A stretch of DNA of 64,000 nt from Gilvimarinus algae. Its GTDB lineage: Bacteria > Pseudomonadota > Gammaproteobacteria > Pseudomonadales > Cellvibrionaceae. The DNA lies in contig NZ_JAULRT010000060.1 in assembly GCF_030518215.1 (NCBI RefSeq), positions 62,001 to 126,000 on the forward strand, given 5' to 3'. Under the pieces are notes generated by a model that saw only the letters and a list, made by a program, of their open reading frames with translations, was not told the origin of the DNA and did not search any database. The position numbers were made by a program, and so were the translations under genes. Numbering within the stretch: the first letter of the stretch is position 1; each line of letters starts with the position of its first letter. Of this stretch, positions 1 to 64,000 are shown piece by piece.

Positions 1-386
1 TGACTCAGCGCACCGATCGCGCGGGTACTGCCATGTATGTGGATCACCCCTGGACACGGCAAAAAATTCGCGAGGGCGATTCGGTGCAGCGCGGCTTCAG
101 CGTGCTGGAAATTCCCTCCACCGATGATTTGCACATCAGGGCCTGGCTGAACGAGGTGGACATAGCCCGTATTGCCGATCAACAACCCGTGACCATTCGC
201 TTCGATGCCATGCCCTCTGTGACACTGGCCGGGCGAGTGGAGCGCATCGGCAACCAAGCCGAGCCCAAGCAGCATTGGGGGGGCTCGGGTTACATTGATG
301 TCAGTATTCGCTTTGCCGATGAGCCCGAGCAGACCCTCTTGCCCGGCATGAGTGTGCAGGTGGAAGTTGCGGAGGAATCCCCATGA
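1..386 (+). CDS. HlyD-family efflux adaptor, C-terminal part (cut by window edge)
   Basis: The frame is open from base 3 to the stop at 386, so the gene begins outside the window; the internal ATG at 33 is not its start. The visible part of about 127 residues ends with the beta-barrel and membrane-proximal segments of a membrane-fusion (HlyD/RND-type) protein, with the usual sequence: barrel entry (SVLEIPSTDDLHIRAWLNE), V-IRFDAMP, and a closing LLPGMSVQVEV strand. Such adaptors sit in the periplasm and join an inner-membrane pump to an outer-membrane channel. The next adaptor starts inside this stop codon (ATGA), so translation is coupled. Family call is firm; substrate is unknown. Confidence 0.85.
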   Translation, partial: TQRTDRAGTAMYVDHPWTRQKIREGDSVQRGFSVLEIPSTDDLHIRAWLNEVDIARIADQQPVTIRFDAMPSVTLAGRVERIGNQAEPKQHWGGSGYIDVSIRFADEPEQTLLPGMSVQVEVAEESP

Positions 387-1552
387 GCTGGCGCGGATGG
401 ATCGCGGCACTCAGCGCCCTGCTGCTGGTGGCGTGTGACGGTCAAGAGCAGACGCTCTTGTTGGTGAAAAAAGGTGAGATTCCACTGGCCATTCGCACCA
501 CTGGCGAGTTGACCTCGGCGCAGACGGTTGAGTTGGGTCCGCCAACGGTAAAATACACCTGGCAGCACAAATTGTCCTACTTGATCCCCGAAGGCACCTG
601 GGTGAGCGAGGGGCAGAAAGTGATGGCCTTTGACGCGCAGCAGCAGCACACTCGTCTGCGAGATTTGCAAAACAATCTCGCCACCGAGCGCCAGCGCCTG
701 GAAAGTCAGACGTTGAACACCGAGCAGGAGACTGAACAGCTGGAGTTGGATTTGGCCCAGGCAAAAATGGAGCTGGACAAAGCGACGTTAAAATCCAGTA
801 ACGTGGATAACTTAATGGCCCGGCTGGAGGTGGAAAAGCTGCGCATCGAACGCGATATCGCCGAGCTAAACTACGCTATGGCCAAGGTGCGCCAGAGCAA
901 CCGCATTGCCCAGATGGCGGTGGATCGCGAGATCACCGAATCGGAAGTAGAGCGTTTGAGCTCCGAGGTCAATGAGCAGCGCAACGCCATTGCCGCTATG
1001 GAAGTCAAAGCCCCGCGCGATGGCATTGTGGTTTACATTCCCAATAATGAAGGCAACAAACCCGCTGAGGGCGATCAGTTTTCGCTGATACAAAAAATTC
1101 TCGAGTTGCCGGATTTGAATAGCCTGATCATTGAGACCACGGTGGATGAACCCATTGCCTATAAAGTCTCGGCGGGTGATCGGGTGGACATTCGTCTGGA
1201 TGCCATTCCCGAGCGCACCTTTACCGGTAAAGTGCAGTCGCTGGGAAAAATTGTCCGGTTAAAGTCACGGCGTGAACCGAGCAAGGTGTTCGACGCGATG
1301 GTCACTATCGATAACCCGGATACGTCGGTCATGCGCCCCGGTATGGCAGCGCGCCTTTCCATTGTCGAACGCGTTGAAACCGATGCAGTGGCGATTCCCC
1401 AGCATGCCATCATCTATCGCGATGACAAAGCCTATGTACGGGTGAAAACCCTCGCCGGCGAGCGCGAGCAAGCGATCACGATTGTGGCCCGGCAGGGCGG
1501 CGAGGCCATAGTGACCGATGGTCTGGAACAGGGCGACGAGGTGATACTGTGA
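383..1552 (+). CDS. Lipoprotein membrane-fusion (HlyD-like) adaptor
   Basis: 389-residue periplasmic adaptor. The N-terminus is a lipoprotein signal with lipobox LVAC (Cys18). A lipoyl-like half follows, then a long alpha-helical hairpin (about residues 80-205, rich in Glu, Gln and Leu heptads), the second lipoyl half (VKAPRDGIVVYIP), and a beta-barrel domain (VDIRLDAIPERTFTGKV, then VMRPGMAARLSIV). It overlaps the previous adaptor by four bases and the next gene starts at its stop, so it is one of three adaptors in a row. Known role of the family: bridge between ABC or RND inner-membrane component and outer-membrane factor. Inferred here to serve the MacB-like permease at 2751. Confidence 0.9.
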   Translation: MSWRGWIAALSALLLVACDGQEQTLLLVKKGEIPLAIRTTGELTSAQTVELGPPTVKYTWQHKLSYLIPEGTWVSEGQKVMAFDAQQQHTRLRDLQNNLATERQRLESQTLNTEQETEQLELDLAQAKMELDKATLKSSNVDNLMARLEVEKLRIERDIAELNYAMAKVRQSNRIAQMAVDREITESEVERLSSEVNEQRNAIAAMEVKAPRDGIVVYIPNNEGNKPAEGDQFSLIQKILELPDLNSLIIETTVDEPIAYKVSAGDRVDIRLDAIPERTFTGKVQSLGKIVRLKSRREPSKVFDAMVTIDNPDTSVMRPGMAARLSIVERVETDAVAIPQHAIIYRDDKAYVRVKTLAGEREQAITIVARQGGEAIVTDGLEQGDEVIL

Positions 1553-2754
1553 TGGGCAAGCTGGTGTTGTGCGTCGCCGCGAGCGCTCTGTTGGGTTTGA
1601 CCGGCTGTGGTGATGCGCCTGCCAACAAGACACTGACCATGGTGGTTGAGGAGCAAGCCTTTGAGTTTTCGGTGCCCGCCAAAGGCGAGCTGATCTCGGC
1701 AGAAGAGCTGCCGGTCAATGCGCCCTCGGGCAATCGTGGCCAGCTGACTCTGGCGTGGATGGCGGAGGAGAACAGCCGCGTTCGCGCCGGAGATATCGTC
1801 GCGCGTTTCGATGGCACCGATCACGAGCTGGGTAAGCAGCGCGCCGAGCTGGAACTGGAAAAAAATCAGCTGACCCGCACCATCACCACTCGCGAGTTGC
1901 AGCAGAGCCAGTTTGCCATTAACCAGCAGGCGAATGAGGTGGGGCAGGAAAAGGCCATGGTCGAGCGCTTTAGTGTGGACGATCTGACGGTCTACTCCAA
2001 AAATGAAATCATCGACCAGCTGCTGAGTAAAGAGTATCTGACCGCGCAACAGCTTTATCTCGCCTGGCGCCAGGTCAGTCAACAAACCCAGGGCGAAGCC
2101 CAGCTGGAGTTGTTGAGCCTGGAGGGGAAAAACCACCGTGACGCCATAGCCCTGAACAGCGCCGCGCTGGAAAATCTTGAAGTGGCCGCGCCGGCCGATG
2201 GCATTTTTATTCACGCCAAGAACTGGCGCGGTGAGAAAGTGCGCGAGGGGCAGAGCCTCTGGCCCGGCTCCAAGCTTGGCTATATCCCCAGTCTGGAAAA
2301 GTTGCAGGCCAAACTCTATGTGCTGGAAACCGAAGCGGCCGGTATTGAAATCGGCCAGCGCGCGCAGATCCGGCTCGATGCCTACGCCGACCGCCCGATT
2401 GGTGGTCAGGTAACGGCTTTGGCGAACATCGCCGCGCCGCGAGATACCCGCAGCCCCACCAAATACTTTGAAGTGACCGTGACCCTGGACCAATCCGACC
2501 CCTCGTTTATGCGTCCGGGGCAAAAGCTGGAAGGCCGGGTGTTGGTGGCCGAAAAAGCAGCGGCCCTGGCCATTCCCAATCAGGCCGTGTTCAAAGACAA
2601 GCAGCAAAGCTGGGTCTATGTGGCCGCAGGCGGCGGATTCAAAAAGCGCAGTATTCGTACCGGGCTGCGCAGCCTGACGAAAACCGAAGTGATTGAGGGG
2701 CTGGCGCCCGGCGATCGGGTGGCCCTGCTGGAGCCGACAGGAGAATCGCTGTGA
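1552..2754 (+). CDS. Second lipoprotein membrane-fusion adaptor
   Basis: 400-residue paralogue of the preceding adaptor. I take the ATG at 1552, which shares bases with the upstream TGA (TGATG); a GTG three bases earlier is possible. Lipobox LTGC gives Cys19 as first mature residue. Coiled-coil segment about residues 90-205 (ELELEKNQLTRTITTRELQQ region), lipoyl half VAAPADGIFIHAK, barrel with IRLDAYADRPIGGQV and FMRPGQKLEGRVLV, and membrane-proximal C-terminus (AIPNQAVF). It ends inside the start of the MacB-like permease. Two lipoprotein adaptors plus a third adaptor in one operon is unusual; they may form a mixed hexamer or act as alternatives. Confidence 0.9.
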   Translation: MGKLVLCVAASALLGLTGCGDAPANKTLTMVVEEQAFEFSVPAKGELISAEELPVNAPSGNRGQLTLAWMAEENSRVRAGDIVARFDGTDHELGKQRAELELEKNQLTRTITTRELQQSQFAINQQANEVGQEKAMVERFSVDDLTVYSKNEIIDQLLSKEYLTAQQLYLAWRQVSQQTQGEAQLELLSLEGKNHRDAIALNSAALENLEVAAPADGIFIHAKNWRGEKVREGQSLWPGSKLGYIPSLEKLQAKLYVLETEAAGIEIGQRAQIRLDAYADRPIGGQVTALANIAAPRDTRSPTKYFEVTVTLDQSDPSFMRPGQKLEGRVLVAEKAAALAIPNQAVFKDKQQSWVYVAAGGGFKKRSIRTGLRSLTKTEVIEGLAPGDRVALLEPTGESL

Positions 2755-3989
2755 ACAAAATAAAAAGCAGCTTGCTGGAGGCGCTGGAGCAGTTGTGGTT
2801 TCACCGGCTGCGCACGTTTTTAACACTGCTTGGGATGATCTTTGGTGTCGGTGCTGTGATTGCCATGGTCAGCGTGGGTGAGGGCGCCGAGAAAGAAGCC
2901 CTTGAGTTGATTGAGTCCATGGGGCTGCGCAACGTCCTGGTGGAAGAAAAAGAGGTGTGGGGCGAGCGCTTGCGCGAGGTGCGCAAGCACTCAGTGGGCC
3001 TCTCGCTGCAGGATGTGCAGGCGAGCATGGAAACCCTGCCTTTTGCCAGCGCCTACAGCGCCGAAAAGCGCATTGAAGTCTATGCGCTGTTCAGCCGCAA
3101 CAGCAGCAGCGACAGCGACGTACTGGGAGTAACCCCGAGCCTGTTGGAGCTTGCCAGCCTCAAGGTAGAGCGAGGCCGCTGGTTGACCGAGGAGGACGAT
3201 CGCTACTACCGGCAGGTCGCGGTGATCGGCACCGCGGTGGCGAGCCAACTGTTCCCTAGGGGCGATGCCGTGGGGCAGCGCATTAAAGTCAATCACTTGT
3301 GGCTCGAGGTCGTTGGTGTGCTCGAGAGCAAGAACCTGAGCAAAGACAGCTTCCAGGGCGTGCAGCTATCGGGCGAGAACAACCGCATTTACCTGCCCTT
3401 GCAAACGGCGCTCAAGCGCTTCGAGTTTCGCGATATGGCTTCGGAAATAGACGCTTTCCGATTGCAGCTCGACGGCGACGTCAGCCCGCAGGTGGCGGCG
3501 GATAACCTCGGCCATTTGCTCGACCGGCGCCACGGCCAAGAGGATGACTACAACATTATTGTGCCCGCCCAGCTGCTCAACCAGCACGAACAAACTCAGC
3601 GCATTTTCAATATCATCATGTCCTGTGTGGCCGGTATCTCCCTATTGGTGGGTGGCATAGGTATCATGAACATTATGCTCGCCACGGTTCTGGAACGCAC
3701 CAATGAAATCGGCTTGCTGCGGGCCATTGGCGCCACCCAGAAAAACGTGCGCGATCAGTTTATTGTCGAGAGCGTCACCATCGCTGGCATCGGCGGATTA
3801 CTGGGCATAGTGCTGGGCTTTACCCTGGCAGCGGTGATTTCAACGTTTGCCGGTTGGCCGGTGGCCTGGTCGCTGAATGCGGTGGTGGTGGCTGTGCTCT
3901 TTTGTACCGCAACGGGTTTGGTGTTTGGTATCTACCCGGCGATCAAGGCGTCCAAGCTCGACCCCATCACCGCCCTGCAGCACGATTGA
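2751..3989 (+). CDS. MacB/FtsX-like ABC transporter permease
   Basis: 412 residues, GTG start overlapping the preceding stop (GTGA). Topology is that of type VII ABC permeases: one transmembrane helix near residues 20-42 (LGMIFGVGAVIAMVSVGEGA), a large periplasmic domain (about 45-280, with GVTPSLLELASLKVERGRWLT typical of the MacB periplasmic domain), then three helices from about 285 to the end, including GIGIMNIMLATVLERTNEIG and LLRAIGAT. No nucleotide-binding domain is fused and no ATPase gene lies downstream, so the ATPase is presumably upstream of the window. Together with the adaptors this forms a tripartite efflux or export system driven by mechanotransmission; cargo unknown. Confidence 0.9.
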   Translation: MNKIKSSLLEALEQLWFHRLRTFLTLLGMIFGVGAVIAMVSVGEGAEKEALELIESMGLRNVLVEEKEVWGERLREVRKHSVGLSLQDVQASMETLPFASAYSAEKRIEVYALFSRNSSSDSDVLGVTPSLLELASLKVERGRWLTEEDDRYYRQVAVIGTAVASQLFPRGDAVGQRIKVNHLWLEVVGVLESKNLSKDSFQGVQLSGENNRIYLPLQTALKRFEFRDMASEIDAFRLQLDGDVSPQVAADNLGHLLDRRHGQEDDYNIIVPAQLLNQHEQTQRIFNIIMSCVAGISLLVGGIGIMNIMLATVLERTNEIGLLRAIGATQKNVRDQFIVESVTIAGIGGLLGIVLGFTLAAVISTFAGWPVAWSLNAVVVAVLFCTATGLVFGIYPAIKASKLDPITALQHD

Positions 3990-4011
3990 TCCCGCGTTGC
4001 AATTTCTCCCA

Positions 4012-4038
4012 CGCCGGGGTCGTTTTTACACCCCGGCG
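4012..4038 (+). terminator. Hairpin after the efflux operon
   Basis: Nine-base perfect stem CGCCGGGGT / ACCCCGGCG with a 9-base loop, 22 bases after the permease stop. The T-run sits in the loop, and no T-tract follows on the plus strand, so it may be an RNA 3-prime end stabiliser rather than a classical terminator. Confidence 0.4.
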
Positions 4039-4198
4039 ATCGCGCGCCTGAGGCGAGCGGCCCCAATACCCGGAAAGGGCGCGGTGCGTATCGCCGCTCA
4101 CGCTGGAGCCATTCTTGCTTCCTCCTCATTTTGGGCTTAGCGTTAACGCAGTTTGACCGGGCGAGCGCCCGGCGCTATTGGGGGAGAAGTGTCCGTTC

Positions 4199-4930
4199 AT
4201 GTCGTACCTTAAAAATGTTCTAAATCGTTTGGGTGGTCGGGAGCTGACCGTTGTCGCCGTCCTGTTTGCCATTCTCGCCAGTATCTGGTGCTTTGCCGAG
4301 CTCGCCGATGAGGTGCTTGAGGGCAGCACCGAATCTTTTGATCAAACGCTCCTGCTGGCCATGCGCTCGCAGGCTGATCCCGCCGATCCACTGGGGCCCG
4401 GCTGGGTGGAAGAAATCGGCCGCGACCTGACCGCGCTTGGGGGCAATGTCGTTCTGAGTCTGGTCACTCTGATTGTGATGGGCTATCTGGTGCTGATTCA
4501 CCACCGCCGTTTGGCCCTGGTGGTACTGATTGCCTCGCTCGGTTCGCTCGGCGTCAATACCGCGCTAAAAAACAGTTTTGAGCGGGAGAGGCCGAGCTTA
4601 GTGCCCCATGGTGCACAGGTCTATACCGCCAGTTTTCCCAGCGGTCACTCCATGGTGGCGGCCAGTACCTATCTGACTCTGGCGCTGCTGTTGGGGCGCG
4701 CGGAGCGCCGCCGGCGCCTCAAGGCCTACTGGCTGTTGGCGGCGCTGGTGGTGACGGCGCTGGTGGGCGTTAGCCGGGTCTATCTGGGCGTGCACTGGCC
4801 CACGGATGTACTCGCCGGCTGGACGGCCGGCGCTGGCTGGGCCATGCTCTGTGGCTTACTGGCCGTTTGGCTGCAGCGCCACGGTCAGTTGGACAGGCCC
4901 ACTGCCGGAGAAGTCGTCGATGAGCAATGA
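4199..4930 (+). CDS. PAP2-superfamily membrane lipid phosphatase
   Basis: 243 residues from ATG 4199, preceded by a GGGGAGAAG stretch; a TTG further upstream is less likely. The three phosphatase motifs are all present: KNSFERERP (residues 124-132, K-x6-R-P), PSGH (147-150) and SRVYLGVHWPTD near residue 190, so it should be active. Several hydrophobic helices make it an inner-membrane protein with its active site at the periplasmic face, hydrolysing phosphatidate, PGP or undecaprenyl diphosphate; the family does not fix which. It overlaps the following lipid kinase gene by 11 bases, an opposing kinase/phosphatase pair in one operon. Confidence 0.9.
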   Translation: MSYLKNVLNRLGGRELTVVAVLFAILASIWCFAELADEVLEGSTESFDQTLLLAMRSQADPADPLGPGWVEEIGRDLTALGGNVVLSLVTLIVMGYLVLIHHRRLALVVLIASLGSLGVNTALKNSFERERPSLVPHGAQVYTASFPSGHSMVAASTYLTLALLLGRAERRRRLKAYWLLAALVVTALVGVSRVYLGVHWPTDVLAGWTAGAGWAMLCGLLAVWLQRHGQLDRPTAGEVVDEQ

Positions 4931-5831
4931 GACCATTAAGCGGGCCCTGTTGATCGTCAACCCCAAGGCACGTAATGGTGCCCAGGCCAAGCTGGACGAG
5001 GGTCTGGCGCTGCTGCAACACAGTGGCATAGAGGTGGAGTACTATGAGTCCACCAGCGCCGAGCAGACCCGCGAGGCCATTACACAGCGCCACGAGCATT
5101 TGGATCTGGTGATTATCGGCGGTGGCGATGGCACCATCAGTTCGGCGGCGGGGCTGTTGCACCGCTATCATCTGGCGCTCGCGGTCCTGCCCCTGGGTAC
5201 AGCCAATGATCTCGCCCGCTCGCTGTGTTTGCCCGAGGACTTAGAAGAGGTGTTTGAGATCATTGCCAAAGGCTACTGCCAGAGCATCGATCTGGGCAAG
5301 GTCAATGGCAAGTACTTTTTCAATGTGGCCAACATGGGGCTCGGGGTTAAAGTGACCGAGGAGCTCACCCCCGAGGTGAAAAAACAGTGGGGTGTGTTCA
5401 GTTACCTCAAGGCATTCCTGGCAGCACTGGTGCGAATCCGCCAGTTTCGAGTCCGTCTGCAGGTGGATGGTGTGTCCTACAAGCTGCGCTCGATTCAATT
5501 GGCGGTGGGTAATGGGCGCTACTATGGGGGTGGCAATGTGGTGGATGAGCGCAATCGTATTAACGATGGCCAGCTGTCTTTGTACAGCATCAAACCGCAA
5601 ACGGTATGGGAATTTTTAACTCTGGCACCCCTGCTGCGCGATGGTAAGCAACGCCAGGCGAAGCGCGTGTTCCAGCAGCGCGGCAAGCGTATTGATATAG
5701 TTACCCGCCCGGCGGGCATGGCGATTCACGCCGATGGTGAACCCATTGATCGCACGCCGGCGAGCTTTATACTGATACCCAAGGCACTTAGAGTGATTGT
5801 GCCGCAAGAGCAATGGGAGGAGAGCCCGTGA
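4920..5831 (+). CDS. Diacylglycerol-kinase-type lipid kinase (YegS/BmrU-like)
   Basis: 303 residues. The ATG at 4920 lies inside the end of the PAP2 gene; the longer frame upstream has no family similarity. The catalytic DAGK domain shows NPKARNG (residues 14-20), the nucleotide-binding GGGDGT (67-72) and LPLGTANDLARSL, followed by the beta-rich C-terminal domain with GNGRYYGGGNVV and a late HADGEP. Members phosphorylate diacylglycerol or related lipids at the inner leaflet. Coupled with the PAP2 enzyme before it and the helical protein after it, it probably takes part in lipid turnover; the exact lipid is not readable from sequence. Confidence 0.88.
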   Translation: MSNETIKRALLIVNPKARNGAQAKLDEGLALLQHSGIEVEYYESTSAEQTREAITQRHEHLDLVIIGGGDGTISSAAGLLHRYHLALAVLPLGTANDLARSLCLPEDLEEVFEIIAKGYCQSIDLGKVNGKYFFNVANMGLGVKVTEELTPEVKKQWGVFSYLKAFLAALVRIRQFRVRLQVDGVSYKLRSIQLAVGNGRYYGGGNVVDERNRINDGQLSLYSIKPQTVWEFLTLAPLLRDGKQRQAKRVFQQRGKRIDIVTRPAGMAIHADGEPIDRTPASFILIPKALRVIVPQEQWEESP

Positions 5832-6265
5832 GTGTCCTGAGAAACGATGTACAGGTGGCGCTGAATGATGTGCATGTGGCGTTTATGGAGAGCGCGGACC
5901 ACTATCGCGATGCCGCCGATTTTCTCAATAAAGCGTCTGTCAGCCGCGGGCTAATCGCCATCGCCGAGCAGCGTGACCAGCTGGTGGGTGATATTGAAAA
6001 AGCCATCCGCGACAGCGGCGATCTGCCTTCAGTCCCGGATACCGACCGTGAGACGGGCGAGCAGCTGATTCAGCATTTGACCGCGATGTTTTCGGCAGAC
6101 GAAACCCAGGGCGTGCTGCAACAGCGACGCGAGGACGAGCAGTGGCTGCAAGAGTTGCTCGACTCCCCAGAGCTGGCTTGCCTGGCAAAAGATTACCAGG
6201 CTATTGTCAGCCGGTGCAGAGACAATATCGAGTGGGCGCTGGAAAAGCTCGATAGCCTGAGCTGA
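5828..6265 (+). CDS. Small all-helical protein, DUF2383/PA2169-like four-helix bundle
   Basis: 145 residues from GTG 5828, chosen because GGGAGGAG ends five bases before it and it overlaps the kinase stop (GTGA); an ATG 15 bases upstream would bury the ribosome site. No signal peptide or membrane segment. The sequence is predicted to be four amphipathic helices: VQVALNDVHVAFMESADHYRD, an SRGLIAIAEQRDQLVGDIEKAI helix, then two acidic helices, like the ferritin-like DUF2383/PA2169 proteins. It lacks an obvious pair of ExxH metal motifs. Function unknown; third member of the lipid-enzyme operon. Confidence 0.6.
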   Translation: MSVLRNDVQVALNDVHVAFMESADHYRDAADFLNKASVSRGLIAIAEQRDQLVGDIEKAIRDSGDLPSVPDTDRETGEQLIQHLTAMFSADETQGVLQQRREDEQWLQELLDSPELACLAKDYQAIVSRCRDNIEWALEKLDSLS

Positions 6266-6334
6266 GGGCAGCTCAGCCTTTGCGCCTTAGCATCACCCTC
6301 GGCCTTGCCGAATCCGCCTGGGCCGATGAAATGT

Positions 6335-7246
6335 TCACGAGTGGTCGCTCGCGCGCAGCACCCAGTGGAGCACGCCTTGCTGCTCAAGAAAGGCACGGGC
6401 ATTGGCTCCCTGCAGCATCGCCAGGGTGGACAGAGAGCCTGCCTCCACGCAGGTTTGCGCCACCACACTGACCGACAGGGGGGCCTCTTCCACCGGTCTG
6501 CCCGATCGTGGGTCGAGTATGTGCCCGTAGCGCTTTCCCCCTTGTTTGAAATAGCGTTTGGTGGTGCCGCTGGTGGCGATGGCGCCCTCGACAAGGGTGA
6601 CGCCGTTGTCATTGTTGGGCGGCTCGCAGACGGACTCAATGGCGATGCGCCAAGGCTTGGTGACACTGGCGCGGCAGCGACAGTCCCCGCCGAAGTTGAC
6701 AAGGTAATCGGCGCTGCCGTGCTGTTCAATGATCTGCGCGGCCCGGTCCACGGCATACTCTTTGGCGATGCCGCCAAAATCCAGTTGCATGCCGGCGGGC
6801 AGGCGCAGCCAGGGCTTCTGCCAGTGCACACGCGCCAGTCCCACCAGCTCAAGCGCGGCGTCTATGGCAGCTGCCGCGGGCGCCTGCCGTTGAGCCGCAT
6901 CAAATACCCACAGGTGTCTGAGGCTACCCGAGCTGATATCGAACTGGCCGTCACTCAGGTGATAGAGCTGCAGTGCGTATTCGAATAGTCGAGCATACTC
7001 GTCGTCCAGTGCAGTGGCCTGTCCCCCGCTGTGATTGATTCTGTAAAGGGGGTTGTCCTGGCGATAGCGGCTGAAGTGTTGCTCAATGCGCTGCGCCTCT
7101 GAGGCGGCCCGCTCAATAAGCTCGCAGGCATCGCTTTGTTTGGGCAAGCGGACAAACAGCTCGCAGGGGCTTGCCATGCAAAAAAAACGTCCACGCCACC
7201 CATCCGACTGTGGGCTAAGGGATATCCGGGCCGACTCAGAACGCAT
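6335..7246 (-). CDS. apbE: FAD:protein FMN transferase (ApbE family)
   Basis: 303 residues from the ATG at 7246, which overlaps the end of the upstream DUF3570 gene. ApbE attaches FMN from FAD to a Ser/Thr of target proteins using Mg2+. Conserved parts are present: M-S-PCELFVRL at the front, FDISSGSLRHLW, DFGGIAKEYAVDRA, NFGGDCRC, ATSGTTKRYFKQGG and GHILDPRSGRPV. Gram-negative ApbE proteins are usually exported, yet no signal peptide or lipobox precedes the domain here, even from the furthest start at 7276. It is last in the dsbD-tlpA-DUF4266-DUF3570-apbE operon. No known ApbE substrate (NqrC, RnfG, FMN-binding domain) is in the window. Confidence 0.9.
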   Translation of the reverse strand: MRSESARISLSPQSDGWRGRFFCMASPCELFVRLPKQSDACELIERAASEAQRIEQHFSRYRQDNPLYRINHSGGQATALDDEYARLFEYALQLYHLSDGQFDISSGSLRHLWVFDAAQRQAPAAAAIDAALELVGLARVHWQKPWLRLPAGMQLDFGGIAKEYAVDRAAQIIEQHGSADYLVNFGGDCRCRASVTKPWRIAIESVCEPPNNDNGVTLVEGAIATSGTTKRYFKQGGKRYGHILDPRSGRPVEEAPLSVSVVAQTCVEAGSLSTLAMLQGANARAFLEQQGVLHWVLRASDHS

Positions 7247-8525
7247 AGCTGATGGACAACAAAGTGGCGTCGACATCGGGTGTCAAATCCACAGTGTTGA
7301 GATAGCCGGGCAGGGCGTCGGGGTTTTGCTCGGGACTCATCTGGTAATACGCCAGGCGCAGGGAGAGGTACTGATTCTTTCCGAGCTGGTAGTCGGCATT
7401 GATCCCGTAAGTGATATTGGTCGTGGGTGCGAGCCGGTAATCGGCGCTAAAAAATGGGGTCTGATTATCGCGCAAAGCCTGGGAGAAAAAATCCGCGGCT
7501 TCTTGCTGATACCAGCGTAACTGAGGTTCCACTCGCCAGTTCGACCCCAACTCAAACTGCACACCCGCTGACAATGTATGAGAGCGCACGCCCCAGTTGT
7601 CGGTATAGAAGCGAAAGCCCGTATCCAGTACCCGGCCGCCGGCAAAATGCCAGAGCAGCCTCGCGAAGGCGCTGTGTCGCTGGCGCTGTTCGGGGCGAAC
7701 TTCATAGCGGTTGTAGAGAGAATCGCCGGCGGCGTCAATGACAGACACCATTTTTTGTGAGTCGTTGTGATAGCCGCGCGAATGACTGTATTGGTAACTC
7801 ACCTGAGCCAGGGCGTTACGGCTGATAATCTGATTTACCGCGGCATTGATTGAGGTCGTGTTGCGCGCTTTGTGCGTTTCGCTGTGCAGCTGCTGCCACT
7901 GTTGCTCGAAGGCCTCTTCACTGGCGAAATCGGCTCGACTGATCACGCGCGCACCGGCGAGAGCGGCGCCGCCGTAGGGCCGAATGCTGGCGTCCTCGTA
8001 GTTGAGTGAAAGGGTCCACTGGGTGTTCTTGTTGTTTGAGTAGTAGCTGTTGCCAAGTCCAACGCTGCGGGAAATGTAGGTGGCCTCGGTGGAGTAGCGG
8101 CCACTGAGGCTGACGCTGTAGTAGCGATTCAGATTTTGGCTGAAACCCAACGACACTTCCTGACGCGGGTGGCGATCAATGGTGTAGCTCGGGCGCTCGT
8201 TCGCGGCGGTCTGCTCGTCTACGACGCCAGACGGACTGGTAAAGGTCTGAGGCTCGGCGGTGGGTACAGCGCCGTTTTCCGACGCCCCGGACACCACGTC
8301 GTAGCCAAGCTTGACGTTAATCGTGTTCTCGCTGCTTGCGCCCTCCACCTGAATCAGCCCTTGATTCACCGAGATACGGCCATTCTCCGAGTAGGACAAT
8401 ACCGCCGTCTGCGTGCTCCACTGCCGGCTGTTGGCGGACTGGCTATCGTCGCTCGCCAGCAGTGCGGAACTGGCCAGCGCAATGACGGTCGCGGCCTTGG
8501 TGCTGCTGTGCCTGGTCAATTGCAT
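7236..8525 (-). CDS. DUF3570 outer-membrane beta-barrel protein
   Basis: 429 residues from ATG 8525, overlapping the end of the DUF4266 gene. An N-terminal hydrophobic stretch (about residues 10-27) is the signal peptide. The rest is alternating beta-strand sequence rich in Tyr, Ser and Asn with many barrel-type strands (QWTLSLNYEDASIRPYGG, ALAQVSYQYSHSRGY, QYLSLRLAYYQMSP), ending with a terminal aromatic SISYAF typical of BAM-inserted porins. The DUF3570 family is repeatedly found with DUF4266 and ApbE genes; its molecular role is not established. Likely located in the outer membrane as partner of the DUF4266 lipoprotein. Confidence 0.85.
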   Translation of the reverse strand: MQLTRHSSTKAATVIALASSALLASDDSQSANSRQWSTQTAVLSYSENGRISVNQGLIQVEGASSENTINVKLGYDVVSGASENGAVPTAEPQTFTSPSGVVDEQTAANERPSYTIDRHPRQEVSLGFSQNLNRYYSVSLSGRYSTEATYISRSVGLGNSYYSNNKNTQWTLSLNYEDASIRPYGGAALAGARVISRADFASEEAFEQQWQQLHSETHKARNTTSINAAVNQIISRNALAQVSYQYSHSRGYHNDSQKMVSVIDAAGDSLYNRYEVRPEQRQRHSAFARLLWHFAGGRVLDTGFRFYTDNWGVRSHTLSAGVQFELGSNWRVEPQLRWYQQEAADFFSQALRDNQTPFFSADYRLAPTTNITYGINADYQLGKNQYLSLRLAYYQMSPEQNPDALPGYLNTVDLTPDVDATLLSISYAF

Positions 8526-8743
8526 CCGCACCCCCCGCCTTCAAGATCGCTGCCGCCAGTGGAAGACTCCCGCGCGTTGTAGATATGTGCATCAAAGGCA
8601 CTTTGCAGCCGCGCGTGCTCCAGCGCCATGGAGTCCTTCGCCAAAATGCCTTTTTGCCAGGGTTTAACACCCAGAGAGGAGCAGCCGCCGAGCGTTGGCA
8701 GAACCAACAGCAGTGCGACACACACACAAAATCGCTGCGCCAT
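8516..8743 (-). CDS. DUF4266 small lipoprotein with CGC C-terminus
   Basis: 75 residues. Signal peptide with lipobox LGGC (Cys21 lipidated). The mature part is only 55 residues: a helical segment (KPWQKGILAKDSMALEHARL) and a flexible tail with ESSTGG (59-64) and the C-terminal GGGCGCN (69-75), the signature end of DUF4266. Start ATG lies four bases after the thioredoxin stop. Two adjacent cysteines at the very C-terminus, a thioredoxin plus DsbD upstream and an FMN transferase downstream point to a redox or cofactor-carrying lipoprotein; whether the Ser/Thr-Gly tail is an ApbE target is inference. Confidence 0.85.
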   Translation of the reverse strand: MAQRFCVCVALLLVLPTLGGCSSLGVKPWQKGILAKDSMALEHARLQSAFDAHIYNARESSTGGSDLEGGGCGCN

Positions 8744-8746
8744 GGT

Positions 8747-9214
8747 TCAAGGGGCCTCGTTGTGCAGCAGCGCTTCTACGCTCGCCTCATAGGCCGGAAT
8801 TTTGTCGCTGAAAAAACCGGTGTGCTGCTCGATAATCACGCCGTCGGCGTTAACGAGATAGGAGCTTGGCATACCGTCGACCTGAAATTGTTCCGCCAGC
8901 GCTCCGGCCGAATCGTAGACGATGTCAAACTGAATATTTTTGCCCGCGAGAAACTTCTGGGCATCAGCTCTGTCTTCGTCGAGATTAACGGCGATAATGG
9001 TCAGTTCTGGGTAGGTGGTTTTCAGTTGGTTCATCCACGGAAAAGATTCCTGGCAGGGGCCGCACCAGGAGGCCCAAAAATCAATCAGCACTGGGCCTGA
9101 GGTTTGTTCAAGTCCAGGCACTTTGGGCGCTGGTTTGCCGACCATACCCGTTTCTGACCAGCTGGGCAGACAAATGAGCAACGAAGCGGCCAATAACCAC
9201 GGGGACATTTTCAT
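8747..9214 (-). CDS. Periplasmic TlpA/ResA-like thioredoxin
   Basis: 155 residues with a cleavable signal peptide (about 1-20) and a thioredoxin-like fold. Active site WCGPC at residues 50-54, cis-proline loop GMPSSYLV near residue 114, matching the TlpA/ResA/DsbE group that keeps particular periplasmic cysteines reduced. GGAG lies a few bases before the ATG at 9214. It follows dsbD by 18 bases, so DsbD is the natural electron donor, and it precedes the CGC-ended DUF4266 lipoprotein by three bases, making that protein a likely client. Confidence 0.9.
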   Translation of the reverse strand: MKMSPWLLAASLLICLPSWSETGMVGKPAPKVPGLEQTSGPVLIDFWASWCGPCQESFPWMNQLKTTYPELTIIAVNLDEDRADAQKFLAGKNIQFDIVYDSAGALAEQFQVDGMPSSYLVNADGVIIEQHTGFFSDKIPAYEASVEALLHNEAP

Positions 9215-9232
9215 AAGGTGACTCCAGTGAGT

Positions 9233-11062
9233 TCAGGGGTGAACGTTGGCGGCGAGTTCAGCTGATGTGCTTGCTTCGCCGGGAAAGCTTGCCTCGAGCA
9301 CGCCAGTCAAATGGGAGGCCAGCGCCGGTGCTTTGATTTCACTGCGGATGTGATACTGCGACAGGGCTACTCCTTGAGCATCGAAGAACAGCAAGCTTGG
9401 CGGACCAAACAGGTTGTAGCGTTCCAGTAGCTCACTGCTGTCGGTGACATCGGCCTGAATGAGATAAAACTTTTCAAGCTTTTCGGCGACCGAGGGTTTG
9501 GGGAAGACGCTGTGCTCCATCACTTTGCACGAGGCGCACCAGTCGGCGTAAAAATCTAAAACCACGGGCAAGTTCTGTTCGCGTGCCAGCGCCAGATGCC
9601 TGTCCAACTGTTCGGCAGAGACTACGGTTTTAAACGCCGTCGCGCTCGGTTGGGTGAGTTCAGTGCTGTGGCTTGCGACCAATGCCGTGAGCGGTTGCAA
9701 AGGGTTTTGGCTGCCGGCTGCTGCACCGATCCACAACAGTGAGCCGTAGAGAACCGAGAGAAAACCGAGCGTTTTGCGAAATTGTGCCCAGCCGCTTTTG
9801 CTGCTGAAATCCAGCCCACCCAGATAGACTCCGCAGCCGAGCACCAGGGCCCCGAGCAGGGCGAGGGTCACTGTCGGCGGCACGATCCGATCGAGAAACC
9901 AGATGGCTACACCCAGGAGCATGACCCCGAAAAACGCTTTAACGCCGTTCATCCAGGCGCCGGCCTGAGGAATCAAATGGGTGCCGCCCGTGCCAATGAT
10001 CAGCAGCGGTGTGCCCATCCCCATGGCCAGGGAAAAGAGCGCGGTGCCGCCGAGCAGGGCACCGCCATCGGTGGTGCTGATGTACACCAAAGCGCCCGCC
10101 AGCGGCGCGGAAACACAGGGCGAGACCACCAGCGCCGAGAGAATACCCATAAGCATAGTACCCGCCAGAGTGCCGCCGCGCTGTTGACCGGTGATCCGGT
10201 TTAGCCGGCTCTGTAGTCCCTGGGGCAATTGCAGTTCATAGAGGCCGAACATCGACAACGACAAGAGCACAAACAGGAGCGCAAAACTGCTGATAACCCA
10301 AGGGTTTTGCAAATAGGCCATGATGTTGGTACCGGCGACACCCAGAATGATCCCGAGAAGGCTGTAGGTGATGGCCATGCCCAGCACATAGCTCAGCGAC
10401 AGGGAAAAGCTCTCTGTTTTTTTCAGATCGCGTTTTTGCCCGACGATAATGCTGGACAAAATAGGAATCATCGGCAGCACGCAGGGCGTAAAAGTCAGAG
10501 CCAGTCCACCAATAAAAAACACACCGATGATGGTCAGATAGTGGCCTTCACTGAGCAGCGAGGTAATGCGGTGCTCTTCTGTTGCCGGCGCGCTTTGGGT
10601 GTCGGGTTCTGGCGGCGCTGCCGTTGTGGTGGGTGTTAGTAAAAAGCTGACTTTCTTTGGCGGATAGCAGATGCCTTTATCGGCGCATCCCTGATATTTA
10701 ACGAGCAGGGTAATCGGAGTGAGAGCGCTGTTGTACAGCGCCATGGGAATGGACACCTGATTGCGATACACCTCCTGAGTGCCAAAGTACTTGTCGTCTT
10801 TGATTTCACCGGCTGGCCACTGCGGATCACCTAGGGTTGCATGGGGCGTCTTTGCTAAAGCAAAGCTCATTTTGCTCTGGTAGAGGTAGTGCCCTTCGGC
10901 AATGCGCCAGTGGATAGTGATCTGGTGTTGGTCATCCAGCTCGGCAGATGCTTGAAACGCCTCCGCCGAGCTGAGTGAATCAGCGGTGACTGGCAGACAA
11001 AACAAGCCGAGCAATAAGCTCAACACGAGAAAAACGCGGCGGTATCCGATTGCGGTCTGCAT
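9233..11062 (-). CDS. dsbD: Thiol:disulfide interchange protein DsbD
   Basis: 609 residues with the full three-domain DsbD layout: signal peptide, periplasmic alpha domain with the CADKGIC cysteine pair, an eight-helix membrane domain with the two essential cysteines in FTPCVLPMIP and VSPCVSAPLAG, and a C-terminal thioredoxin domain with WCASC (Cys509 and Cys512). It passes electrons from cytoplasmic thioredoxin across the inner membrane to periplasmic reductases. First gene of the redox operon; it may serve cytochrome c maturation as well as the TlpA-like protein next to it. Confidence 0.96.
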   Translation of the reverse strand: MQTAIGYRRVFLVLSLLLGLFCLPVTADSLSSAEAFQASAELDDQHQITIHWRIAEGHYLYQSKMSFALAKTPHATLGDPQWPAGEIKDDKYFGTQEVYRNQVSIPMALYNSALTPITLLVKYQGCADKGICYPPKKVSFLLTPTTTAAPPEPDTQSAPATEEHRITSLLSEGHYLTIIGVFFIGGLALTFTPCVLPMIPILSSIIVGQKRDLKKTESFSLSLSYVLGMAITYSLLGIILGVAGTNIMAYLQNPWVISSFALLFVLLSLSMFGLYELQLPQGLQSRLNRITGQQRGGTLAGTMLMGILSALVVSPCVSAPLAGALVYISTTDGGALLGGTALFSLAMGMGTPLLIIGTGGTHLIPQAGAWMNGVKAFFGVMLLGVAIWFLDRIVPPTVTLALLGALVLGCGVYLGGLDFSSKSGWAQFRKTLGFLSVLYGSLLWIGAAAGSQNPLQPLTALVASHSTELTQPSATAFKTVVSAEQLDRHLALAREQNLPVVLDFYADWCASCKVMEHSVFPKPSVAEKLEKFYLIQADVTDSSELLERYNLFGPPSLLFFDAQGVALSQYHIRSEIKAPALASHLTGVLEASFPGEASTSAELAANVHP

Positions 11063-11472
11063 GGTAGTAGCCCGGTTATTTTTTTATGGTGATTGATTTT
11101 TTTATTCTTGTTCGCCGGCGCGAAGGCACGCGGTCTTGCTCACTGTTGCTGGCGAATTTGAGTCAGCGCGTAGAGGAGTCAGGCGGCAAACAGGGGCGAG
11201 ATTGTAATTTGCAAAAAAATGTTAAAAAAGTGGTAAAAAATAACAAGATGGCTGTCGGCAGGCGCTAAGTGCTAAGGGCGGTTGGCGGTGATTTATGCTG
11301 CTGTCGCCTTCTGGCAGGGGCTTTCGAGAATAGCAAATGATTAATGCGCCATTTTTTTATTTTTTATCGAAATTAAAACTATTCATTTAAATGAAGAAAA
11401 AAGCTAAATCCGGGGGCGAATTTAGGCACCTAGGGCGGTGCCAAAGGTCGCAGATGGCCACTAGTGAAGGCG
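11063..11472. promoter_or_regulatory. AT-rich intergenic region upstream of dsbD with a 14-bp palindrome
   Basis: No convincing gene in these 410 bases; a 60-codon plus-strand frame has no coding character. The region contains an A/T-rich block (about 11330-11410) and the perfect palindrome TTCATTTAAATGAA at 11382-11395, a plausible dimeric regulator site roughly 320 bases before the dsbD start. Promoter position not resolved. Confidence 0.4.
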
Positions 11473-12507
11473 CTAGCGGCGAAACGCGCTGACCGTTTCG
11501 ATGCGGCCGTTCTCGCGATGCTGCAGCGGCATCATCTTGATATTACGCAGATGCGTCTTCCCGCCAGAGAGCTCAGTGTCGTGGTAAAACAGGTACCACT
11601 GGCCGTCAAATTCGGTGATGGAGTGGTGGTTGGTCCATCCCAGTACCGGCTCCAGAATGACGCCCTGGTAAGTAAAAGGCCCGTAGGGCGAGCTGCCCGT
11701 GGCGTAGACAATCTTGTGAGTGTCGCCGGTCGAGTAGGAGAAGTAGTAGGTACCCTGGTACTTGTGTACCCAGGCGGCTTCGAAAAAACGCTTTTCATTG
11801 TCTCCCGCGACGATGGGCGAACCGTCAGGGTAGAGCAGCTCTACCGCTTTGGGTGGGTGAGCCAGGCTTTTCATGTCAGCGGACAGGCGAGCCACTTGTG
11901 GCATCAGGGCCGGCTGGTCGTCCGCGGGGTAGCGGTCCTCGGCGCTGTAGCGGCCGTCTTGCCAGCGCTGCAGCTGACCGCCCCAGATGCCGCCGAAATA
12001 GAGGTAGTAGTCGCCCTCATCTTCGAACACCGCCGGGTCTATGCTGAAGCTGCCGTCGATGGGGTCGGGTTCAGGGGTAAAGGGGCCCGTGGGCGAGTCG
12101 CTGTGGGCAACGCCGAGACGGAAGATGCCCTGACTGTCTTTGGCTGGAAAGTAGAGGTAGTAATCATCGCCTTTTTTCGCGGCGTCCGGCGCCCACATTT
12201 GCCGCTCGGCCCAGGGTACCTCGTCGATATCCAGAGCAACGCCGTGGTCGGTCACCGCTCCGCCCGCTTGTGCCAGCGAAAACACATGGTAGTCGCGCAT
12301 GACAAAGCGCCCACCTTCATCGGGATAGGGGGCGTCGGTGGGGATATCGTGTGACGGGTAGATATACAGGCGGCCATTCCAGGCGTGAGCCGAGGGGTCC
12401 GCGGTGTAGCGGTGATCCACCAGCGGCGGATCTTTAAACTCGGGCGTGGCGCTGCAACCGCTCAGAAGCAGCAGGGCGACAGGCAATAGGGCGGTGCGCA
12501 GAGTCAT
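11473..12507 (-). CDS. GH43-family arabinan/xylan-type glycosidase, lipoprotein
   Basis: 344 residues from ATG 12507; upstream codons belong to the mannonate dehydratase end. Lipoprotein signal with lipobox LSGC (Cys18). The five-bladed propeller of GH43 is recognisable: catalytic-base region HRYTADPSAHAW, the DPAVFEDEGDYYLYF aspartate, and an acid glutamate in FFEAAWVHKYQGTYYFSYS, then GWTNHHSITEFDGQWYLFYH. It should release arabinose or xylose residues from (arabino)xylan oligosaccharides, anchored to a membrane facing the periplasm or exterior. It lies four bases downstream of manD, so the two are co-transcribed and regulated through the operator at 13756. Confidence 0.88.
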   Translation of the reverse strand: MTLRTALLPVALLLLSGCSATPEFKDPPLVDHRYTADPSAHAWNGRLYIYPSHDIPTDAPYPDEGGRFVMRDYHVFSLAQAGGAVTDHGVALDIDEVPWAERQMWAPDAAKKGDDYYLYFPAKDSQGIFRLGVAHSDSPTGPFTPEPDPIDGSFSIDPAVFEDEGDYYLYFGGIWGGQLQRWQDGRYSAEDRYPADDQPALMPQVARLSADMKSLAHPPKAVELLYPDGSPIVAGDNEKRFFEAAWVHKYQGTYYFSYSTGDTHKIVYATGSSPYGPFTYQGVILEPVLGWTNHHSITEFDGQWYLFYHDTELSGGKTHLRNIKMMPLQHRENGRIETVSAFRR

Positions 12508-12511
12508 AGGC

Positions 12512-13720
12512 TTACCAGTGCCAGAGTGTGCCGTCCTCCAGCCGGTTGACCGGCAGGCAGGCACGTTGATAGGGGTACTTGGCTGCCAGGGCTTCGTCGA
12601 TATCGACGCCGTGGCCGGGCGTTTCGCCGGGGGTAAAATAGCCGTCACGGTATTCATAGGCGCGCTTAAACACCGATTCCATCAGTTCGCTATGAGGCAT
12701 ATGCTCCTGGATACCAAAGTTGGGGACCCAGTAGTCAAAATGCAGCGCCGCGCCCATGCACACTGGCGAGAGGTCGGTGGCGCCGTGGAAGCCGGTGCGC
12801 ACATGATAGAGCGAGGCCAGATCCGCGATGCGGCGCAGCTGGGTGATGCCGCCGCCGTGGACGATGGTGGTGCGGATGTAGTCGATCAGCTGTTGCTCGA
12901 TCAGCTCGCGGCAGTCGTGAATGCTGTTAAACACCTCGCCGACGGCCAGCGGTGTGGTGGTGTGCTGGCGGATCAGCCTGAAGCTCTCCTGATTTTCCGC
13001 CGCCACCGCGTCCTCAAGCCAAAACAGGTGGAAGGGTTCCAGCTCTTTGCCAAGCCGTGCCGCTTCAATGGGGGTCAGGCGGTGATGCACGTCGTGTAGC
13101 AAGTGGATGTCATCGCCGAACTCTTCGCGCACCGCCCGGAACAGCTTGGGGGTGAAGTTCAGGTACTTTTCGGTGGACCAGACAGACTCGCTCGGCAAAT
13201 TGCTGTCGGCCGGTTCGTAGGCCTTGCCCTCTTTGGCGACGCCATAGGTGCTGGCGACACCGGGAATGCCGCACTGAACGCGAATGGCCTTGTAGCCGGC
13301 CTCCTGGGCGCGGGCTACCGCCTCCAGGGTAGAGGGTATGTCCTTGCCGTTAGCGTGGGTGTAGACCATGATGCGATCGCGGCTGCGCCCACCCAAGAGC
13401 TGATAGAGCGGCATGCCGGCCAGTTTGGCCTTGATGTCCCACAGTGCCGTGTCCACACCGGCCAATGCCGTCATACCCACCGGACCGCGCCGCCAGTAAG
13501 CGCCGCGGTAAAAAAATTGCCAGATGTCCTCTATCTGTTGCGGGTCGCGCCCGATCAGCGCCGGCAGTACGTAGTCTTCAAGGTAGGAGACGACGGATTT
13601 TTCCCGGCCGTTAAGCGTGGCATCTCCAATGCCATAAACGCCTTCATCGGTGGTGATTTTGACGGTGACAAAGTTGCGGCCTGGGCAGCAGACAATCACC
13701 TTGGCTGCGGTAATCTTCAC
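12512..13720 (-). CDS. manD: D-mannonate dehydratase, enolase superfamily (ManD)
   Basis: 402 residues from the GTG at 13720, picked because GAGGAG lies nine bases before it and family members begin with a (M/V)KI-AKVIV strand. ManD dehydrates D-mannonate to 2-keto-3-deoxygluconate in glucuronate breakdown. Enolase-superfamily features: capping domain with [10 protein letters not shown], metal ligands in [14 protein letters not shown] and AVGEVFN, and a late HGATDLSP histidine; the length equals that of characterised ManD enzymes. Some relatives act poorly or on gluconate, so substrate is probable, not certain. The rest of the hexuronate pathway is not in the window. Confidence 0.85.
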
Positions 13721-13755
13721 GCAGGGATACTCCTCATGCACTGGGCGAATGGATG

Positions 13756-13796
13756 CCCGATAATCTTATAGTCATTAAAACCATAAGATTATCGGG
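13756..13796 (-). promoter_or_regulatory. Operator of the manD-GH43 operon (14-bp perfect inverted repeat)
   Basis: Arms CCCGATAATCTTAT (13756-13769) and ATAAGATTATCGGG (13783-13796) are exact reverse complements around 13 bases. The centre, 13766-13786, is the 21-bp motif TTATAGTCA-N5-ACCATAA also found at 30116 and, less exactly, at 31027. It lies 36-76 bases upstream of the manD start and has no T-tract, so an operator is more likely than a terminator. Confidence 0.7.
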
Positions 13797-13837
13797 AAAT
13801 GGGTCGAACTACAAGCGCTGGCGCGGATTTGGGTGGG

Positions 13838-14791
13838 TTAACCAGCACCCACCATGCAGTTGCGCCCTTGTTGCTTGGCGCGGTAGAGGCGCTGATCCAC
13901 CTGGTGAATAAAGCCTTTGATCGAGTCCGAATGGCCCGGCACTATGGTGCCCAGCCCCTGACTGATGGTCAGCACTTTGCTCGTTTCCGAGTTGTCGTGG
14001 GGGATCTGCTCTTTAAAGATCAGGCTGCGGCAGCGCTCGGCCACCTTGCGGGCCGACTCGGCGTCGGTTTCCGGCAGTATCAGGATGAACTCCTCGCCGC
14101 CGTAGCGGGCAAAGAAGTCCCGCGAGCGGGTGGCAGCCTGACTCAAAACGCGGGCCACCTTTTTCAGGCAGTCGTCGCCCTTGATATGACCGTAGAGGTC
14201 GTTGTACTGCTTGAAATAATCGATATCGAACAGAATCATCGACAGCGGCTGCTGGGAGCGTCTGGCATTGGTCCACTCCACTTCAATCACCGAGTCAAAC
14301 ATGCGCCGGTTGGCAACGCCGGTGAGGCCGTCCTTGAATGACAGGTCCTCCAGTTCTTTTTGCAGGTCGAAGAGCTTGTCCTCGATCTTCTTGCGCTCGC
14401 TGATATCGAACATAAAACCCACCAGCGACGTGACCTCGCCGGACTCATCGCGGATGACGTGGATCACGTCGCGTATCCACAGGTATTTACCGTCTTTGGT
14501 CAAGGCGCGGTAGTCGGCCTCGTGATCGGTGCCGGCTTTCGACTGGGAGACACAGTAGTCTACAGCCCAGTCCCGGTCGTCGGGGTGCATGCGGGTGGCC
14601 CAGTCCTCAACGCTGACCCATGAGTCGGCGCTCCAGCCGAGCAGCTCCTCGATTTGCGGGCCAATGTAGGTGAACTGCAGGGTTTTCCAGTCGATCATCC
14701 AGGGGATGGCTTTGGTGGATTCCAGCAGTGTGCGATAAAAAGCGGTGTCCAGCTCTGGGTTGAGCGGGCTTACGTTGTCCGTGTCTGTCAT
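13838..14791 (-). CDS. PAS-GGDEF diguanylate cyclase
   Basis: 317-residue soluble protein. An N-terminal PAS domain of the PAS_3 type (about residues 20-145, with PWMIDWKTLQFTYIGP and HPDDRDWA) is followed by a short coiled coil (ISERKKIEDKLFDLQKEL) and a GGDEF domain (about 160-315). The catalytic loop is GGEEF and the substrate site motif FDIDYFKQYND is intact, so it should make cyclic di-GMP. An RSRD motif five residues before GGEEF is a product-inhibition I-site. It is single, separated by about 115 bases from the manD start downstream. The PAS ligand is unknown. Confidence 0.92.
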   Translation of the reverse strand: MTDTDNVSPLNPELDTAFYRTLLESTKAIPWMIDWKTLQFTYIGPQIEELLGWSADSWVSVEDWATRMHPDDRDWAVDYCVSQSKAGTDHEADYRALTKDGKYLWIRDVIHVIRDESGEVTSLVGFMFDISERKKIEDKLFDLQKELEDLSFKDGLTGVANRRMFDSVIEVEWTNARRSQQPLSMILFDIDYFKQYNDLYGHIKGDDCLKKVARVLSQAATRSRDFFARYGGEEFILILPETDAESARKVAERCRSLIFKEQIPHDNSETSKVLTISQGLGTIVPGHSDSIKGFIHQVDQRLYRAKQQGRNCMVGAG

Positions 14792-14935
14792 GTTGAGCGT
14801 CCCGGGTTGTGGCTCGCAAATGGGGCGGGCATTGCCCCTGCGCTGTTAAGTATAGTAGGACTCAATAGAGCATCAATAGTAAGCACGCCGTCCTGCGCTG
14901 TAAAGGGTGGCATTGCGCGCCACCCTCAATGTTGC

Positions 14936-16216
14936 TCAGCCCTTGGCGCGTTGGTAAAGCTTAAGCAGCTGGTCGGGCTCGTCGTAGACGATGCGCTCGC
15001 CGGCGCGCAGGTCACGCCGCATCAGCCGCACCATTTGCTGGAGGTCGGCCTCGGCAAAGCTGTCGGCGCTCTGGCCGGTCACCTCTGCCAGGCGCCCGGC
15101 AATCACCGCGGGGTCGCTGACCACCGGGCAAATGCGATAGCCGTAGGTGCCTCCAATGGCCTCGGGCACCAGATCCTGAAAGCGATCGGGGCGCTGGCGG
15201 AAAAAGCTGAGCGGCAGGCGATAGGCGTTGCGTCCGAGAATCGGCAGGTCCTCGGGAACCTGCTCGTCTTCGTCCAGCCGCTGCAGGCAGGTGGCCAATG
15301 GCAGCAACTGACCTAACTGATAGCGGCTCATGTTCGGGTTGTCGAGCCTGACCAAATTCGCAATCAGCTCGCCCAGCGAGGCGTGGCCAATAATCGCCGC
15401 GCGCTTGGGCAGGCCGCCCCAGGCGCCGTCCGCGCCGTTGAGCAAAGCTTCCAGCACCGAGGCGTTTTCAAAGCCGCCGCCAGAGTGCATGTGCACCAGG
15501 ATTTTCAGCGGGCGTGGCATGAGCTCGCGCGCGGCGGCGACAAAGGCGCCGACCTGAAAGGGCAGGTAGGTGCCGCGATCGTCCTCCATGCTGAGCCCTT
15601 CAATGGGTTGAGTGGCCAGCAGTTGCAGTATCTCAAAAGTGGCCGCCGGGTTCTCAGCAAAGGCGTCGCAGCCGTCTACCACATTGATAAAAATTTTCGG
15701 TGCGCCGCCACTGTCGCCTTGTATGTGTTCATGCAGCCAGGCAATGCTGGCCGGCAGACTGCGCTTTAGCGTCTCCAGGTCGTACTGACCGGCCATACCG
15801 TCTTTGCTCAAGTAGATCTCGTGTAGGGTGTTGGGTACCTTGTAGTCGCGCAGTTTGATCATGGACGGCGATGGAGTGAACGTACCTTGCGCGTCGCAAA
15901 GGCCAATATCAGTGAAGGCGTAGCAGCCGGTCATGTCGTAGTGGTTATCGCGCAGGTGCATCATAAAGTCATCGTCGACTTCAAGCTCCTCGGGCATAGA
16001 GTAATCCAGCGTGCCCAGCAGAATATGGTCAAAACCGAATTCGCGCACCTTGGGCAGAATGTCCAGCTTGTCGGCCAGTGTCTGGCCAACGCGAGCGCCA
16101 ACAGGATTTTCCCGTAGGGACAGGTCGATAAAAAATGGGTCGACTTGCTGTAGTTGCTGAATTTTTTGTCGGGCTTGATCGAGCAGTGCCTGTGCTTTAT
16201 CGGCGGCGTTGGACAT
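14936..16216 (-). CDS. DRE-TIM metallolyase (HMG-CoA-lyase-like) of unknown substrate
   Basis: 426 residues from ATG 16216 (GGAGAA seven bases upstream). A TIM-barrel enzyme of the HMGL/pyruvate-carboxyltransferase superfamily: the signature D-x-S-x-R-E appears as FFIDLSLREN (about residues 40-49) and the metal-binding HxH as HMHSGGGFENASVLEALLNG, followed by GADGAWGGL. These enzymes make or break C-C bonds next to a carboxylate with a divalent metal. It does not resemble LeuA, CitS or HMG-CoA lyase closely by eye, and lacks their C-terminal domain. Flanked by unrelated single genes, so context gives no pathway. Confidence 0.65.
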   Translation of the reverse strand: MSNAADKAQALLDQARQKIQQLQQVDPFFIDLSLRENPVGARVGQTLADKLDILPKVREFGFDHILLGTLDYSMPEELEVDDDFMMHLRDNHYDMTGCYAFTDIGLCDAQGTFTPSPSMIKLRDYKVPNTLHEIYLSKDGMAGQYDLETLKRSLPASIAWLHEHIQGDSGGAPKIFINVVDGCDAFAENPAATFEILQLLATQPIEGLSMEDDRGTYLPFQVGAFVAAARELMPRPLKILVHMHSGGGFENASVLEALLNGADGAWGGLPKRAAIIGHASLGELIANLVRLDNPNMSRYQLGQLLPLATCLQRLDEDEQVPEDLPILGRNAYRLPLSFFRQRPDRFQDLVPEAIGGTYGYRICPVVSDPAVIAGRLAEVTGQSADSFAEADLQQMVRLMRRDLRAGERIVYDEPDQLLKLYQRAKG

Positions 16217-16290
16217 CGTCTTCTCCTTTATTGTTGTCCGCAGTGGGATCAAAGAATAACAGAGAAACTATGGCAGTCGGATGAATACTG

Positions 16291-17211
16291 TCAGGCGGGC
16301 TGTGTCGCGCTGGCCAGTCGCGGGCGCAGCTCGGCAGGTAGCCGCGCCACCAGGTGGGCAAGCTTTTCCGGGTTGCGAACCACGTAGACGGTATCAATGG
16401 CGCCGTGGGCGGCCTCAATGGCGAGGGTCTGCAAGTGGCCATCGGCTTCCAGGGTCAATACACCGGGCAGGCCGTTAATGGTGACCCGCTCTTGCCAAAG
16501 TGGGTCGCGCGGGCCGAGTTTTCGCGCCAGACCGGCAAATAACCGACAGATTTTTTCACGGCCAAAAATGGTTCTCAGGGCGGCCGAGCGCTTGCCGCCG
16601 CCATCGCTGTGAAAGCGGGCACCGCTGGCGAGCAGACTTTGCAGCTGTTGGGTATCGCCGCTGCGTGAAGCCTGAAAAAAAGCCTGGCACAGTGAGCGCG
16701 CCTCTTGCGGGGCTGGCGCAAAGCGCGATTGCTGTTCTTTTACACGCGCTCGCGCCCGGCTGCACAATTGTCGGCAGCTGGCTTCTGAGCGCTCTAGAGC
16801 GGCGGCGACTTGCGGATAATCCAGATCAAACAGGTCGTGCAGGATAAATGCGGCCCGCTCCGGCGGACTCAACCGCTCCAGTGCCAGTAGCAACGCGTAG
16901 GAGGCCTCTTCGGCCAATTGCTGTGCGCTGTCGGCCTCGGCTTCCACCAGCGGCTCGGGCAGCCAGGGGCCGACGTAAACCTCCCGCTTGCGGTGCGCGA
17001 GTTTGAGTTGGTCGAGGCACAACCGGGTGGTTATTCGGGATAAATAAGCCCGGGGGTTGTCGATCTCGGCGCTATGCGTTTGATGCCAGCGCAGGAAAGC
17101 CTCTTGAACCGCATCCTCGGCCTCACTCACTGAGCCGAGCATGCGATAGGCCAGAGCGCCAAGATAGCTTCGGTGACGCTCAAACTCTTCGGCACAGGTA
17201 TCTTTAGCCAT
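16291..17211 (-). CDS. ECF41-type RNA polymerase sigma factor with SnoaL-like C-terminus
   Basis: 306 residues from ATG 17209-17211; the frame upstream belongs to the overlapping AhpD-like gene. Region 2 (about 1-75: YLGALAYRMLGSVSEAEDAVQEAFLRW and RAYLSRITTRLCLDQLK) and region 4 (about 105-165: LSPPERAAFILHDLFDLDYPQVAAAL) are clear. The remaining 130 residues form the SnoaL/NTF2-like extension that in ECF41 sigma factors regulates activity in place of an anti-sigma factor. ECF41 genes are known to sit beside carboxymuconolactone-decarboxylase-type genes, and here the two overlap by eight bases, supporting that class and making the AhpD-like gene the expected target. Confidence 0.9.
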   Translation of the reverse strand: MAKDTCAEEFERHRSYLGALAYRMLGSVSEAEDAVQEAFLRWHQTHSAEIDNPRAYLSRITTRLCLDQLKLAHRKREVYVGPWLPEPLVEAEADSAQQLAEEASYALLLALERLSPPERAAFILHDLFDLDYPQVAAALERSEASCRQLCSRARARVKEQQSRFAPAPQEARSLCQAFFQASRSGDTQQLQSLLASGARFHSDGGGKRSAALRTIFGREKICRLFAGLARKLGPRDPLWQERVTINGLPGVLTLEADGHLQTLAIEAAHGAIDTVYVVRNPEKLAHLVARLPAELRPRLASATQPA

Positions 17212-17677
17212 TGGCGGCCCAGGGCAAATCGTCTTTCGCGACCGGGTGTGCGACCCTGAAGCCGACGGCCAGCCGGTTCCAGGTATTAATGGCGCCAATC
17301 AGGAAGGTCAATTCGACCATTTCTTTGGCTGAGAAATGCCGGCCGAGTGCCTCGTAATCTTGCTGCGGAGCCTGGGTTTGGGCCAGCAGTGTCAGCGCCT
17401 CTGTCCAGGCGAGGGCGGCGCGCTCACGCTCGCTAAACAGTGGCGATTCTCGCCAGGCGCTGAGCAGGTAAAGGCGCGCTTCGCTCTCGCCGGCGGCGCG
17501 GGCATCGCGCGTGTGCATGTGCACACAAAAAGCGCAGCCGTTGATCTGGGAGGCGCGGGTTTTCACCAGCTCAATAAGAGAGTATTCCAGGCCGCAGTGG
17601 CGCAGGTGCTGCTCGAACTCCTGCATGGCTCTGACAGTATCCGGCGCCGCCTCGAAAGGGGTTAGTCGTTCTTGCAT
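17204..17677 (-). CDS. Carboxymuconolactone decarboxylase/AhpD-like protein
   Basis: 157 residues from ATG 17677 (GGAGACC just upstream). All-helical AhpD-like fold with the redox motif CAFCVHMH near residue 55, preceded by INGC and followed by a helix bearing ALAWTEALTLL. Proteins of this kind act as alkylhydroperoxidase-like thiol peroxidases or as small decarboxylases; the CxxCxxxH arrangement suggests the former. Translationally coupled to the ECF41 sigma factor downstream, its usual genomic partner. Cytoplasmic; substrate not predictable. Confidence 0.88.
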   Translation of the reverse strand: MQERLTPFEAAPDTVRAMQEFEQHLRHCGLEYSLIELVKTRASQINGCAFCVHMHTRDARAAGESEARLYLLSAWRESPLFSERERAALAWTEALTLLAQTQAPQQDYEALGRHFSAKEMVELTFLIGAINTWNRLAVGFRVAHPVAKDDLPWAANG

Positions 17678-17779
17678 TATGGGTCTCCTGCCTGTTGGGT
17701 TTGACAGTAAGACGAGCTGGCACTGGCGTCTGTGACAGGCGCGGCTCAATTTATTGGCACGCCGGACTTTACAACTGTG

Positions 17780-19294
17780 CTACTGGGTGTTGCTGACAAA
17801 GGCGATGTAGCGTCCGTCGGGTGAAAAACTGGGCACATTAAGTGTGCCCTGGCCACCATAGACGTAGGCAATAATGCGCGGGTCACCGCCGTCCACCGGC
17901 ATCTGACGCAGATAAACATGGCGGTAGAAGGGGTGGTCGCCCGAATCGATATCGGCCATGTAAGACAGAAACACCAGTTGTTTGCCGTCCGGCGAGACAT
18001 GGGGAAACCAGTCGTTGTATGCGTCAAAGGTCAGCTGCACTTGGCCCGTGCCATCGGGGTTCATCCGCCACAGCTGCATGGTGCCGGTGCGGTTGGAGTT
18101 AAAGTAAATGTAGCGCCCGTCGGGGCTGTACTCTGAGCCGTCGTCCAGCGTTGGCGTATCGGTCAGCTGTGTCTCTTCGCCGCTGGCGATGTCTACCGAG
18201 TAAATGTCGTACTGTCCGCCGCGCTCGCCGGTAAAAATCATGGAGCTCGCGTCTGGGGAAAAGCCGTGTAAATAGGAGTGTCCGACACCCGGGCGGGTAA
18301 CCTGGCGCGGCTGGTCGCTGCCGGCCAGGGGCAGAGTGTAGAGTGTGGATCGGCCATCCTCGCTCTCAGCGTGATGGCTGATGCCAATTTGCCGCCCATC
18401 AAAGCTAAGGACATGATCATTGTTGTTGTTATTGGCGAACCCGGTGTTAATCTCGCTGACCTTGGCGCTTTGTAAGTCGAAGCGGTATAGCAGCCCCTTT
18501 GAGTTAAAAATCAGCGCCTTCCCATCGAGTGTCCAGTTGGGCGCCTGAATGGACTCGCCAGTGCGATAGACAATTTGTCGATGTTGAGTCTCAAGGTCCA
18601 AGATTTCCAGGTTGCTGCCGATATAGTCCTGGTAGGGGACAAAGGCCGCCGGTGCGGGGCGGATGATTCTCAGGTTCCAGAACTCTGCCCGCTCGACCAC
18701 TTCGGGGTTGTGAGCGCTGAGTGCCAGCCCGAGATAGACCTGCTCCGGGAGGCGAAGATGGGAGACAGAGGTCACCTGAAACGGCTCACCTTCACGAGCT
18801 GCCGACATGATAAAGCGATCGCCGCGCCGCTCGAGCTGAATAACCTGCGGTGATTTGACATTGAGACGGTACTCTTCGGTGGGGGCGCCGTGCTTGGGGC
18901 GAAACTGCAAGGCGGTGAGGCCGTCACCATGGGTGGTCGCGGTGACTTGGGCTGATTGCGGGTCCAGCGAGGTACGCAGGTGCCAGCCCATTTTGCGGTG
19001 GGGGTCCACGCCCTCACCGATAAACGCCATGTGGGTGCGAACAATAAAGTCGCCTTTTATGGGCGCCCAGGCGAAATGCAGCTCGTCGGTATCGAACCAC
19101 ATGTTGGCGCCCGAGGCGGACATTTGGTAGCTTTGTTGTTCGGCGTTGTAGCTGAACTGGCCGGGGTGCTTAACCGCGCCGATATCGGCGTGATCGGCAA
19201 ACTGACCGAGATGTTGAGCGTAACTGGGCATAATGGTGAACAGAGCACAGGCGACAATGGATATCGCACTTGCGCGCAGGGCCGCTGTCTTCAT
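17780..19294 (-). CDS. Secreted TolB-like beta-propeller protein with N-terminal beta-sandwich domain
   Basis: 504 residues from ATG 19294 with a signal peptide ending near SYAQ (about residue 26). The first domain (about 30-230) looks like a DUF1349/LamG-type sandwich (ANMWFDTDELHFAWAP, MGWHLRTSL, EFWNLRII). The second half has five or so PD40 repeats of the TolB/WD40-like propeller, each with the SPDG signature (FSPDASSMIFTGERGG, YSPDGRYIYFNSNR, VSPDGKQLVFLSY, FSPDGRYIAFVS). Probably periplasmic or exported; may bind protein or glycan. No enzymatic motif seen and neighbours are unrelated. Confidence 0.75.
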   Translation of the reverse strand: MKTAALRASAISIVACALFTIMPSYAQHLGQFADHADIGAVKHPGQFSYNAEQQSYQMSASGANMWFDTDELHFAWAPIKGDFIVRTHMAFIGEGVDPHRKMGWHLRTSLDPQSAQVTATTHGDGLTALQFRPKHGAPTEEYRLNVKSPQVIQLERRGDRFIMSAAREGEPFQVTSVSHLRLPEQVYLGLALSAHNPEVVERAEFWNLRIIRPAPAAFVPYQDYIGSNLEILDLETQHRQIVYRTGESIQAPNWTLDGKALIFNSKGLLYRFDLQSAKVSEINTGFANNNNNDHVLSFDGRQIGISHHAESEDGRSTLYTLPLAGSDQPRQVTRPGVGHSYLHGFSPDASSMIFTGERGGQYDIYSVDIASGEETQLTDTPTLDDGSEYSPDGRYIYFNSNRTGTMQLWRMNPDGTGQVQLTFDAYNDWFPHVSPDGKQLVFLSYMADIDSGDHPFYRHVYLRQMPVDGGDPRIIAYVYGGQGTLNVPSFSPDGRYIAFVSNTQ

Positions 19295-19490
19295 GGTGCC
19301 TCCTTTGCTGGTTATTGTCTGGCCAGCATGCCGCAGCTGATGTGCAGCGACCAGTTTATTTTTGTGAAGGTGACATGGAGTTTTCACAAATGAATGATAA
19401 TAAATCGCGTTTTATGGCGTGAGAGGCTACATTATAGTGACGAAGGTTGCTGGACACGTTAGAACGGATTAGGGAGTGCAGTGGGACGCC

Positions 19491-21566
19491 ATGGGGACAC
19501 CGCTTAAAGTACTGTTTGTCGAAGATTCCGAGGTAGACACTGAACTCACCCTGGCAGAGCTTGAGCGCGGCGGTTTTGTGCCCGAATCCCTGCGGGTGCA
19601 GACTTACGAGGAAATGAATGCCGCCCTTGTGGGCGATCAATGGGACCTGATTATCTGCGATTACCGCATGCCGCGTTTCAGTGCCGAGCAGGCCCTGAGC
19701 ACGCTCAAAGACAGCGGTAAAGACCTCCCCTTTATTATCACCTCTGGCGCCGTGACCGCGGACGATGTCGTCAACCTGCTCAAGCAGGGCGCCCACGATT
19801 TTATGGACAAGGGCGCCCTGGCGCGTCTGGTGCCGGCGGTAGAGCGCGAAATCCGCGAAGCACAAGTGCGCCAGCACAGGCGCGAGGCCGAGCAGCGCGT
19901 GCGAATTCTCTCCCGCGCCATCGAGCAAAGCCCGGTGTCGGTGATTATCACCAACCCCGAGGGCATCATCGAGTACGTCAACCCACGCTTTGAGGAAAGC
20001 TCCGGCTACCGGTCCAGCGATGCCGTCGGCAAGCACATGGGTTTTACCTTTCAGGAGGATCAGTCGGCCAGCTCGCTGGCGCAACTGTGGTCCACCGCCA
20101 GTGGTGGTCAGGAGTGGCGCGGAGAGTTTGCCAGCTGTACCAAGTCCGGCCAGCTGATTTGGGAGTACGTGAATGTCTCGCCCCTGACCGAATCGAATGG
20201 AGAACTCACCCACTACATCGTCGTCAAAGAAGACATTACCGTTAGGCGCAGCTATGAAGAGCAGCTGCTGCGCCAGGCCCATTACGATGAGCTTACCGGG
20301 CTTGCCAATCGCGTACTGCTGATGGACCGACTGCACCTGGCGCTGGAAAATTCAAACCGCAGCGGTGCAAAAACGGCGCTGCTGGGCATCGACTTGGATC
20401 ATTTTAAGAACGTCAACGACAGTCTCGGCCACAGCATTGGGGATACCCTGCTCAAAGAAGCCGCCGAGCGCTTAACCCGCTGCATTCGCGGTGGCGATAC
20501 CCTGGCACGGATGGGCGGCGATGAATTCGTTGTGGTCTTGCCCGAGGTGTCGGAGGTGCGCGATGCACAGAAAGTGGCCGATAAAATTCTGCGCCAGTTC
20601 GAGACGCCTTTTGTGATTTTTGGCCGGGATTATTTTGTCACCTCCAGCGTTGGTATAGCCCTTTACCCGGACGATGGCGGTAACCCCCATTTGCTGCTGC
20701 GCAATGCCGATCTGGCGATGTATAAAGCAAAAGAGCAAGGGCGCAATCGCTGCCATTATTTTACCGAGGACATCAACGAAGCTCTGCTTGAGCGGCTCGA
20801 ACTTGAGGCAAACCTGCGCTATGTAATTGTGCGCAATCAGTTGATTTTGCATTATCAGCCCATTTACAGTTTGGGTACGGGCGACATGATTGGCTTTGAG
20901 GCGCTGGTGCGCTGGCGCCAGCGCGACGGCAGTTTGCGTATGCCCGGCAGTTTTATTCCACTCGCCGAAGAAATTGGTATTATCGAAGACATTGACAGCT
21001 GGGTGTTGGCGACCGCTTGCCAAGAGGTCGCCAACACGCTAAACGAGCGTCGCGGCGAGTTGCGCCTGGCGTTGAACATCTCCCCCAAACAACTGGAATC
21101 GCCCGGTTATGCGGAGTTTGTTCGCGAGCAGTTGTCCCGCAATCAGTTATCGCCCGCGCAGCTTGAGCTTGAGATTACCGAGAGGGTACTGGTGGAAGAC
21201 ACCCAGACGACGCGCGAAAACCTCGAAGCTTTAGGCGAGATGGGTGTGAGGTTGTCTATCGATGATTTTGGCACTGGTTACTCGTCGTTGGGGTACTTGC
21301 AAAAATACCCCTTTCAGACGCTGAAAATAGATCGCAGCTTTGTCTGCAACATCAGTGGCGGGGAGAGCGCCCAGCGTTTGATTGAAACGATTATTACTCT
21401 GGCTCATGGCCTGGGAATGGAAGTGGTTGCAGAGGGCATAGAGCTTGAGCAAGAACGGGAATTTCTTGCGAGCAGTGGCTGTGATCAGGGGCAGGGCTTT
21501 ATGCTCGCCAAACCGGCGCGATTATCTCAAGTGTTGGCGCTGCTCGGGGCGCCGGCGGGCGAATAA
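19491..21566 (+). CDS. Response regulator with PAS, GGDEF and EAL domains
   Basis: 691 residues from ATG 19491; a GTG 15 bases upstream is an alternative. Order: receiver domain (about 1-125; acidic cluster EDSE, phosphoacceptor in IICDYRMP, K in FMDKGA), PAS (about 140-265), GGDEF (about 270-435, with MGGDEFVVVLPE intact) and EAL (about 445-690, with EALVRW, NISPKQLE, DDFGTGYSSL, KIDRSFV, AEGIE). Both the cyclase and phosphodiesterase sites look complete, so it may be bifunctional in cyclic di-GMP turnover. It is an orphan without a kinase gene next to it. It converges on the HAD phosphatase gene, sharing the terminator hairpin. Confidence 0.93.
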   Translation: MGTPLKVLFVEDSEVDTELTLAELERGGFVPESLRVQTYEEMNAALVGDQWDLIICDYRMPRFSAEQALSTLKDSGKDLPFIITSGAVTADDVVNLLKQGAHDFMDKGALARLVPAVEREIREAQVRQHRREAEQRVRILSRAIEQSPVSVIITNPEGIIEYVNPRFEESSGYRSSDAVGKHMGFTFQEDQSASSLAQLWSTASGGQEWRGEFASCTKSGQLIWEYVNVSPLTESNGELTHYIVVKEDITVRRSYEEQLLRQAHYDELTGLANRVLLMDRLHLALENSNRSGAKTALLGIDLDHFKNVNDSLGHSIGDTLLKEAAERLTRCIRGGDTLARMGGDEFVVVLPEVSEVRDAQKVADKILRQFETPFVIFGRDYFVTSSVGIALYPDDGGNPHLLLRNADLAMYKAKEQGRNRCHYFTEDINEALLERLELEANLRYVIVRNQLILHYQPIYSLGTGDMIGFEALVRWRQRDGSLRMPGSFIPLAEEIGIIEDIDSWVLATACQEVANTLNERRGELRLALNISPKQLESPGYAEFVREQLSRNQLSPAQLELEITERVLVEDTQTTRENLEALGEMGVRLSIDDFGTGYSSLGYLQKYPFQTLKIDRSFVCNISGGESAQRLIETIITLAHGLGMEVVAEGIELEQEREFLASSGCDQGQGFMLAKPARLSQVLALLGAPAGE

Positions 21567-21569
21567 AAA

Positions 21570-21589
21570 GCTCCCGCCGAAGCGGGAGC
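21570..21589 (-). terminator. Rho-independent terminator for the AfsA-like/HAD operon
   Basis: Perfect 8-base stem GCTCCCGC / GCGGGAGC closed by a TTCG tetraloop on the minus strand and followed there by TTTTTATT. It lies between the convergent stops at 21566 and 21624. Confidence 0.85.
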
Positions 21590-21623
21590 AGGGGTTGGGC
21601 CGCCGAGGCTGCCCGTTGCGGCG

Positions 21624-22310
21624 TCAGTGCGGTGCCAACACTGGCCAGCCGTGCTGCCGGGCGTGCACCTCCAGCGCCCGCCCACCGGCAATCACTCTTG
21701 GATAACCCACCAGTGACAGCATGGGTAGATCGGACACATCATCACCATAGGCATAGCACTCGCTCAAATTCACCGGTATTGCTTGAATGAACGCGCGTAT
21801 AGCTTCGGCCTTGCCCTCGCCAATGGTTTGCGGTGGCAGTATCTCACCCGTGTAACACCCCGAAGCCGCTTCCATTTGAATGGCCAGGGTGTGATCTACT
21901 TGAAGCTCCTCCGCAATGGGGTGTAAGAGCGCCGGGAAGGACCCCGACACAAAGACCGTGATGTCGCCTCGGGCCTGATGCCAGCGCAGCTGATTGACCA
22001 CGCTCTGGTGATAGAACGCCGGATTTTTGCGCTCGCGGGTAAACCATTGACGGCCCAGCTGTTCTACCTCCGTGACACGCCTTCCGGCAAAGTGACGGTA
22101 GTAAAGCCGGTTGAGTGTCGACCAGCAGGCGCCCTCGTGCAGGTGATTGGTGAGGTCTTGTCGGTAGCGCTGTTCCGCCTCCGGATCACGGTAGGTCTGG
22201 TACCAGAAGTCCTGAAAGCTGAGCATGCTTTTGACGGATATTAAGGTGTCGTCCACGTCGAAAAACGCATAGCGTGGCGACCGGGATAGAGGTTGCAATT
22301 GTCGGTTCAT
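21624..22310 (-). CDS. HAD-IB family phosphatase (SerB-like)
   Basis: 228 residues. HAD motifs: I, FFDVDDTLIS (nucleophile and acid/base aspartates near residue 18); II, VFVSGSF; III, the K in GEGKAEAIR; IV, YGDDVSDLPML. An all-helical cap between motifs I and II (residues 35-110) is typical for the phosphoserine-phosphatase-like HAD-IB subfamily, whose members act on small phosphomonoesters including phosphoserine, polar-head phosphates and acylglycerol phosphates. It starts 15 bases after the AfsA-like gene and shares its terminator, so the two form a two-gene operon. In A-factor-type biosynthesis a phosphatase is needed after AfsA; that link is inference. Confidence 0.85.
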   Translation of the reverse strand: MNRQLQPLSRSPRYAFFDVDDTLISVKSMLSFQDFWYQTYRDPEAEQRYRQDLTNHLHEGACWSTLNRLYYRHFAGRRVTEVEQLGRQWFTRERKNPAFYHQSVVNQLRWHQARGDITVFVSGSFPALLHPIAEELQVDHTLAIQMEAASGCYTGEILPPQTIGEGKAEAIRAFIQAIPVNLSECYAYGDDVSDLPMLSLVGYPRVIAGGRALEVHARQHGWPVLAPH

Positions 22311-22325
22311 GGCTCATTCCTCGGT

Positions 22326-23126
22326 TCAGTGAATGGGGGTTAATGACACAGGCTCGTCGAGTTCTGCCTCTGTGGCAGCAAAGAACTGCATATGATGTTG
22401 TTGCGCTTTTTGAGCCTGACGATTTTCCTGGCGATGAATGCGTTCCTTGTCCATCGCGGCGATGGCAAAGGTCAAGGATGAAACGCAGGCGCCGCACTGC
22501 ACCACGTCTGCCTCCATTGAAAAGCTCAACCTGCGCGGGTTATCGAGAGATTTATCGACAACCCGGCAGGTGATGGTGGCGGGCACGGGAAAGGAAAAGT
22601 TGTTGTATTTAACGGACATGTCATTGAGGACGAAAGCGTAGTCAATGCCGGTGGTCTGGATGTAGTAAGACTCGGTAATGGCGACGGTTGCCTGACGCAC
22701 CGCTTCGATCAGCAGCATTCCCTGAACGTGCTGCCCGCTTTGATGATCATGCATCAGCTCGCCCTCCTCATCGATCATCAGGTGCAACTCATAGACATCT
22801 TCACTCAGTTGCCGCGGCTCGGAAATTAACCGGTTTTCCTCGCGATGTTTGTGCGTCAGAGCCTGAGAAGCGCGCTTGGGCAGTTGATGCCAGAGGCTGA
22901 AATCAAAATGCTCCCGATTGGGAGAGTGCGTTGCCTCGCCCAGCAGCTTGGCGATACACTGGTCGCCCATGCCTTGCCCGGGAATCAGCTTGATACGGCC
23001 CTGTCCGGGAAGAAACTGTGCCGGGAAGGATAAGAGCCCGCGGAGCTGAGAAACGGTAATGGCATCTTTGCCTTGAGCGTAGGATGCAAATTTGTCACCG
23101 ACTACTAACATAATACGACTGTTCAT
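22326..23126 (-). CDS. AfsA-like hotdog-domain protein (A-factor synthase family)
   Basis: 266 residues. The AfsA repeat region starts near residue 88 (LTHKHREENRLISEPRQL) and continues into the diagnostic hotdog helix DHQSGQHVQGMLLIEAVRQ (127-145, with His133 and Glu141), then strands FSFPVPATITCRVV and LSFSMEADVV. Streptomyces AfsA condenses a beta-ketoacyl thioester with dihydroxyacetone phosphate to start gamma-butyrolactone signals; that protein has two hotdog repeats, while here only one good repeat is visible and the first 85 residues are different. Cytoplasmic, no signal. It is operonic with a HAD phosphatase and divergent from a sensory gene set. Confidence 0.75.
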   Translation of the reverse strand: MNSRIMLVVGDKFASYAQGKDAITVSQLRGLLSFPAQFLPGQGRIKLIPGQGMGDQCIAKLLGEATHSPNREHFDFSLWHQLPKRASQALTHKHREENRLISEPRQLSEDVYELHLMIDEEGELMHDHQSGQHVQGMLLIEAVRQATVAITESYYIQTTGIDYAFVLNDMSVKYNNFSFPVPATITCRVVDKSLDNPRRLSFSMEADVVQCGACVSSLTFAIAAMDKERIHRQENRQAQKAQQHHMQFFAATEAELDEPVSLTPIH

Positions 23127-23386
23127 AACTAAGTACCTGTATTAACAAAATGAATGGTGATACATTTGCCTTGAATCCATGTTTCAGCGAAACAAGACGC
23201 GAGTGCGTCTGCGGGCTTTCCAGCGCCTGTGGCAGGAGCGGGAAGCTCCGAGAGGCACTCTTCTTTATATACTGGCTGTATGGAATCCTTACCAGAAAAG
23301 AAGTGAAACATTCGGCAAGCGAGTAGGTCGTCGGTGCGGCGAACTAGTGGTATGGGCGATCCGATGATGAATAATAAGGAGACCGA

Positions 23387-24124
23387 ATGCGCTGTAAAAA
23401 TACCTGCCGATGGCGGAGTCTTCTGAGTGGCTTGCTGCTGTGCCTGACTTTGCCGGTGTCCGCTGCTGAGCGCGAGCTGACATTTATCACCATCGAGGTC
23501 TCGCCCTGGGCCACTAAGCACGGTGACAGCGGTGAAATGAAGGGAGCCTTTATCGAGTTGGTGCGTGAGATAGAGAGACGCACAGGCATTGCCACGTCGG
23601 TGTCTTTAACCCCTTTTGCCCGAGTGGATCGCGAGCTTGAATCCGGCGGTCACGACTGCACCATCCTTATCCCTCGCAGTGAGGACGCTGTGGTTATTGG
23701 CGCTTTGGTGGCTTACCACGATATCGGTGTGATTCCCCGCCGCGGCATAACCCTGAGCACCTACGAGCATCTCGAACCACTGACGATCTCCCTGTTGCGC
23801 GGCTCGAGCATTACTCAGCGCTTTGACGGTGATGACTCACTGACCAAGGTGTTTGACACCGACTATTTGATTTCACTACGCAAGCTGTCCCGCTCGCGGG
23901 TGGACGCCGTAGCCGGAGCTATCTCCACCATTCGCTATCTCGCCGATCACAATCAGTTGTCTCAATATCTCGGTGAGCCTCTGGTGCTCGATGATGTGCC
24001 GCTCAAGTTTCAGTGCTCGAAGAAATCCGACAAACTGGATTTGATGGCGGAGGTAAATCAGGCCATAGAGGCGATGAAAGCCGACGGCGTGGTCGAGAGG
24101 ATCAAGAGTGAGTACTACTTCTGA
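23387..24124 (+). CDS. Periplasmic solute-binding protein of the amino-acid-binding (SBP_bac_3) type
   Basis: 245 residues with a signal peptide (about 1-26, LLSGLLLCLTLPVSA). Two-lobe type II binding fold, as in the family of small periplasmic binding proteins: TFITIEVSPWATKHGDSGEMKGAFIELVREIERRTG at the front and late AINQAIEAMKADGVVERI helix. There is no transporter gene nearby; instead the gene overlaps the start of a histidine kinase by 17 bases. A sensory role, presenting a ligand to the kinase, is the natural inference. Two cysteines (in HDCTI and FQCSK) may pair. Ligand not predictable. Confidence 0.8.
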   Translation: MRCKNTCRWRSLLSGLLLCLTLPVSAAERELTFITIEVSPWATKHGDSGEMKGAFIELVREIERRTGIATSVSLTPFARVDRELESGGHDCTILIPRSEDAVVIGALVAYHDIGVIPRRGITLSTYEHLEPLTISLLRGSSITQRFDGDDSLTKVFDTDYLISLRKLSRSRVDAVAGAISTIRYLADHNQLSQYLGEPLVLDDVPLKFQCSKKSDKLDLMAEVNQAIEAMKADGVVERIKSEYYF

Positions 24125-25721
24125 CCTGCGTCCGGCAGGGCCTATAGTCTCCGCCTGGAAACAGATAGGGCAGATTCTCAGGCGCCAAGGTATTGGTCAG
24201 CGCCTGCTGTTTTACATTATTTTGTTTAGCTCGTTAGTCACTTTGCTGGCCACCGCGGTCCAGTTGTACACTGATTACCAGCGCGATGTCGGCCAGATAA
24301 AGAGCCGGCTGGCCGATATTGAAAGCAGCTATATGGCCAGTATTGGCGCCAGTTTGTGGAACCTTGATGTCAATCAATTGCGCCTTCAGCTCGACGGTAT
24401 CCTACATTTGCCAGACATTGATGCCGTGGCGGTCTACGAGCTTTCCGAGGGCGTTGACAGGCCACTGAGCATTGTACTCGGCGAATTTAAGAAAAATCAG
24501 GCCATTGTGCGCGAGTACGCTATTAGCCGAGATTTTTCCGGTGAGATGCAACAGGTGGGTCTGCTTAAGGTGCAGGCCTCTTTGCAAGCGGTCTATGCCC
24601 GTTTGTGGGATAAAGCCATTGTTATATTGCTGAGTCAGGGGATTAAAACCTTTCTCGTCTCACTGTTTATTCTCTACGTGTTTTATCGTTTGGTGACAGT
24701 TCATTTAGGCGCCATCGCTCGACATTTGGCAGGTTACCAGGTGGTGGAGCCGGGGCCGGCACTGGCATTGCAACGAAAATCGCGCCAGCCTAAAGACGAG
24801 TTGGATCAGGTAGTGGACGCGTTTAATCAGTTGACGGGTAATCTCGAAGACGCCTACCAACACATGCGCGAAATCAACACCGCGCTGGCCGACGATATCA
24901 TTGCCCGGCGCGAGGCCGAGGAAGAGGTGAAGCGTCTCAACGCTGTTCTTGAGGAAAGGGTCATTCAGCGCACAGCGCAGCTTGAGGCGGCCAATCGAGA
25001 ACTCGCCAGTTTTTGCTATTCGGTGTCTCATGATCTGCGCGCGCCTCTGCGGCGTATTGAGGGCTTCCGGCGGATACTGGCCGAGCAGTTGAGTGCACAG
25101 GGGGCGGCGGAGCGTTCCGGTCATTACTTGAGCCGCATAGAAACCGGCACCCAGGAAATGAACGATATGATCGACAGCTTCCTGCAACTGTCGCGCAGTA
25201 CCCAGTGTGAATTGCAAGTGGTGAGCGTCGATTTGTCAGCGATTGCCGAGTCTGTTTTGCAGGAGCTGCAACAGCATGAGCCGCAGCGCCGCGCGCGCTT
25301 TGACGTCAAGCCACAGGTACGGGTCGACGGAGACCGCAGTCTAATGACCTTGCTGCTGCGCAATCTTTTGCATAACGCCTGGAAGTACTCCGGAAAAAAA
25401 GACATGGCCCATATTGCATTTGGCTTTACTCAGGCTGACAATGGAAGCAGAACATATTACGTCAGTGATCAGGGCGATGGCTTTGATATGGCGTACGCTG
25501 ACCGTCTTTTTTCTCCGTTTAACCGGCTGCATACCTCCGAGGAATTCGAGGGCACCGGTATTGGCTTGGCGACAGTGCAGCGCATAGTTGCGCGCCATGG
25601 CGGTAGAATTTGGGCCGAGGCGGAGCCGGGCAAAGGTGCCCGGTTTTACTTTACCTTATGGGACAGGAACAGGGATGACAAACAGGGAAACGATATTGCT
25701 GGTGGAGGACAATCCGGATGA
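24108..25721 (+). CDS. Membrane sensor histidine kinase
   Basis: 537 residues; GTG start 17 bases before the end of the binding-protein gene. Transmembrane helices near 33-53 and 170-192 flank a periplasmic domain of about 115 residues (SYMASIGASLWNLDVNQLRLQLDGIL). A HAMP-like linker and coiled coil (about 195-300) lead to HisKA with SVSHDLRAPLRRIEGF (phosphoacceptor His) and an HATPase with N box NLLHNAWKYSG, G1 DQGDGFDM, F box FSPFNRLH and G2 GTGIGLATV. This kinase class resembles phytochrome-like kinases that signal to small single-domain regulators, and such a regulator follows with a 47-base overlap. Confidence 0.92.
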   Translation: MSTTSDLRPAGPIVSAWKQIGQILRRQGIGQRLLFYIILFSSLVTLLATAVQLYTDYQRDVGQIKSRLADIESSYMASIGASLWNLDVNQLRLQLDGILHLPDIDAVAVYELSEGVDRPLSIVLGEFKKNQAIVREYAISRDFSGEMQQVGLLKVQASLQAVYARLWDKAIVILLSQGIKTFLVSLFILYVFYRLVTVHLGAIARHLAGYQVVEPGPALALQRKSRQPKDELDQVVDAFNQLTGNLEDAYQHMREINTALADDIIARREAEEEVKRLNAVLEERVIQRTAQLEAANRELASFCYSVSHDLRAPLRRIEGFRRILAEQLSAQGAAERSGHYLSRIETGTQEMNDMIDSFLQLSRSTQCELQVVSVDLSAIAESVLQELQQHEPQRRARFDVKPQVRVDGDRSLMTLLLRNLLHNAWKYSGKKDMAHIAFGFTQADNGSRTYYVSDQGDGFDMAYADRLFSPFNRLHTSEEFEGTGIGLATVQRIVARHGGRIWAEAEPGKGARFYFTLWDRNRDDKQGNDIAGGGQSG

Positions 25722-26112
25722 GGCCGAACTGGCACGTCTGGCCTTTGGCCGCATTGAGGGCGATTACGACCTTCATATTGTCAATACCGGCGAGGAGGCC
25801 ATGCGCGTTTTGTTTGCCTATGGCCAATGCGAAGAGTCGGCATTGGGCTGCAAGCCGGCACTGATACTGCTGGATATTGACTTGCCCAGGCTCAGTGGCT
25901 TTGAGTTATTGCGCCAGTTGCGCGCTTCGGCCGATTACCAGCACACACCGGTGGTGTTTCTCACCACCTCTGATGAATCCCGGGACGTTGCGCGTGGCTA
26001 TAGCCTCGGGGTTAACAGTTATCTCCTCAAGCCTCTCGATTTTGAGCGGTTTACGGAGTTATTGCAGAGCGTGAGCAATTACTGGTTGAAGTACAACACC
26101 CGGGTCCACTGA
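25675..26112 (+). CDS. Single-domain response regulator (Rcp1-like)
   Basis: 145 residues from ATG 25675, inside the kinase gene end. Only a receiver domain: acidic pocket VEDNPDEAE, phosphoacceptor in LLDIDLPRLSG, Thr in FLTTSDE and the lysine in YLLKPLDFERF. The long loop before the aspartate (CEESALGCKPALIL) is characteristic of the Rcp1 group that pairs with phytochrome-type kinases. No output domain, so it relays phosphate or acts by protein contact. Strong overlap with the kinase indicates a committed pair. Confidence 0.92.
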   Translation: MTNRETILLVEDNPDEAELARLAFGRIEGDYDLHIVNTGEEAMRVLFAYGQCEESALGCKPALILLDIDLPRLSGFELLRQLRASADYQHTPVVFLTTSDESRDVARGYSLGVNSYLLKPLDFERFTELLQSVSNYWLKYNTRVH

Positions 26113-26125
26113 GGTTCCCGGGTGT
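26096..26125. terminator. Bidirectional terminator-like hairpin
   Basis: Arms ACACCCGGG (26096-26104) and CCCGGGTGT (26117-26125) around 12 bases, spanning the stop of the response regulator and ending just before the DUF6491 stop. No strong T-tract on either side. Confidence 0.5.
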
Positions 26126-26131
26126 CTGGAT

Positions 26132-26575
26132 TTACTGCTCGGCGTCGCGCAGTGCCTTTTGCCGCTTGATGGCCTCCTCGTGCGCGGCGAAGGCGGCGCT
26201 CCGGTCGTCAAATTCGTAAATGTGCTTCAGCGTACATTTATCGCCGCCGGTTCGCATGCTGTCCATGCCGCCACCACAGACCTCACCGAAGCGCTCGTGA
26301 AACAGTGCTCGGGGTGATAGAGCCAAGTCATTGCAGCCTGGCATCACGGTCGCCAGGTAATACTTCTGCCGGGCGTCGATCGAGATTACATCTTTTTCCA
26401 GTACACCAAAACCATTGATATCGCTGGCGTCAATGCAGGCGCGTCCGTTTTGGCCTGTGCGGTCAAGCAACACGGTATCAATGGTGGGCACAGAGTTCAT
26501 GCTGCTACAGGCGGTGAGCGCCGCACCGCCCAAGGTCACCAGGCAAGCTCCGCGGATAGCGCTAAGCGTATTCAT
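26132..26575 (-). CDS. DUF6491 family lipoprotein
   Basis: 147 residues. Lipobox LTAC (Cys23) after a hydrophobic signal. The mature part shows the pattern of the DUF6491 family: RACIDASDINGFGVLEKDVISID, YYLATVMPGCNDL, a FGEVCGGGMD segment and CTLKHIYEFDD, with four cysteines that may form two disulfides. No catalytic motif is recognised. Monocistronic, converging on the response regulator gene. Confidence 0.75.
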   Translation of the reverse strand: MNTLSAIRGACLVTLGGAALTACSSMNSVPTIDTVLLDRTGQNGRACIDASDINGFGVLEKDVISIDARQKYYLATVMPGCNDLALSPRALFHERFGEVCGGGMDSMRTGGDKCTLKHIYEFDDRSAAFAAHEEAIKRQKALRDAEQ

Positions 26576-26653
26576 AGATCACCTCACGTGAGTGGTAGAG
26601 TGTCTGTTGTTAGTCTAGTGCCTATCCCAAAAAGTTCGCAATACTACTAACTT

Positions 26654-26738
26654 GACAATTAAGATGCTCATCCTGAGCATCTTAATTGTCGCCCTGTAAA
26701 ATCTGCGGAATTTGCGAAATCCCTTGATTTTACAGGGC
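26654..26738. repeat. Two adjacent long inverted repeats (possible REP/MITE-like element)
   Basis: First: GACAATTAAGATGCTCA (26654-26670), spacer TCC, and its exact reverse complement (26674-26690), a 17-base perfect stem. Second, directly abutting: GCCCTGTAAAATC (26691-26703) and GATTTTACAGGGC (26726-26738) around a 22-base loop that itself has a small stem. No open reading frame of quality covers it. It lies in the 310-base gap between the DUF6491 and GH115 genes; the rest of the gap is a terminator and unremarkable sequence. Confidence 0.7.
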
Positions 26739-26829
26739 TCGCGCTCGCCTTCGTCGGCGCACCCTGCCCCGCTACTACCCCGACAATCATAATTGCCGGT
26801 TGCTAGGTGCCATTTCAAGCGCAAAAAAA

Positions 26830-26854
26830 CCCCGGCGGATTGCTCCAACCGGGG
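26830..26854 (-). terminator. Rho-independent terminator of the GH115 gene
   Basis: On the minus strand CCCCGG ... CCGGGG encloses an inner GGA/TCC pair with a GCAA loop, followed by TTTTTTT. It lies about 30 bases after the GH115 stop. Confidence 0.85.
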
Positions 26855-26885
26855 AAAGCTTCCTGAGGTTGCTCCAGGGTTCGGT

Positions 26886-29768
26886 TTACCGGTGCTGGCT
26901 CTCTGGTGGGCCGAGATAGCTGGGGCGCAAGCCGCCCGTATCAATGATCAGTTTTTGCAAAGTAACGCCCGGGTCCACGGCGTAGATTCTCAGCTTGTGC
27001 TGCCCAGGCTCGTCGATGGTGTGGGTGCTCTGGGTTTCGCGCACGCCCTTGCGCACAGCCTCCTGCCAGGCGCCGTGAGAGTTGTCGGCGAGAAGATCGA
27101 TAATTTGTGGCGGCTCGTTATTGAAGGCGATGGCGTAGCGCAGGCCGCGACCGGGGACAAAATTCAAGCTGGGTGCAAACAGCCCTTTGACCGTTACCTC
27201 GCCACTGCTGAATAGGTAAACGTCGTACTCCACCCAAGGGGCTTCGGCAAGCTCGAGAAAGCTTTTATCCGTCACCGGGAAGACTGAAATAGAGGCGTCC
27301 GTATGGCCGTGCTGCTCGATTTTTTCCCAGGCCAAATCACCGGCCGTTTGCTGACGGGAATAGTGGGCGGCCTGGATCGAGAGGTGACCATCGTGTTCGA
27401 CAAAGCCACGGATGCGCTCGCGCGTGTCGTCCCCGGGTAGATGGGCCTGGACCTTGACCGATGCTCCGCCCCAGCCAGTGCCTTTGATAAACACGCTGCC
27501 GTTGAGCTTGCCTGCCGGCATCTTATCCCAGTCAATGGAGACATAGAGTCGCTCGCCGAGCTCGACTGTTCCCTCCGTTTTGTCGACGCTGATCCACTCG
27601 TCAATGGGGGTTGCGGTAAACGCAAAGGGCTCTGTGCCGCGGTTGAAGATGTCGATGTAATGCCGGGTGGGGCCATAGGGGCTAAAGCTGGGCAGCGACA
27701 GCTGGCTACCGTCGTAGGGCCAGGGCAGCGGGTCACCTTCGACGGCAACGCCCATATCCGCGCGAGCGTGAGGCCGGTATTGGTAGGTCACCGGCATGGT
27801 GTTCGCTGGCGGGTTGTTCCAGTGGGTATAACCAATGCGCGTTTGCGCCATAAAGTGATTCCACTTGCCGTTGTTCAGGCTGTGGTACTGATCCGCCAGC
27901 GCCTGGTCTGCGGCAAACATGGCCTCGGCGCGCTCGGCATAATCTCCGGCGCTGGCTCTGCCCTGGTGGGCATAAAGACGGTTTTTGGCAGTGGCGTTGT
28001 AAAGTTCATTGATAAGGTAAGTCGCCTTAACCGGATGCAGCACCAGCTGGAAAAAGGCGTCGCGTTGGCGCAGATCCATGATGTTGTAGAGCGCCTCGGC
28101 CGAGTCGAGCAGTTCTGCGAGCTCGGCGCTGACCCTATCGGCCTCGTTGTAATTCAACTGACTGTAGGTATCAGGGCTCATCAGCTCGGGCTTTCTGCGC
28201 CCGTTATGGCGTGTGTAGCCTGTGATCAACCGTTCGATCTCGGCAGCGTGCTCGGGGCCAAATTCGCGGGTGGCCCACAGCCTGCCAAACTCTTGCAGGC
28301 GCTCTTTGGGCCAGTCCTCCGGATTCCAGGCCAGGCGCAGGAAGAATTCAGTCGGAAACTCCTGGGGTTTCAGGTCGCCGACATTGACGATCCAGATACG
28401 TTTGGCGTCGTAGGCGTATGCGAGGTTCATCTGCTCCCAGACTTTGGCGATGGGGGTGACGTTCATCCAGCGATAGGAACGGGGGCCGCCAACGTAGTCA
28501 AAGTGGTAGTAGACCCCGGCGCCGCCTTCTCGGTCGCGCTCTTGCGGTGTCGGTAGGCGACGGATATTGCCCCAGTTGTCATCGGCCCAGAGTAAGGTCA
28601 CATCGTCGGGTACGCGCATACCGCTCTCATAGTAACCCTGCACTTCTTTGTAGAGCGCCCAAACCTGGGGAACGTCGGTCAGGTCACGCTCGAACACCTT
28701 GTCGAGAATGTCGCGCTGATCGGCGACGATTTTTTCCAAAAGGCCGATGTTTTGTTCATCGCTCATTGGCGTATCAGCCTGGCCGCGCATGCCCATGGTG
28801 TAAATGCTGTCGTAGGGCTTGTTGCGCCGCGCCCCGGCTTCCCAGAATTTGTAGAGCTTTTCAGGGTTGCGCTCGTAATCCCAGGGGCCCTCGCCGTAGC
28901 GGTTCCACTCTTTGTCGGCGCGCATCATGGGCTCGTGATGGGAAGTGCCCATGACGATACCGCGCTGGTGGGCGAGCACCATATTGCGCGGATCGTCATC
29001 GGCAAAAGCGTTGTTCCACATGGCGGGCCAGAGATAGTTGGCCTTCAGGCGCATCAGCAACTCGAAAACCTTAGCGTAAAATTCGCTGTTGTAGTTGCCG
29101 TAGTTTTCATGCACCCAGCCGGTGAGTGCGGGGGCTTCGTCGTTGAGGAAAATCCCGCGATATTTGATTTTCGGCGCATCGACAACGCGGGTATTGCTGC
29201 GGATGTAAAGGCCGTCGCGCCGCTTGACCGGAACATCAGCCCACCAGTACCAAGGGGACACGCCAATCTGTTCGCTGATGTCGTAGAGCCCGTAGGCGGC
29301 GCCGCGCCTGTCGGTGCCGGCGACCACCAGCGCTTTTTTCACGCCGGCAAAGGGTTGGTCCAACACCTGGATCAGATAGCCTTCCCACTGGCCCGCGATC
29401 TCATCGACCGTCAGCTTGCCCTGGGCAATCAACTCGTCGATAAGTGGGTGCTTGCCGATCTCGCCGACGATCAGGCTGAACTCGCTGAGCGCGTCGGTCT
29501 TGCTCGTTATCCGTGGCTGTTTGCCGGTGACCCGCTCAATGTCGCGCTGCAGATCTTTCAGCGCAAACTGAATGGCCGTGTCGGCATTTTCGCTGAGGTA
29601 AAGGGTGGCAGTGTGGTTGCCGTCGACCAGATTAAAGGTTGAGTCGCTGGGTCGCTCGCTCAGATAAGAGGGCTCGCCCAGCGCCAATGCCGGGGTGCTG
29701 AATAGGGCGCAGGCGAATACCGATGCCAGCCATAACCAAGGTTTCAAATTACTCACAGGGTGTCTCAC
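26886..29768 (-). CDS. GH115 xylan alpha-1,2-glucuronidase
   Basis: 960 residues, the usual size for GH115. Signal peptide about 1-29 (LASVFACALFSTPALA). Early domain resembles the N-terminal alpha/beta domain of the family (HTATLYLSENADTAIQFALKDLQRDIERVTGKQP). The TIM-barrel core has YRGIFLNDEAPALTGW, NYLWPAMWNNAF, GTSHHEPMMRA, EVQGYYESGMRVPDDVTLLWADDNWG and GVYYHFDYVGGPRSYRW; Asp/Glu in these segments line the active site. A C-terminal domain (about 700-960) has beta-sandwich character. It removes (4-O-methyl)glucuronic acid from xylan and feeds the glucuronate branch that includes ManD. Periplasmic or exported. The gene stands alone behind a 446-base leader containing the shared operator. 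Confidence 0.93.
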   Translation of the reverse strand: MRHPVSNLKPWLWLASVFACALFSTPALALGEPSYLSERPSDSTFNLVDGNHTATLYLSENADTAIQFALKDLQRDIERVTGKQPRITSKTDALSEFSLIVGEIGKHPLIDELIAQGKLTVDEIAGQWEGYLIQVLDQPFAGVKKALVVAGTDRRGAAYGLYDISEQIGVSPWYWWADVPVKRRDGLYIRSNTRVVDAPKIKYRGIFLNDEAPALTGWVHENYGNYNSEFYAKVFELLMRLKANYLWPAMWNNAFADDDPRNMVLAHQRGIVMGTSHHEPMMRADKEWNRYGEGPWDYERNPEKLYKFWEAGARRNKPYDSIYTMGMRGQADTPMSDEQNIGLLEKIVADQRDILDKVFERDLTDVPQVWALYKEVQGYYESGMRVPDDVTLLWADDNWGNIRRLPTPQERDREGGAGVYYHFDYVGGPRSYRWMNVTPIAKVWEQMNLAYAYDAKRIWIVNVGDLKPQEFPTEFFLRLAWNPEDWPKERLQEFGRLWATREFGPEHAAEIERLITGYTRHNGRRKPELMSPDTYSQLNYNEADRVSAELAELLDSAEALYNIMDLRQRDAFFQLVLHPVKATYLINELYNATAKNRLYAHQGRASAGDYAERAEAMFAADQALADQYHSLNNGKWNHFMAQTRIGYTHWNNPPANTMPVTYQYRPHARADMGVAVEGDPLPWPYDGSQLSLPSFSPYGPTRHYIDIFNRGTEPFAFTATPIDEWISVDKTEGTVELGERLYVSIDWDKMPAGKLNGSVFIKGTGWGGASVKVQAHLPGDDTRERIRGFVEHDGHLSIQAAHYSRQQTAGDLAWEKIEQHGHTDASISVFPVTDKSFLELAEAPWVEYDVYLFSSGEVTVKGLFAPSLNFVPGRGLRYAIAFNNEPPQIIDLLADNSHGAWQEAVRKGVRETQSTHTIDEPGQHKLRIYAVDPGVTLQKLIIDTGGLRPSYLGPPESQHR

Positions 29769-30115
29769 CGTTATTGTTCGTGTTATTCAATCGGGGCCTG
29801 CCGATGCTGCTGCCAGCGACCTCCGTCCGAGGGCGTTTCCCGCAGTCTTCTTCACTCGGGTATCGCAAACGTCCTCAGAGTTTTAAAAAGATGATGCCGC
29901 CGTCGCACCGGGTGATGTGATAGTGGCGAATCACAAAGGGTCGATCTTGGCTGGTTCGAGAAGCGCGAGATAACCCCTGCCTGACTTTCCTTGCTCTGTG
30001 TTGTGGCGATATTGATCTAACCGGGCGTTGGCGAGCCGAGCAACCCTCCGCTTCGGCAGAAAGAGCCCGTCAAGTGACCGACATTGCGACAGACAGATCG
30101 GCCGTGACGCCCTTG

Positions 30116-30136
30116 TTATAGTCACTTAAACCATAA
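30116..30136 (-). promoter_or_regulatory. Second copy of the 21-bp operator
   Basis: Matches the core of the manD operator at 19 of 21 positions: TTATAGTCA (30116-30124), five variable bases, ACCATAA (30130-30136). Matching continues on the right with AGAT and TCG, and both copies are followed by ACTACAAGC some 20 bases on. Half-sites TTATAGT and ACCATAA form an imperfect palindrome, as expected for a dimeric repressor. Confidence 0.7.
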
Positions 30137-30152
30137 GATAGTCGATAAAAAG

Positions 30153-30173
30153 CAAAACTACAAGCCCGGCGCG
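30153..30173 (-). terminator. Terminator of the NUDIX regulator gene
   Basis: Stem AGCCCGGC / GCCGGGCT with a 5-base loop; on the minus strand it is followed by TGTAGTTTTGCTTTTT. It lies 42 bases after the regulator stop. Confidence 0.65.
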
Positions 30174-30214
30174 CAGCCGGGCTGGGTGAATCGTTTCGGG
30201 CAAGGTATTGGGGG

Positions 30215-30943
30215 TTAAATCTCGAAGGCGAAGCCTTTCTCTGTGAGGGCGTCGTAGGCCTGCTCATCAAACCGGTAGAGCTTGGCGGCGCGGTGTGCCA
30301 CTCCCTGTTGTTTTTCTTCGCAGCTGGCCAGTAGGTTCATTTTCATGATCTTGCGACGGAAGTTTGGCTTGTCGAGTTTGGTGTCCAGAATGCCTTCGTA
30401 GAGTTCCTGCAGCTGCAGCAGGGTGAATTTTTCCGGCAACAGGTTAAAGCCGATGGGGCGGCGGCGCACTTGCTGTTGCAGGTGCTTGATGCCAAATTCG
30501 ACGATTTCTTTGTGATCGAAAATTAAATCGGGCAGCTCGTGAATGCCAAACCAGCTGGCATCGCTGGCGTTATTACCGGCAACAGCGGGGTAGTCCTCGG
30601 CGCTGACGAGGGCGTAGTAAGCAACGGTGACCACGCGCTCGTTGGGGAAGCGGTCCACTCGACCAAAGGTTTTCAGTTGCTCGAGATACAAGTCCTGGAC
30701 CCCGGTCAGTTCATGAAGGTGGCGGGTGGCGGCGTCGCGCAGGTTTTCATCATAGCGAATCCAGCCGCCGGGCAGCGCCCAGCGTCCTTTGCTGATGCCC
30801 GAGCGGTGCTTGATCAGCAATATATCCAGCTTGTTGTGGTCCAGGCCAAAAATCAGGTTGTCAATGGACAGGGCCTTGATGACGTTGTCTGGAGTGATCG
30901 AAGGTTCAACGTGGCTGTTGTATGGGTGCGCGCTGTCTGACAC
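30215..30943 (-). CDS. NUDIX-domain transcriptional regulator (NrtR/AraR type), probable xylan-sugar regulator
   Basis: 242 residues. An N-terminal NUDIX fold (about 20-150: LIFGLDHNKLDILLIKHRS, RWALPGGWIRYDENLRDAA) carries a degenerate NUDIX box: the catalytic REUxEE segment reads RHLHELTGV, lacking the paired glutamates, so hydrolysis is unlikely. A C-terminal winged helix follows (FTLLQLQELYEGIL, then DKPNFRRKIMKMNLL), the layout of NrtR and AraR regulators that sense a sugar or nucleotide metabolite. It is divergent from xylB with candidate operator sites in between and adjacent to GH115, so xylose or a related sugar is the likely signal. Confidence 0.88.
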   Translation of the reverse strand: MSDSAHPYNSHVEPSITPDNVIKALSIDNLIFGLDHNKLDILLIKHRSGISKGRWALPGGWIRYDENLRDAATRHLHELTGVQDLYLEQLKTFGRVDRFPNERVVTVAYYALVSAEDYPAVAGNNASDASWFGIHELPDLIFDHKEIVEFGIKHLQQQVRRRPIGFNLLPEKFTLLQLQELYEGILDTKLDKPNFRRKIMKMNLLASCEEKQQGVAHRAAKLYRFDEQAYDALTEKGFAFEI

Positions 30944-30997
30944 TGTAGTTTCCGTTTGCCGAGTTCATAGTTATGGGTGCTGGGCATGGTTGTATTA

Positions 30998-31048
30998 AAT
31001 ATGGTAATTATTTTATATTTAAATTCTTTTAGTCAATTGTACCATATT
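30998..31048. promoter_or_regulatory. Divergent operator region between the NUDIX regulator and xylB
   Basis: Inverted AATATGGTA (30998-31006) and TACCATATT (31040-31048) lie 42 bases apart, about four helical turns. The right-hand part, 31027-31047, matches the 21-bp manD/GH115 motif at 15 of 21 positions (TAGTCA and CCATA conserved). The surrounding sequence is AT-rich, as for a divergent promoter. The rest of the 326-base gap shows no gene. Confidence 0.6.
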
Positions 31049-31214
31049 GCCCGACTCTCAATGGCCGGCACGGTAATTTGTACGAATCCGGTTTAAAATT
31101 CAAGCGAAAGTCTTGTGGTCAAAAAGACAATAAGCTAATATGGCCCCATTGCCCGCTCTGTATGGGCGTCGCCAATGCTCTCAGTTTGTGGGTGTGGCGC
31201 AAATGATCGCGCAA

Positions 31215-31227
31215 GGCTAGCGCTGGC
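31215..31227 (+). promoter_or_regulatory. Possible LacI-type half-conserved site upstream of xylB
   Basis: GGCTAGCGCTGGC contains the TAGCGCT core (31218-31224) of the perfect palindrome at 35608 and lies about 45 bases before the xylB start. Weak on its own; reported because the core recurs in this locus. Confidence 0.3.
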
Positions 31228-31269
31228 GGGCTCTGGGTTAAGCACAATTACATTAAAAAGTGGATAGTC

Positions 31270-32754
31270 ATGGTTTTTCTTGGTCTCGATATAGGCAGCT
31301 CTTCTACCAAGCTGGCCGTCATTGACGGCGAGTCCGGCCGCACCTTGGCGGCGGTGTCCCACCCGGAGCGCGAGCTCGATATTCTCAGTCCGCATGCGGG
31401 TTTTGCAGAGCAAGACCCAATGGTGTGGTTGGACTGTGTCCGGCAAGGACTTGCCAAGATCGCCGCCAAGGGCGTGGATCTGTCGCGTATTCAGGCCATC
31501 GGCATTTCCTACCAGATGCACGGCTTGGTGCTGGTCGACGAAAACCACGAAGTCCTGCGTCCTGCGATTATCTGGTGTGACAGCCGCGCCGTGCCCTACG
31601 GTCAGGCAGCGCTGGACGCTTTGGGCGCCGATTACTGCTTTGATCATTTGCTCAATTCTCCCGGTAATTTTACCGCCGCTAAATTGCGCTGGGTTCAGGA
31701 GAATGAACCGGCGGTGTTTGCCCAGGTGCATAAAGCCATGTTGCCGGGCGACTTTATTGCCATGAAGCTCTCCGGGGAGATCAATACCACCGCCTCCGGT
31801 CTTTCGGAAGGCACTTTTTGGGATTATACCCAGCGCGGTCCGGCGCTCGATTTACTCAAGCACTGGGGTATGCCGGGAGCGCTCTTGCCGCCTGTGGTCC
31901 CCAATATTGGCGAGCAGTCGGTGGTCAGTGACGCTGTCGCCGAGCAGCTGGGCCTGTCCCGCGGGGTCAAGATCAGCTACCGGGCGGGCGATCAGCCCAA
32001 TAACGCCTTTAGTCTTAACGTCCTGCAGCCCGGTGAAGTGGCTGCCACCGCCGGCACTTCCGGTGTGATTTACGGCGTTACCGATCAGCAGGTCGCTGAC
32101 CGGCAGTCGCGGGTCAATACCTTTGTTCACGTGACGGATACCGAGTCGGCCAGACGCAATGGTGTGTTGGTGTGCGTCAATGGAACCGGCAGGCTCTACA
32201 GCTGGTTGCGCCAATTGCTGGCCACTGGTGGCGAGGTGAGCTACCCGCTGCTCAATGATCTCGCCGCGCAAGTGCCCGTTGGCAGTGACGGGTTGATCTT
32301 TCACCCATTTGGCAATGGCGCTGAACGAATTTTCCAAAACCGAAACTTGGGCGCACATATCCGTCATATTGATTTTAACCGGCACGGACTGGGGCATATG
32401 GTGCGTGCGGCGCAGGAGGGCATTGTTTTCGCGCTCAACCAAGGCTTCGATGTGCTTAAAAGCCTTGGCGGCAGCTGCGAGGTGATCAAGGTTGCCAGGG
32501 GCAATATGTTTCTGAGTGATGTGTTTACCCGCGCCTTTGCCAACACCACTCAGGCCGCAGTGGAGTTGTACGACACCGACGGGGCGGCGGGTGCGGCTCG
32601 CGGTGCGGCTCTCGGTGCGGGCTATTACGCATCACCCGATGAAGCTTTTGCCGGCCTAGAGCGTCTGGCGGTCATTGAGCCGGATGCCTCGGCAGCGGCT
32701 GAGTATCAAGACGCCTATCAAACCTGGCAGCGCGATCTGCCCGGCGCGGAATAA
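31270..32754 (+). CDS. xylB: Xylulokinase
   Basis: 494 residues, FGGY kinase family, the normal length for XylB. N-terminal ATPase-fold motif FLGLDIGSSSTKLAVID, substrate region SYQMHGLVLVDENHEVLRPAIIWCDSRA (with the catalytic Asp in a D-IGDQ-like AGDQPNNAFS later), GTSGVIYG adenosine-side motif and the C-terminal helix AAGAARGAALGAGYY. It phosphorylates D-xylulose to xylulose 5-phosphate in the cytoplasm. First gene of xylB-mutarotase-xylA; divergent from the NUDIX regulator. Confidence 0.96.
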   Translation: MVFLGLDIGSSSTKLAVIDGESGRTLAAVSHPERELDILSPHAGFAEQDPMVWLDCVRQGLAKIAAKGVDLSRIQAIGISYQMHGLVLVDENHEVLRPAIIWCDSRAVPYGQAALDALGADYCFDHLLNSPGNFTAAKLRWVQENEPAVFAQVHKAMLPGDFIAMKLSGEINTTASGLSEGTFWDYTQRGPALDLLKHWGMPGALLPPVVPNIGEQSVVSDAVAEQLGLSRGVKISYRAGDQPNNAFSLNVLQPGEVAATAGTSGVIYGVTDQQVADRQSRVNTFVHVTDTESARRNGVLVCVNGTGRLYSWLRQLLATGGEVSYPLLNDLAAQVPVGSDGLIFHPFGNGAERIFQNRNLGAHIRHIDFNRHGLGHMVRAAQEGIVFALNQGFDVLKSLGGSCEVIKVARGNMFLSDVFTRAFANTTQAAVELYDTDGAAGAARGAALGAGYYASPDEAFAGLERLAVIEPDASAAAEYQDAYQTWQRDLPGAE

Positions 32755-32768
32755 GCGGGCAGTTTCTG

Positions 32769-33689
32769 GTGCCCTCTTCTGCGTTTGAACTGACAGCCGG
32801 TGAGGCGTCACTGTCGCTGGTGCCCGGTTGTGGCGGGTTGATTCACGCCTTGGTTTTGCCCACGGCTGTCGGGCCGCGTAATGTCATTGCCGGAGTGGAT
32901 CCGTCCGAGTGGCAGGACAACCCAGGGTATCGCGGTTCTGTATTGTTTCCGTTTCCCAATCGTCTGCGCGATGGTCGCTACCGGTTTGCGGGTCGCGAAT
33001 ATCAATTTTTGGTCAACGAGCAGGCGACTGGGACGGCGTTGCACGGTTTTCTCTATCGCACGCCTGCCGAAGTGTTGAGGGGCGGGGGAGATGACGAGGC
33101 GCAGACGGTAACACTGGTCTACGCTTGTGATGCCACCGAGCCTGGCTATCCGTTTTCGGCGCGAGTGAGCATGACCTACACCCTCTGCGCCTCGGGGGGA
33201 TTGTCGGTTGAGATGAGTGTTGAGAATCGCGACTCGCGCGCCATCCCTGTCGGCATGGGCTGGCACCCCTACTACACTTTGGGGGTGAGGCTGGACGCCT
33301 GCAGACTTGAGTTGCCGCCTGTCGAGCGGGTCCTGGTGGATAAGCGAATGCTGCCCACTGGCGAGCGGGTGAGTGACACACGCTTTGCTGGCGGTGGCGC
33401 TTTGCAAGAGGTGGTTCTGGATGATTGTTTCGACCTTGGCAGTGAGCCTGGGCGCGCCGCCGCCGTTTTTACCAGCCGGACGGCTGGCTTTGGGCTTGAG
33501 CTCTGGCAGGAAACCGGGCCCGGAGCTTTGAATTTTATGCAGTTGTACACGCCGCCCGATCGTCAGTCGCTGGCAGTCGAGCCTATGAGCTGCGGTATAG
33601 ATGCATTGAATACTGGTGACGGGTTGAGAATACTGGAGCCCGGCCAGAGCGTTAGCGGCACGTTTGGTGTCCGTGTAATTGGGTGTTGA
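32769..33689 (+). CDS. Aldose 1-epimerase (mutarotase)
   Basis: 306 residues from GTG 32769, 14 bases after xylB. Galactose-mutarotase-like beta-sandwich fold: GSVLFPFPNRLRDGRYRFAGREYQ near the front, catalytic-histidine segments TALHGFLYRTPAEV and MGWHPYYTLG, and late VEPMSCGIDALNTGDGLRILEPGQSVSG with the expected glutamate. It speeds anomer exchange, here presumably of xylose or arabinose so that the isomerase receives the alpha form. Placement between xylB and xylA supports this. Confidence 0.92.
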   Translation: MPSSAFELTAGEASLSLVPGCGGLIHALVLPTAVGPRNVIAGVDPSEWQDNPGYRGSVLFPFPNRLRDGRYRFAGREYQFLVNEQATGTALHGFLYRTPAEVLRGGGDDEAQTVTLVYACDATEPGYPFSARVSMTYTLCASGGLSVEMSVENRDSRAIPVGMGWHPYYTLGVRLDACRLELPPVERVLVDKRMLPTGERVSDTRFAGGGALQEVVLDDCFDLGSEPGRAAAVFTSRTAGFGLELWQETGPGALNFMQLYTPPDRQSLAVEPMSCGIDALNTGDGLRILEPGQSVSGTFGVRVIGC

Positions 33690-33758
33690 GCCCGTCGAAT
33701 TTACGTCAATTGGCAGTGGCCTGCGGGTACGCTGTGGTTTAAGCAAAGGTGATTAGTT

Positions 33759-35090
33759 ATGAGTGTGCTCATTGGAGATAAAGAATACTTTAAGGGCGTA
33801 GGCAAAATTGCCTACGAGGGGCCGGAATCCGATAACCCGCTGGCGTTTAAGTGGTACGACGAGAACCGTGTGGTGGCGGGCAAAACCATGAAAGACCACC
33901 TGCGGTTTGCCACCTGCTATTGGCACACCTTTTGTGGTGCCGGACACGATCCTTTTGGGCCGGGGCCATTTCATTTTCCGTGGAGCGAAGGCAAAGACTC
34001 CGAAACGCGCGCGCGTATGAAGCTCGATGCCGCGTTTGAATTTTTCACCAAAATCGGTACGCCTTTTTACTGCTTCCACGATGTGGATGTGATTGAAGAG
34101 GGTGACAGCCGTGCGCAAACGTCTGAGCGTTTGTCGCAGTGGGTTGAGTGGGCAAAAGAGAAGCAAAAAGCCTCTGGTATGAAGCTTCTTTGGGGTACGT
34201 CCAACCTGTTCAGCAACCCACGCTTTATGAACGGCGCATCGACCAACCCGGACTTTAACGTGGTGGCCTACGCTGGTGCCCAATTGAAAGACGCCATTGA
34301 TGCGACCATTGCTCTTGACGGAGAAAACTATGTGTTCTGGGGCGGCCGTGAAGGTTACATGAGCCTGCTGAACTCCGACATCGGTCGCGAGCAGGAGCAC
34401 ATGGCGCGCTTTTTGACTATGGCCCGTGACTACGGTCGCGCCAATGGCTTTAAAGGCAGCTTCCTGATTGAGCCCAAGCCGATGGAACCGTCCAAGCACC
34501 AGTACGATTTCGACAGCGAAACTGTTATCGGTTTCTTGCGTCATCACGGCCTGGATAAAGACTTTAAACTGAACATTGAAACCAACCACGCGACTCTGGC
34601 CAGCCATACCATGGACCATGAAATGCAAGTGGCGGCCAACGCCGGCATGTTGGGTTCTATCGATGCCAACCGCGGCGACTACCAAAACCAGTGGGATACC
34701 GACCAGTTCCCCTACAACATCAACGAAACTGTTGAGATGATGCTGGTTGTGCTGCGCGCCGGTGGCTGGGCTGGCGGCGGTGTCAACTTTGACGCCAAGC
34801 GTCGTCGTAATTCCACCGATCTGGTCGATACCTTCCACGGTCACATTGGCGGTATGGATGTCTTCGCGCGTGCCCTTGTCATTGCCGATGATATCTTGCA
34901 AAACTCTCCGCTGGAGAAGTTGCGTAAAGAGCGTTACGCCACTTTTGATTTAGGTGATGGCGCCAAGTTTGAAGCCGGCGAGCTGAGCCTTGAAGCTCTG
35001 GCCGCTATCGGTAACGCCAATGGTGAACCGCCGCAAACCAGTGGTCAGCAAGAGCTTTACGAGAACATCATCAACCGTTATATCCGCTAG
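33759..35090 (+). CDS. xylA: Xylose isomerase
   Basis: 443 residues, class II xylose isomerase. Signatures include [12 protein letters not shown]-like active-site histidine region (YCFHDVDVI), [34 protein letters not shown] with metal-ligand Glu and Lys, [37 protein letters not shown] and [15 protein letters not shown]. It converts D-xylose to D-xylulose in the cytoplasm with Mg2+ or Co2+. Third gene of the xylose operon and closed by a strong terminator. Confidence 0.98.
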
Positions 35091-35110
35091 CTCCTCATTG
35101 GCTGGCAGGG

Positions 35111-35134
35111 CCCCGGTAGCGCAGGCTGCCGGGG
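35111..35134 (+). terminator. Rho-independent terminator after xylA
   Basis: Ten-pair stem CCCCGGTAGC / GCTGCCGGGG (one G-T pair) with a GCAG loop, followed by CTTTTTTTA, 20 bases after the xylA stop. Confidence 0.93.
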
Positions 35135-35152
35135 CTTTTTTTATGGTCGACG

Positions 35153-35622
35153 CGTTATCGTTAACATTAATTTTCTGTGTTTAGGCGCCACTCCTTCGCT
35201 CTCGGCTACCATTTTTCTGTATTTTTACTGATAGCGTTAACATTTCCTGGATTTTGACGGGTTGTCGGACTGTTTTGGCTGTCGATGGCTTTGGGGTATG
35301 CCTCTATTCGGTTTGATGTTTGCGCGAGTTCGGCAAGCGGGCTAGCGCTAAGCGGACTAATGAATATATTTAGGCGGCAGCGCCACAGCGTGTGCCTTGG
35401 CAGGGGTCAATAGGGCCTTTAAGTATAAGGCTTTCAATTAATTTTCAACTATCTAATAGTCTCCTTGACTATTTATGGTTTTTGTCTTATAAATAGTTAA
35501 AGCGCCAGCTGTAGATCGCCGCCAGAATGGCTGCCGATGAAAAATTTTGGTTTGATTTATGGTTATTTATCGCGCATTATTTGCAGTGGGTGAAGCGGGT
35601 TACTTAGCTGTTAGCGCTAACA
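35153..35622 (+). promoter_or_regulatory. Cluster of LacI-type operator sites upstream of the TonB-receptor locus
   Basis: TGTTAGCGCTAACA at 35609-35622 is a perfect palindrome, CTGTTAGCGCTAACAG when extended (35608-35623). Three weaker copies precede it: CGTTATCGTTAACA (35153-35166, 11 of 14 matching), TGATAGCGTTAACA (35229-35242, 12 of 14) and a TAGCGCTAA core at 35343. The CG centre and half-site resemble the xyl-box bound by LacI-family XylR regulators in xanthomonads. No LacI gene is in the window. This is the main content of the 870-base gap between xylA and the lipoprotein gene, besides the small frame at 35705. Confidence 0.65.
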
Positions 35623-35704
35623 GTCTTGCCCAGACTGAATAGTGATTTAAGCATCGCCCAGCCACAAAGCTCATGTACTTACATAAATATAAAGAGATCA
35701 TGCT

Positions 35705-35845
35705 ATGACAACTCGTACCCATAGGCCCGGCGCCAAGTCCGGGACCAACACGCTCGCCTTCCCGTTGCTCGGCCTCGCCAGTGACTCAGCTTTTCCCCAA
35801 AAAAACGCTCTGGGTGAAGGTTTGCTTGAGGCATCTGAAGAATAA
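35705..35845 (+). CDS. Possible 46-residue small protein upstream of the TonB-receptor locus
   Basis: ATG 35705 to TAA 35845, starting with MTTRTHRPGAKSG and ending with GEGLLEASEE; AAAGAGA lies about 10 bases upstream. It follows the perfect LacI-type palindrome by some 80 bases and precedes the lipoprotein gene by 119, so it would be the first frame of that transcript. No hydrophobic signal, cysteine or known domain. It could be a leader peptide or remnant, or chance. Confidence 0.3.
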   Translation: MTTRTHRPGAKSGTNTLAFPLLGLASDSAFPQKNALGEGLLEASEE

Positions 35846-35964
35846 GTCCGTTGGATTCCAGTTCACGGTGGTAAGCACGCTATTTAGCTTTCCGCCAAAG
35901 TAGGGCTGCTCAAGCAAAAACAGAATAATTTAAGCGAAAGACTAGAATAATAGAGGGTCTCGTT

Positions 35965-37656
35965 ATGATACAAAAATTGCTGATCGCGTTATGCGTAACC
36001 TGCGCGCTCTCTGCCTGCGGCGGAGACATAGATTTGGGGCCGAATCAGGCACCACCGCCGGACACGGGTGGTGGTGACGGCGGCGATGGTGGCGACGGCG
36101 GTGGCGGCGGTGGCGATTTCGAGCCCGGCGAGCCGCAAATCTTTACTTACATTCCTTTTAATGAACAAGCGCAAGCGGATGCTTGGGCAGGCCGGTGTGT
36201 GGACGGTTGTAATGCCACTGCCTCTGTCAGCTGGAACGGTGCTGAGGAAGTTCTGGCAGCCGAGCCGGTATGGGCCAGCGATAGCGATATGTTGGATGTC
36301 TATGGCGCCGTCGATGAAGTCGACGATATGGAGGGTTCAGCAGCCAGCATTTGGGTGTTCGTTACCGATGAATACGCCAACGACGGCAATATGAGCATGC
36401 ACCTGCTGCTGGGTAACGCAGAAGGGCTGAAGGGCGTAAGCCGCGCCTACCCACCCAAGGCCGGCTGGAACCGCATTGAGATGTGGGAGCTGGCCGCCGG
36501 CACTGGCGAAGTTGTTGAAATTGAGGGCGAAGAGTACATCGATTACGGCACCTTTGCCTGGCACGATGAAGGCTTCTCTCTGCGTGACATCAACGAAGTC
36601 GGTGTGCGTTTTGTCGCCAACGGCAAGGCCCCAGAAGTTGGCGGTCAGCTTTGGTTTGACAATGTCACCATGACGCCGGCTTCAGGCTCCGGCCCGCTTA
36701 TTGTCGGGGCGGATGATCCGGCCTGGACCGTTATGGATGCCACCGATGGCGTGACTGTGCAGCGCGACGATTCCGGCGTTTACTACGAGCCCACTGCCGC
36801 TGATCAGAAGCTGGTTTACCTCCTCGAAGGCCCGGTTGATCTGGTGGGCCGCAGTTTCGATATGACCTTTACGGTCGATCAGGCTTTCAAAGACTCAGGC
36901 GCCGATGTGCAGCCGATTATTCAGCTGAATTTTGGCAGCTACACTGGCGAGTTCAGTTGTTACGTCGGCAACGGCTCGCTGACGGCGGGTGAGCCCTACG
37001 AAGTGAACTGTGCCACAGAAAACGAAGCCTTTATTGCCGAGGAAGGACAGAACATCCGCGTCGGCTTGCAGGTTAAGAACGAGGTTGCTGGCCGCGTCAC
37101 CATTAATAGTATGCAAATCAACATCAATGCTGGCGGCGGCGATACCGGTCCTTTCGAGCTGGTCGCCACTCAGGAAAATGTTGATGCCGGCACTTGGGGC
37201 AATGACAACTGGCAGGGCCTAAACGGTGCGCCGGATCTGTCTTACGACGCCGCGGAAGATGCGCTGCATATTGATCCGAACTGGGAGGCAACCGACAGCG
37301 ACGAGCGCACCATCATGTACGTCGCCGCTGAAGATGAGCTTCCCGACCTCGAAGGTGCCACCGTCGGCGTTGAGCTCTACCTGAGCGACTACTACGTCAC
37401 AGAGAACCCGGGCATGGCCGTGCAGATCTACATCCAGCAAAACAGCGACAGCTACGCTGGCAACTACGGCAGTAACTTCGCCATCAGTGCAGGGGAAGAT
37501 CTCGGTGACGGCTGGTATCGGTTTGAGCGTGTCATGGAAGGTGTTCCAACCGAGCCGTCGGCGCTGCGTGTGGGTATCAAGCTTCAGGGGGCTGGATTAT
37601 CGGCTCGGGAAGAAGCGGCCGACCCCATCTTGCTGCGGAGAATCACCATCGAGTAA
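35965..37656 (+). CDS. Putative surface glycan-binding lipoprotein with three beta-sandwich domains
   Basis: 563 residues. Lipobox LSAC gives Cys18, followed by GGD, then a Gly/Asp linker (about 35-52). Three carbohydrate-binding-module-like segments follow: about 60-235 (WNRIEMWEL, QLWFDNVTMTP), about 240-390 (FDMTFTVDQAF, GRVTINSMQINI) and about 395-563 (GTWGNDNWQGLNGAPDLSYD, VGVELYLSDYY, ILLRRITIE). Each ends with the terminal strand pattern of CBM or galactose-binding folds. No catalytic residues are evident. Directly upstream of a TonB receptor, it occupies the place of a SusD-like surface binder and probably delivers oligosaccharide to it. Confidence 0.6.
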   Translation: MIQKLLIALCVTCALSACGGDIDLGPNQAPPPDTGGGDGGDGGDGGGGGGDFEPGEPQIFTYIPFNEQAQADAWAGRCVDGCNATASVSWNGAEEVLAAEPVWASDSDMLDVYGAVDEVDDMEGSAASIWVFVTDEYANDGNMSMHLLLGNAEGLKGVSRAYPPKAGWNRIEMWELAAGTGEVVEIEGEEYIDYGTFAWHDEGFSLRDINEVGVRFVANGKAPEVGGQLWFDNVTMTPASGSGPLIVGADDPAWTVMDATDGVTVQRDDSGVYYEPTAADQKLVYLLEGPVDLVGRSFDMTFTVDQAFKDSGADVQPIIQLNFGSYTGEFSCYVGNGSLTAGEPYEVNCATENEAFIAEEGQNIRVGLQVKNEVAGRVTINSMQININAGGGDTGPFELVATQENVDAGTWGNDNWQGLNGAPDLSYDAAEDALHIDPNWEATDSDERTIMYVAAEDELPDLEGATVGVELYLSDYYVTENPGMAVQIYIQQNSDSYAGNYGSNFAISAGEDLGDGWYRFERVMEGVPTEPSALRVGIKLQGAGLSAREEAADPILLRRITIE

Positions 37657-37670
37657 TTCTTATGTGATTC

Positions 37671-37700
37671 AAGCCCGGCCCGTTTTAAGGGGCTGGGCTT
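37671..37700 (+). terminator. Hairpin between lipoprotein and TonB-receptor genes
   Basis: AAGCCCGGCCC (37671-37681) pairs with GGGCTGGGCTT (37690-37700), one G-T pair, 8-base loop. No T-tract follows, so it is more likely an RNA-stability element that sets different levels of the two genes than a full terminator. The remaining 240 bases to the receptor start show no gene. Confidence 0.4.
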
Positions 37701-37938
37701 GTCGGGCCAGGGCTCGACTCTTTCAGAGGATCACAGCGGTTAGAGTGTAAAAAGTATACAGAGAACTGGTTTGTAAAAGGCTGTGCACAAGTGAAAAGCT
37801 TACCGGCCTAACCGAAACCAGGAAAGTTCACTAGGTGAGTGTTGACAGGCAGTATCTGCCAAGAGTGAAAGAACCGCTACCGGTCAATGCTGTGTTAGAA
37901 GATAACAACCTTAGATAATAACAACGGGGTAAAGCGCT

Positions 37939-40900
37939 ATGATTTATCGCGACAACACCAAGAAAGTTGTCCCTTTCAAAAAGTCCATGCTCGCAATCTG
38001 TGTCATGGCTATGGGGTCGCCCGCGCTTGCGCAGGATACATCCGAAAACGTAGAGGCTCTGGAAGAGATTGTCGTTAGCGGCACGCGCCAGAACCTACAG
38101 AATGCGCAGGACATCAAACGTGATGCAGACACTTTTGTGGATGCAATTTCAGCTGAAGACATCGGCTCATTGCCGGATCGCAGTGTGCTCGAAGCCATGC
38201 AGCGCATGCCTGGGGTGTCGATCGAGCGCTTCGCGGCCCCGGAAGACCCGGATCACTTCGGGGTTGAAGGCAGTGGCGCCGTTATTCGTGGTATGAGTGC
38301 CACACGAAGCGAATTTAACGGCCGAGATTCATTCACGGCGAACTCTGGCCGGGGCTTGAACTTTCAGGACGTGCCGCCTGAGCTGATGTCTGGGGTGGAT
38401 CTCTACAAAAACCAGACAGCCGACATGATTGAGGGTGGCATTGGTGGCACCGTAAGCCTGAAGACCCGCAAGCCTTTCAATCAGGATGGCCAGATGATCG
38501 CCTTTACCGGCGATGTCTCCTACGGTGATATCGCCGAAGAAACCTCCCCGACCTTTTCTGGTCTCTACAGCAACCGCTGGGACACCGAAAGCTTGGGTGA
38601 ATTTGGTTTCCTGATCAACGCATCTTACTCCGAGTTGATCGGTGAGTCCCACGGTATTCAAAGTGACGCCTTTGTGAAGTACAACGCCGACACCTTGGGC
38701 GCTCCCTCGAGCGTGGCCGATGCCGAAAATCAGGTGTGGATGACTAACGGCTCGAACTTCTTTACCAAAGAAGATGATCGTGTGCGTAAAGGGCTGGCGG
38801 CTTCTTTCCAGTGGGCGAGTCCTGACGACACCCTCGAGGCTACTGCCGAGTTTATTCGCTCCGACGCTCGACTGAGCTGGAAGGAAAACGCCATCAAGTA
38901 TCAAGGTGGCTACGGTGATGAAAACGACGATGGCTCTGTCAGCGAAACCCGTCGCGCACGCCCCTACCCGGGTACCGAGTTTCTTTTTGATGATCGCGGC
39001 ATATTCCAGGCCGGTTACATCACCGATGGTGGTGGTTGGCGCGGCGGTGAGGGTCGTGTACCGCGCTCTTGGTCCGGGGAGGGCGATGTGCCCGAGGATT
39101 ACGTCACCCAGAACGACTACTTTGGTCAAAAGTACCAGGCCGATACGCGCTTTAAAGACACCCATACCATTGTGGACGACGCAAGCTTCAACCTGAAGTG
39201 GATGCCCAATGATGCCTGGGAGTTGGAAGGCGACTTCCAGTATGTGAAAGCCACAACAGAAGATGATGACCTGCAAATTGCCAATGGTATCTATGGTCTG
39301 CAGCAGTTCGACATGCGCGGAGACACGCCAAAGTTGACTGTGATCGAGCCCTGGGACGGTCGTCGTGATGCCAACCCCGAGTACTACGCCGAAGAGTTTC
39401 CCGGTTTCTCCGGTGATCCTGCTGGCGACAGTAACTACTTCCAAGACCCGGACTCCTACTGGTGGCGTTCGGCGATGGACCATTACGAGCGTTCAGAAGG
39501 CGAGTCAAAAGCGGTGCGTTTCGACGCTACCCGCTACTTTGACAATGTGAACTTCTTCCGCTCGGTGAAAGCGGGTGTGCGTTTTGCTGATCGCAATCAA
39601 ATCGTCCGGACTACACCCTACAACTGGGGTCACATTGGTGCAGAGTGGGCGCCAGGTGGTGGCGAGGGCGCGCTTTGGCTTTCCGAGACCGAGGAGCTTA
39701 GTGGCGACTACGAATACATCGATTGGTCTGACTTCCACCGCGGCGGTGTTGCGAATGTGCCGGGCAATGGCTTTTTGTTCGCCACTGAAGACTTCCTGAA
39801 AGAAGTGATTGATGGTCGTACCGTGCCGCAGAACAACCCCGGCGCTGAAGGCGTTTGGGAGCCTGCTAATCTGCGCCCGGAAGTCGGCGGCAACGGTACT
39901 TACTTCTCGGATGCGGAAATCTACGATACAACCGAGACCAACAAGGCCGCATATGTCCGTTTGGACTTTGGCTCTGATGAAACCGCGCTACGCTTCTCCG
40001 GTAATATCGGTCTGCGTTATGTTGAGCTTGATCGCGATGCCATCGGCTCGATTCAGTACCCCGATATGATCGGTCAGGCGTACCCCGATGGCGCTCCCAC
40101 GGATCTTACCGATAGCGGCGCCATTCGCAAGTGGGCGGAAGAGCAGGTGGGTCCTTTCGACCCAGGTTTGTTTGCCAGCGAGCAGGATTGGTTGGACGAA
40201 GTCAATGACCTGATGTCCTACTCCCGCGATGCCAATAACTGGTTGAGTCAGACTGAGCAGGACTTTGGCAACAATGTCGATGAAGCTCAGGAAGACAGCG
40301 CCTCATGGGATGGTTTCCTGCCGAGCTTCAACTTGAAGCTGGAGTTAACCGACGACCTGATTGCTCGCTTTGCGGTCGCCAAAGCGATTGCGCTGCCGGA
40401 TATGTCCGAGGTTCGCAACCAGGCGGTGCTGGGGGCTCAACAGCTGGTGGTGACCCGCGAAACCGATACCAGTGAAATCTCAGAGCCGGGTCCGGTCGAT
40501 GACGGTGTGAACATTCTCGAGGTCGATGATGTGCAGTGGACCGGCAGCGGTGGCAACCCAGGGCTACAGCCCATGGAGTCCATTCAGTACGACGCCTCTG
40601 TGGAGTGGTACTTTGCGCCGGTCGGCTCGCTGACGGTCAGCTTGTTCTATAAAGACCTGAGCAACTTCTTTATCGAAGGGGCGATTCCCCGGACCTTTAC
40701 CAACCCGTCCACTGGCGTTAGCCAAACGGTTGACTTCACCACCACGCGTAACGGTGAAGAGGGCAAAATGCAGGGCTTCGAGATTGCTTACCAGCAGTTC
40801 TACGATATGCTGCCCGAGCCTTTTGATGGTTTTGGTATTCAGGCGAACTACACCTTTATTGATTCCGAAGGTGTGCCCAACTTCACCAGTGACGCTCAGG

Positions 40901-41328
40901 CAACCACTGAGGACGATCTGGATGACAGCGGCCCGGATACTCCGCAGCCCGGTCTGGAAGTGGTGGACCTGAGCTTGTTGGAAGGCTTGCCACTTCGCGG
41001 TCAGTCGGAGCACACGGCTAACCTAGTACTGATGTATGAGAAGAACGACTGGTCGGCTCGTCTGGCCTATAACTGGCGTTCGAAGTATCTGGTAACCACC
41101 CGGGACGTGATCAGCGGCCAGCCCATCTGGAACGATGATGCCGGCTTCCTGGATGGTTCGGTTCAGTACACCGTGAACGACTACTTCACGGTTGGGCTGC
41201 AGGCTACCAACCTGCTGGATACCCAGACCGAAACGTTGATGACTCTGGATGAAAATGGTCGCGAGACCGGCCGCTCCTGGTTCATTAACGACCGTCGTCT
41301 GGCCTTCACGATGAAGTTTGTCTACTAA
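37939..41328 (+). CDS. TonB-dependent receptor (carbohydrate-type)
   Basis: 1129 residues. Signal peptide about 1-31 (MLAICVMAMGSPALAQ), then a TonB-box-like LEEIVVSGT segment (about 41-50), a plug domain (DIGSLPDRSVLEAMQRMPGVSIERF, GLNFQDVPPELMSGVDLYKNQTADMIEGGIGGTVSLKTRKP) and a 22-strand barrel ending in RLAFTMKFVY. This plug pattern is that of the TonB-Xanth-Caul family used for plant glycan uptake. It transports a ligand, presumably oligosaccharides, through the outer membrane. It follows the surface lipoprotein and precedes three halogenase paralogues, after a terminator. Confidence 0.95.
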   Translation: MIYRDNTKKVVPFKKSMLAICVMAMGSPALAQDTSENVEALEEIVVSGTRQNLQNAQDIKRDADTFVDAISAEDIGSLPDRSVLEAMQRMPGVSIERFAAPEDPDHFGVEGSGAVIRGMSATRSEFNGRDSFTANSGRGLNFQDVPPELMSGVDLYKNQTADMIEGGIGGTVSLKTRKPFNQDGQMIAFTGDVSYGDIAEETSPTFSGLYSNRWDTESLGEFGFLINASYSELIGESHGIQSDAFVKYNADTLGAPSSVADAENQVWMTNGSNFFTKEDDRVRKGLAASFQWASPDDTLEATAEFIRSDARLSWKENAIKYQGGYGDENDDGSVSETRRARPYPGTEFLFDDRGIFQAGYITDGGGWRGGEGRVPRSWSGEGDVPEDYVTQNDYFGQKYQADTRFKDTHTIVDDASFNLKWMPNDAWELEGDFQYVKATTEDDDLQIANGIYGLQQFDMRGDTPKLTVIEPWDGRRDANPEYYAEEFPGFSGDPAGDSNYFQDPDSYWWRSAMDHYERSEGESKAVRFDATRYFDNVNFFRSVKAGVRFADRNQIVRTTPYNWGHIGAEWAPGGGEGALWLSETEELSGDYEYIDWSDFHRGGVANVPGNGFLFATEDFLKEVIDGRTVPQNNPGAEGVWEPANLRPEVGGNGTYFSDAEIYDTTETNKAAYVRLDFGSDETALRFSGNIGLRYVELDRDAIGSIQYPDMIGQAYPDGAPTDLTDSGAIRKWAEEQVGPFDPGLFASEQDWLDEVNDLMSYSRDANNWLSQTEQDFGNNVDEAQEDSASWDGFLPSFNLKLELTDDLIARFAVAKAIALPDMSEVRNQAVLGAQQLVVTRETDTSEISEPGPVDDGVNILEVDDVQWTGSGGNPGLQPMESIQYDASVEWYFAPVGSLTVSLFYKDLSNFFIEGAIPRTFTNPSTGVSQTVDFTTTRNGEEGKMQGFEIAYQQFYDMLPEPFDGFGIQANYTFIDSEGVPNFTSDAQATTEDDLDDSGPDTPQPGLEVVDLSLLEGLPLRGQSEHTANLVLMYEKNDWSARLAYNWRSKYLVTTRDVISGQPIWNDDAGFLDGSVQYTVNDYFTVGLQATNLLDTQTETLMTLDENGRETGRSWFINDRRLAFTMKFVY

Positions 41329-41350
41329 GATAGCTTGATCTGAAACGAAA

Positions 41351-41376
41351 AAGGCGCAACTTTCGAGTTGCGCCTT
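41351..41376 (+). terminator. Rho-independent terminator after the TonB receptor
   Basis: Perfect 11-base stem AAGGCGCAACT / AGTTGCGCCTT with a TTCG loop and a T-run (TTTTT) following, 22 bases after the stop. It separates the receptor from the halogenase genes, which may be read through or have their own promoter. Confidence 0.93.
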
Positions 41377-41474
41377 TTTTTATGGGTACCCTGATGAACG
41401 GTTTTGTGGGACGATAACTGTTATGTGCGCTCTAGCCTGTATTCTTCTAAAGCCCAACTCCTGAGGTCAGATCT

Positions 41475-42998
41475 TTGAGCCAGAGAGTTGTCATTGTCGG
41501 CGGTGGTACAGCCGGTTGGATGTCGGCGGCGGCTTTCGCACGCCTGCTCCCCTCGAGTTGTTCAATTACATTGGTTGAGTCCGAACAGATCGGTACCGTC
41601 GGCGTGGGAGAGGCAACCATCCCGCACATTCGCTACTTTAATCAATTGTTGGGTATTGAGGAACGGGAGTTTCTTGCCGCGACTCAGGCGACCTACAAGC
41701 TGGCGATTGAATTCGTTGGCTGGGGAGACAGATCGAGCCGCTACCTGCATCCTTTCAGTGCTTTTGGCAGTGATATCGAGGGGGTGGATTTTCATCACTA
41801 TTGGCTCGCAGCAAAAGAGCGTCTCCCTCACTTGAATCTCGACGCGTTTTCCCTAGCGTCACAGCTTGCCACTAGCGATCGGTTTGCGCCACCACCGCCC
41901 TACGCAGACCTGGGCTACGGCTATGCGTATCACCTGGATGCATCGCGCTATGCGCTGTTTCTGCGCCGCTACGCAGAACAGCGCGGCGTGGCGCGCTGTG
42001 AAGGGAAAGTTGAACGGGTAGAGCAAGCCCACGATGATGGCCGGATCACGGCGGTGACGCTCGAGTCCGGAGCGCGGCTTGAGGGCGATCTGTTTATCGA
42101 TTGTAGCGGCTTTCGCTCGTTATTGCTTGGTAAGACCCTGGGCGTTACCTTTGAAAGCTGGCGGCATTGGCTGCCGTGCGATCGCGCCGTGGCCATGGCC
42201 AGCGATCCCTTGGATCATCTGCCCTCCTATACCCGTTCGACGGCGACCCTGTCAGGCTGGCAATGGCGCATTCCACTGCAGCACCGAACGGGCAATGGGC
42301 AGGTTTACGCCAGCGATTGCGTGAGTGATGATGAAGCCAGTTATCAGCTCGCTCAAGCGCTCAACAGCCAGTCGTTAGGCGAGCCCAACTTTATCCGCTT
42401 TGAGGCGGGGCGCCGCGCACACAGCTGGGAAAAAAATTGCGTGGCGGTGGGCTTGTCCAGTGGCTTTCTCGAGCCGCTCGAATCCACCAGTATTTACTTG
42501 ATACAAATGGCTATTATCAAGTGCATCGAGTTTTTTCCGTTTGCGGGCGATTTCACAATGAGCCGCAAAGCATTTAATCGCTGGATGGAACTTGAGTACG
42601 ATCGCGTGCGGGATTTTCTGATCCTGCATTATCATTTGAACCGACGAAAGGACAGTGAATTTTGGCGAAGCTGTGCCGCGATGTCCATTCCCGACAGCCT
42701 GCGCGAAAAAATAGCACTGTTTCGCGAGTCCGCGATCATCCAACATTACGATCACGGGTTGTTTGCGCAGCCGAGCTGGCTGGCTGTCTACCTGGGCCAG
42801 GGATTGCGCCCGGATAGTGTGGATTCCCGGGCGCTGGCTTATTCACCGAGTGTGATGGTGTCTTCCTTAGAGTCTATGGCTGCGCGTCTCAGGCACCTGG
42901 CTAAGGCGGCGCCCTTGCATAGAGAAGTCATGGGTCGTGGTGGTCTGGCCCGCGAGCTCCCAGCAGCGATGAGTTTGTATGGTGGTGGCCGTGGATAG
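41475..42998 (+). CDS. Flavin-dependent tryptophan-halogenase-like protein (paralogue 1)
   Basis: 507 residues from TTG 41475; TGAGGTC eight bases upstream supports it and no better start exists before the FAD motif. FAD-binding GGGTAGW (residues 9-15), VGVGEATIP (42-50), a lysine (Lys75 in QATYKLAIEF) corresponding to the catalytic Lys of PrnA/RebH, and the halogenase motif WxWxIP as [15 protein letters not shown]. All signatures of an active FADH2 halogenase are there. Such genes often accompany TonB receptors in glycan loci of xanthomonads, caulobacters and cellvibrios; their substrate there is unknown. No flavin reductase is adjacent. Confidence 0.88.
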   Translation: MSQRVVIVGGGTAGWMSAAAFARLLPSSCSITLVESEQIGTVGVGEATIPHIRYFNQLLGIEEREFLAATQATYKLAIEFVGWGDRSSRYLHPFSAFGSDIEGVDFHHYWLAAKERLPHLNLDAFSLASQLATSDRFAPPPPYADLGYGYAYHLDASRYALFLRRYAEQRGVARCEGKVERVEQAHDDGRITAVTLESGARLEGDLFIDCSGFRSLLLGKTLGVTFESWRHWLPCDRAVAMASDPLDHLPSYTRSTATLSGWQWRIPLQHRTGNGQVYASDCVSDDEASYQLAQALNSQSLGEPNFIRFEAGRRAHSWEKNCVAVGLSSGFLEPLESTSIYLIQMAIIKCIEFFPFAGDFTMSRKAFNRWMELEYDRVRDFLILHYHLNRRKDSEFWRSCAAMSIPDSLREKIALFRESAIIQHYDHGLFAQPSWLAVYLGQGLRPDSVDSRALAYSPSVMVSSLESMAARLRHLAKAAPLHREVMGRGGLARELPAAMSLYGGGRG

Positions 42999-44436
42999 TG
43001 CGCCCAATGCTTTAAGGCAATTGGTGGTGGTGGGTCGCGGTTTGATTGGCGCCACCGCTGCGATAACCCTGGCTAAGTTTTTAGCGCCCAGCGGCTGCAA
43101 AGTAACCTGGTTGATACCGCAAGCTTTGCATGAGTGCGACGATCAAGATGTTGAGATGGCCGATCCCGCCCTGAGTCGCTGGCTGGCTATGGTGGGGTGC
43201 CCGGAGCGCGAGTTAATTGATGCTTGCCACGGCCTTTATTCCCTTGGTGTGGAGTACCAATCTGAGACAGACGATTTCTTTTTTCCCTATGGTACTCACG
43301 GTATAACGCCGTCGCCGGCCCCCCTGGAGCATGAGTTTTTCAAGTGTTTTAACGGTGCAGAACAAGCGTCATTTACGCAATGCTTCCTGGCCACTCGCGC
43401 TGCGAAAAAAGGGCGGTTTGATTTTCCGGTTGATGATCCCCGCTCGGTAAAGTCCACCTTAAGATACGGTTTGCATCTCGATCGGGCGGCTTTGGTGGAC
43501 TACTTGCAAAAGTTTGCAGGTTCGCTGGCAGTGCAGTGTGTTTCTTGCGATACCTTGCAGGTAGAAGGGAATGAGAAAGAAGGCATTGCCAGCCTTGTTC
43601 TGGAAGATGGTACCCGGATTGCTGGCGATTTTTACGTGGATGCAACCGGGGCGCGGGCACAGCTACTGCGCGAAGCACTCGCTACTCCTTTTAGAGTGGG
43701 TTCTGATTCCCTCTGGCGCTACCGCTTGAGTTATCGCGAACCGCAAAGCTCTCCCTGGCGGCCGTATGCGCGTATGACACGCGAACGATATGGATGGCGT
43801 CGCGAGGCAGGGCTGCAAAACGCTACGGGCGTCACTGCTTGGTTGCAGAGTCCATCTGAGCTAAACGCTCTTGAGCAGCAACTGAAAGAATGTGGCACGC
43901 GTTATTGGGTTCAACCGCTAGAGACGGGGCGCTGCAGCCAGGCATGGCGCAGCAATTGTCTCGCATTGGGCCAGGCGGCAGCCCAGCCAGGGGAGCTGCT
44001 GTTGTCGGAGTGGTTCTGGGCGTCGCACTGCCTGCTGTTGTGGCTGGAGTTACTGCCGGATAGAGCGAATCAGCCACGAATTCGGGCTGAATACAATCGG
44101 CGCTGGGAAACCGCTTACGAGCGGTTAATCGAGTTACACTGGTTGCATGCAGGGCGCGCTGAGTGCGATAAAGCTGAGCTTCCGGAGGCGCTGCAGTGGC
44201 GTTTGAATGTCCTGCGCTCGTTTGGGCGTCTGTGGCGCCGTGACGATGAGTTGATGACTGATGAATCCTGGGTTGCGCTGGCCCTGGGCCTTGGCTGGCA
44301 TGCAGAGGGATACGATCCAACCCTGGCGGACATTGGTGTAGAGCCCCTGATGGATAAGCATAGAAAAATATTGCAAGCGCTGGACAAAGTGGCGGAGAAA
44401 ATGCCGAGCTTGTCAGCGGTTATCAAACGGCATTAA
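42979..44436 (+). CDS. Degenerate tryptophan-halogenase-like paralogue 2
   Basis: 485 residues, ATG 42979, overlapping paralogue 1 by 20 bases. The Rossmann glycines remain (VVVGRGLIGATAA) and the order of segments follows its neighbours (ACHGLYSLGVEY, DGTRIAGDFYVDATGARAQLL, SNCLALGQAA), but the lysine is replaced (Ser88 in LYSLG), the VGVGEATIP strand is missing and the WxWxIP motif is absent (WRYRLSYREPQSS in its place). It probably binds flavin poorly or not at all and may be a structural partner of the other two. Could also be an enzyme with changed chemistry. Confidence 0.75.
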   Translation: MVVAVDSAPNALRQLVVVGRGLIGATAAITLAKFLAPSGCKVTWLIPQALHECDDQDVEMADPALSRWLAMVGCPERELIDACHGLYSLGVEYQSETDDFFFPYGTHGITPSPAPLEHEFFKCFNGAEQASFTQCFLATRAAKKGRFDFPVDDPRSVKSTLRYGLHLDRAALVDYLQKFAGSLAVQCVSCDTLQVEGNEKEGIASLVLEDGTRIAGDFYVDATGARAQLLREALATPFRVGSDSLWRYRLSYREPQSSPWRPYARMTRERYGWRREAGLQNATGVTAWLQSPSELNALEQQLKECGTRYWVQPLETGRCSQAWRSNCLALGQAAAQPGELLLSEWFWASHCLLLWLELLPDRANQPRIRAEYNRRWETAYERLIELHWLHAGRAECDKAELPEALQWRLNVLRSFGRLWRRDDELMTDESWVALALGLGWHAEGYDPTLADIGVEPLMDKHRKILQALDKVAEKMPSLSAVIKRH

Positions 44437-44489
44437 AACAGCGTATAGAACATCGGCACACCGATCAGATAAGAGGTTCATAGAGACTA

Positions 44490-45998
44490 ATGACAGACCA
44501 GCGTATTCGCAAACTGCTGATTGTTGGGGGCGGAACAGCCGGCTGGATGGCCGCCGCCGCTATGGCACGGGTGCTAAAAAATCAGTACTGCGAGATCCAG
44601 CTTATTGAATCCGACAATATTGGCACGGTCGGGGTGGGTGAAGCCACTATTCCTCAAATCCAGCTGTTCAACCAAATGCTCGGCTTGGACGAAAACGAGT
44701 TTCTTCGTAAAACGCATGGAACTTTCAAACTCGGTATTCAGTTTGTCAATTGGGGGCACATTGGAGAAAAGTACCTCCACGCATTCGGTGGCGTCGGCAA
44801 AGATATGGAAGGCGTGTCCTTTTACCACTATTGGCTAAAAATGTATCAGGCCGGGAAGGCGCCGGATATTGACCAATATACCCTCAATTGCCTGGCCGCC
44901 GAACAGGGCCGTTTTATGCGCCCCGTGGATGCGGGTAACTCACCTCTGTCTGACATCGCTTATGCGTTTCATTTTGACGCAACCCTCTACGCTATGTTCT
45001 TGCGTGACTACGCAACTCAGCGTGGAGTGCGTCGGCGCGAGGGAAAAATAGTCGACGTAACGCTGAACCCCGACAGTGGCTTTATAGATTCTGTCTCTCT
45101 GGATGACGGCGACACCATTGACGCCGACTTGTTTATCGATTGCTCCGGTTTTAGAGGCCTTCTCATCGAGCAGGCACTCAACACAGGCTACGAGGACTGG
45201 ACCCACTGGCTACCTTGCGACCGTGCTGTGGCTGTGCCCTGTGCCAAAGCGGGTGATCCGGTTCCCTATACCCGGTCAACCGCACACAAAGCGGGCTGGC
45301 AGTGGCGCATCCCTCTGCAGCATCGCACGGGCAATGGGCATGTGTACTCCAGCCAGTACATCAGTGATGACGAGGCTACCGCCGTGCTTTTGGACAATAT
45401 TGATGGCGAGCCTCTGGCCGAGCCGAAATTGTTGAGCTTTACCACCGGCAAGCGAAAGCGTTTCTGGAATAAAAACTGTGTTGCTCTCGGGCTGGCAGGT
45501 GGGTTTATGGAGCCACTGGAGTCTACCAGTATCCACTTGGTGCAATCGGGAATAGCGAAGCTCATGAGCTTGTTTCCCAATCGCCACTTTGACCGCGAAG
45601 ACATCGATGAGTACAACCGGCAGGTAAATTTCGAGTACGATCGTATAAGGGATTTTCTGATCGCCCACTATTGCATTACAAGGCGGGACGATTCACCCTT
45701 CTGGAACTATTGCAGGACTATGGACATTCCGAAGACATTGACGCAAAAAATCGAGCAGTTCAAAAAGAACGGGCGCATTTTTCGCACCAACGAAGAATTG
45801 TTTAACGATCTAAGCTGGCTTGAGGTCATGCACGGCCAGGGGCTGCGCCCCCGTGGCTATCACCCCATCGTGGATACGCTTTCACCGCAGGACATCGCCC
45901 AGCGCCTTGAAGGCATTCGGCAAGTTATTCAGCGTTCTGTAGAGTATATGCCCATGCATCAAGCGTTTATCGATGAACATTGCAAGATGGATGCTTAG
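44490..45998 (+). CDS. Flavin-dependent tryptophan-halogenase-like protein (paralogue 3)
   Basis: 502 residues. Intact motifs: GGGTAGW (13-19), VGVGEATIP, catalytic-type lysine Lys80 (GTFKLGIQF), WxWxIP as [20 protein letters not shown], and C-terminal [19 protein letters not shown]. Strongly similar to paralogue 1 throughout (for example [30 protein letters not shown]), indicating tandem duplication. Starts 53 bases after paralogue 2, so one transcript is likely. Cytoplasmic FADH2-dependent halogenase in family terms; real substrate in this setting not known. Confidence 0.9.
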
Positions 45999-46018
45999 GG
46001 CGGCGACGCCGCCCTAAG
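45994..46018. terminator. Bidirectional terminator between halogenase 3 and GH16 genes
   Basis: Perfect 11-base stem CTTAGGGCGGC / GCCGCCCTAAG with loop GAC; the halogenase stop codon is inside the left arm. It serves two convergent genes. Confidence 0.7.
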
Positions 46019-46021
46019 GCT

Positions 46022-46957
46022 TTACAAGCCGCAAGGCGAGGGTAGAGCAGGGCTCGTTGCGGGAACCCGGTCGATAAAATATTGCCTGTCGGCCCTGAGT
46101 GCATCAACTGCTTCGTTCACCTGTTGTGTACTCAAGGCAACGCCAGCGTGATGGTAAACCCAGTCTATGTCTTCCTGGTATTCGCGAAGCTCTGGTGAGT
46201 CAACCGGCCCCTGGGACCCGTCGGCACCCTCGGGCATAAACCAGAGATTAAAATTGATGGACATCGGTGATTCAGGGTAGACCTTGTCGGAGTGCTCTGA
46301 GAAAAACTCGCCGTCGACGTAGTAGCGAACTCGGTTGTCTTTTACGGTAAACACCAGTGTGCGCCAGCCTGCGTAGCTGCCCTCGACCCGTGTGTATTCG
46401 TTGACCTTGGTCCAGGGCTCCAGTTGGAATGTCTCCCACGTGGTGGTCCACATGGCCGGTTTGTCTGGTGAGCCCCAGCCGCCATTGGGTAGGTACTCAA
46501 AATCCGTCTCGCTGTAATTTTTGTCCATTGGCGCCTCCAGCGGACTGATAGCGTAGAAGGTTTCAATCACTTCATCGCCGTCGGGGCCAAAGCTGGGTTC
46601 ATCGCGAAAAAAGATACGCGCGGCATAGGTGCCTTCGCGGTACTTGCGAGCGTGGCAAATCTGGGTGTGGCGAGTATTGGCTGCCGTGCCGTCGGTTACA
46701 GAACTCATTCTGATCACGCCATTATCGGCTCCGGCGATATCCTCAGGAAAAGACAGGCCAATCGCCGACCAGCTGGCCCCGGCAATCCCAGGGTGACCGG
46801 TTTCGGTTCGTGCCTTCCAGCCGTTTTGATAAAACGCGCCGAGTGTCTGATAGTGAAAATCGTCAAAGAAAACGGGCGTGTGAGTGTCGGCCGATGCGGA
46901 TAAGCCGGTCGCAGCCATAAGCAAGGCTGAGCTTGTCAGGAGAGATTTTTTTATCAT
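46022..46957 (-). CDS. GH16-like secreted glycoside hydrolase
   Basis: 311 residues from ATG 46957 (GAGG six bases upstream). Signal peptide about 1-23. Beta-jelly-roll of the concanavalin-like clan: FFDDFHYQTLGAFYQNGWKAR at the front, YREGTYAARIFFRDEP, and the GH16-type active-site motif SETDFEYL with Glu150, Asp152 and Glu154 in the E-x-D-x-E spacing; then VRYYVDGEFFSEHSDKVYP and INFNLWFM. GH16 enzymes cut beta-1,3/1,4-glucans or galactans; the exact substrate is not fixed. A short C-terminal tail after residue 280 is helical. Regulated by the palindrome at 47004. Confidence 0.75.
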   Translation of the reverse strand: MIKKSLLTSSALLMAATGLSASADTHTPVFFDDFHYQTLGAFYQNGWKARTETGHPGIAGASWSAIGLSFPEDIAGADNGVIRMSSVTDGTAANTRHTQICHARKYREGTYAARIFFRDEPSFGPDGDEVIETFYAISPLEAPMDKNYSETDFEYLPNGGWGSPDKPAMWTTTWETFQLEPWTKVNEYTRVEGSYAGWRTLVFTVKDNRVRYYVDGEFFSEHSDKVYPESPMSINFNLWFMPEGADGSQGPVDSPELREYQEDIDWVYHHAGVALSTQQVNEAVDALRADRQYFIDRVPATSPALPSPCGL

Positions 46958-47003
46958 TGTAACCTCAAGGGTTATGAAAATTGTGAGCCTATTGTCGGAA
47001 TGA

Positions 47004-47021
47004 TTTGACAACGTTGTCAAA
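47004..47021 (-). promoter_or_regulatory. LacI-type operator upstream of the GH16 gene
   Basis: Perfect 18-bp palindrome TTTGACAACGTTGTCAAA with the CG centre typical of LacI-family sites, 47 bases upstream of the GH16 start. It differs from the TGTTAGCGCTAACA motif of the neighbouring locus. The rest of the 261-base gap to cyaA shows nothing further. Confidence 0.7.
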
Positions 47022-47218
47022 CGAAATACCTTAGTTTAACCGACACTAACAAAGATTTACTCTTGCGGCCTGCGGTCATTTTTCTGGATGCGCCACATGG
47101 TCAAAAGGACTTTTTAATCGATGCCATTATTCGAACAAGCAAAGCTTCACCGGTTGGCCCGGGTGAGACAAGCCACAAAGTCGCTCCCCTCAGGCCACGC
47201 TGGGCTTTGTAAGATTGG

Positions 47219-50074
47219 CTAGGTGAGGGCGCGGAGCTGTTGGTTGAGCCTGTCTTCGATGCGGCGCTTTTCCTGTAAGTAGTGAATCAACTGTAGACCC
47301 GTTTCCGGGGCGATAACATCGGCGCAGGCGGTCAGGTCGAGGTCGCTGATATGACAGTGGTAGTGCTCACGTGAAGCTCGTTGGCTGTGAATGTATCTGG
47401 CAGCAGCGGTGAACGGATCGCCGTTGTCGGGGTGATACATTTTTTCGTCGCAGTAAAGGGTGTAGCGAATGGCGAAGCTGACATCGGGCTCGGCAATTAC
47501 TTTAATGTCAGTCTGATCAAAAAAGCGAGGCTCGGGAAGCTGCTGATGCGGCTCGGCGAGGTAGCCTTTTGCACTTTTGATCAACTTGCTGACTTTTAAT
47601 GTAGTGCTGCCGGTCAGTGTGTTGTAGTGACCAAGTGCGAAGGCTTCACCCTGAGAAGAGAGTCTGGCATTAACCGCTTCAATAAAATGCACAATGCTGG
47701 CCGGAAATGCACTGGCGCTTAGGTGTTGGGCGCGCAACTGAACGATAGCGCCACTGACATCCACGTAGGTGTATATGACTTCACCATTGAGGTGTTCGTA
47801 AAATAAATGATTGCTCTGGCCGCTGGCGTATTCAATGATTGTGCGCAGGGCGCTGTTTGGCAGCGCGCGCGAGTCGAGCACTAGGGGCCTATCGAGCCGC
47901 TGCGGCGTCTCCAGATAATTCATCAGTGCCGCTTCGTCTTCCAATCGGGTCATCTGCGGGGAGCCTTGCTGAAACTGCAGTATGTAGTATTGTCGGTGGG
48001 TTTCAATCAGATAGCGCGCGTTAGCATTGCTCTGCTCGCCATAAAAGCACTGGCAAATGTTGTCAAAGAGCTCCTTCAAACGACCTTCAATCAGGCTGCC
48101 AAACTGCTGATCGGGGCAGACAATGCTCAGCTCGGGCGGTGTGTCGATCAGGTGTGGCGGAGCGAAGCGCAGATAACCCAATAGCAGTTCCACCAGTGCA
48201 TTTTTTTGCAGGTGCCGAACAATCAGCTCGTGCCAGGTATTCATATAGGCCATATCGGCCAGTTGAATAAGGTTGTCGTGTAGACCGCTGTAACTCAGCG
48301 CATCGGATTGTTCGCTAAGAAGTTGCAGCCCCTGCTGATCGAGGTCGTCATAGGGTTTGAGGGCTAGATTAATAACCAACAGTACCCGGTTGACGCGGGC
48401 CGGCTGCAAAAAATCCTCGTGGCCTGGTGCTTCCGCTGGATCGGGCAGCCACTGCCGGGTTTTTGCGATCAGTTGGCGCTTCTCCGACTCCGCTGGCTCT
48501 CCCGTCATGATCATATCCAGCTGGCTGTGTGGCTCCAATACTGAATTAAAAATTGACCAGAGCAGTAAATCAAACAGAAACGCGGATTGCCGGAGCAGTT
48601 GATCGCTGGTGGTAATGCCTGCCTGTGTGCGGCGACAGCGCAGTAGCTGCCAGCTTTGGCGCTGGTCGTCCGGCGCTCGAATGGTGAGAAAGGCTTCGCT
48701 GACATCCGAGGAAATACCCGGATTAATGCGTTCAATCTTACCGGATTTTTTCTCAAAGGCCGCGTGCAGCTTGCGCCCGAGAATGCTCAGCTCCTCAGAG
48801 CTGATGCTGGCATCCTGAAAGGATCGGTGTGAGAGGCCGCCGAGTAATCGATAACTTTTGCTCAGTTCTCGAATCAGACGTTCGCGCTCGCCAATCACCT
48901 GATTGGCTTTCCAGAGTGTGTGCGCGTCGAGTCGCAAAAGGTAGCTGTTGTCCCAGCCCCACATCTCTACCAGTTCTTCCAACAGCCTTCTCTGCCAGGA
49001 TTTTCCTCGCCCTCCAGGTGGGCGTGTCAGCGGTTTTGCGACTTTAAAATAGAGGCAGCGGCGCGCCAGTTCAAGCCGCTCCGGAGCCTGGCGTTGCTCG
49101 AGGTAGCGTTCGATGCGCCGGTAGATCAGTAGGTAGCTGTCCTGCCGGTCAGGATCAGCGCCCTGTGTTTGCACCAGCTCCTTAAAATCCAGTGCCAAGG
49201 GCCTGGGGTTTTCCTCCAGGGCGTAGGATTCGAGCAGCATCAATTTGAGTACAGACTTATGCGGTGCGTTAATGCCTTTGTACAATTGCCAGATGCCCGC
49301 ACCCAAATATTCCTCCATGGGAATATGGGTGATCGGGCCAAAGTCGACGATGTCCTGGCGGCGTACAAAACGCTTGTGCAGTAGCTGTGAGGTGAAGCTA
49401 TCGTAATGCGGCTCTTCGTGTGCCGGCACCAGCCACCACAGGGGCGTTTTGCCGGCCAACCAGATGGCGCTGCGATAGAACTCATCGAGCAGTAAATGTT
49501 GCTGGGCGCTGCCGCTACTCTCGGCGTTGAGTGAATTGCGATGGTCGCTGCTATCGCCTTCACCGCAGACCAGAAAGCAGTGGGCTTCCAGATTCAGTTC
49601 TCGCTCGGCCCACTGGCTGATGCCTTCGCATTTTTGTTCCAGCTGCCGCAGACGCTTTGAGTCGATGCCGCTCTTGTGACACACCCAGACATCAAAGTCG
49701 CTGCGCTCACTGTGAGCGATAGTGCCGACACTACCCATTAGAAACACCGCGTCAATATTCAGCTCGCGTTGGTGGTAGTCCTTCTTTAGCTCAAAGCTGC
49801 GCGCGATCATTTTGGCAGCGCTCAGCTCCAGGGTGTTGGGTTTAAAGTAAGCAATACCGGCAGGCGTTTCTGCACCGTTGTAACCCGGCAGCATTGGGTG
49901 GTTGGTGTGCAGCAGTAGCGGCAAAACATCGAGAAACAACTGCTGGCGTATACTGATGGCGGCGCGGGTTCGCTCGAGGCGTGTGGCGTTCAGCTGCAGA
50001 AAACGCTGCTTGAGCTGTTTCAGCTGCTTGCGATCGACACCTTCATCGGGATGAAATCTGGATAAGTCAGACAT
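47219..50074 (-). CDS. cyaA: Class I adenylate cyclase
   Basis: 951 residues from ATG 50074. Class I (enterobacterial-type) cyclase, normal length about 850-950. N-terminal nucleotidyltransferase catalytic domain with FLMGSVGTIAHSERSDFDVWVC (about residue 118), the GS plus D-x-D signature; then FYRSAIWLAGKTPLWWLVP and ITHIPMEEYLGAGIWQLYKGINAPHKSVLKLMLLE; a long regulatory C-terminal half follows. It makes cAMP for Crp-type carbon regulation. It overlaps the hybrid kinase gene by eight bases, so the two are translationally coupled. Confidence 0.95.
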   Translation of the reverse strand: MSDLSRFHPDEGVDRKQLKQLKQRFLQLNATRLERTRAAISIRQQLFLDVLPLLLHTNHPMLPGYNGAETPAGIAYFKPNTLELSAAKMIARSFELKKDYHQRELNIDAVFLMGSVGTIAHSERSDFDVWVCHKSGIDSKRLRQLEQKCEGISQWAERELNLEAHCFLVCGEGDSSDHRNSLNAESSGSAQQHLLLDEFYRSAIWLAGKTPLWWLVPAHEEPHYDSFTSQLLHKRFVRRQDIVDFGPITHIPMEEYLGAGIWQLYKGINAPHKSVLKLMLLESYALEENPRPLALDFKELVQTQGADPDRQDSYLLIYRRIERYLEQRQAPERLELARRCLYFKVAKPLTRPPGGRGKSWQRRLLEELVEMWGWDNSYLLRLDAHTLWKANQVIGERERLIRELSKSYRLLGGLSHRSFQDASISSEELSILGRKLHAAFEKKSGKIERINPGISSDVSEAFLTIRAPDDQRQSWQLLRCRRTQAGITTSDQLLRQSAFLFDLLLWSIFNSVLEPHSQLDMIMTGEPAESEKRQLIAKTRQWLPDPAEAPGHEDFLQPARVNRVLLVINLALKPYDDLDQQGLQLLSEQSDALSYSGLHDNLIQLADMAYMNTWHELIVRHLQKNALVELLLGYLRFAPPHLIDTPPELSIVCPDQQFGSLIEGRLKELFDNICQCFYGEQSNANARYLIETHRQYYILQFQQGSPQMTRLEDEAALMNYLETPQRLDRPLVLDSRALPNSALRTIIEYASGQSNHLFYEHLNGEVIYTYVDVSGAIVQLRAQHLSASAFPASIVHFIEAVNARLSSQGEAFALGHYNTLTGSTTLKVSKLIKSAKGYLAEPHQQLPEPRFFDQTDIKVIAEPDVSFAIRYTLYCDEKMYHPDNGDPFTAAARYIHSQRASREHYHCHISDLDLTACADVIAPETGLQLIHYLQEKRRIEDRLNQQLRALT

Positions 50075-52571
50075 CAGAGGGTTGCGGAATTGTGCGGCCA
50101 CCCATCAGGTCAGAGAGCGTTTGGTAAAGTTCCACCGGTTTGATGGGCTTGCTGATGTACTCGTTCATGCCGGCATCCAGGCAGCTCTGACGATCGCCGG
50201 ACATGGCTTGTGCCGTAACGGCGACAATGGGCAGTGCGGAAAATTCCTCCATGGCGCGTATCTGGCGTGTTGCAGCAATACCGTCGAGCACCGGCATTTC
50301 GATGTCCATCAGCACAGCATCAAAGCGCGTATGGCCGCTGCGTAAAATGTCCAGCGCCTGTTCACCGTTTTCGGCACTGGTGACAATAATGCCTTTTTTC
50401 CGCATCATGCCGCGAGCCACCTGCTGATTGACAATATTGTCCTCCACCAGGAGCACATGTGCGCCTTTGAGATTGGCAAAATCGTTGGAGCTTGGTGTGT
50501 CGTCGGAGAGACACTCTGGCAGCGCCCGGCAAATGGCGTCAAACAGGCGCGACTCACTCACTGGCTTGCTGAGAAAATCATCCACATAGCGCGAGTCCTG
50601 ATGATCTGAAAAAATTTCATCGCGCTGGAAGGAGGACACCAGAAAAATCTTTGGCTTGTGCTCAAGATCAGAGGCCGTCTTAATCTCTCGCGCGGCCTCG
50701 AGCCCACTCTTAAGCGGCATCTTGTAGTCGAGCAGCAGCAAATCGTAGGGGCGTGCCTGCTGCTCGGCCTGACGGATTTTCGCCAGCGCGCTGTGAGCAT
50801 CGCGCGCTGTGTCAACATGGTCAATCAGTTTGCCGGCGGACTTTGCCAGAATGTCCAGTGCCAGTTGATTGTCGTCCACTACCAGCAGTCGCAGGGAGCG
50901 ACAGCTGTGGTTACAGCTTTTGATGCGCTGTGCGCCAATTTGGCTGGTTTCCACTTCGGCGGTAAAGGCAAAGGTCGCGCCCTTGCCAGGCTCGCTGTCG
51001 ATGCTTAGGTGGCCGTTCATCAGCCCCACCAGCAGCTTGCAAATTTGCAGGCCAAAGCCCGACGCGCTTCTGCCGCCGGTGTGCGGTTTGCGCGACAGGT
51101 CACTGCGCAGGGTGGCCAGTGCTTCGGGCGACAGTCCGCGGCCAAAATCAATTATGCTGAATTGCAGCGTCAGCCGCTCGCTGCGTTTTTTTAAAGTGCT
51201 GGCTTTGACGACGACTTCATCGCTCTGCGAGTACTGCAATGCGTTAGTGACCAAGTGGCTGATGATATGACTGAGGCGGGTAGCATCACCGCGCATGAAC
51301 CGCGGCACATCGTCGGCAATGTCAAAGATAATACTGACGGGCTTGTGCAGCGAACTGCTCTCAAACATACGCGAGAGCCGTTCGAACAACTGCTCGAGGT
51401 CAAAGTGACTGCGCTCGAGAATAATATTGCCGCTTTCGAGCTTGGCGTAATCGAACACTTGATTGACAGTCTGCAGCAGTGAGTTGGCGGCGCTGTGAAT
51501 GCTGTTCAGGTAACTCTGTTGCAAATCGTCCAGCGCCGTGTCCTGCAGCAGGTGGCTGAGCCCGATAATGGCGTTCATGGGGGTGCGAATCTCGTGGCTC
51601 ATACTCGCGAGAAACTTGCTTTTGGTTTGGCTGGCGGCCTCGGCTTCGGCTCTGGCGTCTTCCAGTGCCGCCTTGTTGCGCACTGACTCGGTAATGTCGG
51701 TGTTGGTGCCGACACAGCGTGTGGGCCGGCCCTGTTCGTCGCGCTCGACGAAAATGCAGCGGCAATAGGTCCAGACCACCTGGCCATCGCGGTGGATCAG
51801 GCGGTGCTCCAGCGACAAGTGATCGCGCTCATTGGCGATGGCTCCGGCAAACTCGGTCATGACCTCTTGCAGGTCGTCGGGGTGAATAAAGTAGTGCTTG
51901 AGGGTGTCGAGGGTGCCGGGCAGGCGCTCGTAGTCGTAGCCGAGCATGCGCAGGTAGCCGCGACTGAAATAGATTTTGTCCTGGTTGAGATTCCAGTCCC
52001 AGAGCCCGTCGCGGGAGGCTTCCATGGCGTAGCGGAAGCGGCGGTCGCGCTCGCGCAGCTGGTGCAGCAGGGCGCCGCGTTCATAGGCCTCCCACATGAG
52101 AGCGCTGGCCCGCCGGGCAAGACTTGTGAGCTCTCCCTCGGGCGCCGGGCCGGCGGCAATCAGCAACACAGCGCTGGTGCGCCCGCGCACGGCAACCGGA
52201 ATGAGAGTGCGTCCGTCCGCCAGGGTCAGGCTCTGGCCGGCCAGCAGCGCCGAACGTTGGCGTTCATCGGTCGCGGGCGGGTCTATATCGTCGGTAGCGG
52301 CAATGGGCGACCAGTGCTCGACACTGGCGTCGGTGGACCAGAGGCCGAGCGAGGGGCAGCCCAGCTGAGTGGCCAGCAGTTGCAGGCTGGTAAGAATGTC
52401 TTCCGGGCACGCCTCCCCGAGCAGCAGCTCAAAGTGCCCCTGCAGGGCGTTCTCGCTTACGGTAATCGGAGGCGCAGTTGAGCCGGAACGCTTGGCGGAT
52501 GCTGCAAGCGCCTGTTCCAATTCTCTGATACGCGCCTCTAGTGCGGCTGTATCCTTAGCCTGATTCGCCAT
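50067..52571 (-). CDS. Hybrid sensor histidine kinase (PAS-HisKA-HATPase-REC-REC)
   Basis: 834-residue cytoplasmic protein, no membrane helices. Order: coiled coil (1-30), GAF-like domain (about 45-170), PAS with PAC (about 180-305, SRDGLWDWNLNQDKIYFS), HisKA (about 320-390, FLASMSHEIRTPMNAIIG), HATPase (NALQYSQSD N box, DFGRGLS, GFGLQICKLL), receiver 1 (LLVVDDNQLALD, LLLLDYKMPLKSG) and receiver 2 (LLVEDNIVNQQ, VLMDIEMPVLDG, SKPIKPVEL). It has no Hpt domain. Both receivers keep the phosphoacceptor aspartate. Coupled to cyaA; no DNA-binding partner adjacent. Confidence 0.93.
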   Translation of the reverse strand: MANQAKDTAALEARIRELEQALAASAKRSGSTAPPITVSENALQGHFELLLGEACPEDILTSLQLLATQLGCPSLGLWSTDASVEHWSPIAATDDIDPPATDERQRSALLAGQSLTLADGRTLIPVAVRGRTSAVLLIAAGPAPEGELTSLARRASALMWEAYERGALLHQLRERDRRFRYAMEASRDGLWDWNLNQDKIYFSRGYLRMLGYDYERLPGTLDTLKHYFIHPDDLQEVMTEFAGAIANERDHLSLEHRLIHRDGQVVWTYCRCIFVERDEQGRPTRCVGTNTDITESVRNKAALEDARAEAEAASQTKSKFLASMSHEIRTPMNAIIGLSHLLQDTALDDLQQSYLNSIHSAANSLLQTVNQVFDYAKLESGNIILERSHFDLEQLFERLSRMFESSSLHKPVSIIFDIADDVPRFMRGDATRLSHIISHLVTNALQYSQSDEVVVKASTLKKRSERLTLQFSIIDFGRGLSPEALATLRSDLSRKPHTGGRSASGFGLQICKLLVGLMNGHLSIDSEPGKGATFAFTAEVETSQIGAQRIKSCNHSCRSLRLLVVDDNQLALDILAKSAGKLIDHVDTARDAHSALAKIRQAEQQARPYDLLLLDYKMPLKSGLEAAREIKTASDLEHKPKIFLVSSFQRDEIFSDHQDSRYVDDFLSKPVSESRLFDAICRALPECLSDDTPSSNDFANLKGAHVLLVEDNIVNQQVARGMMRKKGIIVTSAENGEQALDILRSGHTRFDAVLMDIEMPVLDGIAATRQIRAMEEFSALPIVAVTAQAMSGDRQSCLDAGMNEYISKPIKPVELYQTLSDLMGGRTIPQPSDV

Positions 52572-52682
52572 TGCGTTACTGCTCCTGAGGGCGGAGTAGC
52601 CGGGGTTTTCCTATCATAGTAGAAACTGGCGACAAATCCAGTAGCTAGCGCGAAACAAAGCGGATTTAGCGGGAGGGAGAGC

Positions 52683-52703
52683 GAGCCCCGCAGGCCGGGG
52701 CTC
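52683..52703 (-). terminator. Terminator-like hairpin after argH
   Basis: Stem GAGCCCCG / CGGGGCTC with a 5-base loop, 11 bases after the argH stop on the minus strand. What follows is pyrimidine-rich (GCTCTCCCTCCC) but not a clean T-run. Confidence 0.55.
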
Positions 52704-52713
52704 AATAGAGGCA

Positions 52714-54102
52714 TTAAAGCTGTAGGCGGGCGCGGTTGACGGCGGCTTTTACCTGCTCGGGGGCGGTGCCGCCTATGTGGTTGCGTGCGGCGACCGAGCC
52801 TTCCAGAGTGAGTACGTCAAAGACGTCGTCGCCAATGGTATCGGAGAACTGCTGCAACTCGCCAAGGCTCATCTCGGAGAGGTCTTTACCGGTCTGAATG
52901 CCGTAGGCCACAGACTTACCCACCACCTCGTGGGCGTCGCGAAACGGCATGCCCTTGCGCACCAAATAGTCCGCCAGATCGGTGGCGGTGGAAAAGCCGC
53001 GCCGCGCCGCTTCGTACATGCTGTCTTTGCGGGCCGTAATGGCCGGCACCATGTCGGCAAAGGCACGCAGGCAGTCTTTGACGGTATCGATGGCGTCAAA
53101 CAGCGGCTCTTTATCCTCCTGATTGTCTTTGTTGTAGGCCAAAGGCTGGGATTTCATCAGCGTTAACAGGCTGATCAGGTGGCCGTTAACGCGGCCGGTT
53201 TTGCCGCGCACCAGCTCCGGCACATCCGGGTTTTTCTTCTGCGGCATAATCGATGAGCCGGTGCAGAAGCGATCGGGTAGGTCGATAAAGTTGAACTGGG
53301 CGCTGGTCCAGAGCACCAGCTCTTCACTGGCGCGCGACAGGTGTGTCAGCAAAATGCTGGCAAAGGCGCAAAACTCAATGGCAAAGTCCCGGTCCGATAC
53401 CGAGTCCAGGCTGTTGGCCGTGGGGCGGTCAAAACCCAGCAGCTCGGCGGTCATGGCGCGGTCGATCGGGTAGGTGGTACCGGCCAGCGCTGCAGCGCCC
53501 AATGGCGATTGGTTCAGCCTTGCCCGGCAGTCGGCCAGGCGTCCGGCGTCGCGAGTGAGCATTTCAAACCAGGCCAGTAGATGGTGGCCAAAGGTCACTG
53601 GCTGGGCGGTTTGCAGGTGGGTAAAGCCTGGCATGATTGTCTCGGCCTCGCGCTCGGCGACATCGAGAATACCGGTTTGCAGGCGCTTGAGCTCGGCGGC
53701 AATGATGTCGATTTCATCGCGCAGATACAGGCGGATGTCCGTGGCCACCTGGTCGTTGCGCGAGCGGCCAGTGTGCAGCTTTTTGCCGGTGATGCCGATT
53801 TTGGCGGTGAGCGCCGCCTCGATGTTCATGTGAACATCTTCCAGACTCACTGACCAATTGAACTGGCCAGCGTCGATATCGGCGCGTATCTGCTCGAGCC
53901 CGGTGACGATCTGCTGTTTTTCATCAGCGGTGAGCACGCCGACTTTTTCCAGCATTGTGGCGTGGGCAATGGAACCGTTAATGTCGTGGTGATACAGTCG
54001 CCAGTCAAAGCCAATGGAGGCGGTAAAACGCTCCACGAAGGCATCGGTCGCTTCAGAAAAGCGCCCACCCCAAGGTTTGGCGGTCTGATCGTTATCGCTC
54101 AT
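52714..54102 (-). CDS. argH: Argininosuccinate lyase
   Basis: 462 residues from ATG 54102; the frame upstream is unrelated. Fumarase/aspartase superfamily enzyme that splits argininosuccinate into arginine and fumarate. Signature loop [15 protein letters not shown] is exact, and [27 protein letters not shown] and [16 protein letters not shown] are those of ArgH. Cytoplasmic. Divergent from algZ with 115 bases between, the same arrangement as in pseudomonads. Confidence 0.97.
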
Positions 54103-54217
54103 AGTGTCTCTCGTAGCCAGTGTGGGCAGCGGCAGCACGCAAATACACGGCAGCCGGATGCCGTTAGAATAAAGTGGCGGCATTATAGCCAATAACGACA
54201 GGGGCAGTAAGGGAACC

Positions 54218-55312
54218 ATGAGGCAAGCCGGACCAGAAGACAGCACTGAGCACATCGCCAGCGGGCCGCCGCGAGCGAGCCTGTTGCCCAACCTGTGCTC
54301 GGTTAACGCGCTCTTTTTACTGGTGGTGGTCGCCGAGCTTCTGGCTGTGCTCCTGGTAGTGACGGATCAGGGCTTGGCCGGACTCAGTTGGGTGCAGCTC
54401 GGCTTGGTGTCGTTTTTGGTGCAGTGGGTTGTGCTCGCCTGCGCCGCCGTACTTTGTTTCTTGCGCCCCTACCTGCTGCGCTTTAGCCCCATGGTCGCCG
54501 GCGTATTCAGTTACCTGCTGGTGTTGTTGTGCACCGCCTTGTTCTCGGTGGCCGGCCAGTGGTTTCTCAAGGGCCTGGGGCGCGGCTTTATCGACTGGTG
54601 GCAGGTCGCTACCCATCTGGTCATTGCCGCAATATTGGCGGGCATTCTTCTACGCTACCTCTACCTGCAGCAGCAGCTCTACTGGCAGCAGCAGGCTGAG
54701 CTGCGGGCGCGCATCCAAGCCTTGCAGTCGCGCATAGAGCCGCACTTTCTTTTTAACAGCATGAACAGTATCGCCAGCCTGATTGCCGTGGAGCCGGATT
54801 TGGCCGAGCGGCAGGTGGAGGATTTGAGCGATCTGCTTAGAGCGGCGCTGGCCGAATCGGCGCTGGTCAGCGCCGAGCGCGAATTGGAACTGTGCCGCAG
54901 CTATACTCATATTGAACAGGCCCGCCTCGGCGAGCGTTTGCAGGTGATCTGGCAGGTGGGGGCTATCCCCCCCAGGGCCGTCTTGCCAAGCCTAGTGTTG
55001 CAGCCCTTGGTGGAAAACGCTATCTATCATGGTGTGGAGCCAAGCGCGCGCGGCGGGCAGGTGCGCCTCAGTGCTCACTGCGATGAAAAAACACTGACCA
55101 TTCAGATCGACAATACACTGCCGGAAGCGCCTCAGCCGTCCCGGCGCCGGGGCAACCGCATGGCGCTGGACAATGTGCGCCACCGTTTGGCGGCCCACTT
55201 TGGCAGTGATTGCACGCTGGCGTTTGATCGCAGTGAAGACAGCTTTACCGTTAAAATTACCCTGGCACTCACCGCCTGCGAGCGGGCCAGAAAAAACGAA
55301 AGTGAACGCTGA
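54218..55312 (+). CDS. algZ: AlgZ/FimS-like sensor histidine kinase (LytS family)
   Basis: 364 residues. Four hydrophobic segments (about 30-150) form the membrane part; then the His_kinase (LytS-type) domain [37 protein letters not shown] with the phosphoacceptor His, and a compact HATPase ([20 protein letters not shown], late [18 protein letters not shown]). It has no classical HisKA, as in AlgZ. Followed one base later by the LytTR regulator AlgR. In pseudomonads this pair controls alginate and motility; here the target is not readable. Confidence 0.9.
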
Positions 55313-55313
55313 C

Positions 55314-56039
55314 ATGTTGGAAGTACTGATTGTTGACGACGAACCTCTCGCCCGCGCGCGTCTGGAGCGAATGATCGGCGAGCTTGAGGGCTACCGCGTG
55401 AGCGCCGATGCCGCCGGCGCCGAGCAGGCGATGAAAGCGATTGCCGAGGTGGACCCGGATATCGTCCTGCTGGATATTCACATGCCGGGGGACGACGGCT
55501 TGACACTGGCGCGCCGGCTGGGGGAGATGGACGATCCACCGGCGGTGATTTTTTGCACGGCGTTTGATGAACACGCCCTGGACGCTTTTGGTACCACTGC
55601 CGTCGGTTATCTGCTCAAGCCTGTGCGCAAAGAGCAGTTGGCAGCGGCGCTGGAAAAGGCGGGGCGGGTCAATAAAATCCAGCGCTCCGCTACCCATGCA
55701 GGCCCTGCGCGCAGCAGCATCACCGCCAAAACCCATCGCGGTTTTGAGCGCATCCCTGTGGAGAATATTCGCTTTTTCCTCGCCGACCAAAAGTACGTCA
55801 CTGTCTACCACACCGGCGGCCAGCATTTGTTGGACAACACCCTGAAAGAACTCGAGGAAGAGTTCGGCGAGCAAATGGTGCGCGTGCACCGCAACGCCCT
55901 GGTCGCGGTGCGACACATAGAGGCGCTGGAGCGCTGCGCCGAGGGCGGTTATCGCGTTCGTCTGGCCGGTATTGCCGACACGCCCATGGTCAGTCGTCGT
56001 CACGCCAGTGCAGTGAAGGCATTGCTGCAGAGGCTTTAG
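55314..56039 (+). CDS. algR: AlgR-like LytTR response regulator
   Basis: 241 residues from ATG 55314. Receiver domain (about 1-118: IVDDEPLAR, VLLDIHMPGDDG, YLLKPV) and LytTR DNA-binding domain (about 140-241: IPVENIRFFLADQKYVTVY, EFGEQMVRVHRNALVAVRHIEAL, VSRRHASAVKALL). The phosphoacceptor aspartate is present. Acts on promoters with paired LytTR sites. Transcribed with algZ and upstream of hemC as in Pseudomonas. Confidence 0.93.
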   Translation: MLEVLIVDDEPLARARLERMIGELEGYRVSADAAGAEQAMKAIAEVDPDIVLLDIHMPGDDGLTLARRLGEMDDPPAVIFCTAFDEHALDAFGTTAVGYLLKPVRKEQLAAALEKAGRVNKIQRSATHAGPARSSITAKTHRGFERIPVENIRFFLADQKYVTVYHTGGQHLLDNTLKELEEEFGEQMVRVHRNALVAVRHIEALERCAEGGYRVRLAGIADTPMVSRRHASAVKALLQRL

Positions 56040-56138
56040 CCCCAACCCTTTGTTATCATGTAGCCCTTTTGGGCCAGAGAGCTGTCGCGCACCGTCTGAG
56101 GCCAGCGGCTCGCCCCCCGTTTTTATCCAGAGAGCACT

Positions 56139-57086
56139 ATGAGCCAAGCGACTTCCCGCACCATACGTATCGCCACCCGCAAGAGCCTGTTGGCACTGTG
56201 GCAGGCCGAGTACGTCAAACAGCAACTGCAGCATCACCACCCGGACATCGCGGTCGAGCTGGTGCCGCTCAAAAGCAAAGGCGACAAGATTCTCGACGTG
56301 CCCCTGGCAAAGGTCGGCGGCAAGGGCCTGTTTGTCAAAGAGTTGGAGCAGGCCATGCTCGATGGCAGCGCCGACATCGCCGTGCATTCCATGAAAGACG
56401 TACCCATGGAGTTTCCCGAGGGGTTGGGCTTGCCGGTGATCTGCGAGCGCGAAGACCCGCGCGATGCGTTTGTCAGCAACCGTTACACCACTATTGACGA
56501 CATGCCCGCCGGCTCGGTGGTGGGCACATCCAGTCTGCGGCGCCAGTGCCAGGTGCTCGCCAGCCGGCCGGATTTGCACGTCAAATTTTTGCGCGGCAAT
56601 GTACAGACGCGCCTGCAAAAACTGGATAATGGCGACTATGACGGGATCATCCTCGCCAGTGCCGGGTTGATACGCCTGGAGCTTGAAGCGCGTATAGCCA
56701 GCCACCTGACGCCCGAGCAATCACTGCCAGCGGGCGGTCAGGGTGCCGTCGGCATCGAGTGTCGTACCGACGATACCGAACTGCAGGCTTTGCTGGCGCC
56801 CCTGCACCACCCGGCCACCGCCGAGCGGGTACAGGCCGAGCGCGCTATGAACCGGCGGCTCGAAGGCGGCTGCCAGGTGCCTATCGCCTGCTACGCCGAG
56901 CATGTGGACGAGGGCCTGTGGCTGCGCGGTCTGGTGGGCTCAGTCGACGGGACGAGTATCTTGTTCGACGAGATTCGCGGGCCGGTGGCCGAGGCCGAAG
57001 CCATGGGGGTCCAGTTGGCCGAGCGCCTTCTGGCCGCCGGCGCCGACCGCATTCTGGCCGAGGTGTACGGCCGCGAGGTGCAATGA
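56139..57086 (+). CDS. hemC: Hydroxymethylbilane synthase (porphobilinogen deaminase)
   Basis: 315 residues. It polymerises four porphobilinogen units into hydroxymethylbilane for haem. Features: [17 protein letters not shown] at the start, [23 protein letters not shown] arginine cluster, [11 protein letters not shown] and the dipyrromethane cofactor cysteine in [15 protein letters not shown]. Cytoplasmic. Overlaps hemD by four bases (ATGA). Confidence 0.97.
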
Positions 57087-57868
57087 GCGCGGCCCGTGTG
57101 TTGATCACCCGCCCCGAGCCCATGGCGAGTCGCTGGCAGCAGTGGCTTGCCAAAGGCGGTATCCAGGCGCAGGTGATTCCCTGCATGGCCATAGAACCCT
57201 TAACCGATGAAGACTCGGTTCAGGCCATTAAAAACCGGGTATTGGCGTTTGATCACTACCAAAAGGCGATTTTTATCAGCCGCAACGCCGCCTCTGAGGC
57301 GCTTAAGTGGCTGGAAGACTACTGGCCCCAGTGGCCGGTGGGCGTGGGCATTTACGCCGTCGGCGAGGCCACCGCCGGCGAACTGACCAAGGCGGGATTG
57401 GCGGTGAATGCGCTGGGCAGCGCGCGCGGCGCCATGAACAGCGAAACCCTGCTGGCCGAGCCCGACCTGCAATCCGTCGCCGGAGAGCGTATTGTTATTT
57501 TCAAGGGCCAGGGTGGGCGCGAGACCCTGGCGCGCACCCTGACCGAACGCGGCGCCCGGGTGGATCACTGCGAGCTATACCGCCGGGCGATTCCGCGGGG
57601 GGCCGAGGCCTCTTTGCGCCGCTGGTTGGCAAGCAGTAGCGGACAAGCATTGATCATCGCTCACAGCGGTGAGAGCCTGGCGAATCTGTGTCTGCTGGCG
57701 CGCCAGGGCGGGTGCGAGAGCGCCCTTTTGCGCCATCCGCTGCTGGTGCCGGGCGAACGGGTCGCTGAGCTGGCGAAAGTGCAAGGGTTTGAACGCATAG
57801 CCGTGGCGCTGAATGCCGGTGACGAGGCTATGCTAGAGCAGATAAAACGCTATCAGGCCGAGCAATAA
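57083..57868 (+). CDS. hemD: Uroporphyrinogen-III synthase
   Basis: 261 residues from ATG 57083. Two-domain HemD fold: [16 protein letters not shown] front, [61 protein letters not shown] and [27 protein letters not shown]. It closes hydroxymethylbilane with inversion of ring D to uroporphyrinogen III. The weak conservation of the family is normal; overlap with hemC and following hemX confirm it. Confidence 0.94.
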
Positions 57869-57913
57869 TCACGATCAAGGCGGTGCGACACCGCAGGCGG
57901 GAGAAGACCAAGT

Positions 57914-59068
57914 ATGGCTGACACTTCAGACACATCCACCGATCTGGCGCTGAGCGAGCAGGAGCCGCCAGCGCCAAAAGACAGCGAAAAGCCACCGGCC
58001 GACAAGCCCAAAGCCAAGTCGGGCGGCGGCCTATTGGCGGCCTTCTGCCTGTTTTTACTGGTGGCTCTGGCGGGCGTGGGCGGCTGGTACGGTTGGCAAA
58101 TGTGGCAGCAACTGCAAGCCTTGCAGGGTCAGCTGAGTGCTGGCGATGCTGAACCGGCAGCGCCGTTTGATCCGGCACCGCTGGAGCGGCAGCTCGCCGA
58201 GCTCTACGAACAAATCAACGAGCTGCGCACCGGCGTGCGAGAGCTTGGCAATGCTCAGCCGGCCATTGACGTGGACCTGATTGACAATATGGCGCGCGAG
58301 CTGGCCTCGGTGCAAAACCGCCTAGAGTCGCTTTCCGACACCACCCGCGATGATTGGAAACTGGCGGAGGCGGCCTTTTTGCTGCGCCTGGCCAACCAGA
58401 AGGTTTTGGTTGAGCACAACAGCGCCGAGGCCCTGGCGCTGACCCGCGCCGCCGATGACATCTTGAAGGGGCAGGATGACCCCAACCTCTTCGCCATCCG
58501 TCAGATGCTCGCCCGCGAAATGACCGAGCTGAAAATGATTGAGCCAGTAGACCGCGAAGGCGTCTACGCTCGCCTGCAAAGCGTGATTGACGAGGTGGCT
58601 GACCTGCCGCTGCTGGAGTCCTTCGAACGCGACTTACCCGAGGCGTCGGCGGGCGAGGCCCCGAGTGCCGAAGGCGGCTGGGAGACGGTCAAGGCCAGTT
58701 TGTTGCACGGCGCCCGCACCCTGGGCAGCCTGATTCGCGTGCGCGATCACGACGAGAGCATTGCACCGCTGATGGCCCCCGAGGAGCAGTGGTTTTTGCG
58801 TCAGAACCTGAGACTTATGCTCGAGCAAGCGCAGAGCGCGCTGCTGCGCGAAGAGCCGCGGCTCTACCACCAGAGCCTGGCCAAGGCTGAGCAGTGGCTC
58901 GGCGATCATTTTGCCCTCAACCCGCAAACACAGGCGCTGCTCGACACCCTGGGTGAGCTGCAACAGGTACAGGTAGAAGTGGAGCTGCCGGATATCAGTG
59001 AGGCGCACAATCTCTTGCGTCAGTATCTGGAGCGGCTGCATCAGGTCGAGGCGGGGGATCGCTCATGA
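57914..59068 (+). CDS. hemX: HemX, haem-operon membrane protein
   Basis: 384 residues. A charged, Pro-rich cytoplasmic N-terminus (1-37) is followed by one transmembrane helix (about 38-60, LLAAFCLFLLVALAGVGGWYGW), coiled coil (QLQALQGQLSA and ERQLAELYEQINELRTGVREL) and a helical periplasmic domain (WKLAEAAFLLRLANQKVLVEHNSAEAL). It matches the HemX family once annotated as a uroporphyrinogen methyltransferase, though it has no methyltransferase motifs; function in haem synthesis unclear. Overlaps hemY by four bases. Confidence 0.9.
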   Translation: MADTSDTSTDLALSEQEPPAPKDSEKPPADKPKAKSGGGLLAAFCLFLLVALAGVGGWYGWQMWQQLQALQGQLSAGDAEPAAPFDPAPLERQLAELYEQINELRTGVRELGNAQPAIDVDLIDNMARELASVQNRLESLSDTTRDDWKLAEAAFLLRLANQKVLVEHNSAEALALTRAADDILKGQDDPNLFAIRQMLAREMTELKMIEPVDREGVYARLQSVIDEVADLPLLESFERDLPEASAGEAPSAEGGWETVKASLLHGARTLGSLIRVRDHDESIAPLMAPEEQWFLRQNLRLMLEQAQSALLREEPRLYHQSLAKAEQWLGDHFALNPQTQALLDTLGELQQVQVEVELPDISEAHNLLRQYLERLHQVEAGDRS

Positions 59069-60294
59069 AACGACGGCTGATCCTGCTATTGGTGTTTATG
59101 CTGGCAGGCGCGCTGCTCTATCAATTGATGCGCAGCGACAGCGGCTATGTGCTGCTGGCCTACGGTGCCACCACGGTTGAAATGAGCCTCTGGACCGGTC
59201 TCGCTCTCTGGCTGCTGGGCTTTGTCATCTTCTATTTTCTGTGGCGCCTATTTCGCGGCGGGCGCAAGGTGGGCAAGTTGTTGACCGGCGAGCGCCGCCT
59301 CTCGCCCCGGGCCCAGAGCCGCACCATGGCTGCGCTGGTGGACTTTATCGAGGGCAACTGGCAGGTGGCCCGCAAGCAACTGGTCAAAAGCGCCGGAAAG
59401 TCGGTGAACCCACTGGTCAATTATCTCGCCGCCGCGCGCTGTTCATACGAGCTCGGGGATTTTCCCGGCGCGCTCGATCTTCTGCACAAGGCCGAGAAAA
59501 GCCGCGGCAGCAGTGAGTTGGCCGTCGCCCTGACGCAGGCGCGCATGCAGCTTGGCAGCAAGCGGTTCGAGCAGTGCCTGGCCACCTTAAAGCGCATCAA
59601 ACGCCTGGCGCCCGAGCATCCGGTGGTGTTGGATTTGCTCGCGGACGTCTACTGGGCACTGGATGATATCGATGCGCTGGAAGAGCTATTACCCGCTTTG
59701 CGCGAGCTGAACGTGCGCTCCGGCGAGGGCCTGAAAAAACTGCAGATAGACGTTTACCTGCGTCAGTTACAGCTGGTGGAAAAGCGCCATCAAAAACAAC
59801 CTGACGCCGCCGCCTGCAAGCAGGCGCTGGATGACATCTGGGCGCGCATTCCTGCCTCGCTGCACAAAGAGCCGGAGCTGATGGCCGGCTTTGCCGCCGC
59901 GCTGCACCGGCTCGGCTGCGACGAGCAGGCCGAACCGCTGCTGACCCAGGCGCTGCAAAAGCACTGGCAGGATGAGTGGGTGGCACTCTACGGTCTGGTA
60001 CAGGGCAGTGACCCCAAAACGCAGCTGAAGATCGCTAACACCTGGCTGCGCCAGCACGACGCAGACGCCACGCTCCTGGCAACCCTTGGGCGGTTATGTG
60101 TGCGCAACCAGTTGTGGGGCAAGGCGCGGGATTATTTCAGCGAGTCGCTCGATATGCTGCCCGCCGCTGATGTCTATGCCGACCTCGCCCGTCTGCTCGA
60201 TCAACTTGGTGAGTCCGAAGCCAGTGCCCGCTGCTATCGCGAGGGGCTGGAGCACGCCGCGCGCGAGCGCCAGGCGCGAGTGCAGACTCTGTGA
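59065..60294 (+). CDS. hemY: HemY, TPR-containing inner-membrane protein of the hem operon
   Basis: 409 residues. Two N-terminal transmembrane helices (about 4-20 and 38-62) then an N-terminal HemY domain (GGRKVGKLLTGERRLSPRAQSRTMAALVDFIEGNWQVA) and tetratricopeptide helices to the end (YELGDFPGALDLLHKAEKS, LAPEHPVVLDLLADVYWAL, DARLLDQLGESEASARCYREGL). Not related to the Bacillus protoporphyrinogen oxidase of the same name. Probably a scaffold for haem or envelope proteins. Confidence 0.92.
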   Translation: MKRRLILLLVFMLAGALLYQLMRSDSGYVLLAYGATTVEMSLWTGLALWLLGFVIFYFLWRLFRGGRKVGKLLTGERRLSPRAQSRTMAALVDFIEGNWQVARKQLVKSAGKSVNPLVNYLAAARCSYELGDFPGALDLLHKAEKSRGSSELAVALTQARMQLGSKRFEQCLATLKRIKRLAPEHPVVLDLLADVYWALDDIDALEELLPALRELNVRSGEGLKKLQIDVYLRQLQLVEKRHQKQPDAAACKQALDDIWARIPASLHKEPELMAGFAAALHRLGCDEQAEPLLTQALQKHWQDEWVALYGLVQGSDPKTQLKIANTWLRQHDADATLLATLGRLCVRNQLWGKARDYFSESLDMLPAADVYADLARLLDQLGESEASARCYREGLEHAARERQARVQTL

Positions 60295-60638
60295 GTGCAC
60301 CGCTGGACAATTTGCTGGCGCAGATACCTGAAGCTCTGCCCCGCGAGTTAAGCGATACACTCTTGGCGGTCTCGGGTGTGCGCATCGAGCGCATTGTCTC
60401 CCACGGCCATGCCAGCGAGCCCGGTTTTTGGTATGAACAGAGTGAGCATGAGTGGGTGGTTCTGCTGAGCGGCGGTGCGGTGTTGCGCTGGGAGGATGGG
60501 CGCGAACGGGCGCTCGCGCCGGGGGATTTTGTCTTTATTCCGGCCGGTGAGCGCCACCGGGTAGAGGGCACACTAGCCGATGAGCACTCGGTGTGGCTGG
60601 CGGTGTTTATCCCGACCAATGAGCCTGCACAGCTCTAA
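60291..60638 (+). CDS. Small cupin-domain protein
   Basis: 115 residues, GTG start overlapping the hemY stop (GTGA). Single cupin barrel with the two conserved motifs: EHEWVVLLSGGAVLRWEDG and PGDFVFIPAGERHRVEGT, giving the His/Glu metal site (His in SEHEW, His in ERHRV). Such proteins bind a metal and a small ligand; enzymatic role unknown. It is the last gene of the hem operon, converging on the peroxidase gene. Confidence 0.85.
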   Translation: MSAPLDNLLAQIPEALPRELSDTLLAVSGVRIERIVSHGHASEPGFWYEQSEHEWVVLLSGGAVLRWEDGRERALAPGDFVFIPAGERHRVEGTLADEHSVWLAVFIPTNEPAQL

Positions 60639-60665
60639 ACGACTAACGCTGCAGGCTCACAAGCC

Positions 60666-62198
60666 TTATAAATAGTTGCCGTCCAGATCCATTCCGTCTA
60701 GTCGCATGTCGTCCGGGTCTGGCATGGCCTCATCGGGTATCCAGGGCGCCATGCACTCGCGCACTTCCACGCAGGGGTCGGTAAGTGCCTCCATAAAATT
60801 CACCAAGTCCGTGACCTGCCCATCGTCCAGCGACACCACTGGCAAGAGCGATTGCCCACTTTCCAGTAGCGCCAGCCAGTGATTGAGCGCCTTGAGCGAG
60901 TTGCGTTCAGCGTGGGTGACCTGCACATTGCCGTCGAGTTGCGCCCAGTCGTACTCGTAAAAGCCGCGCTCCGGATCCAGGTGCTGGCGAATAAACCCTT
61001 CCATGGTGGAAAAAGCACCCGCGTGGCCCCAGGGGCCCGTCGCCGTAACGTTGAGCAGTGTCGGTGTGCGGAAAGCGAAGCGATCTTTCTCTTCGCCGGT
61101 CTCGCGGAAGCGGCCAAAGTCTTCACTGCCGTCCTCGCCATTGCCCTTGCCGCGGCCGATTTGAATCATCGCCACATTGTGGAATTGCTCGTCGGTAAAA
61201 AAGTCGCCGCTGTGGCAGGCCGCGCAGTCGGCGCCGCCTTGCTCCACCGAGCGGTAAAACAGCAGGGCACCGCGTTTTTGTGAGGCGGTCAGAGCCTCTT
61301 CGTTACCCTGCACGTAGGCTTTCCAGGGGGTATCGACAAACACTTGCGAGCTCTCGTAGGCGGCGAGGGCATCGGCAACATTGGCAAAGGTAATCACCGA
61401 CTCGGGCGTGCTCTGGGCATTGCCGTAGGCGGCGACAAACAGCTCAAGCCAGTGGTTGGTGCTCAGGTGGCCGCCGGGCGGATTGCCGTAGCCGCCGAGC
61501 CGTTCCTGCAGGTATTGGCGCACCTGCTGGTTGCTTGCCCCGTCAAACCAGCCGAAGTTTTTCATTTCCTCGGGCGAGGTCACCGGAAAGCGCGCTTGCG
61601 CCACGGCGAGGCTGGTGCCGGCATCGGGGTCGGCGCTGCCGTAGGCAACATCCGGTGTACGAATGCCCGCGCCATCGGCGCCGCCTTTGCGTGCGGTGCC
61701 GCTCAGGCTCTCGACCCGGCCATCGTGAAACAGGACTTTGTCCCACATGCCGATGTTGAAGGTGGTGGGCGCGTTGCGCGGCACGGTGGGGCCGCCGTCA
61801 AAGTGATCGCCATCCTGACTGTGCAGGCGGCCAAGTCCGAGCAGATCCTGATACTCGGCGTCCACGCCCACGGACAGTGCCAGGTCATCGCCACCGCCCA
61901 GCATCGGGTGATGACAGGTGACACAAGCGGTGTCCATGTCGCCGCTCAGGGCTTTGCTGTAAAACAGCTGCATACCCAGCTGCGCCTTGGGCGAGTCGAT
62001 GCTCGGCAGCTCGCGGCCGGTGCTTGGGTCGCCGGTAAGTTGGTGGGTGTTGATTTCGGTGCGCAGCTCGAGATCCAGCTGGTTCGGAAGCTCGGACGAA
62101 GATGTGGAATCACTGCCGCCGCAGCCGGTAAGACCGACGGCAAGCAATAGCCCCCACACCAGGCCAATCCTGCCCGGCAGTGCATTAACAATGGTCAC
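60666..62198 (-). CDS. Di-heme cytochrome c peroxidase-family lipoprotein (MauG/MbnH-like)
   Basis: 510 residues from GTG 62198, placing a lipoprotein signal (lipobox LTGC) at the N-terminus; an upstream TTG-type start would bury it. Two haem c sites: CVTCHHP near residue 115 and CAACHSGDFF near 350. Also GGPTVPRNAPTTFNI and FRTPTLLNVTATGPWGHAGAF, the CCP/MauG signatures. It is membrane-anchored in the periplasm and reduces peroxide or oxidises a protein partner. The family includes MbnH, which modifies a partner MbnP; no MbnP-like gene is adjacent here. C-terminal tail is acidic (DPDDMRLDGMDLDGNYL). Confidence 0.9.
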   Translation of the reverse strand: MTIVNALPGRIGLVWGLLLAVGLTGCGGSDSTSSSELPNQLDLELRTEINTHQLTGDPSTGRELPSIDSPKAQLGMQLFYSKALSGDMDTACVTCHHPMLGGGDDLALSVGVDAEYQDLLGLGRLHSQDGDHFDGGPTVPRNAPTTFNIGMWDKVLFHDGRVESLSGTARKGGADGAGIRTPDVAYGSADPDAGTSLAVAQARFPVTSPEEMKNFGWFDGASNQQVRQYLQERLGGYGNPPGGHLSTNHWLELFVAAYGNAQSTPESVITFANVADALAAYESSQVFVDTPWKAYVQGNEEALTASQKRGALLFYRSVEQGGADCAACHSGDFFTDEQFHNVAMIQIGRGKGNGEDGSEDFGRFRETGEEKDRFAFRTPTLLNVTATGPWGHAGAFSTMEGFIRQHLDPERGFYEYDWAQLDGNVQVTHAERNSLKALNHWLALLESGQSLLPVVSLDDGQVTDLVNFMEALTDPCVEVRECMAPWIPDEAMPDPDDMRLDGMDLDGNYL

Positions 62199-62345
62199 GG
62201 TGGTAAGTCTCTTGTTGGTATTGTGTTTTTTAGTATCACTTTGTAACAGGAGAAGTGTGAACAAGGTCACAAAGTGCTTGGCGCGGCATTTTACCAGCGC
62301 CTTGTGGCAATACCAGTACCTTTTTAGGGGGTATCTAAATTCGAG

Positions 62346-62588
62346 TTAGGGGGTATCCAGCTTTGAGGCCCAGATGGCCAGCTTGTGTTGAATGGATTTT
62401 TGCGAGACTTGTTCTTCGGGCAGAGGTTGAATGAGTTTGTCGTGCACCAGCAGGCGATAGATATAGAGCATCCGATCGGCGGCGGAGTCCGTGGGTTCGA
62501 ATTGGGCGGCGCCGCGCTTTTCGGCGTACACCGAGCCGACCTTGAGGGCTTTTTTGACCAGCTCTTTTTCGTTTTCCAGTTTCTTCAC
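62346..62588 (-). CDS. DUF5062 family protein
   Basis: 80 residues from GTG 62588, chosen because it follows the CPBP gene stop by 17 bases and fits family length; an ATG at 62660 would overlap that gene by 55 bases. Helical, Lys-rich, with KKLENEKELVKKALKVG, YAEKRGAAQFEPTDS, MLYIYRLLVHDKLIQPLPEE and KHKLAIWASKLD-type end, the pattern of DUF5062 from marine gammaproteobacteria. Cytoplasmic; function unknown. Confidence 0.75.
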   Translation of the reverse strand: MKKLENEKELVKKALKVGSVYAEKRGAAQFEPTDSAADRMLYIYRLLVHDKLIQPLPEEQVSQKSIQHKLAIWASKLDTP

Positions 62589-62605
62589 GTCGATTGGTCT
62601 CTCGG

Positions 62606-63208
62606 TCAATGGGTCTGTGTGTTGGGTGAGGGCGGTGAGGCCTGTGAAAAGCCGAGCCACTGTGGGCAGCGGCTGACAATCACCAAGGCAATAAAATCAT
62701 AGACGCCATGCCAGCTGGCCACCAGTACAAAGCTCTGGGTGGTGTGATAGACAATACCAAAGGCGAGGCCGACCACCAGGGTGACCAGAAAATAAGTCAA
62801 AGACAACCAGTGCAGCGCGGCAAACACCAGCGATGCCAGCACAATAGCCACGCTCGGATAACCGAACCCGGCCAGCCAGTTTTGCAGCAGTACGCGAAAT
62901 AACAGCTCTTCACCCACCCCGGCGAGCAGGGAGATAAACGCCAGCTGCCAGAGCGAAAGCGGCGTAAAGAGTTGTTGCATCTGGCCAATGTGTGGACGCA
63001 GTCTGGCCCGAAAGCCCGGTAGCCAGCGCACGCTGAGCGCCATGGCACCATAGGTTGCCAGTGCCGCCAGGCAGCCCCAGAGAAGCGCACCGGCTCCGGC
63101 GCTGCCGGGCGGATTAATGACTATAGTGGTAAAGGACAACAGCAGTAGGGCGATCACCGATAAGCCGCCTTCAAACAGGGACATGGTGACAAAGACGCTG
63201 TGTTTCAT
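62606..63208 (-). CDS. CPBP-family intramembrane glutamic protease (Abi/Rce1-like)
   Basis: 200 residues with about six hydrophobic segments. Active-site motifs of the family: GVGEELLFRVLLQ (EExxxR), VFAALHWLSLTYF (FxxxH) and SWHGVYDFIALVI (HxxxD). Members cleave within the membrane; bacterial ones may process peptides or act in immunity to bacteriocins. No bacteriocin or prenylation gene is near. Probably transcribed with DUF5062 downstream. Confidence 0.9.
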   Translation of the reverse strand: MKHSVFVTMSLFEGGLSVIALLLLSFTTIVINPPGSAGAGALLWGCLAALATYGAMALSVRWLPGFRARLRPHIGQMQQLFTPLSLWQLAFISLLAGVGEELLFRVLLQNWLAGFGYPSVAIVLASLVFAALHWLSLTYFLVTLVVGLAFGIVYHTTQSFVLVASWHGVYDFIALVIVSRCPQWLGFSQASPPSPNTQTH

Positions 63209-63322
63209 GGCGCGAGTTTAGCAGCAAGAGCGCTCGAGCGTGAACGGGCCGACAGTTTCGGGCGCCTGGGCAGAGTAGCCTGTCATCAGGATATTTGTGG
63301 CAACTGGCCTTGGGAGACGATT

Positions 63323-64000
63323 ATGCGCGTATTCATGCTGGTGGGAATTCTGGCTCTGCTGACCGCTTGCGGTGGTTCGGGGGGTGGCTCGGGCAATGAT
63401 GCCTCGTCTTCAAGCGCCGCTGACAGCTCCGGCAATCAGGCGTCCACCTCTTCATCCAGTGTATCCAGCCAGAGCAGTTCATCGTCTTCGAGCCTGTCCA
63501 GCCAGTCGTCTGTGTCTAGCAGTGTATCGTCCAGCGCGTCCTCATCCAGTGTGTCGTCGAGTGTCTCAAGTTCATCGAGTGTGGTATCGAGTGCGTCGTC
63601 GAGTGTTTCGTCCACATCTTCAAGTAGTGTCTCCAGTGTGTCGTCTTCAAGCAGCGAGAGCAGTAGCTCCAGCAGCTCCCAGAGCAGTTCGAGCAGTCAA
63701 TCCAGTGAGCCCCCGCAAGCGGGTCTGGATGTCCGGCCCAGCAACAGCAGCTGCCTGGCTGGTGAGTCGCCCCAGCCGGTCACCGGGGTGGCGCTTGAGC
63801 GTGCCTACCCGAATCTGAGTTTCAGTGAGCCGGTGGCGATGGAGTACCCGCCCGGCGACAACAGTGTCTGGTATCTGGCCGAGCAGAGTGGGCGCATTTA
63901 CCGGTTTGCCAACAATGAATCGGTCACTAGCCGTGAGCTGTTTGCCGATTTGCGCGGGCGCGTGAATGACAGTGCCAACGAGGCGGGTTTTTTGAGTTTT
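63323..64000 (+). CDS. Lipoprotein with polyserine linker and PQQ-type sugar dehydrogenase-like domain (cut by window edge)
   Basis: Open from ATG 63323 to the window end, 226 codons shown. Lipobox LTAC (Cys16), Gly/Ser stretch, then about 100 residues consisting almost only of Ser with Val, Gln and Thr (about 30-130), a linker type hallmark of Cellvibrio-group secreted proteins. The following domain begins with CLAGESPQPVTGVALERAYPNLSFSEPVAMEYPPGDNS and WYLAEQSGRIYRFANNE, the opening blade of the glucose/sorbosone dehydrogenase (GSDH) propeller. A surface sugar oxidase or glycan-binding propeller is likely; catalytic residues lie outside the window. Confidence 0.75.
   Translation, partial: MRVFMLVGILALLTACGGSGGGSGNDASSSSAADSSGNQASTSSSSVSSQSSSSSSSLSSQSSVSSSVSSSASSSSVSSSVSSSSSVVSSASSSVSSTSSSSVSSVSSSSSESSSSSSSQSSSSSQSSEPPQAGLDVRPSNSSCLAGESPQPVTGVALERAYPNLSFSEPVAMEYPPGDNSVWYLAEQSGRIYRFANNESVTSRELFADLRGRVNDSANEAGFLSF

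Follow-up and report, generated by a model that had tools for sequence, protein, structure and literature searches.

Why should Gilvimarinus algae keep genes for a DsbD electron supplier, a thioredoxin, a small lipoprotein, a predicted outer-membrane barrel and an FMN transferase side by side on one strand, and where would electrons passed along such a set be delivered? The question is raised by positions 6335-11062 of the window, the 64,000-nucleotide stretch of DNA analysed here (contig NZ_JAULRT010000060.1, positions 62,001 to 126,000), in which a sequence-only reading had seen a five-gene redox cassette. That much is borne out, all five products matching their families above the Pfam cut-off:

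9233..11062, minus strand: DsbD in its full three-domain form, 609 aa (DsbD_TM 5.2e-91, DsbD_N 2.1e-32)
8747..9214, minus strand: TlpA/ResA-like thioredoxin, 155 aa (Redoxin 1.6e-15), its N-terminus signal-like on visual inspection
9053..9064, minus strand: CGPC active-site motif of the thioredoxin, C51-C54, read off the translation
8516..8743, minus strand: DUF4266 lipoprotein, 75 aa (Pfam 3.6e-20), lipobox Cys21 followed by Ser
8519..8539, minus strand: C-terminal GGGCGCN tail of DUF4266, containing the DUF3570 start codon
7236..8531, minus strand: DUF3570, 431 aa (Pfam 8.6e-112), predicted outer-membrane beta-barrel without cysteine
8280..8300, minus strand: DVVSGAS (residues 78-84), predicted to be flavinylated by ApbE with Ser84 as acceptor, close to where strand 3 reaches the outer end
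6335..7276, minus strand: ApbE, FAD:protein FMN transferase, 313 aa (PF02424 2e-70), with no recognisable signal peptide or lipobox

The genes are packed as had been claimed, with gaps of 3-18 bases or overlaps. The DsbD and TlpA-like genes are separated by 18 bases and the TlpA-like and DUF4266 genes by 3; DUF4266 and DUF3570 overlap by 16 bases (or 10, with the in-frame ATG at 8525 as start), and DUF3570 and ApbE by 41. The GGGCGCN ending read in the lipoprotein is likewise present in its translation, and among relatives a possible DUF3570 start lies ahead of the DUF4266 end in 103 of 132 loci. It is this spacing which suggests that the five genes are co-transcribed; a pattern scan of the minus strand of 6100-11700 found no sigma-70-like site, and nine terminator-like matches compared with a mean of 6.4 (sd 2.6) in shuffled sequence. 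NCBIfam also names the first gene DsbD (PRK00293), above cut-off, and it represents one of three places in this genome where DsbD_N and DsbD_TM occur together. Elsewhere in the G. algae genome there is a sister cassette that includes a haem-motif protein.

The gene set itself is not new. Main-text passages of Meheust et al. 2021 (PMC8238504) describe DsbD-type flavinylation clusters composed of the same five families, including DUF4266 with a C-terminal CXC, and report that ApbE flavinylates the DUF3570 protein of Chlorobium; 285 clusters with DsbD are recorded there, along with 316 holding the other four genes with no DsbD beside them. The window has the hallmarks of such a cluster, namely the five genes, a predicted [ST]GA[ST] site and a C-terminal CXC, albeit with one flavinylation site in DUF3570 where the same passages give two for the Chlorobium protein. 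The proposal of a device without a described function needs correcting in that the cassette is already in print, in a section on 'DsbD systems' (PMC8238504). A term search of the main text of that paper finds neither 'beta-barrel' nor 'lipoprotein', and 'outer membrane' once, in connection with siderophore transporters. In passages of a 2024 paper from the same group (PMC11334425) the outer membrane is given as one place of flavinylated domains, with DUF3570 unnamed. The missing ApbE export signal of this clade, a tight DUF4266–DUF3570 bond and the co-loss described below were not found in the main-text passages of PMC8238504, nor by searches of an open-licence library. What is added here is the prediction of the barrel and of the flavin position, the DUF4266–DUF3570 bond, the co-loss, and an ApbE without an export signal.

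The proposal that DUF3570 forms an outer-membrane beta-barrel is supported by its AlphaFold model (pLDDT 88.2, pTM 0.84), in which 16 long strands and four short loop strands end in a C-terminal Phe; the even strand number, short periplasmic turns and aromatic C-terminus are those of a predicted barrel of this class. The best PDB matches found with Foldseek are FadL and porins. The top matches superpose only loosely (TM about 0.4, mostly with an rmsd of 10-12), and barrels of 14 to 22 strands are among the matches, so that the number of strands is taken from the model. On the flavin side the loops measure 3-37 residues, and on the opposite side the turns measure 2-5. The flavin site is thus placed by the model at the long-loop end, which is presumably extracellular, and this topology makes the proposed exposure of a flavin at the surface by the barrel likely. 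Ser84 probably faces the barrel lumen, judging by hydrophobic alternation. The idea that conservation is strongly concentrated at the outer end was considered and dropped, as 45 of the top 60 residues by conservation lie in the outer half or outer loops where about 40 are expected, a weak excess. A signal-like N-terminus is present in 100 of 125 relatives by a crude rule. Cysteine is absent from 49/59, 52/55 and 53/56 barrels in three sets; since the window barrel also has none, all cysteines of this outer-membrane pair belong to DUF4266.

A search for FMN on the lipoprotein had been proposed, but the predicted acceptor is instead the barrel. The window DUF3570 contains one [ST]GA[ST] site, DVVSGAS, so that a flavin is expected there (the motif definition being taken from passages of PMC12052999). 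A slightly relaxed site, [DEQ]xx[STG]G[AGS][ST], occurs in 55 of 59 DUF3570s of the window clade with ApbE nearby, compared with 46 of 1180 shuffles; three of the misses (L038, L049 and L061) are counted as such because the sequences were trimmed to 620 residues, all three carrying DTWSGAT, and the fourth (L071) has DVLIGAS. Of 56 sister-clade loci, 53 have both a flavin-type site and a CGC tail on DUF4266, and the remaining three, L145, L154 and L175, have neither. L145 is an in-frame fusion of DUF4266 to DUF3570 and sits on a long branch, separately from L154/L175, in a quick tree assessed by SH-aLRT only. As read from these sequences, two lineages lack the site and the tail alike. In L154 the stretch covers 379 upstream bases, and the absence of DUF4266 rests on a genome-wide search. 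Alignment and tree omit six DUF3570 fragments of less than 340 aa (L092, L095, L097, L101, L115 and L177); L097 and a match in genome G427 (L258) have the appearance of decayed copies, and genome G473 has a single DUF3570, which runs off a contig edge. The substitution of SSAS for SGAS in the sister clade may or may not mean that the flavin is absent. SSAS relatives lie directly beside ApbE (L103, L111, L117, L174 and the Hymenobacter locus L263), and a model protein with Ala in place of the motif Gly is still flavinylated to about 50%, as reported in passages of PMC12052999.

DUF4266 is tied closely to this barrel. DUF4266 was found in 90 of 369 genomes sampled across the class, all 90 of which also have DUF3570; the latter occurs in at least 95 of the 369 (Fisher 1e-80, kinship of the genomes being ignored) and in at least 20 of 299 genomes spread over the phylum, both DUF3570 lists being a loose first look in which only some candidates were scored. 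The expectation that DUF4266 would seldom be found without its neighbours is accordingly favoured for DUF3570. At 120 of 124 places DUF4266 lies no more than 3.5 kb from a listed DUF3570 match, at two further places it is 1.6-1.9 kb from an unlisted DUF3570, and in one genome the two are 30 kb apart. Of the 80 named loci, 79 show the link and the other lies at a contig end; these loci are the 80 kept out of at least 555 confirmed relatives in a collection scan made with an alignment of eight closer DUF3570s. This grouping exceeds chance. Two loci, L047 and L082, keep the flavin site with no adjoining DUF4266, and in both genomes DUF4266 is encoded elsewhere. The predicted structure of DUF4266 comprises a helix (43-61) and a low-confidence tail (64-75), and CGC followed by one or two residues forms the C-terminus in 213 of 215 matches. 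Met39 and His53 are invariant in 58 close sequences, the His being missing in several more distant members. Lipoproteins without Asp at position +2 are directed to the outer membrane under the Lol rule. The window protein has Cys21-Ser22, and Asp occupies +2 in one of the 194 relatives (out of 213) with a lipobox-like pattern; by this rule DUF4266 would be an outer-membrane lipoprotein.

A TlpA-like gene is present in 120 of 142 stretches and 68 of the 80 named loci; a suspected TlpA–DUF4266 fusion in L168, suggested by overlapping positions, proved false, as no frame holds both. A DsbD gene, counted in relatives by its membrane domain only because thioredoxin domains swamp the full profile, occurs in 35 of the 222 fetched loci, many of them clipped by contig ends and four counted twice (L161/L178, L039/L214, L046/L256 and L052/L255). 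It lies upstream on the same strand only in the window, L066 and L242. DsbD is thus a member of the cassette in the window, but, being found in a minority of loci, is rejected as a core part. Overall, the earlier picture of a redox cassette with thiol supply, predicted outer-membrane barrel and flavin is supported, with its novelty, its flavin acceptor and the standing of DsbD corrected.

In the window ApbE, the open frame starts 35 residues ahead of the domain core and reaches a maximum hydropathy of 0.81 there. Hydropathy of at least 2.0 before the domain is attained by 4 of 132 ApbEs of the clade and by 14 of 640 internal stretches of the same proteins, compared with 121 of 134 DUF4266 and 115 of 125 TlpA N-termini. 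The test is crude, since the signals of DUF3570 itself reach 2.0 in 29 of 80; at 1.6 the counts become 69/80 for DUF3570, 14/132 for ApbE and 79/640 for internal stretches. By a second crude rule, 7 of the 132 appear signal-bearing. Export features, a lipobox and a signal peptide, are present in the two other ApbEs encoded in this genome. The cassette ApbE of this clade therefore appears to lack an export signal, from which it follows that flavinylation of DUF3570 probably precedes export here; ApbEs of the sister clade and of Bacteroidota carry signals, so that loading before export would not be general to DUF3570. ApbE is present within the fetched stretch in 59 of 77 window-side tree rows and 70 of 80 named loci, some stretches being clipped. 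The canonical ADALST-like motif of ApbE contains an Asp, in place of which the window protein and 98% of the clade have Gly. The missing export signal is a point absent from the sequence-only reading.

We consider it about evenly balanced (probability roughly 0.5) that the cassette forms a haem-free conduit carrying electrons from thiols to a single covalent flavin through the outer membrane. From the known families, DsbD would hand electrons across the inner membrane to the TlpA-like thioredoxin, which would reduce the C-G-C pair ending the DUF4266 lipoprotein, itself presumably anchored in the outer membrane. The flexible 12-residue tail, probably entering the barrel from the periplasmic side, could then pass electrons to the FMN on Ser84 of DUF3570. 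More speculatively, the FMN, at the long-loop and presumably extracellular end, might in turn reduce an acceptor located on the surface or within the lumen, possibly a metal such as ferric iron. ApbE would load FMN onto the barrel precursor in the cytoplasm, in which FAD is at hand, before Sec export and assembly. The complete version, in which a barrel loaded in the cytoplasm and exported via Sec serves as the surface end of the haem-free conduit and is fed by a DUF4266 CGC tail swinging through it, is offered more tentatively. Electrons are carried through the outer membrane by MtrCAB, in which multihaem cytochromes are combined with a larger porin. The proposed system resembles it as a barrel with redox cofactors that would move electrons through this membrane, and differs in its smaller barrel, one flavin and two-cysteine tail; no haem-binding cytochrome family was matched by any of the five cassette proteins in Pfam, and the window barrel has no Cys. 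Electron exchange between a flavin and a cysteine pair on a flexible C-terminal tail is also a feature of thioredoxin reductase and mercuric reductase; there both belong to one soluble enzyme, whereas here the tail would belong to a lipoprotein and the covalent flavin to a separate barrel.

The same observations admit other explanations. The near-universal CGC ending and the invariant Met39 and His53 of close relatives would also suit a metal ligand (Cu, Fe or Zn), in which case the cassette would serve metal uptake or handling and the flavin would shift the redox state of the metal. In keeping with this, FTR1-like and cupredoxin genes each occur in 11 of 222 loci, largely the same ones; three loci have a His/Met-rich C-terminal half fused to DUF3570; and passages of PMC8238504 report VIT1 iron transporters in 25 clusters. 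Such transporter neighbours are however a minority, the His is not kept in several more distant DUF4266s, and the frequent TlpA-like gene points to thiol chemistry; we regard a metal role as unlikely. Passages of PMC8238504 also describe P19-FTR1 iron systems in which thioredoxin-like or flavin proteins take part. The minority of related cassettes near FTR1-like and cupredoxin genes resemble these, but no P19, FTR1 or cupredoxin is found among the seven Pfam-scanned proteins of the window (the five genes and two neighbours). It is considerably less probable that TlpA and DUF4266 merely assist barrel assembly, as a thiol-dependent chaperone or plug off the electron path. The overlapping genes and the natural DUF4266–DUF3570 fusion do suggest a stoichiometric complex, but most barrels contain no cysteine, and where the sister clade lacks the flavin site the tail is absent too.

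An inward flow is held to be similarly improbable. In this reading the flavin at the surface would oxidise or sense something in the surroundings, electrons or a signal would be relayed to thiols in the periplasm, and nearby two-component systems would read it. Members of a histidine-kinase cluster occur in 80 of 222 loci, one member having been checked with Pfam, and as the cluster has 142 members in these loci it probably includes response regulators too. Such genes are common and stand at varied distances and on varied strands, and DsbD-family proteins supply electrons outward. A somewhat stronger, still doubtful, competitor concerns the order of events: ApbE may enter the periplasm by an unrecognised route and flavinylate there, as in other systems. 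All six sister-clade ApbEs with their N-terminus in the stretch reach a hydropathy of at least 2.6 (four of the six by a cruder rule; the other six of the 12 are clipped at the stretch edge), and a Bacteroidota relative has a signal. Set against this, 128 of 132 ApbEs of the window clade have no strongly hydrophobic N-terminal stretch, and cytosolic ApbEs are known. Passages of PMC12052999 describe one in Klebsiella pneumoniae which likewise has no signal peptide, although its substrate is a soluble fumarate reductase rather than an exported barrel.

Should the thiol-to-flavin conduit exist as proposed, bacteria would possess a small haem-free device, made up of a thioredoxin pathway and a single flavin, for moving electrons across the outer membrane. 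The signal-less ApbE would then account for flavinylation of an exported protein with no need to export FAD, and the barrel would be an instance in which a protein passes the inner membrane while carrying a bulky cofactor.

The window carries a cassette of five genes on the minus strand, in the order DsbD, TlpA-like thioredoxin, DUF4266, DUF3570 and ApbE.

9233-11062, minus strand, DsbD
8747-9214, minus strand, TlpA-like thioredoxin
8516-8743, minus strand, DUF4266, a lipoprotein with C-terminal GGGCGCN
7236-8531, minus strand, DUF3570, a predicted outer-membrane barrel
6335-7276, minus strand, ApbE, an FAD:protein FMN transferase

All five proteins lie above the Pfam cut-off for their own family, and these matches and the gene order bear out the cassette spotted in the sequence-only reading. 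Gaps of 18 bases (DsbD/TlpA) and 3 bases (TlpA/DUF4266) are followed by overlaps of 16 (DUF4266/DUF3570) and 41 bases (DUF3570/ApbE). DUF3570 starts within the codons that encode the terminal CGCN of DUF4266, and a possible DUF3570 start precedes the DUF4266 end at 103 of the 132 loci with both genes on one strand. A 150-aa ORF convergent with ApbE (5813-6265) has a sub-threshold Pfam match to DUF2383.

The cassette is of an already described kind, since available passages of Meheust et al. 2021 (PMC8238504) report 285 DsbD gene clusters, typically with ApbE, DUF3570, a thioredoxin-like protein and DUF4266, and 316 further clusters with the same four genes and no adjoining DsbD. The function of the cassette type is left open in those passages, with iron hinted at via VIT1 in 25 clusters. 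The same passages describe flavinylation of a Chlorobium DUF3570 by its own ApbE at two [ST]GA[ST] sites and remark upon the CXC of DUF4266. A 2024 paper from the same group (PMC11334425) places flavinylated domains at the outer membrane among other sites, DUF3570 being unnamed in the passages available. A search of the open-licence literature found no paper besides PMC8238504 naming DUF4266, DUF3570 or PF12094.

Residues 78-84 of the window DUF3570 read DVVSGAS, which fits the ApbE flavinylation motif D-x-x-[ST]-G-A-[ST] given in passages of PMC12052999. Slightly relaxed, the motif matches 55 of the 59 DUF3570s in the window's clade that have ApbE nearby; among the other four, three carry it in the full-length sequence and one has DVLIGAS. 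A matching string arose in 46 of 1180 shuffles of the same proteins. On this motif, the barrel is the expected flavin carrier.

The AlphaFold model of DUF3570 (56 aligned sequences; pLDDT 88.2, pTM 0.84) has 16 long and four short strands and a terminal Phe. Foldseek against the PDB ranks FadL, porins and OmpG highest, with E-values down to 6e-11 but loose superpositions (TM about 0.4). Outer-membrane barrels have both chain ends in the periplasm, and the topology was assigned with both ends placed on that side. The modelled outer loops have 3, 29, 3, 37, 28, 4, 26 and 19 residues and the inner turns 2-5. Asp78 to Ser84 occupy 0.56 to 0.94 of strand 3, measured toward the outer side of the model, and by hydrophobic alternation Ser84, Gly82 and Asp78 fall on predicted lumen-facing positions. 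Conservation in the outer third of the barrel is 3.26 bits at lumen positions versus 2.13 at lipid positions, while the inner third shows hardly any difference (2.51 versus 2.46 bits). The 60 most conserved residues are shifted weakly outward, 45 against about 40 expected.

DUF4266 and DUF3570 are strictly paired and belong together, in agreement with their earlier grouping in one cassette. Among 369 genomes spread over the class, DUF4266 occurs in 90 and DUF3570 in at least 95, all 90 falling within the DUF3570-bearing set. Among the matches listed, 120 of 124 DUF4266 places have a DUF3570 match within 3.5 kb. For two of the other four, a DUF3570 frame outside the match list lies 1.6 kb off in one case and 1.9 kb in the other, and a third is a second copy within locus L049; in genome G304 the two genes lie 30 kb apart on one contig. 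Five genomes have DUF3570 without DUF4266 among the matches listed: G427, with an apparently decayed copy, G473, where DUF3570 is at a contig edge, and G312, G350 and G480, in which flavin-type site and CGC tail are missing together.

C-G-C plus one or two residues ends 213 of 215 DUF4266 matches in the fetched loci (four loci counted twice), the exceptions being frames fused to DUF3570 at L145 and at L097, the latter apparently decayed. By the lipobox pattern the median mature length is 55. The AlphaFold model of DUF4266, weak overall (mean pLDDT 67.6), shows a helix over residues 43-61 and, with pLDDT below 50, a tail over 64-75. At L038, L049 and L061, DUF3570 carries at its C-terminus a fused second half, about 350 residues long and His/Met-rich, for which Pfam found no family at L038 and L061; the adjoining DUF4266 ends in CGCY.

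A quick tree, built from 136 DUF3570 sequences, sets two sides apart, one clade of 56 (support 100) comprising sister cassettes in which the Gly of the flavin-type site is mostly replaced by Ser. Of these 56, 53 have both the site and the CGC tail and three have neither. L145 (6506-7825) is a natural in-frame fusion of the DUF4266 N-terminus with DUF3570, lacking both tail and site; no DUF4266 was found in the genomes of L154 and L175 (379 bases upstream of L154 covered). L154 and L175 form one lineage; L145 is a separate one with a long branch. On the window's side, the flavin site is retained at L047 and L082, whose DUF4266 is not adjoining but elsewhere in the genome, and at L085 the tail is seen at a contig edge.

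The window ApbE has no recognisable export signal: its frame opens 35 residues ahead of the domain core, and no hydrophobic stretch is present (maximum hydropathy 0.81). On the window's side, 4 of 132 ApbEs reach a hydropathy of at least 2.0, and two of the four (L128, L139) resemble true signals. The same level is reached by 14 of 640 stretches from inside these ApbEs, by 121 of 134 DUF4266 proteins and by 115 of 125 TlpA proteins. For weak signals the measure discriminates less well: of 80 DUF3570s, 29 reach 2.0 and 69 reach 1.6, a level attained by 14 of 132 ApbEs and by 79 of 640 internal stretches. By a second crude rule, signals appear to be present in 7 of 132 ApbE, 122 of 134 DUF4266, 128 of 130 TlpA and 100 of 125 DUF3570 proteins. 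The sister-clade ApbEs with the N-terminus inside the stretch (6 of 12) all reach 2.6, four being signal-bearing by the second rule.

In the available passages of PMC12052999, secreted ApbEs are typical, a cytosolic Klebsiella ApbE serves a soluble fumarate reductase, and no case is described of a cytosolic ApbE acting on an exported barrel. The Klebsiella enzyme is cytosolic with a soluble substrate, whereas the window ApbE has no recognisable signal and an exported barrel as its expected substrate. A lipobox and a signal peptide are present in the other two ApbEs of the window's own genome. In the canonical ADALST-like ApbE motif, Asp is a metal ligand; Gly takes its place in 98% of the 132 ApbEs of the window's side, so their metal site may differ.

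The window DUF3570 has no cysteine, nor has the roughly mature protein in 49 of 59, 52 of 55 and 53 of 56 relatives (three sets). The DUF4266 cysteines are therefore the only ones of the two outer-membrane proteins, which makes DUF4266 the natural partner of the thioredoxin. DsbD_N and DsbD_TM occur together at three places in the genome and DsbD_TM alone at a fourth, so the DsbD of the cassette could serve this cassette alone.

The window's own genome holds a second cassette at locus L009 (7710-13706, G000:C30).

L009, lipoprotein with a hydrazine-synthase-alpha-like domain and two CxxCH motifs
L009, further genes: two small barrel-like genes, a TlpA-like protein, DUF4266, and DUF3570 with DMVSSAS

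None of the genome's ApbE places lies inside the 17-kb L009 stretch. Relatives of the L009 lipoprotein occur in 50 of 142 loci, and the adjoining DUF3570s form one clade. On the 1.85-Mb plasmid of Vibrio sp. THAF191d (L264), TlpA, DUF4266, DUF3570, ApbE (no signal) and a partly read DsbD stand in a row, at a site with no feature in the incomplete plasmid table. On a Hymenobacter (Bacteroidota) plasmid (L263) the order is thioredoxin, ApbE (signal present), DUF4266 and DUF3570, the last having DIYSSAS and being annotated as two pieces. Neighbours in 222 loci include FTR1-like proteins (11), cupredoxins (11), DsbD (35), a kinase/regulator cluster (80), and MsrP- and MsrQ-like genes (10 each, named by eye from sequences). 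The MsrP-/MsrQ-like genes are on the strand opposite the DUF3570 cassette at L039, L058, L063, L214, L217, L221, L228, L230 and L237, L039 and L214 being one locus. As pointers to the acceptor, such neighbours are hints only.

Beside the observed gene content, flavin site, barrel prediction, tail conservation and lack of a recognisable ApbE export signal, we infer a path that probably runs as follows. DsbD would pass electrons to the TlpA-like thioredoxin and this to the CGC tail of DUF4266, which, lying inside the barrel, would reduce the FMN on DUF3570; the FMN would discharge to an acceptor at or beyond the outer membrane, and its attachment to DUF3570 would precede export. Together, barrel topology, strict DUF4266 pairing and a signal-less ApbE give a sharper, testable model than that in the available passages of PMC8238504.
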